Positions 1-34,174 of a stretch of DNA of 34,174 nt are shown one piece after another. Positions within the stretch are counted from its first letter, which is position 1. Every line of letters begins with the position of its first letter. Below the pieces are notes generated by a model. It was given only the letters and a program-made list of their open reading frames with translations, ran no database searches and was not told the origin of the DNA. The translations under genes were made by a program, and so were the position numbers. The stretch is from Gammaproteobacteria bacterium (GTDB taxonomy: Bacteria; Pseudomonadota; Gammaproteobacteria; Arenicellales; Arenicellaceae): NCBI GenBank assembly GCA_022447525.1, contig JAKVBA010000015.1, positions 1 to 34,174 of the forward strand, in the 5' to 3' direction.

Positions 1-294
1 TGCACTTATCGATTTAGCCAGCGCCTTATCCGCTTTATTGGATGGCCAAGCTATACCGCTCAGATATTCATCATTTATATATTCACAGATAGCCAGAGAA
101 TCCCAAACGGTAATGTCGCCGTCAACAAGAACCGGAACCTTAGCTGAATCCGAATATGATTTGAGTTTTTCAGTAAGATTAGGCGCCCGCAAAGAGACCC
201 TTACCTCTTCGAATTCGACGCCAAACGCAGTCATTAGCAACCAAGGCCTTAGTGACCAGGTACTGTAATTTTTATTGCCAATAACAAGCTTCAT
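1..294 (-). CDS. Glutathione S-transferase family protein, N-terminal part (cut by left edge)
   Basis: Reading the minus strand from the ATG at 294-292 gives 98 codons open to the window edge. The product begins MKLVIGNKNYSTWSLRPWL, the thioredoxin-fold start of a GST subfamily that opens with an N-Y-S-x-W-S-x-R-P-W motif; a serine or tyrosine there would contact glutathione. The cis-proline segment (KVPVLVDG) and the following W-D-S-L-A-I-C-E-Y motif, the usual glutathione gamma-glutamyl site, are both visible. The helical C-terminal domain lies outside the window. The ATG overlaps the TGA stop of the pilus ATPase gene by one base, so the two are probably co-transcribed and translationally coupled. 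The substrate cannot be told from this fragment. Confidence 0.85.
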   Translation of the reverse strand, partial: MKLVIGNKNYSTWSLRPWLLMTAFGVEFEEVRVSLRAPNLTEKLKSYSDSAKVPVLVDGDITVWDSLAICEYINDEYLSGIAWPSNKADKALAKSISA

Positions 295-1427
295 CAAAAG
301 CCTTTTAATTTTAGTGATAAATCAGTCGCACTGGTGGCATTTTTCAAAGCCACTTCTTCAGTGACTTTATCATCTCTGACTAATTGCATAAGGTGTTCGT
401 CAAAACTAAGCATACCCTCAACCTTATCACCGCCTTTGATCAAATCTTTCACGTCTTTGATGCGCTCTGGATCGACCATTAATTCGCGAGCAAGAGGGGT
501 CACAGTGAGAACTTCACAGGCTACAACCCGGCCTTTACCCTCTTTCTTTGGCAAAAGCCTCTGCGTGACAATAGCTCGGAGATTTTGCGATAATTTAGTT
601 CTTATCGTTGCTTGCTCGTCGCCCTCAAAGCTCGATACCATTCTAGTAATAGCATCAGCTGAATTTGGCGCGTGCAGAGTACTGAACACAAGATGTCCTG
701 TTTCGGCAGCTGTTAGCGCAATTTCAATACTTTCAGGGTCTCGCATCTCACCCATCAAAATAATGTCTGGATCCTCTCGCAATGCTGCTTTCATCGCCAA
801 ATCAAAATTTGGGACGTCTATCCCAATTTGACGTTGAGAGATTACACAACGTTGCTCAGTAAAGATGTATTCAACGGGGTCTTCGATAGTAAGAATGTGC
901 TGATAACGCTCTTTATTTACCTGATTCAATAACGACGCCATTGATGTCGATTTGCCCGAACCCGTAGCGCCAGAAAAAATAACCAAACCTTGGCGCATTT
1001 TTGAAATAGCTTGAACTTGAAGTGGTAAGTTAAGAGCGTCCATGTCGGGTATATTATTTTCAATCACCCGCATCACAACAGCCAATTTACCGAGTTGTCG
1101 AAACATGTTTACTCGCACTCTATTTCCGTCGTTGTCGCTCAATGATAAATCCACTTGGTTTTCATCACGAAACAACTCTAAATGATGTTTGGACATAAGT
1201 GGATAAATCAGTCGCTCAATCATTTCGTCACTCATCACAGGTGAGCCTTTAACCTGACGGATACGGCCATCCAATCGCATCATAATTTGATGCTCAGATC
1301 TAATGTGGATATCTGAAGCTTTAAATTGGCAAGCAGAGCTAACAATGCTTGTCAAAAACTCCAAGGCCTCTTTAACCTGAGGTGTGTCGGGCAGATTAGA
1401 ATTAGTAGTGGAGTTTGAACTGGCCAT
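294..1427 (-). CDS. pilU: PilT/PilU-family type IV pilus retraction ATPase, PilU-like
   Basis: This 377-residue cytoplasmic hexameric ATPase would power retraction of type IV pili. All family signatures are present: Walker A GATGSGKST at residues 153-161, the Asp box (TIEDPVEY, about 180-187), Walker B with GEMRDPES (about 226-233) and the His box (TGHLVFSTLH, about 243-252). The N-terminal PAS-like domain carries ASDIHI near residue 38. The PilT C-terminal AIRNLIRE signature is absent; the region TPLARELM...FDEHL is closer to PilU, as is the length (PilT is about 345 residues). No pilT or other pilus gene lies nearby, so the PilU rather than PilT assignment is inferred. The start ATG encodes a Ser/Asn-rich, poorly conserved first 15 residues. 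The downstream GST gene overlaps by one base. Confidence 0.85.
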   Translation of the reverse strand: MASSNSTTNSNLPDTPQVKEALEFLTSIVSSACQFKASDIHIRSEHQIMMRLDGRIRQVKGSPVMSDEMIERLIYPLMSKHHLELFRDENQVDLSLSDNDGNRVRVNMFRQLGKLAVVMRVIENNIPDMDALNLPLQVQAISKMRQGLVIFSGATGSGKSTSMASLLNQVNKERYQHILTIEDPVEYIFTEQRCVISQRQIGIDVPNFDLAMKAALREDPDIILMGEMRDPESIEIALTAAETGHLVFSTLHAPNSADAITRMVSSFEGDEQATIRTKLSQNLRAIVTQRLLPKKEGKGRVVACEVLTVTPLARELMVDPERIKDVKDLIKGGDKVEGMLSFDEHLMQLVRDDKVTEEVALKNATSATDLSLKLKGF

Positions 1428-1461
1428 AGTTAACCTTTCTTATTCTTCTATTTCATGAACC

Positions 1462-2565
1462 TTATTGGCAAAACGCTTCGAAACGAGCAGCCGCTGAACC
1501 ATTATCTAAGCAGGCTTTTACTTTTTCAACTGCTTGTTTCAAGCTGAGTTCAGGCTCAATGAAATTGAGTATATTGGCACTCGCCAGCACTAACGAGTCT
1601 CTTGCAATTCCAGACTGTCCGGTTAACACATTTTTTCCCAATTCCAAACATCTTGCGACGGCAGCGCACTGTTCCTCTAAAACAGGTCCAGCAAGTCTTG
1701 ACGTTGTGCTATACGGCGTTTCCATATGTATCTTATGATCATCAGCATTTCCCGGTGGCTCTTCAGAAAAAACATACTTTCTTAAGGGTTTATTTAACGC
1801 GGGAGCCAACCCACCTTCTACCCCTTTCACAAGTAAAACAGAGTCGAACCCAGCTTGAAAGGCCATTTTTGTATAGATATTAGGGTAGGCTTTATGTACA
1901 TAACCTAACGCCAAGCTGGTCTTTTTACGTCCTTTAATTGGCATCAGCACTCGCTCAAGTGTTGTGATTGCTGTTCGTTTTATCATTCGACCTCTGAGAT
2001 TATTTAGCTCATACAAAGAGGGGGCATATTGAGCTTGATCGACATAACAGAATCCGAACTCACTCAATGTTTTGGAGCAGGATTGAACAGATTCAGTGGT
2101 ACCGCAACCAGCCAGCTCATATACTTTGTGAGCGGTTACGCCAAACTTAGGACCAACAGACCTGACACCATGAATTACCACATTCAATCCAAGCGCTGCC
2201 AGAATCGGTGGAATAAAGGGTGTCATAGTCAAAGTTCGCACATAGCCATCAAAAGGATCCGCTAGAACCAGCACGTCATCCTCCTCAGCTTCTACTGAGT
2301 ATGTAGCCTGTATCAGCGCATCAAGTATTCCGGCGAACTCATCCAAACTCTCTCGTTTCATTCGTAAAGCGATCAGAAATATCGATACCTGAACTTCATC
2401 GATCTCACCCTGGAGGATACCTTGAGCCACATTTTGGGCTAGTTCACGAGAAATATCCCGCCCTCTATCTGGTCCTACGGCAATATCCTTAATAGCTTGA
2501 ATTATTGAATTTTGGAAACTATGTCCTTTTGCAGAGGCCATGTGAATTAGTTTTTTAGGCGGCAT
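1462..2565 (-). CDS. TrpD2/YbiB-like protein (anthranilate phosphoribosyltransferase fold, nucleoside phosphorylase/PRT class III)
   Basis: The protein has the two-domain architecture of anthranilate phosphoribosyltransferase: an N-terminal helical domain (residues ISRELAQNVAQGILQGEIDEVQVSIF region) followed by an alpha/beta domain with LADPFDGYVRTLTMTPFIPPILAAL and a VHGVRS-like loop. It lacks the KHGN motif of true TrpD, and the loop reads IHGVRSVGPKFG, as in the TrpD2/YbiB group. E. coli YbiB of that group binds nucleic acid and is not known to make tryptophan. The frame stays open to 2628, but that start would run into the divergent cysG (ATG 2613), so the ATG at 2565 was chosen; 2541 is also possible. 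Neither start has a convincing ribosome binding site. The role is unknown; the head-to-head arrangement with cysG suggests a link to siroheme-dependent nitrite or sulfite metabolism (inference). Confidence 0.75.
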   Translation of the reverse strand: MPPKKLIHMASAKGHSFQNSIIQAIKDIAVGPDRGRDISRELAQNVAQGILQGEIDEVQVSIFLIALRMKRESLDEFAGILDALIQATYSVEAEEDDVLVLADPFDGYVRTLTMTPFIPPILAALGLNVVIHGVRSVGPKFGVTAHKVYELAGCGTTESVQSCSKTLSEFGFCYVDQAQYAPSLYELNNLRGRMIKRTAITTLERVLMPIKGRKKTSLALGYVHKAYPNIYTKMAFQAGFDSVLLVKGVEGGLAPALNKPLRKYVFSEEPPGNADDHKIHMETPYSTTSRLAGPVLEEQCAAVARCLELGKNVLTGQSGIARDSLVLASANILNFIEPELSLKQAVEKVKACLDNGSAAARFEAFCQ

Positions 2566-2612
2566 TAACAGGATGATGCCACAAATTTTGATGATTAAGT
2601 TAAAATAAAGCC

Positions 2613-4001
2613 ATGGAAAATTACCCAATATTTGTCCGACTTAAAAAGCAACCATGTTTAGTGGTTGGGGCCGGACCTGTCGCTCTCAGAAAGATAAGAC
2701 TGCTGCATTCAGCCGGGGCAGATATTACCGTTGTAGCGCCAGAAATTTGTGAAGATTTGCGTGCGGAAATGTCGGGGCGAGTCGACTTTGTCGAGCGCGG
2801 ATTTATTGATTCGGATATCGATGGCTACAGATTGATTACCGCTGCTACAAACATACCAGCGGTAAATCGACGAGTAAGTAGGCTAGCTCAGAGTAAGAAT
2901 ATTCCCGTAAATGTGGTTGATAGCCCGGAACTTTGTAGCTTCATTACTCCCTCGATTATAGATCGCTCTCCAGTTCTAATCGCTATTTCCACCGGTGGTG
3001 GAGCACCAGTACTGGCTAGGTTATTGCGGGGGAAAATTGAAAGTATAATACCAGCTTCATATGGGCACTTAGCTCGAGCAATGGCCTCTTTCAGAGATGC
3101 ATTAAAAATCAAACTTGCAGACGAGCGGGAGCGACGGATCTTTTGGGACAAAATTGTACAAGGTTCGATCGGTGAATTATTTTTTTCAGGAAGAAATGAA
3201 GAAGGAACAAAAGAGTTGCGAAGCGCCGTGGAAAAAATTAGTAGCGAGATCAATTTTAGTGGTCGCGTTGCACTTATTGGCGCTGGACCCGGAGACCCAG
3301 ACTTACTCACCTTTAAAGCAGTGCGTCTGATGCAGGAGGCCGATGTAGTGCTTTATGACCGCCTTGTAAGCGAGGAAATACTAAATCTATCAAGACGAGA
3401 TGCCGATAGAATTTACGTAGGCAAAAAGAGAGCTGATCATGCAGTTCCTCAAAACCAAATTAATCAACTTTTGGTCGATCTCGCGAAAGAGGGAAAAAAT
3501 GTGGTTCGACTTAAGGGAGGAGACCCCTATATTTTTGGACGTGGGGGCGAAGAAATAGAATTACTGGCAGAGAACGGCGTTTCATTCCAAATTGTACCGG
3601 GCGTGACTGCTGCCAGTGGCTGCGCAACTTACGCTGGCATTCCTCTCACCCATAGAGACCACGCTCAGTCATGTTTGTTCGTAACGGGCCACCTCAAGGA
3701 TGGAACAGTCAATCTAGACTGGAAACTATTGGCAACACCAAACCAAACGGTGGTTATCTACATGGGTTTACTCGGTCTACCGACCATATGTAGAAAGCTC
3801 ATCGCCTATGGAGCCAGCGAGCATCTGCCAATCGCCCTAGTACAACAGGGGACAACCAAAAATCAAAAGGTGTTTACTGGAACTCTAGGAACAATGGAGC
3901 AAGTAATTAAAGGGCAAAAGGTGCAGGCGCCCACGTTGATTATCATAGGCTCAGTTGTCTCTCTCCAAAAAAAGTTACGCTGGTTCAATGCTAACCAATA
4001 G
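2613..4001 (+). CDS. cysG: Siroheme synthase CysG (uroporphyrin-III C-methyltransferase / precorrin-2 dehydrogenase / sirohydrochlorin ferrochelatase)
   Basis: This 462-residue trifunctional enzyme converts uroporphyrinogen III to siroheme, the cofactor of assimilatory sulfite and nitrite reductases. The N-terminal CysG-B half has the NAD-binding loop VVGAGPVALRK (residues 17-27), the catalytic aspartate in NVVDSPELCSF (D103) and the ISTGGGAPVLARLLR segment. The C-terminal SAM-dependent methyltransferase half starts near residue 219 with VALIGAGPGDPDLLT, followed by VVLYDRLVS, VRLKGGDPYIFGRGGEE and VPGVTAASGCATYAGIPLTHR. The length matches E. coli CysG (457). The gene diverges from the TrpD2-like gene and converges with the response regulator gene, with only 9 bp between stop codons. 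No sulfite or nitrite reductase gene lies in the window. Confidence 0.97.
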   Translation: MENYPIFVRLKKQPCLVVGAGPVALRKIRLLHSAGADITVVAPEICEDLRAEMSGRVDFVERGFIDSDIDGYRLITAATNIPAVNRRVSRLAQSKNIPVNVVDSPELCSFITPSIIDRSPVLIAISTGGGAPVLARLLRGKIESIIPASYGHLARAMASFRDALKIKLADERERRIFWDKIVQGSIGELFFSGRNEEGTKELRSAVEKISSEINFSGRVALIGAGPGDPDLLTFKAVRLMQEADVVLYDRLVSEEILNLSRRDADRIYVGKKRADHAVPQNQINQLLVDLAKEGKNVVRLKGGDPYIFGRGGEEIELLAENGVSFQIVPGVTAASGCATYAGIPLTHRDHAQSCLFVTGHLKDGTVNLDWKLLATPNQTVVIYMGLLGLPTICRKLIAYGASEHLPIALVQQGTTKNQKVFTGTLGTMEQVIKGQKVQAPTLIIIGSVVSLQKKLRWFNANQ

Positions 4002-4010
4002 TACTTATAC

Positions 4011-4655
4011 TTATACCCAGCGACGATCGACAGCATACTTAACCAAGCCCGCTGCCGTCTTTACGTTCAGTTTGTGCATCAAGTTTTTCCTATGGGTGCG
4101 CACGGTCTCGACACTAATAAAAAGTTTGTCGGAGATTTCTTTATTAGTCATCTCCTTTGCTATGCAAATAATGATCTCTCTCTCGCGAGCCTTAAGGCCC
4201 ACGTATTCGCCATCCATATGCTTATCAGTATACTTGTATCCCTGCTCTACTGCTTTCTTGGCTCTGGCGCTCAGGTACTGGCCACCCTTCAATACCGTTG
4301 AAAATGCATCTTGAAACTCCTCTAGCGAGGCCTCTTTTACAATGTAGCCATTGGCACCCTCAATCAGCATACTGTTGATATACTCAATCTCGTCTAATAA
4401 AGAATACGCTATTACTTTCTGATCAGGGTTTTTGCGGCAAACTTCTCGTGTGGTATCAATACCATCCATCCCGGGCAAACTAACATCCAGCAATAAAATA
4501 TCCACTTCATTCTGCGCTAAAAAATCGAGAACAGAATTACCATCGTTGGCAGACCCAATTACTTCGTAAATTGGGTCATCTTTTAATAGATTTCGCAGCC
4601 CCAGAGCCACCAGATCCAATTGATCTGCGACGAATATCGAATATTTTTTATCCAT
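4011..4655 (-). CDS. NarL/FixJ-family (LuxR-type) response regulator
   Basis: The 214-residue protein has a receiver domain (1-120) and a C-terminal LuxR-type helix-turn-helix (about 150-214). The phosphoacceptor is D57 in ILLLDVSLPGMDG, with the conserved lysine in GYIVKEAS. The acidic pocket near the N-terminus reads V-A-D-Q rather than the usual D-D, so one metal-coordinating acid is replaced by Q12. The DNA-binding part has the family pattern LKAREREIIICIAKEMTNKEI followed by SVETVRTHRKNLMHKL. It resembles UvrY/GacA and NarL in layout but I cannot assign an orthologue. There is no histidine kinase gene nearby, so it is an orphan here. It converges on cysG. Confidence 0.88.
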   Translation of the reverse strand: MDKKYSIFVADQLDLVALGLRNLLKDDPIYEVIGSANDGNSVLDFLAQNEVDILLLDVSLPGMDGIDTTREVCRKNPDQKVIAYSLLDEIEYINSMLIEGANGYIVKEASLEEFQDAFSTVLKGGQYLSARAKKAVEQGYKYTDKHMDGEYVGLKAREREIIICIAKEMTNKEISDKLFISVETVRTHRKNLMHKLNVKTAAGLVKYAVDRRWV

Positions 4656-4813
4656 AGAAGATGCACACTTAAATACACGTTAAACTTGCCAGAGCGGACA
4701 GACCTGCTCCAGATAAATATCCTTCATTCTACCTAGCAAACTATGATTTGCAAAATATCTATCATGTTAGCTTCGAAAAACACCTAAGTCGAGAAAGCAT
4801 AATCGTATGGTAC

Positions 4814-4838
4814 AAAAAAGGCCCCGCTTAGCGGGGCC
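4814..4838 (-). terminator. Rho-independent terminator of the rplU-rpmA operon
   Basis: On the minus strand a perfect 8-bp stem (GGCCCCGC / GCGGGGCC, loop TAA) is followed directly by six T residues. It sits 28 bp beyond the rpmA stop codon, the expected place for the end of the operon transcript. The stem is entirely G-C and the tract uninterrupted, so this is a textbook intrinsic terminator. Read on the plus strand there is no T tract, so it acts in one direction. Confidence 0.93.
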
Positions 4839-4865
4839 TATTGGGTGCAGTGTCGCGAACAACTT

Positions 4866-5123
4866 TTACGCTGCAACTATACTGACATGCTGTCGGTTCT
4901 TTGGGCCTTTCTTTTCAAATTTCACTACACCTGTTTCAAGTGCGAAAAGAGTGTAGTCTTTGCCCATACCAACATTTTCACCAGGGTGAAAAGTGCTGCC
5001 ACGTTGACGAACTAAAATGCTACCAGCGTTAACTGCTTGACCAGCATAACGTTTAACGCCCAAGCGTTTGGAATTAGAATCGCGACCGTTACGAGAACTA
5101 CCGCCTGCTTTTTTATGTGCCAT
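4866..5123 (-). CDS. rpmA: 50S ribosomal protein L27
   Basis: The 85-residue product starts [20 protein letters not shown], the highly conserved N-terminal arm of L27 that reaches toward the peptidyl transferase centre. The remaining signature, [19 protein letters not shown] with [15 protein letters not shown], is intact. The length is that of E. coli L27 (85). It lies 25 bp downstream of rplU on the same strand, the usual bacterial order, and is followed by an intrinsic terminator. The N-terminus has no cleavable extension of the Firmicute type. Confidence 0.98.
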
Positions 5124-5148
5124 TGTATAACCTCCGCTTAGCTAAGAA

Positions 5149-5778
5149 TTATCCTTCAAGGAATTCTTTCGCTTGTTTAACCCAGTCATCACGTTCGATT
5201 CGACCTTTGAAGTTCAACTCTTCGTCGATTCGGGCGATGTCGTCTGCCTTGAAATCAGCGATTTGTTGGAAAGTAGTGATACCAAGCTTTTCCAATTTAC
5301 CTACGATCACAGGCCCGACGCCAGAAATTTTGCTCAAATCATCAGCACCTTCAGCCGCTTTGGTTTTAGGGGCTGGTTTCTTCTCGGCTTTTGGGGCTAC
5401 TTTCTTTTTAGGCGCCGCTGCCTTTTTAGGCGCCGCTGCCTTTTCTGGAGCCGCTTTCTTTGAAGGCGCTTTGCCACCGATAGCCGTAATTTCGATCTCG
5501 GTGTAGTTTTGACGATGACCCGTGCGGGTACGAGAATTTTGACGACGACGGAACTTTACAATTCTGAGTTTCTTACCACGGCCGTTACTCACGACTGTAG
5601 CTTCGACGGTTTTATCCAAAGTTGGCGTACCTACCTCAACTTTAGCTCCATCACCGATCATTAATACGTGATCTAGAACAACCTTATCGCCTTCTTCAGC
5701 TTTAAGGCTCTCTACTTTGAGTTTGTCACCTACAGCGACGCGATATTGCTTACCGCCAGTTTTGATTACTGCGTACAT
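5149..5778 (-). CDS. rplU: 50S ribosomal protein L21 with Lys/Ala linker and C-terminal helix-hairpin-helix domain
   Basis: Residues 1-102 form a complete L21 ([20 protein letters not shown] at the start; [16 protein letters not shown] near 75-90), matching the about 103-residue length usual in gammaproteobacteria. The frame continues through a basic, low-complexity linker (about 103-146, KKAAAP-like repeats) into a folded-looking tail (147-209): [20 protein letters not shown], then [10 protein letters not shown]. This tail resembles the helix-hairpin-helix domain that extends L21 and NuoE in many Alphaproteobacteria. The extension is in frame with no interrupting stop and is preceded by a good Shine-Dalgarno (GGAGA at 5788-5792) for the L21 start. 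What the tail binds is unknown; extra rRNA or another nucleic acid is a reasonable guess. Confidence 0.95.
5405..5440. repeat. Perfect 18-bp tandem duplication inside the rplU linker
   Basis: Two identical adjacent 18-bp units (5405-5422 and 5423-5440, each TTTTTAGGCGCCGCTGCC on the plus strand) are followed by a degenerate third copy. On the coding strand each unit encodes six residues of the Lys/Ala/Pro linker of L21 (permutations of KAAAPK). Being in multiples of three, copy changes would lengthen or shorten the linker without breaking the tail domain. Confidence 0.9.
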
Positions 5779-5900
5779 AATCTAAAATCTCCAAGCGAGC
5801 GATTTTCGTCCGCTTTAACAAGACGTTCTGTAGGGGCATTTGAACAACTCTTTGGCTCAAACTCTTTCTCCCAAAATGGGCCCAGAGAACAGGAAGGCGG

Positions 5901-5929
5901 AGTTTATTGTCTAAAGCCCTTGGGGTCAA
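5901..5929 (-). promoter_or_regulatory. Sigma-70-type promoter for rplU-rpmA
   Basis: On the minus strand, TTGACC (5929-5924) and TAAACT (5906-5901) are separated by exactly 17 bp. Each box agrees well with the TTGACA/TATAAT consensus. Transcription would begin near 5893, leaving a leader of roughly 115 nt before the rplU ATG at 5778. That leader could hold regulatory structure, but I see no strong stem in it. Confidence 0.72.
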
Positions 5930-5981
5930 CACTTTAGAGAGAAAATACGATGTTTTTAGTTGGTATGAATTTACATCAATT

Positions 5982-6011
5982 TTCACCCCATTATTAACAT
6001 TGGTTTATACT
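5982..6011 (+). promoter_or_regulatory. Candidate promoter for ispB
   Basis: TATACT at 6006-6011 is a good -10 box. TTCACC at 5982-5987, 18 bp upstream, is a moderate -35. Transcription would start near 6018, directly at the ATG at 6019. That implies either a leaderless message or initiation at the downstream GTG (6064). The -10 is convincing; the -35 is not strong. Confidence 0.42.
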
Positions 6012-6018
6012 ACTAACC

Positions 6019-7041
6019 ATGAGCATATCGAGCACCCCGATCAGTGATACTAAGGCATCAAGAGTGGACATCTCTTCTATTGTTGACCTTGTTTCAACTG
6101 ACATGACACAAGTCACTAAAGTAATTAGTGACAATCTAGACAGCGAAGTTGCACTTATTAAGCAGCTAGGAGCATACATTGTACAGGCTGGTGGAAAGCG
6201 CCTTCGTCCTGCGGCCTTACTGCTGGCGGCGAAAGCAACCAAACCTGAAGAAGATACAACTCGTGAGCAGGTTCTTCTGGCTGCAATCATTGAGTTTATT
6301 CATACAGCAACTCTACTTCATGACGACGTAGTGGATGAATCGGAATTGCGTCGAGGGCGAGAAACAGCCAATGAGGTATTCGGCAATGCGGCCAGTGTCT
6401 TAGTCGGAGATTATTTATACTCCCGCTCATTTCAAATGATGGTCGAGGTGGGCAGCATGAGAGTGATGGAGATACTCTCCAGAACAACCAATCAAATTGC
6501 GGAAGGAGAGGTCATGCAGCTAATCAACTGCGGTTCGGCTGATACAACTGAACAGCAGTATATGAAAACTATTCAATCCAAGACTGCGATTTTATTCGAA
6601 GCCGCAACACGCCTTGGAGCAGTAGTAACTCAGCAGGCACGGCCAATTGAGCTAGCTCTAGCCTCCTATGGCCTGCATTTAGGTACTGCGTTTCAATTGG
6701 TAGACGATATTCTCGATTACACTGCCGATGCGCAAACTTTGGGCAAAAACCTTGGCGACGATCTCGCCGAAGGTAAACCTACTCTGCCTCTGATCAATGC
6801 GATTGAACGCTCAGAGGGGAGCGATAAAGAGATTTTAGTGGAGGCGATAACCAATGCCAGCCGAAAAAATTTAGCCGGAGTACTTAATATAATAGAGAAG
6901 ACTGGTTCACTTGCATACACGGTCAGAGCGGCTCGTACCCAAGCAAAAATGGCGCAAAAAGCTCTAGACCCATTACCTGAGTCACCCTATAAATCAGCTT
7001 TGATATCGTTGGCCACGTTCTCTGTGGAGCGAACATTCTAG
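6019..7041 (+). CDS. ispB: Octaprenyl diphosphate synthase (long-chain trans-polyprenyl synthase)
   Basis: The enzyme extends farnesyl diphosphate with isopentenyl diphosphate to make the ubiquinone side chain. The 340-residue protein has the GGKRLRP substrate loop (58-64), the first aspartate-rich motif HDDVVDE (D102, D103, D106), the second aspartate motif FQLVDDILDY (D229, D230, D233) and GDDLAEGKPTLPLI. It is a little longer than E. coli IspB (323). The extra length is an N-terminal 15 residues; homologues begin about where the in-frame GTG at 6064 (VDISSIVDL) would start, so the true start may be there. The gene diverges from rplU, the same neighbourhood as in E. coli. The chain length (C40 versus C45) cannot be read from the sequence. 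Confidence 0.93.
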   Translation: MSISSTPISDTKASRVDISSIVDLVSTDMTQVTKVISDNLDSEVALIKQLGAYIVQAGGKRLRPAALLLAAKATKPEEDTTREQVLLAAIIEFIHTATLLHDDVVDESELRRGRETANEVFGNAASVLVGDYLYSRSFQMMVEVGSMRVMEILSRTTNQIAEGEVMQLINCGSADTTEQQYMKTIQSKTAILFEAATRLGAVVTQQARPIELALASYGLHLGTAFQLVDDILDYTADAQTLGKNLGDDLAEGKPTLPLINAIERSEGSDKEILVEAITNASRKNLAGVLNIIEKTGSLAYTVRAARTQAKMAQKALDPLPESPYKSALISLATFSVERTF

Positions 7042-7090
7042 CATCGCATAAATATTGATCAATGATCGCACCGAGATAAATAGGCTCATC

Positions 7091-7912
7091 ATGACTAAAG
7101 TAGTCACCGTTATAGACTCCGATAACCAAGGTATACTCTCAAGCCTGAGAGAAGCTTGGGAATTTAGAGAGCTTGTTATCATTCTCGCTATGCGAGATAT
7201 CAAAGTACGCTATAAACAGACTGCGCTGGGCGTAGCTTGGTCGGTGCTCCAGCCTTTGTTTATGATGCTAATCTTCAGTATCCTTTTCGGACGCTTGGCA
7301 AAAATACCTTCGGATGGAATTCCATACCCCGTCTTCGTATTTTCAGGTTTATTGATTTGGAATTTTTTTTCTGCTGGGATAGCCAGTTGCAGCAACTCTC
7401 TCGCCGGTTCAGCGGCAATGGTCAGCAAGGTCTACTTTCCGCGTATGGTCATTCCAATCGCAAGTATCGGTGTTAGCCTTGTTGACTTTCTTATCTCGTC
7501 TGCATTGCTACTAATACTGATGACGATTTATGCAGTGAACCCATCATGGCAAATTATTCTTGTTCCATTTTTCGCGGTGGGTACCTTTACATCGATGTTG
7601 GGGATTGGGTTGTGGCTATCAGCAATAACGGTTACCTATCGTGATTTCCGCTTTATTGTCCCTTTCATGCTACAAATTTGGATGTACATCACTCCCGTTA
7701 TTTATCCAGTCTCATTTATTCCCAGCGACTATAGATGGTTACTTTATCTCAATCCTGTGGTTGGTTGGGTTGATGGTGCCAGGTCTGCCTTTTTAGGAAC
7801 ACCCATTAGCTGGCTACCAATTTTCATTTCATTGCTTATGAGCTTGCTTTTAATTATGGTTGGTTTACGTCATTTTACCAAAGCCGAGCAGCGTTTTGCG
7901 GACGTAATATAA
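7091..7912 (+). CDS. ABC-2 type polysaccharide export permease (Wzm-like)
   Basis: This 273-residue integral membrane protein is the permease half of a glycan ABC exporter. It opens with LREAWEFRELVIILAMRDIKVRYKQTALG, a segment typical of Wzm/KpsM/TagG permeases, followed by about six hydrophobic helices. The segment YRDFRFIVPFMLQIWMYITPV and the terminal F-A-D-V-I are also typical. The frame extends to a TTG at 7055, but the ATG at 7091 is preferred because TAGG precedes it (7081-7084) and homologues start near there. It lies 49 bp after ispB and 17 bp before the ATPase gene, and the pair forms one exporter. It would act in the inner membrane on an undecaprenyl-linked glycan. Confidence 0.9.
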   Translation: MTKVVTVIDSDNQGILSSLREAWEFRELVIILAMRDIKVRYKQTALGVAWSVLQPLFMMLIFSILFGRLAKIPSDGIPYPVFVFSGLLIWNFFSAGIASCSNSLAGSAAMVSKVYFPRMVIPIASIGVSLVDFLISSALLLILMTIYAVNPSWQIILVPFFAVGTFTSMLGIGLWLSAITVTYRDFRFIVPFMLQIWMYITPVIYPVSFIPSDYRWLLYLNPVVGWVDGARSAFLGTPISWLPIFISLLMSLLLIMVGLRHFTKAEQRFADVI

Positions 7913-7929
7913 CAGGTTTAAAAGTAGCA

Positions 7930-9141
7930 ATGATTAAAATTGATGGTGTCTGGAAACAATACAAACTCGGCAATACAGTCGATTTTACTAAAACATTTCG
8001 TGAAGTAATCGCAGAGAGATTTTCGTCCCCAAAGACTTCATCAAATAAAAGCGAATCATTTTGGGCATTGCAAGACATCAATCTGTCAATTCAGTCCGGT
8101 AGAACACTGGGGCTGATTGGCCATAACGGTGCGGGCAAAAGTACTCTGTTAAAAGTACTTAGTCGCATCACCAAGCCCACCAAGGGAAAAATTACTATAC
8201 ACGGAAGCCTCTCAAGCTTACTAGAGGTAGGAACAGGCTTTCATCCTGAGCTCAGCGGAAGAGAAAATATTTATTTATGTGGCTCAATAATGGGTATGAG
8301 CCGTCGAGATATTGATCTTAGATTTGAGCAAATAGTTGACTACGCTGGCGTAGAAAAATTTATTGACACCCCCGTAAAACGTTACTCTAGCGGCATGTAT
8401 GTAAGACTAGCATTCTCAATAGCAGCTCACGTTGAACCGGACATATTAGTTGTCGACGAGGTCTTGGCTGTGGGGGATAAAGAGTTTCGAGAAAAGTGTT
8501 TAGGCAAAATGGACGACGTCGCTCAAAGTGGCAGAACTGTGATTTTCGTCAGCCACAACATGGCCTCTATTTCATCGCTTTGCCAAGATGTGGCATGGAT
8601 GAACCATGGTGAAATTATTGAAATTGGCCAATCTAACAAGGTGATATCTTCGTATGAGAACAGCCTGCATAAAGACACAGTAAAAAACCGCGCTAACAAC
8701 ATATTCAAAGGTCCATTAGCGGAAAAACTTAAACTGACATCAATGACAATTCAAGGAAAAGTCGATGTATACAGTACAAGGGTTAATGCTGACGAGGAAC
8801 TGGAGATCAGTGCTAGCTGGGCCGTAAAAGAACGACTATTGAGACTAAGTATCTACCTGGTGTTCCATGTGGGCGAAACTCGTATCATGACTTTAGTTGA
8901 TGATAAATTAGGTAAAGATGCAAATGGTGAATTCACTACCATTTTCAGAGTACCCGCAAACACCTTTCGAAACGCTGATATCTCAATCTCAGTAGACGCT
9001 TTGGAGCGAGAGAGGGGCATGTGGTGTTGGGCAAAGGGTATTGGTAATATAATTTTTAGCAGCGACGACAATCCTCACCCTGGCTATAGTGAAGATTCTT
9101 TATTCCACCGAGGTAGCGGGGAAAGAATAATCTTAGATTAG
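7930..9141 (+). CDS. Polysaccharide ABC transporter ATP-binding protein (Wzt-like) with C-terminal glycan-binding-type domain
   Basis: Residues 1-240 are an ABC ATPase: Walker A GHNGAGKST (64-72), the SSLLEVGTGFHPELSGREN segment typical of the Wzt/TagH group, signature YSSGM (152-156), Walker B DILVVDEVLA (171-180) and the switch histidine in SHN (209). Residues about 250-403 add a beta-rich C-terminal domain like the one in E. coli O9a Wzt, which recognises the modified non-reducing end of the exported glycan. KpsT-type capsule ATPases lack it. The gene is 17 bp downstream of the permease and partners with it. No glycosyltransferase lies beside it; the nearest glycan genes begin at 24.6 kb. 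Confidence 0.93.
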   Translation: MIKIDGVWKQYKLGNTVDFTKTFREVIAERFSSPKTSSNKSESFWALQDINLSIQSGRTLGLIGHNGAGKSTLLKVLSRITKPTKGKITIHGSLSSLLEVGTGFHPELSGRENIYLCGSIMGMSRRDIDLRFEQIVDYAGVEKFIDTPVKRYSSGMYVRLAFSIAAHVEPDILVVDEVLAVGDKEFREKCLGKMDDVAQSGRTVIFVSHNMASISSLCQDVAWMNHGEIIEIGQSNKVISSYENSLHKDTVKNRANNIFKGPLAEKLKLTSMTIQGKVDVYSTRVNADEELEISASWAVKERLLRLSIYLVFHVGETRIMTLVDDKLGKDANGEFTTIFRVPANTFRNADISISVDALERERGMWCWAKGIGNIIFSSDDNPHPGYSEDSLFHRGSGERIILD

Positions 9142-9267
9142 AAAACGAATCGGTTACACCTGACGACATACCTAGTCAAAACCTCTGCAAAACCAGACAG
9201 CTTATGTTGCTATTCGACCAGTGACCCATAATCGCTCAAATCACTCTTCAGGAGACATACTGGACAA

Positions 9268-10266
9268 ATGAAACATCTAATCTTTGGTACCGGACTGATC
9301 GGCAGCTTTTTGGGTGGCGGCCTCCATAATGCTGGGTTCGACGTCAGCTTCCTTGCCAGAAAAAGACAAATAGAGGCCATGAAGTCCGGCTTTACTGTAA
9401 GCGCATTAGATGGACCAAAAGTGGCGCTTCCTCCTCCTGTGTTTACCGACCAGAAAGAAACAGAGATGTTCAATATTGTGTGGTTGACGGTTAAATGCAC
9501 GGCGGTTGCAGATTGCATGAAAGAGCTAGAAAACTATATCAAGGATGGTTCGATCATCGTTTGCTGTCAGAACGGCTTTGGTAGCGAAGCTATTGTTAAA
9601 TCTTCGTTTCCAAATATTACTGTATTAACCGCTACGGTTGGCTTCAACGTCGCCAACCAAGGCGACCAACACTTTCATCGATCAACCCAGGGAAGCTTAG
9701 TCGTCGAATCACACGACAAAGTCAAATCAGTAGTGGAGTTACTTGATAAGAACCTATTACCATCTCACCTCAGCTCTGATATACATGCCGAGCGGTGGGC
9801 GAAACTACAATTGAATCTTGCCAACCCAGTAAATGCATTAGCCGACATTCCCACCAAGGCAATGACTGAAGACAGGGATTACAGATTAGTTATTGCCGCA
9901 TTAATGTCCGAGCTTTTAAAGGTAGTCAATCGAATGGGTATTTCACTACCCAAACTGACCGCTTTACCAGCGAGCTATCTCCCGGGTCTGATGAAGCTTC
10001 CTAATTTTTTATACTTGAGACTTGCTCAAAGGACTCTTGCCATCGATCCTACTGCTAGAGTTTCAATGTGGTGGGATTTAAGCCAAAACAAAAAAACTGA
10101 GATCGATTTTTTAAACGGTTCAGTCGTAAACCAAGCAAAGGAACTGGGTATCGAGTGTCCAGTAAATGAGCGGATTATCGAGTTAATAAAAGAAGTAGAG
10201 ACCGGAAAGAGACAGATGGGCATATCAGGGAAAGAATTACAAAGTCTATTAGGTGTTGAGATTTAA
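9268..10266 (+). CDS. Ketopantoate reductase-family (PanE/ApbA) oxidoreductase
   Basis: The 332-residue protein belongs to the 2-dehydropantoate 2-reductase family, whose known member reduces ketopantoate to pantoate with NADPH. The N-terminal Rossmann loop FGTGLIGSFLGG (residues about 6-17) and the QNGFGSE segment are present. The catalytic lysine region reads ERWAKLQLNLANPVNAL, and the C-terminal signature SMWWDLSQNKKTEIDFLNG carries the conserved E of the EIDFLNG box. An AGGAGA Shine-Dalgarno at about 9250 supports the ATG at 9268. Family members are often paralogues of unknown substrate, so the pantothenate role is possible, not shown. It is followed after 9 bp by a second dehydrogenase-like gene. 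Confidence 0.85.
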   Translation: MKHLIFGTGLIGSFLGGGLHNAGFDVSFLARKRQIEAMKSGFTVSALDGPKVALPPPVFTDQKETEMFNIVWLTVKCTAVADCMKELENYIKDGSIIVCCQNGFGSEAIVKSSFPNITVLTATVGFNVANQGDQHFHRSTQGSLVVESHDKVKSVVELLDKNLLPSHLSSDIHAERWAKLQLNLANPVNALADIPTKAMTEDRDYRLVIAALMSELLKVVNRMGISLPKLTALPASYLPGLMKLPNFLYLRLAQRTLAIDPTARVSMWWDLSQNKKTEIDFLNGSVVNQAKELGIECPVNERIIELIKEVETGKRQMGISGKELQSLLGVEI

Positions 10267-10275
10267 AATAATTCG

Positions 10276-11139
10276 ATGCAAAACGATAAAACCAATCATA
10301 TAAAAGTGAGCCCAATGCCCTACGTATGCATCATTGGTGCGGGTAAAGTTGGTCACAGTTTGTATTACGCACTGCGACGCAACCATATTGAGTGCACTCT
10401 CATCGACAGGAGCACGCTCGATCTGAAAAATCGAGTAGCGCAATCTGAACTCACCCTGATCACTACCCAAGATAGCAAGATCGAATCTACCTGCGAACAG
10501 ATCTCTCCTTGGGTGACTGAAGGCTCAACGGTTGCCCATTGCTCTGGGGCATTAAATAGTCAGATATTAGAATCGGCTGCAAAACATGGCGCTTTCACAG
10601 GCTGTGCCCATCCATTGAATACGTTTCCCAGCATGGAAATCGCTCGAGAGCTACTTACTAAAAATAACCACGATACCTACTGCTATTTAAGCGGGCATTC
10701 GAACGCATTAACACTCCTAGAGAAGACCTTCTCCGCAATCGGCTTCCATGTGTCATACATTAATGACAAATCAAAGGCTGCCTATCACGCAGCCTGTGTA
10801 TTCTTGTGTAATTATTTGACTTCGATTTCAGAAACTGGCTTGCAGATAGCTGAATCCGCGGGCCTTGATCGTGATGAGTTTTGGAATGCGGTTAAACCGT
10901 TAATTGAAGCGACATTGAACAACATATCAGACCATGGAACAGCTGCTTCTCTCTCAGGCCCCATTGCACGTGGAGATTTATCTACCATTTCTGTCCATCT
11001 AAGCGCATTAAACTCAGCTCCGGAAATAATATCAAAAACCTATAAGGTCTTGGGACAACAGGCTGCAAACTTAGCGCAAAAATCGGGAAATATAGACAAA
11101 CAAACTGCTGAACAGATAAGAAGTCTTCTAGATGATTAA
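10276..11139 (+). CDS. Rossmann-fold / DUF2520 dehydrogenase-like protein
   Basis: The 287-residue protein has an N-terminal dinucleotide-binding fold (CIIGAGKVGHSLYYAL, residues about 18-33) and a helical C-terminal half with HPLNTFPS and AAYHAACVFLCNYLTSI. That combination is the Rossmann-like plus DUF2520 pair, distantly related to NADP-dependent 6-phosphogluconate-type dehydrogenases. No substrate is established from sequence. From memory, DUF2520 genes sit in pantothenate loci in some bacteria, and here it directly follows a PanE-family gene, so a link to pantoate or a related hydroxy-acid is a hypothesis. An internal ATG at 10315 (MPYVCIIGAG) is an alternative start that fits the fold better. 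Confidence 0.8.
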   Translation: MQNDKTNHIKVSPMPYVCIIGAGKVGHSLYYALRRNHIECTLIDRSTLDLKNRVAQSELTLITTQDSKIESTCEQISPWVTEGSTVAHCSGALNSQILESAAKHGAFTGCAHPLNTFPSMEIARELLTKNNHDTYCYLSGHSNALTLLEKTFSAIGFHVSYINDKSKAAYHAACVFLCNYLTSISETGLQIAESAGLDRDEFWNAVKPLIEATLNNISDHGTAASLSGPIARGDLSTISVHLSALNSAPEIISKTYKVLGQQAANLAQKSGNIDKQTAEQIRSLLDD

Positions 11140-11843
11140 ATTAAGTAGATTTTAGCGGAGCGTTTAGTCTCCTGGCTTTTGTCCGATTAGTACGGACGGC
11201 TAAATTACCCATAACCAATAGGAGGTATCGAATACCAACGCATTGATACTTTGCAAAACCTCCAAAAATCACCAAGGATATCGCGACATTCATGAAAGAA
11301 AATGACGATACCATTGCAAATCTAGTTTTAGCTCGCACATAGTCACCACCCCATTACGCTATAAAATTAGATTCTTGGTCCTCAAAAGCATAAAATAAAA
11401 AAGTGCTCACTCAAATGATTGATAGGGCTTTTGATCGGAATTTCCATAGGACCGGGTAGAGGGGGCGGTGATCTACATCTATCCAAAGTAGACAAAACGG
11501 ACTTTTGGCTAATTAGTCCTACACGGGATTTTGACTTCACCAACCCTACGGTATATAAACCAATTTGTTATATTTTTCGCATCTAAACTCGAGACAAAAT
11601 TAACGAACACAGGATGGATAAGCGTACTAATATAGGAAACAATAAAGATAACCGACTCGATTTGGAACGATTTTTCTGTTCTACTCACAAACAGTTCACG
11701 CTGTCTCGGCGAGAGAACAAAGTCTCTGAATATCAATTCATACGCAACGATCGGTAGATTTTCTCTGAGTAATAATTGAACTTAGTTAAATTCATTAAGC
11801 CATTTGCAGAGGACGCTAGCATTGGCTCAAGTTAACCACCGAA

Positions 11844-11873
11844 TTGCACTTGAAAAAATAGAATACATAAACT
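11844..11873 (+). promoter_or_regulatory. Candidate promoter for the peroxiredoxin gene
   Basis: TTGCAC (11844-11849) and TAAACT (11868-11873) are 18 bp apart, about 75 bp before the ATG at 11950. The match is moderate and the surrounding sequence is AT-rich, so chance is possible. I see no clear OxyR-type operator. Confidence 0.32.
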
Positions 11874-11938
11874 TAAAACACTAGAACTATCGTAGTAAAA
11901 AACAGACTCACTGGCCTACTACAGCTAAGCAATCTCTC

Positions 11939-11944
11939 AGGAGG
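11939..11944 (+). promoter_or_regulatory. Strong Shine-Dalgarno of the peroxiredoxin gene
   Basis: AGGAGG is a full match to the anti-Shine-Dalgarno core and lies 5 nt before the ATG at 11950. It is one of the strongest ribosome binding sites in the window, suggesting high expression of the peroxiredoxin. Confidence 0.88.
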
Positions 11945-11949
11945 ATATA

Positions 11950-12612
11950 ATGGCACTCAGAATCAACGACCAAGCACCCAACTTCACTGCTCAGACAACA
12001 CAAGGCGAGATCAACTTTCATGACTGGATAGGCGACTCCTGGGCTGTACTATTTTCTCATCCCAAAGATTTCACCCCGGTGTGTACCACTGAACTCGGTT
12101 ACGTCGCGGGGCTTGAGGATGAATTTGCCAAACGTAATACCAAAGTTATTGGTTTAAGTATTGACCCAGTTGATAATCACGCGGAATGGGCAAAAGATAT
12201 TGAAGAAACTCAGGGACATCCCGTTAAATTCCCAATGATCGGCGATACCGACTTAAACGTGGCCAAGCTATACAATATGTTTCCAGCTGATGAAACAGGC
12301 AGTGCAGAAGGTAGAACGGCACTGACCAACGCGACGGTTAGAAGTGTATTTATCATAGGCCCTGACAAGAACATTAAGTTGATGATGACGTACCCAATGA
12401 CGACCGGGCGAAATTTCAATGAAATTTTGCGAGTGATTGACTCAATGCAATTAACAGCGAAACATAAAGTGGCTACGCCAGCTAACTGGGAAGACGGCAA
12501 CGATGTAATTATCGTTCCTGCAGTATCTGATGAGGAGGCTAAAGTTAAATTTCCTGATGGTTTTGAAACGATAAAACCTTATCTACGCGTAGTTAAACAA
12601 CCCAAGGATTAG
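11950..12612 (+). CDS. 1-Cys peroxiredoxin (Prx6 subfamily)
   Basis: The 220-residue thioredoxin-fold peroxidase reduces hydrogen peroxide and organic peroxides. The peroxidatic cysteine is C45 in the motif DFTPVCTTEL. It is the only cysteine in the protein, so no resolving cysteine exists and an external reductant is needed. Prx6-type features follow: GLSIDPVDNHAEW, FPMIGDTDLNVAKLYNM and a C-terminal domain with TPANWEDGNDVIIVPAVSDEEA. The length fits the subfamily (about 210-225). It stands alone between the gene-poor region and a bidirectional terminator. The Pseudomonas LsfA-type proteins are the closest family I recognise. Confidence 0.95.
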   Translation: MALRINDQAPNFTAQTTQGEINFHDWIGDSWAVLFSHPKDFTPVCTTELGYVAGLEDEFAKRNTKVIGLSIDPVDNHAEWAKDIEETQGHPVKFPMIGDTDLNVAKLYNMFPADETGSAEGRTALTNATVRSVFIIGPDKNIKLMMTYPMTTGRNFNEILRVIDSMQLTAKHKVATPANWEDGNDVIIVPAVSDEEAKVKFPDGFETIKPYLRVVKQPKD

Positions 12613-12631
12613 TCCGAACAAACATCAAAAT

Positions 12632-12675
12632 AAAAAGGCCACAGTCGTATATCAACTGTAGCCTTTTGTTTTTTT
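12632..12675 (+). terminator. Bidirectional intrinsic terminator between peroxiredoxin and rhodanese genes
   Basis: The arms AAAAGGC-C-ACAGT and ACTGT-A-GCCTTTT pair with one C/A mismatch around a 9-nt loop. They are followed by a T-rich tract ending in seven T residues (12669-12675). On the minus strand the A-run before the stem (from about 12632) gives a T tract, so it can also end the leftward fumarase-rhodanese operon, whose last stop codon is at 12691. Confidence 0.88.
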
Positions 12676-12690
12676 ATTTAATCGAACAGT

Positions 12691-13092
12691 CTACTGAACA
12701 GGATAGTCTCCTTTCACCCAAGCCTTCATACCCCCATCAAGGTGCACCAATTTCTGCACACCCGCAGATTTTAAAGTTTCTAGAGACCTAGCACTTCTTC
12801 CTCCCGATCTACAGTGCACTAAGTAAGTCTTTGAGGTGTCAAGCATGCCCACTTGCTCCTCAAAGTCCTTGGCGTAATAATCAATATTAATCGCGCCTGC
12901 GATATGCCCTTTTGAAAACTCTTTGGCAGTTCTTACATCTAAAACTTGGATAGAAGGGTTCTCCGACAAAAGTTTGTGGGCCTCCTCGGCATTTACATAG
13001 TTAATCCCATTTTGCTGCTCAGACGCGCTGATAGTTAGAGCAAAACTAGCCAGGCAAAACAACAGTGTTAATTTTAAAAATTTCATTTTCAT
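12691..13092 (-). CDS. Secreted/periplasmic single-domain rhodanese
   Basis: The 133-residue product starts with a signal peptide (MKMKFLKL, a hydrophobic stretch, and a likely cleavage after ISA). One rhodanese domain follows: VLDVRTAKEFSKGHIAGAINI, then the active loop VHCRSGGRS with the catalytic cysteine, and HLDGGMKAW at the end. Six-residue loops of this kind usually act on sulfur, while the exact persulfide donor is unknown. The frame extends to a TTG at 13122, but the ATGs at 13092 or 13086 start a clean signal peptide. It is the last gene of the leftward operon, 33 bp after the other rhodanese gene, before the bidirectional terminator. Confidence 0.87.
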   Translation of the reverse strand: MKMKFLKLTLLFCLASFALTISASEQQNGINYVNAEEAHKLLSENPSIQVLDVRTAKEFSKGHIAGAINIDYYAKDFEEQVGMLDTSKTYLVHCRSGGRSARSLETLKSAGVQKLVHLDGGMKAWVKGDYPVQ

Positions 13093-13125
13093 TACCGATT
13101 TGTAGATACTCGTAAAAACCAATCC

Positions 13126-13662
13126 TTATCTAACGATCGGTTCATAAGCAATGATAGAGGGATCGTCAAGGAGCCTACCCCAGTAGGCGTTATACGGGTG
13201 CACAGTACTGCCCTCAAAACTCAGATCAGAATTAGCCCAAGCAAATAGTCCACCTTCTAAATTGTAACTTTGGTTTATGCTCATTTGCGTCAATTCTGTC
13301 TGCACACGTGCAATAAAATCGGAAGATCGGCGCCCCACTGAACAATAAAAGATAACTGTTTTACCGCTCACAAACTTCTCAAACTCATCTTTGAAAACAT
13401 TTGGTTGCATATTAGGATCAACTCTCAAAGCACTCGCTTGTAGACGGCTAACGGCATACTCGCTAAGCTCTCGCACGTCTATGAAAACTAGGTCTTCAGA
13501 ATTCAGTCTTTTCAAATCGGTCGCGTTGATGTGCTCCACATTAGGATAATTTTCGACGATTTTCTCGTGGATTTCCTGGAGACTAGGCTGCATCTTGGTT
13601 GCCACGTAAACAACGAGTGCTGACAACCCAAAAAAGCCACCAAGGAGTAGAAATATTTTCAT
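13126..13662 (-). CDS. Membrane-anchored rhodanese-like protein
   Basis: The 178-residue protein has an N-terminal hydrophobic segment (about residues 4-22, IFLLLGGFFGLSALVVYVA) with no clear cleavage site, so it is probably tethered to the inner membrane with the rhodanese domain outside the cytoplasm. The domain shows VFIDVRELSEYAVSRL and the active loop FYCSVGRRSSDF with the catalytic cysteine. A C-terminal extension, TVHPYNAYWGRLLDD, follows the domain end (LEGGLFAWAN) and is unlike ordinary rhodaneses. It is 17 bp downstream of the membrane hydroxylase gene. The two rhodaneses in tandem share little sequence and are not a recent duplication. Confidence 0.85.
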   Translation of the reverse strand: MKIFLLLGGFFGLSALVVYVATKMQPSLQEIHEKIVENYPNVEHINATDLKRLNSEDLVFIDVRELSEYAVSRLQASALRVDPNMQPNVFKDEFEKFVSGKTVIFYCSVGRRSSDFIARVQTELTQMSINQSYNLEGGLFAWANSDLSFEGSTVHPYNAYWGRLLDDPSIIAYEPIVR

Positions 13663-13679
13663 TATCGCCCTAGTTTCGC

Positions 13680-14480
13680 TCAGTTTTTAAAGGGAAACAA
13701 TAATGCCCAAGTTAGCTTATTTGGGCTTTTATCTTGATGCGATTTTAAACCGATGGACATGTCATGATGCCCTTGATTCGGCTGATCAATGTAGGAGCCA
13801 AACAATCTGTCCCACGTGGAGAGAAAAAACCCAAAGTTACTATCCGTTTCTCTCTGAACAACAGAATGATGCACTCGATGCATATCTGGTGTCACAATCA
13901 CTCTTCTTAAAAAACGATCAAGATTCGACCCAAGTTTGACATTTGAATGGTTAAACATCGCAGACGCGTTGAGCATGACCTCAAAAATCATCACGGCCAC
14001 TGCAGAGGGGCCGATAAGAGCGATACAAACTAGTTTAAAGAACATAGACAGCACGATTTCAACCGGATGGAAACGTGCGCCAGTGGTAACATCAATATCT
14101 CGGTCAGCGTGGTGAACTCTGTGCACTCGCCACAACAATGGAATTTTATGTGACGCTACGTGCTGCCAATAAATGAGCATATCTAGCATAACGATAGCAA
14201 CGACAAATTCAATCCAAAACGGTAACTCTAAGAGATTCAACAAGCCTAAATCTCTTTCTGATACCGAGTGAGCCCAAGCGACAGCAAGTACAGGCACCAG
14301 AAGTCTCACGGCAAATGCGTCGATCACCACCAAGCCCCAGTTCGTGATCCACCTAGCTCCGCGACCCTCCACAAGCGGCCTTCGCGGAGATAATATCTCC
14401 CAAACAGCCATTATCGAAAAAACCCCCACGAAAGCCGAGAGCCGGATAGTTGCCTCGTTATTTAAAAGAAATTCAATCAT
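13680..14480 (-). CDS. Sterol desaturase / fatty acid hydroxylase-family membrane di-iron protein
   Basis: The 266-residue integral membrane protein carries the histidine clusters of the fatty-acid-hydroxylase superfamily: H107xxxH111 in YWQHVASHK, H120xxHH in RVHRVHHAD, H178 in FNHSN and H201xxHH in MHRVHHS. They bind the di-iron centre that uses O2 to hydroxylate or desaturate a lipid. The frame is open to 14669, but the ATG at 14480 starts the first hydrophobic helix and the extra upstream part is not family-like. It lies 65 bp after the four-helix membrane protein and 17 bp before the anchored rhodanese. Bacterial members act on diverse lipids, so the substrate is unknown. Confidence 0.9.
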   Translation of the reverse strand: MIEFLLNNEATIRLSAFVGVFSIMAVWEILSPRRPLVEGRGARWITNWGLVVIDAFAVRLLVPVLAVAWAHSVSERDLGLLNLLELPFWIEFVVAIVMLDMLIYWQHVASHKIPLLWRVHRVHHADRDIDVTTGARFHPVEIVLSMFFKLVCIALIGPSAVAVMIFEVMLNASAMFNHSNVKLGSNLDRFLRRVIVTPDMHRVHHSVVQRETDSNFGFFLSTWDRLFGSYIDQPNQGHHDMSIGLKSHQDKSPNKLTWALLFPFKN

Positions 14481-14545
14481 AGTTCTTGAGACCGTCGATG
14501 GAGCACTCTTATGGCAATGCAATGTCTCGTTAAACGAATTTAGCT

Positions 14546-14959
14546 CTATGCCTTCCGACGCGACTGCCACAAACCGATAGCTGTATGAGCAAGAACACCG
14601 ACAAACATTGACACCACGGCCCAAAAGGTAATTGGACGATGGATAGCGTAAACCACGGGCTCTACCCAAAACGCAACAGCGAAAAGTATAGTTGAGCCAA
14701 TGATTAAACCAGATGAAAGGTTGAAGGCAAGGTCATGCTTCCCCTTTCTGTCGCTAGTTCTGACATTCGCAGCCATCAAATTAATGAGGGCTGCAAATAA
14801 CAGATAAATATGGGAGGCTCGAAACATCATTCTCACCTCCTCTCGACCACTGTAGAGCTCCGGAAAGCTAAATATCATGTATGCACCAGTGGCAAGAAAC
14901 AAAAGCACCATAAGTATCCCTATGACTAAGTGTGCTTTATGAATATTGCTATAGAGCAA
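14546..14959 (-). CDS. Small four-helix integral membrane protein of unknown function
   Basis: The 137-residue product has about four hydrophobic segments (near residues 10-32, 50-66, 79-98 and 108-130) and a basic C-terminal tail. Histidines sit at HKAH, ASHIYL, IHRPI and AHTAIG; such a spread in helices may mean heme binding, but no established motif is visible. The start is a TTG just 2 bp beyond the fumarase stop; no ATG or GTG is available in frame before the next stop at about 14998. That spacing argues for translational coupling to fumarase. I do not recognise the family. Confidence 0.7.
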   Translation of the reverse strand: MLYSNIHKAHLVIGILMVLLFLATGAYMIFSFPELYSGREEVRMMFRASHIYLLFAALINLMAANVRTSDRKGKHDLAFNLSSGLIIGSTILFAVAFWVEPVVYAIHRPITFWAVVSMFVGVLAHTAIGLWQSRRKA

Positions 14960-14961
14960 TG

Positions 14962-16488
14962 CTACACCACTTCTACTTTGATCTTGTCTGCGATTTTAGA
15001 CTTCCATGCCGCAGGGCCAGTGGTGTGTACAGCTTCTCCATTCGTGTCTACCGCAACTGTAACCGGCATATCTTGAATTTCAAATTCATGAATAGCTTCC
15101 ATACCGAGCTCTGGAAAAGCCACCACTTTTGACGATGTAATCGCTTTTGAAACTAGGTAGGCAGCGCCACCAACAGCCATTAGATAGGCTGATTTGTATT
15201 TCGCAATCGACTCCACAGTGGCTGCGCCTCTCTCTGCCTTACCAACCATTCCCATCAAACCAGTTTGCTCGAGCATCATGTCGGTAAATTTATCCATTCT
15301 AGTCGCTGTCGTCGGACCTGCAGGGCCAACCGCTTCATCTCGCACAGCGTCGACTGGTCCAACGTAGTAAATGAATCTTCCATTAAAATCTACGCCTTCG
15401 GGCAAACCCTCTCCACTCTCAAGCAATGTTTGTATTTTCTTGTGAGCGGCATCTCTACCTGTCAGTAATTTTCCCGATAGCAATAGTGTTTCCCCTGGCT
15501 TCCACTCCAACATATCCTCTTTGGTGACTGTATCTAGATTCACTTTGCGGGTGCTTGGGCCAACATCCCAAGTGATTTCAGGCCAATCGCTTAGTTTTGG
15601 CGGAGTTTGCAATGCGGGACCACTGCCATTCAAAACAAAATGTGCATGACGAGTAGCTGCACAGTTTGGAATCATAGTAACGGGCTTTGAGGCCGCGTGC
15701 GTTGGATAGTCTTTTATTTTGACATCTAGAACTGTGGTTAGCCCGCCCAAACCTTGAGCACCTATACCCAGCTGATTCACGCTCTCGAACAGCTCAAGAC
15801 GCAACTCCTCCAATCTACTATTTGGACCACGCTTTATTAACTCGTGGATATCAATTGGTTCCATCAACACCTCTTTGGCGAGCACGGCCGATTTTTCTGC
15901 GGTGCCACCAACGCCTATACCGAGCATTCCTGGCGGGCACCAACCTGCCCCCATAGTTGGCACGGTCTTCAATACCCAATCGACCAGTGAATCACTGGGG
16001 TTAAGCATGACCATCTTTGATTTATTTTCAGAACCACCACCTTTCGCCGCAACATCAATTTCTAAGGTATCGCCCTCAACCACCTCGTAATGAATCACCG
16101 CTGGCGTATTGTCCTTGGTATTTTTGCGAGCACCAAGGGGGTCATCTAATATTGACGCCCGTAACACGTTATCCGGGTGTAAATAAGCTCGCCTGACGCC
16201 TTCATTAATCATGTCGGACAATGAAAGCTCCGCGTCCCATGTAATATCCATACCAACCTTAGCGAAAACAGTCACAATGCCGGTATCTTGGCAAATAGGC
16301 CTACGCCCTTCAGCACACATTCTCGAGTTAATTAAAATTTGCGCCATTGCGTCTTTGGCGGCTTGGGACTCCTCTCGTTGATATGCTTCATGCATCGCAT
16401 CGACGAAGTCTTTGGGGTGATAGTAAGAAATAAACTGCAACGCGTCGGCGACGCTTGCAATCACATCATCTTGTTTAATTGTGCTCAT
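14962..16488 (-). CDS. Class I (Fe-S) fumarate hydratase
   Basis: The 508-residue enzyme interconverts fumarate and L-malate in the TCA cycle. Both class I halves are present in one chain. Three cysteines fit the 4Fe-4S ligands: C66 in PICQDTG, C184 in GWCPPGMLG and C276 in PNCAATRH. Their spacing (118 and 92 residues) nearly equals that of C105, C224 and C318 in E. coli FumA. The C-terminal part has GPAGPTTATRMDKF and AVDTNGEAVHTTGPAAW. Being oxygen-sensitive, it may need protection from oxidation. It heads a leftward set with the four-helix protein, the hydroxylase and two rhodaneses. A minus-strand TATAAT at 16515-16510 is a plausible -10 box without a good -35. Confidence 0.94.
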   Translation of the reverse strand: MSTIKQDDVIASVADALQFISYYHPKDFVDAMHEAYQREESQAAKDAMAQILINSRMCAEGRRPICQDTGIVTVFAKVGMDITWDAELSLSDMINEGVRRAYLHPDNVLRASILDDPLGARKNTKDNTPAVIHYEVVEGDTLEIDVAAKGGGSENKSKMVMLNPSDSLVDWVLKTVPTMGAGWCPPGMLGIGVGGTAEKSAVLAKEVLMEPIDIHELIKRGPNSRLEELRLELFESVNQLGIGAQGLGGLTTVLDVKIKDYPTHAASKPVTMIPNCAATRHAHFVLNGSGPALQTPPKLSDWPEITWDVGPSTRKVNLDTVTKEDMLEWKPGETLLLSGKLLTGRDAAHKKIQTLLESGEGLPEGVDFNGRFIYYVGPVDAVRDEAVGPAGPTTATRMDKFTDMMLEQTGLMGMVGKAERGAATVESIAKYKSAYLMAVGGAAYLVSKAITSSKVVAFPELGMEAIHEFEIQDMPVTVAVDTNGEAVHTTGPAAWKSKIADKIKVEVV

Positions 16489-16713
16489 AGCATGGGCTAA
16501 AAATTGACTATTATAGAGGCCCAGATTCTAGCAAATTTCTCAGCAAAACTGGGCACTCTGGCACCTTGATAAGACCAAAGTCGAAAATTACACTCAGTTT
16601 GTAATGTAAAGCTCTGATTTTTAAATATTTTGCGATACAATAGCGGGCTGTTTGGCTTAAAAATAAGCGAGAACACTTTCCGCTTATTACTGATTTATCG
16701 ACTTATTCAACCA

Positions 16714-18438
16714 ATGCGCACTAGCAACTTTTTACTTTCGACCCTCAAAGAAACGCCTGCCGATGCTGAGATTATTAGCCATCAGCTCATGCTGCGCGCT
16801 GGCATGATCAGGAAAGTTGCAGCAGGAATCTATAATTGGTTACCGCTAGGGCTTCGAGTGTTGCGAAAAGTAGAAAACGTTGTTCGCCAGGAGATGAATC
16901 AAGCTGGCGCGCAAGAATTACTAATGCCTTCAGTTCAACCAGCGGAACTATGGCAGCAGTCCGGCAGATGGGAACTCTACGGCGGAGAGCTCCTGCGTAT
17001 CAAAGACAGACACAGCAGAGACTTTGCATACGGACCAACTCATGAAGAAGTAATCACTTCATTGATGAGTAATGAAATTCGGAGCTACAAGCAGCTGCCA
17101 ATTAATTTTTATCAAATTCAAACGAAATTTAGAGACGAAAGGCGCCCTCGTTTTGGCGTAATGCGGGCTCGAGAATTCGTTATGAAAGATGCCTACTCTT
17201 TTCATCTTAGCAGTGAGAGCCTGCAAGAAACCTACGACGTAATGTATCAAACCTACAGCAATATTTTCAGTCGCTTGGGCTTGGGATATAGAGCTGTAGA
17301 AGCCGACACCGGCAGCATTGGCGGTAACGCATCACACGAGTTTCATGTGCTTGCTGATTCCGGCGAAGATGCCATCGCGGTTTGCGACAAATACCAATAC
17401 GCAGCCAACGTAGAGCTCGCGGAAGCTCTAGCAATCGGTGGTGAGAGACCAGCTGCAACAGAAAATCAGAACAGAGTTAAAACACCAAACCAAAAAACAA
17501 TCGAAGCCGTCGCCGACTTTTTGAAAATAGATGCGACCAGAACAGTAAAGACTTTGCTGGTAAAAGGCACAGAAGAGCCTATAGTCGCTTTGGTGCTTCG
17601 TGGGGATCACGAGTTAAACGAAATCAAAGCAGAGAAACATCCCCTGGTTCAAAGTCCTCTTGTTTGGGCAACTGATGATGAAATTAAAGCAACGGCAGGC
17701 TGTGGAGCCGGATCTATTGGCGTTGTTGAACTCGACATCCCTGTGGTTGCTGATCGATCAGCGGCCAACCTTGCTGACTTTGTCTGCGGAGCCAATGAGG
17801 ATGACGTCCACTTCACAGGTGTAAATTGGGGTCGCGATTGCCCAGAACCAGATGTATTCGATTTGCGGTCTGTTCAGGCCGGAGATGTCTGTGCCAGAGC
17901 ATCAAGCCACCAAGAAGAAGACCTTTTGAGTATTACTCGAGGCGTCGAAGTTGGGCATATTTTTCAATTGGGCACAAAATATAGCGAAGCCATGAACGCT
18001 ACATGCTTGGATAAAAACGGCAAGGCCGCAGTCATGCCGATGGGCTGCTATGGAATCGGAGTATCAAGAATCGTGGCAGCAGCAATAGAGCAAAACCATG
18101 ATGACAGAGGTATCATTTGGCCAGGCTCAATGGCTCCATTCCAACTCGTGATCACACCGATTGGTTATCATAAATCTGAGCAAGTAAAGGCGGTCTGCGA
18201 CCAACTCCATGATGAACTGAGTAATTCTGGCATTGAAGTATTGTTGGATGACCGAAATGAACGACCCGGAATCATGTTTGCGGATTCGGACTTGATCGGA
18301 ATTCCACATCGCGTCGTCATAGGTGAAAAGAGTTTAAAAAACAGTCAGGTTGAGTACAAACGTAGAGGAGCCGAGTCTGCGCAAGACCTACCTATCGACA
18401 ACCTTCTAGACACACTTCTGGATAAAATAGCGAATTAG
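16714..18438 (+). CDS. proS: Proline--tRNA ligase
   Basis: The 574-residue class II synthetase charges tRNA-Pro and has the bacterial architecture with an inserted editing domain. From the ATG at 16714 it begins [20 protein letters not shown], nearly the E. coli N-terminus, so the longer frame to 16630 was rejected. The [20 protein letters not shown] segment is class II motif 2. The YbaK-like INS editing domain spans about residues 220-400 and includes TVKTLLVKG and [11 protein letters not shown]. Motif 3 is [17 protein letters not shown], and the anticodon-binding domain follows. A TACAAT at 16636-16641 is a possible -10 box. It stands alone, followed 26 bp on by the transglycosylase gene. 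Confidence 0.97.
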
Positions 18439-18464
18439 TAACATTTCAGCTTAATTTTGGGTAT

Positions 18465-19151
18465 ATGGGTACTTTAAGCAACAATTTACTTATCAATTTA
18501 ATCGCCGGATCTATTGTATTGATAGTCTCGACATCCTTTCCTGCCTATGCGAAAAAGGTCAAAAAGCTAACTGATCCAGCTCTCGTTCAAGCTCTACATC
18601 AGGAAACCTACGACACTCAAACCAAAGTGACCGATATGGATCTGCTGATATGGTTATCCGCCATGTCGTCAAAACTTGAACGTCGAATACCCAATGCCTT
18701 TTATCGCATTCGTTTACTGAGTGCAATTTACAGGGAGAGTAGAGCTGAAGGTTTGGATCCACAGTTAGTTCTGGCCCTTATTGAAGTTGAAAGCAATTTC
18801 GACAGAAATGCGCTATCTCATGCCGGAGCCCAAGGACTCATGCAAGTTATGCCGTTTTGGAAAAACGAAATCGGCAGCCCCGAGGACGATTTATATAACC
18901 CTCTTACTAGCCTTCGATACGGCTGCCGAATCCTTAGACACTATCTAGATCGGTACCCGAATGCTATCGAAGCACTCGCTGCCTACAATGGCTCGCATGG
19001 CAGGACCGTATATCCAGACAAAGTACTTGGTAGGCTGGACAAGCACTGGAGGTTTAAAAACGACCAATATGCTTCCCAGAGCGCATTCAATTCAAAACTC
19101 GCTAGCAGTGATGCACCCGCCGAAGCCGATGATCGCTGGATATTAAACTAA
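18465..19151 (+). CDS. Lytic transglycosylase (SLT domain), secreted
   Basis: The 228-residue protein cleaves peptidoglycan glycan strands in the periplasm. A signal peptide occupies about residues 1-29 (hydrophobic core then FPAYA). The SLT domain follows: ALIEVESNFDRNALS with catalytic E109, GAQGLMQVMP (121-130), LYNPLTSLRYGCRIL, and ALAAYNGSHG near 171. No LysM or PGRP domain is present, so this is a minimal enzyme of the Slt/EmtA-like type. The tail after about 200 is low-complexity. A 16-bp palindrome follows its stop codon. It converges with the YihY-family gene. Confidence 0.92.
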   Translation: MGTLSNNLLINLIAGSIVLIVSTSFPAYAKKVKKLTDPALVQALHQETYDTQTKVTDMDLLIWLSAMSSKLERRIPNAFYRIRLLSAIYRESRAEGLDPQLVLALIEVESNFDRNALSHAGAQGLMQVMPFWKNEIGSPEDDLYNPLTSLRYGCRILRHYLDRYPNAIEALAAYNGSHGRTVYPDKVLGRLDKHWRFKNDQYASQSAFNSKLASSDAPAEADDRWILN

Positions 19152-19155
19152 CGTG

Positions 19156-19171
19156 ACAGAACTAGTTCTGT
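19156..19171. repeat. Perfect 16-bp palindrome just after the transglycosylase stop
   Basis: ACAGAACTAGTTCTGT reads the same on both strands and begins 5 bp after the TAA of the transglycosylase gene. As RNA it would form a 6-bp stem with a CUAG loop, but no T tract follows, so it is a poor intrinsic terminator. It could instead be an mRNA-stabilising hairpin or a protein-binding site. No second copy was noticed in the window. Confidence 0.75.
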
Positions 19172-19235
19172 GGCTAGCGACGGCACATGCAAGCCCAGAT
19201 CTGATCTTTACAGACAAGCCAGAGCACCCAAAAAC

Positions 19236-20177
19236 CTATTTAGAGGGTGACTTCGAAATCCTTTCGGTCACCTCCTCACCACCAGGCTCCAGATCTTCAT
19301 TCTCATCTGCCGAGCTAGCAAGCTTATCCAATAGAGTATTCTGGAGTAGCTTCTTCTGCTGTAAGACCGCGACCACTTCGGCACCAAAAAGCGCCACCAC
19401 CCAGGACAGATAGACCCAGATCAAAAAAACCGGCAAGGTCGACAACGCCCCATATACCGCCTTGTAATTGGCATAGTTAGCTATGTAATAGCGAAAGCCT
19501 GATTTGGTTAATTCAAATAGACAAACAGCAACGAGCGCACCTACCATCGCATGAACTAGACTTACTCGAACATTAGGCATGATCAAGTAAAGCAGCATGA
19601 ATGCAAGCATCTCCAATAGAAAAGGAAGCATCAGCACTCCAAAGGAGTTCACTTGTTGAGCATAGCCATCTACCGCTCCTGCTGCCAGAGCCAATAGATA
19701 CGCAGAAATTGTTAGGCTTGCACCCATCATTATCGGCCCTAAAGAAACCAGAGCCCAATATATAGTTAGCCTTGATGTCATGGTTCGTCCCTTATCGATT
19801 CTCCAAATATCATTAAAAGAAGATTCTATATTTGCCAGCAACAACAATGCAGTCAGCAAAAAAGAGAGAAGACCCAAAATTGTCAAACTACCCATCTGAT
19901 CGGTGAATTGGTCAAGGTAAGAACGAACCTCATCTCCCGCTGCGGGCACCAAAAATTTATAAATAAAATCTTCTAAAGAGTTCCCAAGCTGTTCCGTTCC
20001 AGCGAATAACGAAAACATTGATAAGGCTATCGCCATCATTGGCGCAAGAGCTAATAGTGAGCTAAACGCCAAGGCTGCAGCATGCCTCGGAAGTCGATCA
20101 GACCTAAAGCGAGCGATAACTGCCAGCGGTATATCAAACAATTGAATTAGAGTTCTCTTTAGCGAATAATCTGCCAT
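19236..20177 (-). CDS. YihY/BrkB-family inner membrane protein
   Basis: The 313-residue protein has about six hydrophobic helices. The family's N-terminal RHAAALAFSSLLALAPMMAIALSM segment is visible, as is NIESSFNDIWRIDKGRT between helices and LPVFLIWVYLSWVVALFGAEVVAVL near the end. A short acidic, hydrophilic tail (DENEDLEPGGEE) follows. The YihY group was once called ribonuclease BN in error, and its function is unknown. The frame starts with a TTG at 20183; the ATG at 20177 is preferred. It diverges from the ArsC-like gene with a gap of about 20 bp, so their control regions must overlap or lie inside genes. Confidence 0.9.
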   Translation of the reverse strand: MADYSLKRTLIQLFDIPLAVIARFRSDRLPRHAAALAFSSLLALAPMMAIALSMFSLFAGTEQLGNSLEDFIYKFLVPAAGDEVRSYLDQFTDQMGSLTILGLLSFLLTALLLLANIESSFNDIWRIDKGRTMTSRLTIYWALVSLGPIMMGASLTISAYLLALAAGAVDGYAQQVNSFGVLMLPFLLEMLAFMLLYLIMPNVRVSLVHAMVGALVAVCLFELTKSGFRYYIANYANYKAVYGALSTLPVFLIWVYLSWVVALFGAEVVAVLQQKKLLQNTLLDKLASSADENEDLEPGGEEVTERISKSPSK

Positions 20178-20200
20178 AAACAAATTAACTTACTTAAATC

Positions 20201-20551
20201 ATGGATATCATCCTATATCATAACCCAAGGTGTTCGAAGTCGCGCCAAACCTTAGCGCTTATCGAACAAAGAGGCGTTACACCACAGATAATTGAATATT
20301 TGAAAACGCCACCGAGCCATCAACAATTAGATAGTATTCTCCGGGGACTTGAACTCGAACCTCGTCAATTAATGAGGACTAAAGAAGGTGAATATAAAAA
20401 ACTTGGTTTGGATGACGAAAGCTTAAGCCGCGATCAACTCATCAATGCAATGATAAGCAATCCTAAGTTGATCGAGAGGCCTATTCTGGTAGTCGGGGAT
20501 CAAATAGCTGTTGGACGACCGCCAGAAAATGTTCTAGCGATCCTTCCCTAG
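20201..20551 (+). CDS. ArsC/YfgD-family arsenate reductase-like protein
   Basis: The 116-residue thioredoxin-fold protein has the motif HNPRCSKSRQTL with C11, the catalytic cysteine position of the glutaredoxin-linked ArsC family. RPILVVGDQIAVGRPPENVL matches the C-terminal RP...GRP segment of the family. In E. coli the relative YfgD lies beside hda, and here too hda is the adjacent gene, so this is more likely the YfgD-type housekeeping protein than part of an arsenic operon. No arsR, arsB or arsH is near. The stop codon overlaps hda's: the CTAG at 20548-20551 provides TAG on both strands. Confidence 0.9.
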   Translation: MDIILYHNPRCSKSRQTLALIEQRGVTPQIIEYLKTPPSHQQLDSILRGLELEPRQLMRTKEGEYKKLGLDDESLSRDQLINAMISNPKLIERPILVVGDQIAVGRPPENVLAILP

Positions 20552-21255
20552 GATCTTTTTTGCAAGAGTGTTTGCAGGAAGGGTATTGTTATTTTACGTT
20601 TTTCAATTAAAGACGCTCTATCCATATGGTCTAGGAAATCAAATAATTCGTGCGAGTTTCGGCTTAGTCTAGTAACCAAATAATTCAACACATCGTCATT
20701 GACGCTTAATCCTCTGTGTTTGGCGCGCATTTTCAAAGCGTTAAGCCGATCTTCGTCCCCCAACTCAGCAATCGGATAGATAAGTCCACTACCTAAGCGA
20801 CTCACTAAATCATGAATTGTAAAACCGCAAGCTTCTGGACCCTGCTTTGCCGATATAAAAAGAATTCCGCCGGCGTGCTTTATCTGCTCAAAGAGAGTAA
20901 AAAGGGCACGTTCTCTTTTGGTATTTCCAGCCCATGCATCGGCATCGTCCACACAGACTAAACCAGCCACATCAATGACCTCTAACAACTCTGGGACAAT
21001 ATTAGGATCGCTGAGACTCAAAAAATGAGTCGATCGATCTGAGGCTTGGGATGCCCTTGCCGCACTCAAACTTAAATGCGTTTTACCACTTCCTGAAGGT
21101 CCATAAAAAAACACAACTCGATGCTCTTTAGCCAGAGGAAAATCGTGCAAAGCCGCCACTAACTCCTGATTATTACCAATCAGAAAATTATCGAAGCTTT
21201 TTTTGTCATCTCCGGAGATTGGCAAAGCCATTTGATTGTTTTGCGAACTAATCAC
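20548..21255 (-). CDS. hda: DnaA regulatory inactivator Hda
   Basis: The 235-residue AAA+ protein binds the DNA polymerase sliding clamp and stimulates ATP hydrolysis on DnaA after initiation. Walker A is FYGPSGSGKTHLSL (near 50-60), and Walker B is LVCVDDADAWAG. The N-terminus MISSQNNQMALPISGDD contains QMALPI, which resembles the QLxLPL clamp-binding motif of Hda. Because the motif's first Q precedes the internal ATG at 21231, the GTG at 21255 is taken as the start. That GTG overlaps the upstream phosphatidyltransferase stop (GTGA, 4 bp), implying translational coupling. The gene faces the ArsC-like gene tail to tail. Confidence 0.93.
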   Translation of the reverse strand: MISSQNNQMALPISGDDKKSFDNFLIGNNQELVAALHDFPLAKEHRVVFFYGPSGSGKTHLSLSAARASQASDRSTHFLSLSDPNIVPELLEVIDVAGLVCVDDADAWAGNTKRERALFTLFEQIKHAGGILFISAKQGPEACGFTIHDLVSRLGSGLIYPIAELGDEDRLNALKMRAKHRGLSVNDDVLNYLVTRLSRNSHELFDFLDHMDRASLIEKRKITIPFLQTLLQKRS

Positions 21256-21809
21256 TGATTCAAGCCTTCTTCTGATAAACGAGTCGCTTTTACCGCTCCG
21301 ATATAAACATAAGCCAGTCCACTCAAAATTCCGGCAATAGCCACTAATACTCCTGTAAAAGAGATCAGTCCGCTTAAATTCACCCCAATACTCAAGGTAA
21401 CCAATACAAGCAATACATAGAAAATTTGCAACACGGTGTTTAGCTTAGAGATCATTAGCGGGCGCATTTCCATGGTAGAAAAAAAGACAACCATCAGAAG
21501 ATTCCCACCCACAATCAGAATATCTCTAAACACGACAACCACCATCAACCAAAATGGGATTATTTCCAACAAGGAAAGCATCACATAACTTGTGACCAAC
21601 AAAGCCTTGTCAGCCAAAGGGTCTAAAATTGATCCTAAATAGGTATGAGCGTTGTACTTTTTTGCAATATACCCATCTAAACCGTCTGTTATTCCCGCGA
21701 TTAGAAAAACGGCAAGAGCCCAGCCGTAATGGTGGTCATGAAACAGCACAACTAACCACGGCACCAAACCGATGCGTGCAAGTGTCAATAAATTTGGAAT
21801 ATAGATCAT
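21252..21809 (-). CDS. CDP-alcohol phosphatidyltransferase family protein (PgsA-like)
   Basis: The 185-residue integral membrane enzyme transfers a phosphatidyl group from a CDP-alcohol to an acceptor alcohol. The family signature is complete: DGLDGYIAKKY followed by YLGSILDPLADK, matching DGxxAR-G-x8-D-x3-D except that K replaces R. The start IPNLLTLARIGLVP is that of PgsA and cardiolipin-synthase-like members. The frame stays open to a GTG at 21863, but the ATG at 21809 (MIYIPNLLTLAR) fits the family; a longer form of 203 residues is not excluded. Phosphatidylglycerophosphate synthase is the likely but unproven function. It overlaps hda and diverges from purM. Confidence 0.86.
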   Translation of the reverse strand: MIYIPNLLTLARIGLVPWLVVLFHDHHYGWALAVFLIAGITDGLDGYIAKKYNAHTYLGSILDPLADKALLVTSYVMLSLLEIIPFWLMVVVVFRDILIVGGNLLMVVFFSTMEMRPLMISKLNTVLQIFYVLLVLVTLSIGVNLSGLISFTGVLVAIAGILSGLAYVYIGAVKATRLSEEGLNQ

Positions 21810-21990
21810 AATTAATGGTTTCTGGGCCAAGAGCGGATTATCACTGGCTTTTATTCGATACACAATAGCTAACTAAACAGCTACAATACGCGCAATCTGA
21901 AGCTCCTACTGGATATGTCTTTGACCGCTTTTCCAGCACGTGATGTATACGCAGTAGGTTTGACCTAAAAACTGATCTTGGGACCTTGTT

Positions 21991-23049
21991 GTGTCTGATT
22001 CTAAAAAACAATTAAATGATAAACCAACGTCACTCTCCTACCGCGATGCGGGCGTTGACATTGACGCTGGAGATGCGTTTATCGACGTAATCAAGCCTGT
22101 TGCCAAGCGCACAGAGCGAGAGGGCTGTCTGAGTGGACTTGGTGGTTTTGGCGCCCTTTTTCAAGTACCCAAGAATTATAGAGAACCTATATTGGTATCT
22201 GGGACAGACGGCGTTGGTACAAAACTCAAATTGGCTTTCGATTTAGATAAGCATGACACCATCGGTATTGATTTAGTCGCCATGTGCGTGAATGATGTGT
22301 TAGTTCAAGGTGCCGAGCCACTTTTTTTTCTAGATTACTTCGCCACTGGTAAACTGACACCGAAAGTTGCTGCTCAAGTGGTAGAAGGAATCGGCGAGGG
22401 ATGTGTACAGGCAAATGCCGCGTTAATCGGTGGAGAGACGGCTGAAATGCCAGGAATGTACTCAGATGGTGAGTATGACCTTGCTGGTTTTTGTGTTGGC
22501 GCAGTGGAAAAGTCAGAGATGATTGATGGCAGTAAGGTGAAGGCAGGAGATACCCTCATTGGTCTTGCCTCTACTGGCGCTCATTCAAATGGTTACTCAT
22601 TGATTCGGAAGGTAATAGACACTTACCAAGTTCCACTTGAAACTGAGATTGGTGGAAAGCAGCTTGCGGAGGCGGTTCTAGCTCCAACAAAAATTTACGT
22701 TCGCTCTGTTCTATCCCTAATGAAAGAGGTGGATGTACATGCCCTTGCACATATTACTGGTGGTGGCATTCCTGGAAATTTAAATCGCGTTCTGCCACAA
22801 GGTTGCCATGCCGTTGTTCATGAATCATCGTGGCAATGGCCAGCTCTTTTCACCTGGATGATGGAGCTCGCGAATATTGAACGAGCAGAAATGTATCGTA
22901 CCTTTAACTGCGGTGTGGGAATGATTATTGTTGTGGATTCTGAAGATGCAGATGCCGCCATAGCTCACCTCAACGCAAGTGGAGAAAAAGCATTCATCGT
23001 CGGCGAAATCAAGGATGGCGAATCAGAGCAACAGGTCAGGATCGTCTAA
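21991..23049 (+). CDS. purM: Phosphoribosylformylglycinamidine cyclo-ligase
   Basis: This 352-residue enzyme makes AIR, the fifth step of purine biosynthesis. It starts at a GTG ([27 protein letters not shown]), with SYRDAGVDI being the typical PurM opening. Later motifs are [41 protein letters not shown] and [13 protein letters not shown]. The length agrees with E. coli PurM (345). It is separated by 12 bp from the ATG of the purN region downstream, the usual purMN order, and by 181 bp from the divergent phosphatidyltransferase start. I saw no recognisable PurR operator or riboswitch in the intervening sequence. Confidence 0.97.
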
Positions 23050-23061
23050 CTAGTTTGCTCT

Positions 23062-23724
23062 ATGTGAAAGGTTCCCAGCCGTAAAAAAAAGGCCGTTGTT
23101 TTAATATCTGGCAGTGGCAGCAATCTGCAAGCTTTTATTGACAAAGTTCACTCGGGCTATCTCGACATAGATATCGCTTTAGTGCTGAGTAACGTACCGT
23201 CTGCTTTTGGTTTGCAAAGGGCCGAGGATGCTGGCATCAAGAGCACTTGCATCAATCACAAAGACTTCGACAACAGGCTAGCATTCGATGAGGCTATGAT
23301 AAGACGGATAGACTTCGTCAAACCAGATATAGTGATCTTAGCTGGGTTCATGCGGATTCTAACTAGTCAATTCGTCAATCACTATGCGAATCGCTTAATC
23401 AATATTCATCCGTCACTATTACCAAAATTCACTGGGGTAAATACACATCAAAGAGTTATAGAGGCGCAGGAGAGATGGCACGGCGCCAGTATCCACTTTG
23501 TCATACCAGAATTGGACGCCGGGCCAGTAATATTACAGGGCAGGTTGGAACTGAGGGTAAACGATACTATAGAAACCTTACAACAACGAATCCATAAGAT
23601 TGAACACCAGCTTTACCCCCTTGCTGTCAAATGGTTCTGTGAGGGAAGATTGAGCATTCAAAATAACAAAGTATTACTAGATGGTGAAACTTCGCCACTT
23701 CAGTTGCAAACCTTTGACCTCTGA
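23062..23724 (+). CDS. purN: Phosphoribosylglycinamide formyltransferase, with anomalous start
   Basis: The gene transfers a formyl group from 10-formyltetrahydrofolate to GAR in purine synthesis. In frame from 23068 the product reads KVPSRKKKAVVLISGSGSNLQAF, the conserved first strand and phosphate loop. Catalytic elements follow: NIHPSLLPKF, IHFVIPELDAGPVILQG. The last ATG upstream (23062) is followed at once by TGA (23065-23067), and there is no ATG, GTG or TTG in frame until GTG 23182, which would remove the loop. A GTG at 23064 in another frame reads six codons then TAA; a +1 shift at CCG-T-AAA would join it to the frame. About 218 residues, near E. coli PurN (212). Either the sequence has an error or initiation is unusual. 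It follows purM by 12 bp. Confidence 0.85.
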
Positions 23725-23765
23725 GTTAGCTTAATCATGTCACTAGTATTCAGCGTTAATCTATT

Positions 23766-24638
23766 TTGAAAGCTCCGACTTGCCTTGAAAAGAAACTAAA
23801 CCAGTTACTAAGTTCGCCCCTAAAACGGACGAGTCCATGCAAAAATAAAGGTTTCTGGTTAGGTAGTTTCAACCGATATCGTGCGACAGCTTTTTCTTTT
23901 TTCGTAGCTTTGTTCTCAATGGCCTCGATTGCAGATACTTTGATTACACCAGAAGCACAAACGGACTCACAAGTCATGACACCTCCAACCGTGCCGCTAG
24001 ACCCTGTTTCAATTGAGTTTAAAATTAGAATTAGTAAATTTGGGAATGCCGTTCTCGGCAAAATTCAAAGTCGACTTGACATCACTGATACAGGTTATTC
24101 AATACAGACTGTCACAAAAGCCCAAGGTATGGCTTTATTACTTATGCAAAGTAATATTCAGGAATCGTGTGAATTTGAGATAGGCGATGGCCGTGCCGTA
24201 GCAAGAAGCTACAACGGCGGAACAGTGGGAAAGACAGAATACTCGGTAGGTTACGACTGGGAGCAAAAAAAGGTAAGCTTTAACCAATCTGAGTCACTGG
24301 ATATGCCACAAGGCTATGTCGTAGACAATTGTATAATGTGGTTTGCAACTGCGTTATTAAAAGGTAATTTACCTGAAGAAGAGCGTCTATATGTAGTTGA
24401 TGGTAAGTCCAAACGAATCCGAGGGTATCGCCTTCGATCACAGTCTGAAGAAGTGATCGAGACTTCTCTAGGACAGCGTCAAACGATCAAAATGGTGCTT
24501 GAAAGAGAACTCAGACCAGATCGTACCCTCACTTTTTGGTTATCGACAAAAGATCAGTTTTTACCAGTAAGAATAGAAGAGTCTCGAAAATCCAGAACTA
24601 CGACATTTGAAATCTCAGATCTTAGTAAGGCCAGCTAG
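23766..24638 (+). CDS. DUF3108 domain-containing protein, exported
   Basis: The 290-residue protein has a DUF3108-type beta-rich body (about residues 75-285), with IEFKIRISKFGNAVLGKI and a following pattern of alternating strands. A hydrophobic segment near residues 40-55 (FSFFVALFSMASIADT) looks like a signal sequence, but the preceding 35 residues make a long, basic n-region. The only start found is a TTG at 23766; the nearby ATG at 23737 is out of frame. In Pseudomonas a DUF3108 gene also follows purMN, so the position is conserved. Function is unknown; the domain is thought to be periplasmic. Its stop codon is 1 bp from the convergent WecA-type gene's. Confidence 0.82.
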   Translation: MKAPTCLEKKLNQLLSSPLKRTSPCKNKGFWLGSFNRYRATAFSFFVALFSMASIADTLITPEAQTDSQVMTPPTVPLDPVSIEFKIRISKFGNAVLGKIQSRLDITDTGYSIQTVTKAQGMALLLMQSNIQESCEFEIGDGRAVARSYNGGTVGKTEYSVGYDWEQKKVSFNQSESLDMPQGYVVDNCIMWFATALLKGNLPEEERLYVVDGKSKRIRGYRLRSQSEEVIETSLGQRQTIKMVLERELRPDRTLTFWLSTKDQFLPVRIEESRKSRTTTFEISDLSKAS

Positions 24639-24639
24639 A

Positions 24640-25665
24640 TCAGTCCGCTTGCCTTGGTTTTTTACGAGTAAACCAAAGCAGACTCATAAGATAAATAAAG
24701 AACAAGCAAAGGAAAGCGATGAGCTGCAAGTGGTCGGCAATTCGTATGCTTCTAGCCCATAAACCTAGTGCGGCCAAAACGATTTGAAGCACCAGCGCGA
24801 CAATGATGGTCGAGTTAACCGAAAGACCACGATCAATCAGTTGGTGATGGTAGTGAATTCTGTCGGCTGTAAAGGGTGATTTTCCTCTAATTGGCCTTAC
24901 AATGAGAACGGCGACTGCGTCTATAAGAGGTAAGGCCAATAGCCATAAAGCTGTGACCGGCCATATAGAACCCTCTATCTGAGACTGCCTTATTAATAAA
25001 AATGCCAATAAAAGACCCAGCATGGTCGAACCAGCATCGCCCATAAACACTTTGGCTCTGCTGCGAACAATTCTGACGTTAAACAGTAAGAAGCCAAAAA
25101 TAGCGGCCGCAGCGATGAGTATCAGCTCGTTATTCGCCCCGCTAAATAGTAAAGCCATCAAAGACACTAATACAAGTGAGCCAGCAAGCCCATCATGCCC
25201 ATCAGACATATTCACGGCATTAATCACGCCTATTGCAGCAAAAATAGTCATTGGTACCGACCATTGCCCTAATACAACCTCATGATTAGGAGTTAGATAA
25301 CCCAATGTCTGCAATTGCACACCAGTCATTATTATCATGAGGTATATGGCGACGCCTTGAGCTAAAAATCTAAGCGATGATGGAAGTGAGTATCGATCAT
25401 CAATTGCGCCTACGGCGCATAGAAGAAATAATGCCGGAAAAAGATCAATAAAAGTGTTATCAACCAAAAACACACCGAGTAAAAGTCCCGCGTAAATCGC
25501 TAACCCGCCAACCATAGGGGTTTCTATTGTGTGCTGACGATGGGCTCCAGGTTTAGCCATCAACTTTAGCTGCTCTGCGGATCGAGCTAACAGCACCACC
25601 ATAGTCGCGGTAAAAATCGTGACCAGTGCTAAACCAAACTCGACCCTAACTAGACTAGAAAACAT
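24640..25665 (-). CDS. WecA-type undecaprenyl-phosphate sugar-1-phosphate transferase
   Basis: This 341-residue polytopic membrane enzyme links the first sugar-phosphate of a glycan, commonly GlcNAc-1-P, to undecaprenyl phosphate. The conserved cytoplasmic loops are visible: IDDRYSLPSSLRF, NAVNMSDGHDGLAG, VFMGDAGSTMLG and RIHYHHQLIDRG (the WecA histidine-rich loop). About ten hydrophobic helices are seen. It lies 32 bp after the carbamoyltransferase gene, and is last in the leftward glycan locus. It could serve this locus or enterobacterial-common-antigen-like or O-antigen pathways in general. MraY is less likely, given the histidine loop and the sugar context. Confidence 0.9.
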   Translation of the reverse strand: MFSSLVRVEFGLALVTIFTATMVVLLARSAEQLKLMAKPGAHRQHTIETPMVGGLAIYAGLLLGVFLVDNTFIDLFPALFLLCAVGAIDDRYSLPSSLRFLAQGVAIYLMIIMTGVQLQTLGYLTPNHEVVLGQWSVPMTIFAAIGVINAVNMSDGHDGLAGSLVLVSLMALLFSGANNELILIAAAAIFGFLLFNVRIVRSRAKVFMGDAGSTMLGLLLAFLLIRQSQIEGSIWPVTALWLLALPLIDAVAVLIVRPIRGKSPFTADRIHYHHQLIDRGLSVNSTIIVALVLQIVLAALGLWARSIRIADHLQLIAFLCLFFIYLMSLLWFTRKKPRQAD

Positions 25666-25697
25666 AAATTAACTCATCAAAATCGAGGCCAATGTCA

Positions 25698-27467
25698 CTA
25701 ATGACCTCTTATGATCAAGTGAGAGCCGAGGACCAAAACATCCATGCTGGTTCGCATAAAACACTCCATAGCCTCCTCCGGTTTGCAAACCACCGGTTCA
25801 TTCTCATTAAACGAGGTATTGAGTAGCATAGGAACTTGGGTCTTTTCAAAAAAGGACTTAATCAATTGATAATACCTTTTGTTGCTTTGCTCGGTAACCG
25901 TCTGCAGCCTACCAGAGCCATCAACATGCGTAACCGCAGGAATCTGACTCCTTTTGTCCTCCTTTATCTGAAACACCTTCATCATAAAAGGTACCTCTGC
26001 ATCTGATTCAAACCAATCACTCACCTGCTCTCTTAAAACCGAAGGTGCGAATGGCCGAAAAGACTCTCTTCGCTTTATTTTAAGATTTAGGATATCTTTC
26101 ATGTCATGGCGCCTAGGGTCTCCCAAAATAGACCTATTACCCAATGCTCGCGGACCCCATTCCATGGCGCCCTGAAACCACCCAATAACCTGACCATCGA
26201 TAATAGCGTCGCTCACTTTATCCACCAGAGAGGCAGTCGTTAAATCGAACGTAATGTCGCACCCCTGTGAAATTAGATCTTCTTGATAATGTTCTATAAC
26301 GCCTTTGAGGTGATCATTATCAAAACTAGGTCCCCAATAAGAGTGACTCATCACAGACTTACTGCTTTCTTTACTATGAAATTTTTGATGCACTAACATT
26401 GCCGCCCCAATTGCTCCACCAGCGTCACCAGCAGCAGATTGAATATAGATGTTTTTATAAGGGGTATTTAGATGCACCTTGCCATTAGCTACCGAATTCA
26501 TACCACAACCTCCGGCAATCGTTAATACATCATGGTTTTCACCGAGTTCAGACTTATGCTTTTCATGCAGAGAATTAAGCATATGAAAAAATGCTCTTTC
26601 GTAACAGTCCTGAACTGATCTGGCGATATCCTTGTGTTTCTGGGTTAACTTTTGATCTGGTTTTCTAGGCACCCCAAACAAATCTTCGAGGGATGGATGG
26701 AACAACTGCCCAACCAGTGGCACACCGTCATCCCACTCGTAACCAATCGGCCGCTTGTGGTGTAAAAAGTATCTAAGATTTAATTTAAATGAACCATCGA
26801 GTTGTTGATTGACAATCTCATCCATTTCGTCTCGGTATTTAGGCTCTCCATAAGGAGCGAGACCCATTATTTTGTACTCATCACCATAATAGGGAAAACC
26901 CAGAAATTGAGTTAATGCTTGATAAAACACTCCCAAAGAATGGGGGAAATAAATTCGCTTATGAATATCAATTAAACCTCCTTTACCCAATGCCATTGCC
27001 GATGAGGCAAAGTCACCAAAGCCATCCACGGAAATGATACTAGATGAGTCATATGGTGATACTGAGTATGCTGATGAAAGATGTGCTTTGTGATGCTCAA
27101 CATATTCTACCTTGCCGCTGAACACCTGCTTTGGAAAATATTCTTCCAAATATTGCTCGATACTTTTACGCTTTTTTCTAACTTTTAACTTTTCCGAAAT
27201 TAGGGCCAAAGAGGCCTGTCCGGATAATAAAAATTTAACTTTTTGAGCTCTTGCCGCCTTAGCATCAGAGTTGATGGCAATTATGCCTACATCAGAGAGA
27301 GTTAACCCTTGAGAATCAAGACAAAACTTAATGGCCTCCGATGGAAAACCTGCCCAATGCTTAATTCTCCTGAAACGCTCCTCTTCTGCTGCTGCCACCA
27401 TGTTTCCGTCTACCAGTAAACATGCAGAGGAGTCACCATGAAACGCGTTTAGGCCTATAACATTCAT
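25698..27467 (-). CDS. Carbamoyltransferase (NodU/CmcH/TobZ family)
   Basis: The 589-residue enzyme transfers a carbamoyl group from carbamoyl phosphate, via carbamoyl-adenylate, to a hydroxyl. The N-terminal Kae1-like part begins MNVIGLNAFHGDSSACLL and has AAAEEERFRRIKHWAGFP; the metal motif EHHKAHLSSAYS and VDGFGDFASS follow. The C-terminal part has GWFQGAMEWGPRALGNRSILGDPR and RPFAPSVL, with a family-typical NTSFNENEPVVCKPEEA near the end. Relatives decorate nodulation factors, antibiotics and surface glycans; the last fits the neighbours. It follows the polymerase-like gene by 3 bp, so it is in the same transcript. Confidence 0.95.
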   Translation of the reverse strand: MNVIGLNAFHGDSSACLLVDGNMVAAAEEERFRRIKHWAGFPSEAIKFCLDSQGLTLSDVGIIAINSDAKAARAQKVKFLLSGQASLALISEKLKVRKKRKSIEQYLEEYFPKQVFSGKVEYVEHHKAHLSSAYSVSPYDSSSIISVDGFGDFASSAMALGKGGLIDIHKRIYFPHSLGVFYQALTQFLGFPYYGDEYKIMGLAPYGEPKYRDEMDEIVNQQLDGSFKLNLRYFLHHKRPIGYEWDDGVPLVGQLFHPSLEDLFGVPRKPDQKLTQKHKDIARSVQDCYERAFFHMLNSLHEKHKSELGENHDVLTIAGGCGMNSVANGKVHLNTPYKNIYIQSAAGDAGGAIGAAMLVHQKFHSKESSKSVMSHSYWGPSFDNDHLKGVIEHYQEDLISQGCDITFDLTTASLVDKVSDAIIDGQVIGWFQGAMEWGPRALGNRSILGDPRRHDMKDILNLKIKRRESFRPFAPSVLREQVSDWFESDAEVPFMMKVFQIKEDKRSQIPAVTHVDGSGRLQTVTEQSNKRYYQLIKSFFEKTQVPMLLNTSFNENEPVVCKPEEAMECFMRTSMDVLVLGSHLIIRGH

Positions 27468-27470
27468 ACT

Positions 27471-28871
27471 CTAGTAATTCGAAAATTTGTAGTTTTCATT
27501 TTGACTGTAGTCATGCAAGGACCGGATTACTAATTTTGGCAATGCAAATAGAAAGCCAGCCAAAAGTCCTAATACAATAAGAATAAACATGTCTCCGTAT
27601 ACCTGGGTAGCAACCGCAAATGTAATAACATTGACTAATAGAAAACAGGCTATTCCGAGCATAATAGACAACATGTGCCGAGGGACAAAACCCTGAGCGC
27701 ACAAGTTTAGTGAGGAATTGATATATCGAGTTATCGAAAGGATTAACCAAACCACCGAGAGCAAACCTGGCAGGCCTAACTCAACCATTATTTTCCCTAA
27801 ACCACCTTCTCCGGAACCACCAGCGATATTGCTAACGTTAAACAAATGACTCCCTTGCGAAGCTATTCCGAGCCCACCCCCGAGCAGTCCAACCCGCTCA
27901 TAAGCCCAACCTATAGGCATAAAACCTAACTCAAAGGCTCTAGAAGATACAGAGCCATAGACAGATGCCCCTCGAGCTATGTAGTTTTTTACACCGTCAT
28001 CGGTACTGGATAAGTACTGAGCGGCTCCCCAGAGGACAAAGACTACAATCCCGGCGGCGAAGAGATAATTAATACTCAACCGACGACGATAATAAGAGAA
28101 TGCTAAGCCATAAACAAAACCAAATAGAGTGACCAGCATCAACATTTTTCTTCGCCCGGTAAAAGCTATAGCGGCCATCATAAACACCAGCAATCCTAGG
28201 ACTAGCAGTAACATTGGCTTCTTCTTTGCCGAAAAATACATAATTATCAAAAAACAGCTTGAAGTCGCAACATGCCAGGCGGCAATTTCACCGGTTCTCA
28301 TAAAACCCGAGTACGACCTCAAGACAGTTCCTTGATCGTAAATTTTTATACCAACTCCAACTTCTTTAAAAACTGCAACATCGACACCAGCAAAGGATAA
28401 GGCAATAGTTACAGCCAACAAAACACCGATACCAATGTAACAGATCATAACGTTAGCGATCTCGGCAGCACGATCTACCAGAAAGTACCCTACCACAATC
28501 GCAAAAAAAGGTGCCGTGTAGGATAGCAATCCAATGGTGCTTACTATGACGTTGCTATATCTGAGAGAAGAATGAACGTACTGCAATAGCAATATTGCAA
28601 TGAAAAACAACAGAGCGGGTCTAACCTCATCAGACCATGCAAGAAACGGTTGGGTGATAGCCTGAGAGCCGTTCTGTCGAATTGTATTCAAAAAAACCAA
28701 TGCAAACACTAGTCCTACCGTAACGATTAATAAAATTGGCTCCCCGTCAATAAGTTTTCTGAATGGATCTTGTAAAAAACCAATCGCCAAAATGGCAAGA
28801 ATAGCATTTCTCTTACTGGTAACACTGGCGGCGGATGCGCAAAAAAGAATAAATGCGAACAAAATGAGCAT
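27471..28871 (-). CDS. O-antigen polymerase/ligase-like polytopic membrane protein (Wzy/WaaL type)
   Basis: The 466-residue protein has about twelve hydrophobic segments and a basic C-terminal end. A large loop near residues 290-350 contains RGASVYGSVSSRAFELG and GGLGIASQGSHLFNV; such large periplasmic loops carry the functional residues in Wzy and WaaL proteins. Sequence is too variable to choose between polymerase and ligase. It lies 3 bp upstream of the carbamoyltransferase gene and 149 bp beyond the nearest glycosyltransferase gene, so it probably has a promoter of its own in that gap. It would act on undecaprenyl-linked glycan in the periplasm. Confidence 0.82.
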   Translation of the reverse strand: MLILFAFILFCASAASVTSKRNAILAILAIGFLQDPFRKLIDGEPILLIVTVGLVFALVFLNTIRQNGSQAITQPFLAWSDEVRPALLFFIAILLLQYVHSSLRYSNVIVSTIGLLSYTAPFFAIVVGYFLVDRAAEIANVMICYIGIGVLLAVTIALSFAGVDVAVFKEVGVGIKIYDQGTVLRSYSGFMRTGEIAAWHVATSSCFLIIMYFSAKKKPMLLLVLGLLVFMMAAIAFTGRRKMLMLVTLFGFVYGLAFSYYRRRLSINYLFAAGIVVFVLWGAAQYLSSTDDGVKNYIARGASVYGSVSSRAFELGFMPIGWAYERVGLLGGGLGIASQGSHLFNVSNIAGGSGEGGLGKIMVELGLPGLLSVVWLILSITRYINSSLNLCAQGFVPRHMLSIMLGIACFLLVNVITFAVATQVYGDMFILIVLGLLAGFLFALPKLVIRSLHDYSQNENYKFSNY

Positions 28872-28950
28872 AAACTAACAAGGACTTTTGACAGGCATAA
28901 AAGACAAGATCATAAACTTCACATTAGATCATGAATCATTCGAAATTATC

Positions 28951-28993
28951 AGTTTTTAAACTAATTCTGAAACAAGTTTACGTTTTTAAAAAC
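28951..28993. repeat. Paired AT-rich palindromes upstream of the polymerase-like gene
   Basis: GTTTTTAAAAAC (28982-28993) is a perfect 12-bp palindrome, and AGTTT-TT-AAACT (28951-28962) has 5-bp arms. They lie about 20 bp apart in the 149-bp gap (28872-29020) between the glycosyltransferase and polymerase-like genes. They may be operator half-sites or chance results of the high A+T content. Confidence 0.4.
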
Positions 28994-29020
28994 CAAATAA
29001 AACACAAGAACTAAACGGGG

Positions 29021-29962
29021 TTAATTCTGCTCTACTGGTCTTGCCAGTAATTGCTGACCACTTTTTATGCACTCCAATGCTCTTAAAATCCCGCGAGTTT
29101 CGGCAAGTAATCTGATAGGAATATACCAAGGTTTACGCAAATAAAATTTCGCTTTTACGCTTGATATAAAGCGCCGCACAATATACGCGTACTTTTTATG
29201 GCCTCTACCATGAAGTAACGCGTAATAGTAGTCTCCAAAACTGTGGTCAGACGAAGCGGAAGTTAGAAAGCTGGAGTGTGCTCTTGTTCCGCCGGACCGC
29301 ACATAGAGGTGGTGAAGCATTGCCGAAGGAGCGTAGTAAAATAAAGTGTTATGTTCCACACAAAACCTCTTACAAAATTCCGTTTCAAAGCGATAAGCTA
29401 CCTTCGAAAAATTTTCATCAAATCCTCTCGCCAAGATTGCTGACTCACGATCAACACATAAATTTCCCGCCATACAATTTTGGATATAAGTGGGAGCGTT
29501 TGAATTAAAGCGAAAATAAAGATCAGCCTCTAGATCAATATTAAAATCATATTCCAGACGCTCAGAGGAAACGTTAGATGATTCCCAAGGTTGTACTATT
29601 TGTCCAACATAAGCAAGCGGAGCGATCTCATCAATCACTTTTTGATGATTACTTATAAAAGTTTCATCAAGCAAAACATCATCATCTAAAAACAGCACAT
29701 AGCGACCAGTCGACTCCATAAGCCCCCGGTTCATGGCTTTAGGTATTGAAGCCTCTTGCTGACGCACCCATTTGATCAGTCCTCGAGAAGAATAAGACGA
29801 GAGCAACTCGGCCTCCTGGCTTCCTTCCTCGTAGGTTGTCTGGTCTACCACAACAATTTGCTCTGGACGCAGATTTTGCATCAGCAATTGAGAAATGGTA
29901 TCTATCAAGACACTTGATCGGCCGTAAGTGGGAATTACAATGCTAATTACGGATTTGTTCAT
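29021..29962 (-). CDS. Family 2 glycosyltransferase
   Basis: The 313-residue GT-A protein begins MNKSVISIVIPTYGRSSVL, the nucleotide-sugar-binding strand, followed by IVVVDQTTYEEGS and the DxD-like metal motif LFLDDDVLLDE. The middle includes QNCMAGNLCVDRESA and GFDENF, acceptor-site features of family 2. The frame extends to 30010, but that start overlaps the upstream gene's 3' end. The ATG at 29962, 13 bp past that stop, was chosen because family members begin there. It is one of two adjacent but dissimilar GT2 enzymes. The sugar donor is unknown. Confidence 0.88.
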   Translation of the reverse strand: MNKSVISIVIPTYGRSSVLIDTISQLLMQNLRPEQIVVVDQTTYEEGSQEAELLSSYSSRGLIKWVRQQEASIPKAMNRGLMESTGRYVLFLDDDVLLDETFISNHQKVIDEIAPLAYVGQIVQPWESSNVSSERLEYDFNIDLEADLYFRFNSNAPTYIQNCMAGNLCVDRESAILARGFDENFSKVAYRFETEFCKRFCVEHNTLFYYAPSAMLHHLYVRSGGTRAHSSFLTSASSDHSFGDYYYALLHGRGHKKYAYIVRRFISSVKAKFYLRKPWYIPIRLLAETRGILRALECIKSGQQLLARPVEQN

Positions 29963-29975
29963 CTTACTATACGCT

Positions 29976-30872
29976 TCAACGCCGCCTTGAGCCGAACGCA
30001 ATTCCAACATTGATTACACATTGGTAAAAGTTTCCCACTCGACCGATTATTAGCTGATATAGACCTCGAAATACCTGGTTAAAGACAGTGGACTTCCATT
30101 TTAATTCTCCGTCTAAATTGAGAACCTTTCCTTTGGCAATCCCATAGCGAACCAAATACTTCAAATTTAGTCGATCAAGTTGAAATCGATGATTAACCCT
30201 GGCTCCTTCTAGATACAAACCTCTGAACGACATGTCTAAAGCTCGAAGAATGAAATCACTCTCCTCACCTCTACCGACATCGTTCCCTCTAACCCCAAGG
30301 TTTTCATCGAAAGATCCAACTGCGTCAATTAGATCTCGTTTTAGTGCAAAGTTAGCACCAAAGGGTAGCCTTGAAGATTTTCGATATTCTATTTGATCAC
30401 CGCCCAGATTGTAATGCCCCACCATGCCGTCTATCAGGGATAACTCTCCAGGCTTGTACCAAAAAGGACATTTATCTCCCCAATCAACAGAGATCTTACC
30501 GCCATAAAACGAAAAGTCTCGACCATCTTGGAACGCCTGTCGATAGGCTTTAATAGTCTCAGGAAATAAGGTGATGTCATCATCAAAGAATATGATCCAA
30601 TTACACTTAAATTCACTCAAAGCTCGGTTGCGAGCGCAAGACAGACCTCTCTTGGGTTCGTGGATGTAACGGACTCTACAACCATGGAAATTTTCAGACT
30701 GAGTGAATGAACGATAAACCTCGAAAGTATCATCATCTGATGCGTTATCAACAATCAACAGTTCATCCTCTAAAGTAAGCACGCTGAGGAGTTCAAAGAA
30801 AGCCCGCAAAGTGATCTGTAATTGCCCGCTACGATTATGAGTGCAAATCGCTATAGAGATCGGTTGAGTCAT
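29976..30872 (-). CDS. Family 2 glycosyltransferase
   Basis: The 298-residue GT-A enzyme starts MTQPISIAICTHNRSGQL and continues with LLIVDNASDD, EPKRGLSCARNRALSE and the metal-binding IIFFDDDITLFPET. GSFDENLGVRGNDVGRGEESDF matches the acceptor-side motif with the catalytic-type ED. The C-terminus (about 240-298) is a basic, partly hydrophobic segment that may lie at the membrane. It is encoded 165 bp after the SDR gene, and its stop lies 13 bp before the next glycosyltransferase start. The two glycosyltransferases would add successive sugars to a lipid-linked precursor; donor and linkage are unknown. Confidence 0.9.
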   Translation of the reverse strand: MTQPISIAICTHNRSGQLQITLRAFFELLSVLTLEDELLIVDNASDDDTFEVYRSFTQSENFHGCRVRYIHEPKRGLSCARNRALSEFKCNWIIFFDDDITLFPETIKAYRQAFQDGRDFSFYGGKISVDWGDKCPFWYKPGELSLIDGMVGHYNLGGDQIEYRKSSRLPFGANFALKRDLIDAVGSFDENLGVRGNDVGRGEESDFILRALDMSFRGLYLEGARVNHRFQLDRLNLKYLVRYGIAKGKVLNLDGELKWKSTVFNQVFRGLYQLIIGRVGNFYQCVINVGIAFGSRRR

Positions 30873-30879
30873 TTAGTAT

Positions 30880-30891
30880 TGTTTATAAACA
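30880..30891. repeat. 12-bp palindrome just upstream of a glycosyltransferase gene
   Basis: TGTTTATAAACA is a perfect palindrome that ends 7 bp upstream of the glycosyltransferase start (30872, minus strand) in the 165-bp gap 30873-31037. The position suggests an operator or an RNA structure near the ribosome binding site. Chance is possible in AT-rich sequence. Confidence 0.4.
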
Positions 30892-31037
30892 CATTAAAAG
30901 TTGACGTTGAGGTCAGTGTAAACCATTTTTTAACTCGCCCAATGAAACACAGGCATCGGAATTTCCAAACCACTATCAGCGCAGGAAGCAGATTTGATCT
31001 GGGTATTCAATCATAACCAAAGTAAATAACAACTAGT

Positions 31038-32183
31038 CTAATGATTGACATACCCAGCCCATATAAGCCATTCGCGGGTTTCCTGCATACATTGATGGAA
31101 ATTGGAGGCTTTGAAATTAAGCGTGTCACTAGCCAAACTACTATCAATTTGTGGCAGCGCATCGAATAAATCCGCGCGATCTTTCGGCAACAAGTTACCA
31201 TTTTCTCTGGAAACATCTGGATCGTCGGCAATTGACGTCTTTATCTTATCTATTCCTGGCTGTCCTTTGATTTGTTTTACCAGGCGGTAAACGTGACGAA
31301 ATCCAAACTGAGCTAATACTAATTGCCTAAAATCTCCGTCTTGAGCAAACTTTGTTCTCAAACGACTGAATGGGCTTTGATTTCTCTCAAGCTCTTTGAC
31401 TGCTTGTTCGTACTCAAGTCGTGTAACAATTTCCATAGAAAACGAGTCTGAAAGCTGCGCCATCTCTTGGTAAAAATTAGTCCAGCTCAGATTAATTCCG
31501 TTAATCAATAATTTTTGATTATCTGCTACTTCTTGGCTAAGGGCTTGTTCCGAAACTCTCACCACATCGTCCACATAGACTGCCGAGCAAACACCATAGA
31601 AAGAATCTGGAATAATAAGTTTTGAGCTGGACATATCATTAGCGATGGAAACCGTCCAATTCATGAAAGGGCCAAAAACAATGGGTAGCTGCAAAACCGT
31701 TACCGGTGTCACATTATCTGCTTTAAGAAACGTTCTTTCTGCCGCAAGTTTTCCATCTGCGTATGACTCACCGGAATAATCACACTGTGTTTGTTCATTG
31801 ATAGTAACGCCATCTTTCGGATAAACGGATATTGTTCCGTAGTGAACGATACGATTTACACCCGCCAAATTAGCTGCCATCAACACCTTTTGGGCAACCT
31901 CTTTTGACTGCTGAATCACTTTTTTCGTATCAGCCCCAGTTTGAAAACTACAGTCGATGACATAGTCAATACCATGAAAAAGTTTGTCCAGATTGCCCTG
32001 TGGCTCATCAAGTAAATCCATAACAACGATATTCACCTTCAAACGACCAATACGCACGGCTGATTGGAGTCGTCTTACTACCACAGTTACAGAGTATCCA
32101 TTGGATACAAGTTGATGCACTAAACGGCTCCCAATAGATCCTCCACCGCCTAGAACACAAACAGACTTATTGATTTCAATCAT
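31038..32183 (-). CDS. NAD-dependent epimerase/dehydratase (extended SDR)
   Basis: The 381-residue protein starts with the Rossmann loop CVLGGGGSIGSRLVHQL (residues 9-25). The catalytic serine region is HYGTISVY and the Y-x3-K pair is in ESYADGKLAAE; both are intact. The sugar-nucleotide side has QLPIVFGPFMN. The C-terminal part (about 260-381) is longer than in small SDRs and has no known motif. It would modify a nucleotide sugar, though which one is not readable. It lies 6 bp downstream of the Gfo/Idh gene, so the two are probably co-translated. Confidence 0.86.
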   Translation of the reverse strand: MIEINKSVCVLGGGGSIGSRLVHQLVSNGYSVTVVVRRLQSAVRIGRLKVNIVVMDLLDEPQGNLDKLFHGIDYVIDCSFQTGADTKKVIQQSKEVAQKVLMAANLAGVNRIVHYGTISVYPKDGVTINEQTQCDYSGESYADGKLAAERTFLKADNVTPVTVLQLPIVFGPFMNWTVSIANDMSSSKLIIPDSFYGVCSAVYVDDVVRVSEQALSQEVADNQKLLINGINLSWTNFYQEMAQLSDSFSMEIVTRLEYEQAVKELERNQSPFSRLRTKFAQDGDFRQLVLAQFGFRHVYRLVKQIKGQPGIDKIKTSIADDPDVSRENGNLLPKDRADLFDALPQIDSSLASDTLNFKASNFHQCMQETREWLIWAGYVNH

Positions 32184-32189
32184 GAGCAG

Positions 32190-33194
32190 TCAAATAACCT
32201 GATTAGACAAAACCTGTCTCTGGCGATAACACCTATCAATCAAATCGATTGAAGTAAGGCATTCCCGCCCTAAAACGATATTCTGTCCATCTTGATGAGA
32301 TGATTCGCCAATTAATTTACTTAAACCCTCGTACTGATGCCTAAACAAATCAAGAGTAGATTGAGATGCCGATTCTCCGATTCTTTCCTCAGCAAACCCT
32401 GCTAATAGACGAGAGTGATCAGAAACCCGAAGCTCGAAACAACCACTGGACAAACCCATTCGCAAAGAACCTTTGCTACCTTTGATCAAAATCCGATTTT
32501 TAAGATGCCTCAATCGACTCATTCGTAAGATCCCAGTTGCACCGGACTCGGTAGAGAATGAGAGCTCACATTCAGCTTCAACGCCTCCCTGAGAGTCATC
32601 AAAATAACTCTCTAGAGTCAATGGTCCCAACCACCAGCTCAACAAATCGACCAAATGAGCCCCATTGTCACAAAAAACTCCTCCCCCAGATTTCTCTGGA
32701 TCATAAAAGTCAACGCTCTGCACTGGCCAATTAAATGGGGCGCCCTCCTCTACTAAGACTTCTCGGATTTCTCCAACTAAATCTACGGATAATAATTCTT
32801 TGAGCAGCAAATTATGATTGACAAATCTACGTACTAAGCTCACCGAGAGAATCGTGTTATTTTTCTCGGCAATGTTGACTAATTGATATGCTTGGTCCAA
32901 TTCAGTGGCCAAAGGCTTTTCCATCAAAACATGCTTTTTTGCTGTTAAAGCTTGCAGCCCTAGTTGGTAATGCGTTGCCGAGGGAGTGGCGATAACAACC
33001 AAGTCTGAGACTTTAATCGCCTCCTCTACATTGTGTGTGTAGAGACAATCACTATTTTGCTGCTCTAACATGGAAAGGCAGTCTGTGCTTTTGTCTGCCA
33101 CAGCCACTACTTCCATACTATCAACTAATTCTATAGCGGGCATGTGACTGCGCTGGACAACGGCACCGCCGCCTAAATAAGCCACTTTAATCAT
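32190..33194 (-). CDS. Gfo/Idh/MocA-family oxidoreductase
   Basis: The 334-residue NAD(P)-dependent enzyme has the Rossmann loop AYLGGGAVVQRSH at its start, the family's VLMEKPLATELDQA motif with the catalytic-type lysine, and GGGVFCDNGAHLVDLLSWWLG with the aspartate-histidine pair. Members oxidise or reduce sugars, often UDP- or dTDP-linked. It begins 37 bp after UDP-glucuronate decarboxylase and runs into the SDR. Together these three enzymes probably make one modified nucleotide sugar, though the product is not known. Confidence 0.88.
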   Translation of the reverse strand: MIKVAYLGGGAVVQRSHMPAIELVDSMEVVAVADKSTDCLSMLEQQNSDCLYTHNVEEAIKVSDLVVIATPSATHYQLGLQALTAKKHVLMEKPLATELDQAYQLVNIAEKNNTILSVSLVRRFVNHNLLLKELLSVDLVGEIREVLVEEGAPFNWPVQSVDFYDPEKSGGGVFCDNGAHLVDLLSWWLGPLTLESYFDDSQGGVEAECELSFSTESGATGILRMSRLRHLKNRILIKGSKGSLRMGLSSGCFELRVSDHSRLLAGFAEERIGESASQSTLDLFRHQYEGLSKLIGESSHQDGQNIVLGRECLTSIDLIDRCYRQRQVLSNQVI

Positions 33195-33231
33195 AATTTA
33201 ATCACCCCAGCAAATCTTTCACTCTGATTAA

Positions 33232-34174
33232 TTAGGTTATGGTGCCTTTAAAATATTCTATAGTTCTTGCTATACCCTCTCTTAGTTGAATTGATGGCTC
33301 CCAATCTAGCGCCTGTTCAGCCAAGGAGATATCTGGCCTCCTTTGTTTTGGATCATCGCTAGGTAATTCTAATAATGCGATTTCAGAGTTTGAACCTGTA
33401 ATTTTTATCACGAGTTCTGCTAATTGTTTGATAGTAAATTCAGTTGGATTTCCAATATTCATTGGACCAGTGATTTGGTCAGATGAGTTCATCAATCTGA
33501 TCATGCCTTCAATTAAGTCATCGACATAACAAAATGACCGAGTTTGGGTTCCGTCGCCATAGATCGTTATTGGATCATTTTTTAACGCCTGCACAATAAA
33601 ATTCGACACCACACGACCATCTTGCGGATGCATGCGGGGCCCATAGGTATTAAAAATACGCATGACTTTTATCCTCAGTTGGTGTTGCCGATGATAATCA
33701 AAAAAAAGAGTTTCAGCACATCGTTTTCCTTCGTCGTAACAAGAACGAACACCAATGGGATTAACGTTACCCCAATAAGTCTCTGGCTGGGGATGGACAC
33801 TTGGATCTCCATAAACTTCGCTTGTCGATGCTTGTAGAATTTTTGCGCCAACTCTCTTTGCTAATCCAAGCATATTGATAGCGCCATGCACACTTGTTTT
33901 TGTAGTCTGTACTGGATCGTGTTGATAATGGATCGGTGAGGCTGGACATGCGAGGTTATAGATCTCATCAACCTCCACATACAAAGGGAAAGTCACATCG
34001 TGACGCATCAACTCAAATCGTGGGTTACCAATCAGATGTAGAATATTATTCTTGTTACCTGTGAAATAATTATCTAAGCACAAGACCTCGTGGTTATCCT
34101 CGAGCAATCGCTCGCATAGATGTGAACCCAGAAATCCTGCCCCGCCTGTCACCAATATTTTTTTTGTTATCGAC
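33232..34174 (-). CDS. UDP-glucuronate decarboxylase (UDP-xylose synthase), cut at its N-terminus by the right edge
   Basis: The SDR enzyme decarboxylates UDP-glucuronic acid to UDP-xylose. The frame stays open to the last base ([20 protein letters not shown] from 34173 leftwards), so the start lies beyond the window. The TTG at 34155 is not the start because the Rossmann strand precedes it. Other signatures: [32 protein letters not shown], catalytic STSEVYG and Y-x3-K in [31 protein letters not shown]. The latter and the [10 protein letters not shown] segment are specific to UXS rather than UDP-glucose epimerases. It heads the leftward glycan locus within the window. Confidence 0.93.

Follow-up and report, generated by a model that had tools for sequence, protein, structure and literature searches.

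A hydroxylase–rhodanese–rhodanese cassette in Arenicella, possibly one lineage's form of a wider gene association tied to sulfane sulfur

The window analysed here is a stretch of 34,174 nucleotides, one contig of the 3.6 Mb draft genome of a gammaproteobacterium of the family Arenicellaceae (GenBank assembly GCA_022447525.1, contig JAKVBA010000015.1). Five genes follow one another on its minus strand; if the hydroxylase and secreted-rhodanese genes are read from ATG, the gaps between the five are 2, 65, 17 and 33 bp. This layout had been described in an earlier note on this DNA, and the enzyme families named there are backed by Pfam. The first gene (14962..16488) encodes a class I Fe-S fumarase (PF05681 and PF05683), and the second (14546..14959) a four-helix membrane protein of 137 residues that matches no Pfam family above the cut-off. 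They are followed by hyd (13680..14480), which encodes a membrane hydroxylase of 266 residues belonging to the FA_hydroxylase or sterol desaturase family (PF04116, 108.2 bits with a cut-off of 31). The last two genes are rhoM (13126..13662), encoding a rhodanese with an N-terminal hydrophobic anchor and a C-terminal HPYNAYW tail, and rhoS (12691..13092), encoding a rhodanese with a signal-peptide-like start, whose reading frame would reach 13122 if a TTG start were used. Both rhodaneses match PF00581 (45.4 and 76.5 bits, respectively; cut-off 22.2). Beyond rhoS, where the note had reported a terminator, lies a terminator-like minus-strand stem-loop at 12633..12667 with a 15-pair stem and a T-rich tail, and on its other side is a peroxiredoxin gene that does converge on the five-gene set. 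The plus-strand fold of this terminator-like element has an energy of −11.6 kcal/mol (z −3.0), and its stem is the longest among the six terminator-like sites in the stretch, a number close to the mean of 4.1 in shuffled sequences.

Among 18 genomes of the genus, a close hydroxylase is found in the genome of the window (G000) and, at 60–63% identity, in five others (G002, G007, G010, G011 and G013). In all six the next genes on the same strand are rhoM and then rhoS, and the cassette hyd-rhoM-rhoS is thus present in 6 of the 18 genomes, in surroundings that vary. Another eight genomes contain a hydroxylase at 43–48% identity, with no rhodanese neighbour in the five loci of this kind that were fetched (L066–L070), and the remaining four have only distant hydroxylase paralogues. 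The conserved unit is the last three genes, hydroxylase–rhodanese–rhodanese. The genome comparison that the earlier note had suggested as a check therefore divides its claim: the hydroxylase and the rhodaneses keep their pairing, and do so more widely than the note supposed, whereas the fumarase and four-helix genes are scattered and the five genes find no support as a functional unit.

The two rhodaneses are probably located outside the cytoplasm, because rhoM, judged by sequence, begins with a hydrophobic anchor and rhoS with a signal-like start. The motif YCSVG and the catalytic-loop cysteine of rhoM are invariant in 16 relatives, and the loop cysteine of rhoS is invariant in 11 aligned sequences. 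The tail of rhoM, given as VHPYNAYW in the earlier note and considered odd, is no oddity of this one protein, since H, P and W of the tail are invariant in 16 of 16 aligned relatives. rhoM matches most of the profile of the rhodanese subfamily NF045521, tail included, at a score of 68.1 bits that falls short of the cut-off of 145; its relatives in loci L034 and L090 score 81.6 and 88.5 bits. We also observed rhoM without a hydroxylase in the available stretches of three genomes (G001, G008 and G017). In hyd, all motif histidines are invariant in two alignments of 22 and 30 relatives. Its structure model has a pLDDT of 94.6; a Foldseek search of the model against the PDB gave no match at E ≤ 0.001, and the best solved match among 59 chains compared is Scs7p (4zr1), with a middling Z of 6.5 over 180 residues. 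The likely activity of the product is the oxidation of a membrane lipid.

The association of such hydroxylases with rhodaneses extends beyond the genus. Relatives of hyd at E ≤ 1e-50 were found in 124 of 274 gammaproteobacterial genomes (132 rows), of which 90 rows were fetched (the 30 best and 60 more, mostly by rank) with flanks of 1.5 to about 3 kb, some contigs ending early. Leaving out G000 and G007 gave 88 class-level loci. As a partner we counted a divergent ArsR-type regulator (mostly an ArsR–rhodanese fusion), a VTT/DedA or VTT–rhodanese gene, or a rhodanese, the domains being called with domain-only profiles and ten examples checked in Pfam. A partner is present in 47 of the 88 loci, corresponding to 39 of 68 families, and in 43 of the 81 loci with sufficient flank on both sides. 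A divergent ArsR-domain gene lies upstream of the hydroxylase in 41 of the 88 loci, a VTT-domain gene lies downstream on the same strand in 40, and the full set of ArsR–rhodanese, hydroxylase and VTT–rhodanese genes occurs in 29. At the level of the order, with the window's own locus excluded, 9 of 32 fetched loci have a partner, five of them being the genus cassettes, and partners were counted in 22 of the best 80 of at least 586 named loci, 6 of the 22 being labelled Alphaproteobacteria. Locus L254, where a VTT gene lies upstream on the same strand, was left out of this last count. Loci of distant paralogues served as a control and contained a rhodanese, VTT or ArsR-type match in none of 24 cases; likewise, no rhodanese domain was detected in 205.8 kb of background sequence at a distance of over 3 kb from any hydroxylase. 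The partnerless loci, 41 of 88 at class level, 58 of 80 among the named loci and 23 of 32 at order level, were counted against the explanation favoured below.

The VTT–rhodanese partner of this common version shares its architecture with DedA–rhodanese fusions (PF09335 + PF00581), which have already been published. Their tie to lipid flipping is called unclear in the available part of PMC10127716, and P. aeruginosa PA1209 is included among them in that of PMC12893004; the passages on these fusions in the available parts of both papers contain neither a hydroxylase nor an ArsR–rhodanese partner. In the VTT fusion, the rhodanese domain by its sequence follows the arginine-rich end of the last helix and is probably inside the cytoplasm. 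In Arenicella, no VTT fusion is found beside hyd.

The regulator of the common version is accompanied by a putative operator. Allowing up to 2 mismatches of 12, the inverted repeat ATTCAA-N8-TTGAAT was found in the spacer between the regulator and the hydroxylase in 49 of 51 loci, whereas 50 shuffles averaged 1.04 and never exceeded 3, and it was found upstream of 8 of 144 hydroxylases with no called regulator, some of these loci being cut or fragmentary. In 32 of the 51 loci it directly follows a promoter of the form TTGACA-N16-18-TANNNT. A scan of 15 whole genomes, 14 of them with a regulator beside hyd and one (G301) in which only another hydroxylase copy, the partnerless L096, was examined, detected 14 exact copies in 11 genomes and none in the other 4. 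Eleven of the 14 exact sites, in 10 genomes, start 52–128 bp before a hydroxylase match and 3 lie elsewhere; a reversed control pattern gave 2 sites. Alignment of 52 regulator sequences shows cysteine in at least 30% of the sequences at two columns only, both in the rhodanese loop CRGPxC and each occupied by cysteine in 51 of the 52. The ArsR domain in the same alignment has no conserved cysteine set of the BigR/SqrR type. The available part of PMC10451225 places two conserved sensing cysteines of SoxR, SqrR and BigR within the ArsR protein itself. The operons of these three regulators resemble the common module in having an ArsR-type regulator beside sulfur-related genes, whereas in the common module the well-conserved cysteines lie only in the rhodanese domain fused to the regulator, and a membrane hydroxylase is encoded by the output gene; the window differs from them further in having no adjacent regulator. 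Rv0324 is likewise an ArsR–rhodanese protein, and no paper combining its name with 'rhodanese' was found in the open-licence literature.

The cassette of Arenicella forms its own branch, which lacks both regulator and operator and has two apparently extracytoplasmic rhodaneses. No operator with up to 2 mismatches was found before hyd in the window or in L033–L038, a point against the explanation favoured below, and a search of the 18 genus genomes yielded no full-length relative of the regulator. The window consequently falls outside the ArsR–rhodanese / hydroxylase / VTT–rhodanese module, which is defined by a divergent regulator and an operator beside hyd. In a tree of 200 hydroxylases (FastTree, with local support only), all 69 rows labelled with a regulator or VTT partner are on one side of a branch with support 95, and the 9 rows with rhodaneses only, including the window, are on the other side. 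With support of 89–92, the window is placed together with the remaining cassettes, the hydroxylase–rhodanese pairs of G018 (L052) and G315 (L090, where the rhodanese is rhoM), and four copies from Sphingomonadales that lack a rhodanese neighbour. Given this split between the two versions, the link between hydroxylase and rhodanese was either retained while the partners were swapped, or gained more than once.

These results lead us to propose, tentatively and at somewhat less than an even chance, that hyd-rhoM-rhoS is one lineage's form of a widespread hydroxylase–rhodanese association tied to sulfane sulfur. The computed support consists of the conserved pairing, the conserved catalytic residues and, for the common version, the divergent ArsR–rhodanese fusion with its near-exclusive predicted operator. 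From the chemistry of rhodaneses, the cysteines of the regulator and a few neighbours, we infer that the signal is sulfane sulfur (polysulfide, persulfide or thiosulfate) or some stress that gives rise to it. The rhodanese loop CRGPxC of the regulator in the common version could take up sulfur or form a disulfide, and the regulator in its sulfur-loaded or disulfide form would release the operator; the hydroxylase would then oxidise a membrane lipid that the VTT–rhodanese partner may move or otherwise handle. In Arenicella, where the regulator is missing, the two extracytoplasmic rhodaneses would be the sulfur partners of the hydroxylase and could clear or relay sulfane sulfur at the membrane. 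A more specific version of this proposal, in which the ArsR-fused rhodanese is a two-cysteine CRGPxC sensor, oxygen-dependent hydroxylation of a membrane lipid and a lipid-moving DedA–rhodanese protein form the output of its self-contained regulon, and Arenicella has rebuilt the system with extracytoplasmic rhodaneses, is conceivable although we consider it rather doubtful.

Some neighbours of the system are of a kind related to sulfur. Genes for MBL-fold proteins of the persulfide dioxygenase type lie near it in L228 and L270, the latter encoding an MBL–rhodanese protein; in L305 and L309 such genes adjoin relatives of the regulator. In locus L228, from a Robiginitomaculum metagenome-assembled genome, two rhodanese genes come after hyd, their products sharing 42 and 46% identity with rhoS, and the MBL-fold gene and a BLH-phosphatase-domain gene are divergent from hyd; this is the only locus with an MBL neighbour in a scan dedicated to such genes. 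The genome of the window has only partial matches to the MBL protein of the L228 type, the best with 37% identity over 143 residues; this and the isolated position of L228 in the scan weigh against the proposal. As a general neighbour, an MBL persulfide dioxygenase (Blh) was not seen outside these single cases.

Every component of the association is a known family. Among the open-licence papers listed, judged by titles and abstract beginnings, there was no description of the hydroxylase–rhodanese combination, nor was a function found in the literature searched for the 'sterol desaturase family' relatives of the hydroxylase carried by the 124 genomes above. The rhodanese partners, the fused ArsR–rhodanese regulator and the near-exclusive operator provide a first testable context for this hydroxylase, and the DedA–rhodanese fusions gain a testable context in the same way. 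Taken together, the association suggests an unrecognised link from sulfur stress to membrane chemistry. If this is true, bacteria change their membrane lipids upon encountering reactive sulfur.

The main rival to the sulfane-sulfur reading is metal stress, because 6 of the 7 plasmid copies that were opened lie near metal genes and not near sulfur genes, which we counted against sulfane sulfur as the signal. The plasmid copies are found beside mer genes, a copper ATPase, multicopper oxidases (two copies), a cupredoxin together with FTR1, and a cation diffusion facilitator together with DUF411; in Agrobacterium, a relative of the regulator lies near heavy-metal efflux genes. The hydroxylase, VTT protein and rhodaneses might accordingly shield the envelope against thiophilic metals, copper or mercury for instance, with a regulator that senses the metal or metal-induced thiol damage. 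We regard this explanation as unlikely: the ArsR domain of the regulator has no conserved cysteine set, and the rhodanese link appears far more regular than metal genes in the chromosomal loci, where metal genes were left uncounted.

The tight pairing of oxygenase and sulfurtransferase genes could alternatively reflect biosynthesis, with the rhodaneses supplying sulfur for a sulfur-containing lipid that is first oxidised by the hydroxylase. The clustered genes around the cassette, however, include no recurring lipid synthase or acceptor, and the partners differ between loci (VTT–rhodanese, rhoM, rhoS), which makes this explanation quite unlikely.

It is also possible to view hyd as an OlsE-like aminolipid hydroxylase acting on ornithine or glycine lipids, with the rhodaneses incidental. 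OlsE and Scs7p, both of the PF04116 kind, share with hyd the superfamily, the histidine motifs and the membrane hydroxylase fold, and the OlsE family NF052566 is the only NCBIfam match of hyd. The score of 78.7 bits is nevertheless far under the equivalog cut-off of 475, and the match to Scs7p is middling in Z. The genome of the window has OlsB-like and OlsF-like acyltransferases, but the OlsB domain does not co-occur with the hydroxylase, being found in 45 of 124 genomes with it and 51 of 150 others (p = 0.70). An OlsE-like role is therefore improbable, and an ornithine-lipid substrate was set aside on the null co-occurrence. With a less strict threshold, E. coli also gave a match to the OlsB domain, and such matches are thus unspecific.

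The pathway proposed in the earlier note, comprising all five genes with fumarase at one end and the secreted rhodanese at the other, is hardly credible: spacings of just 2 and 65 bp could allow cotranscription in this genome, but the fumarase gene adjoins the cassette in only 2 of the 6 cassette genomes (G000 and G002) and the four-helix gene in only one (G000), and in G002 (L033) the fumarase gene and hyd are separated by a strong hairpin (−28.3 kcal/mol, z −3.8). Both genes were rejected as pathway members on gene order and, with so little adjacency, are probable passengers. No clustered relative of the peroxiredoxin was found in L033 or in any other fetched locus from L032 to L087. Inspection by eye found no clear attC beside the four-helix gene in the window that would mark it as a fresh integron cassette. 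In G007 (L074), a relative of this gene is surrounded by short open reading frames on the same strand, with repeats of the form TAACAAGTTCAAAAAC...GGCGTTA between them, an arrangement that can be read as an integron-like array.

Relatives of the four-helix gene, the probable passenger upstream of the hydroxylase gene in the window, were found at three other loci. One of them lies in the genus relative G007, inside an array where short ORFs, all on the same strand, are separated by attC-like repeats (L074:1-14001, the one locus covered by the repeat search), and this array is probably a chromosomal integron. The further relatives are at L072 and L073.

After the cassette of hydroxylase, anchored rhodanese (rhoM) and secreted rhodanese, both G007 and a second genus relative, G010, carry a small gene and one that encodes a TonB-receptor-like protein (L034:9627-12161 and L036:9736-12252). 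The loops of the TonB-receptor-like protein are rich in His/Glu, and its cargo is perhaps a metal. The genus and its family also have another type of hydroxylase (L066-L071 and L077), which adjoins a gene that, judging from its sequence, encodes a ParA/MinD-like ATPase; in six of these loci a putative M48-peptidase-like gene also lies beside it.

The last gene of the window (33232-34173) is epimerase-like and shares one cluster with L044:8684-9661, which adjoins a lone rhoM relative in genome G038; the coincidence is perhaps due to chance.

Plasmid-borne copies of the hydroxylase (L271, L272, L273, L274, L275 and L276) occur amid transposases and mercury or copper genes. ArsR-rhodanese regulators that have no hydroxylase with them are also found on plasmids, next to and divergent from MBL-fold and MFS genes in Rhodococcus and Acidiphilium (L305, L309) and an MFS gene in Phaeobacter and Agrobacterium (L308, L310).
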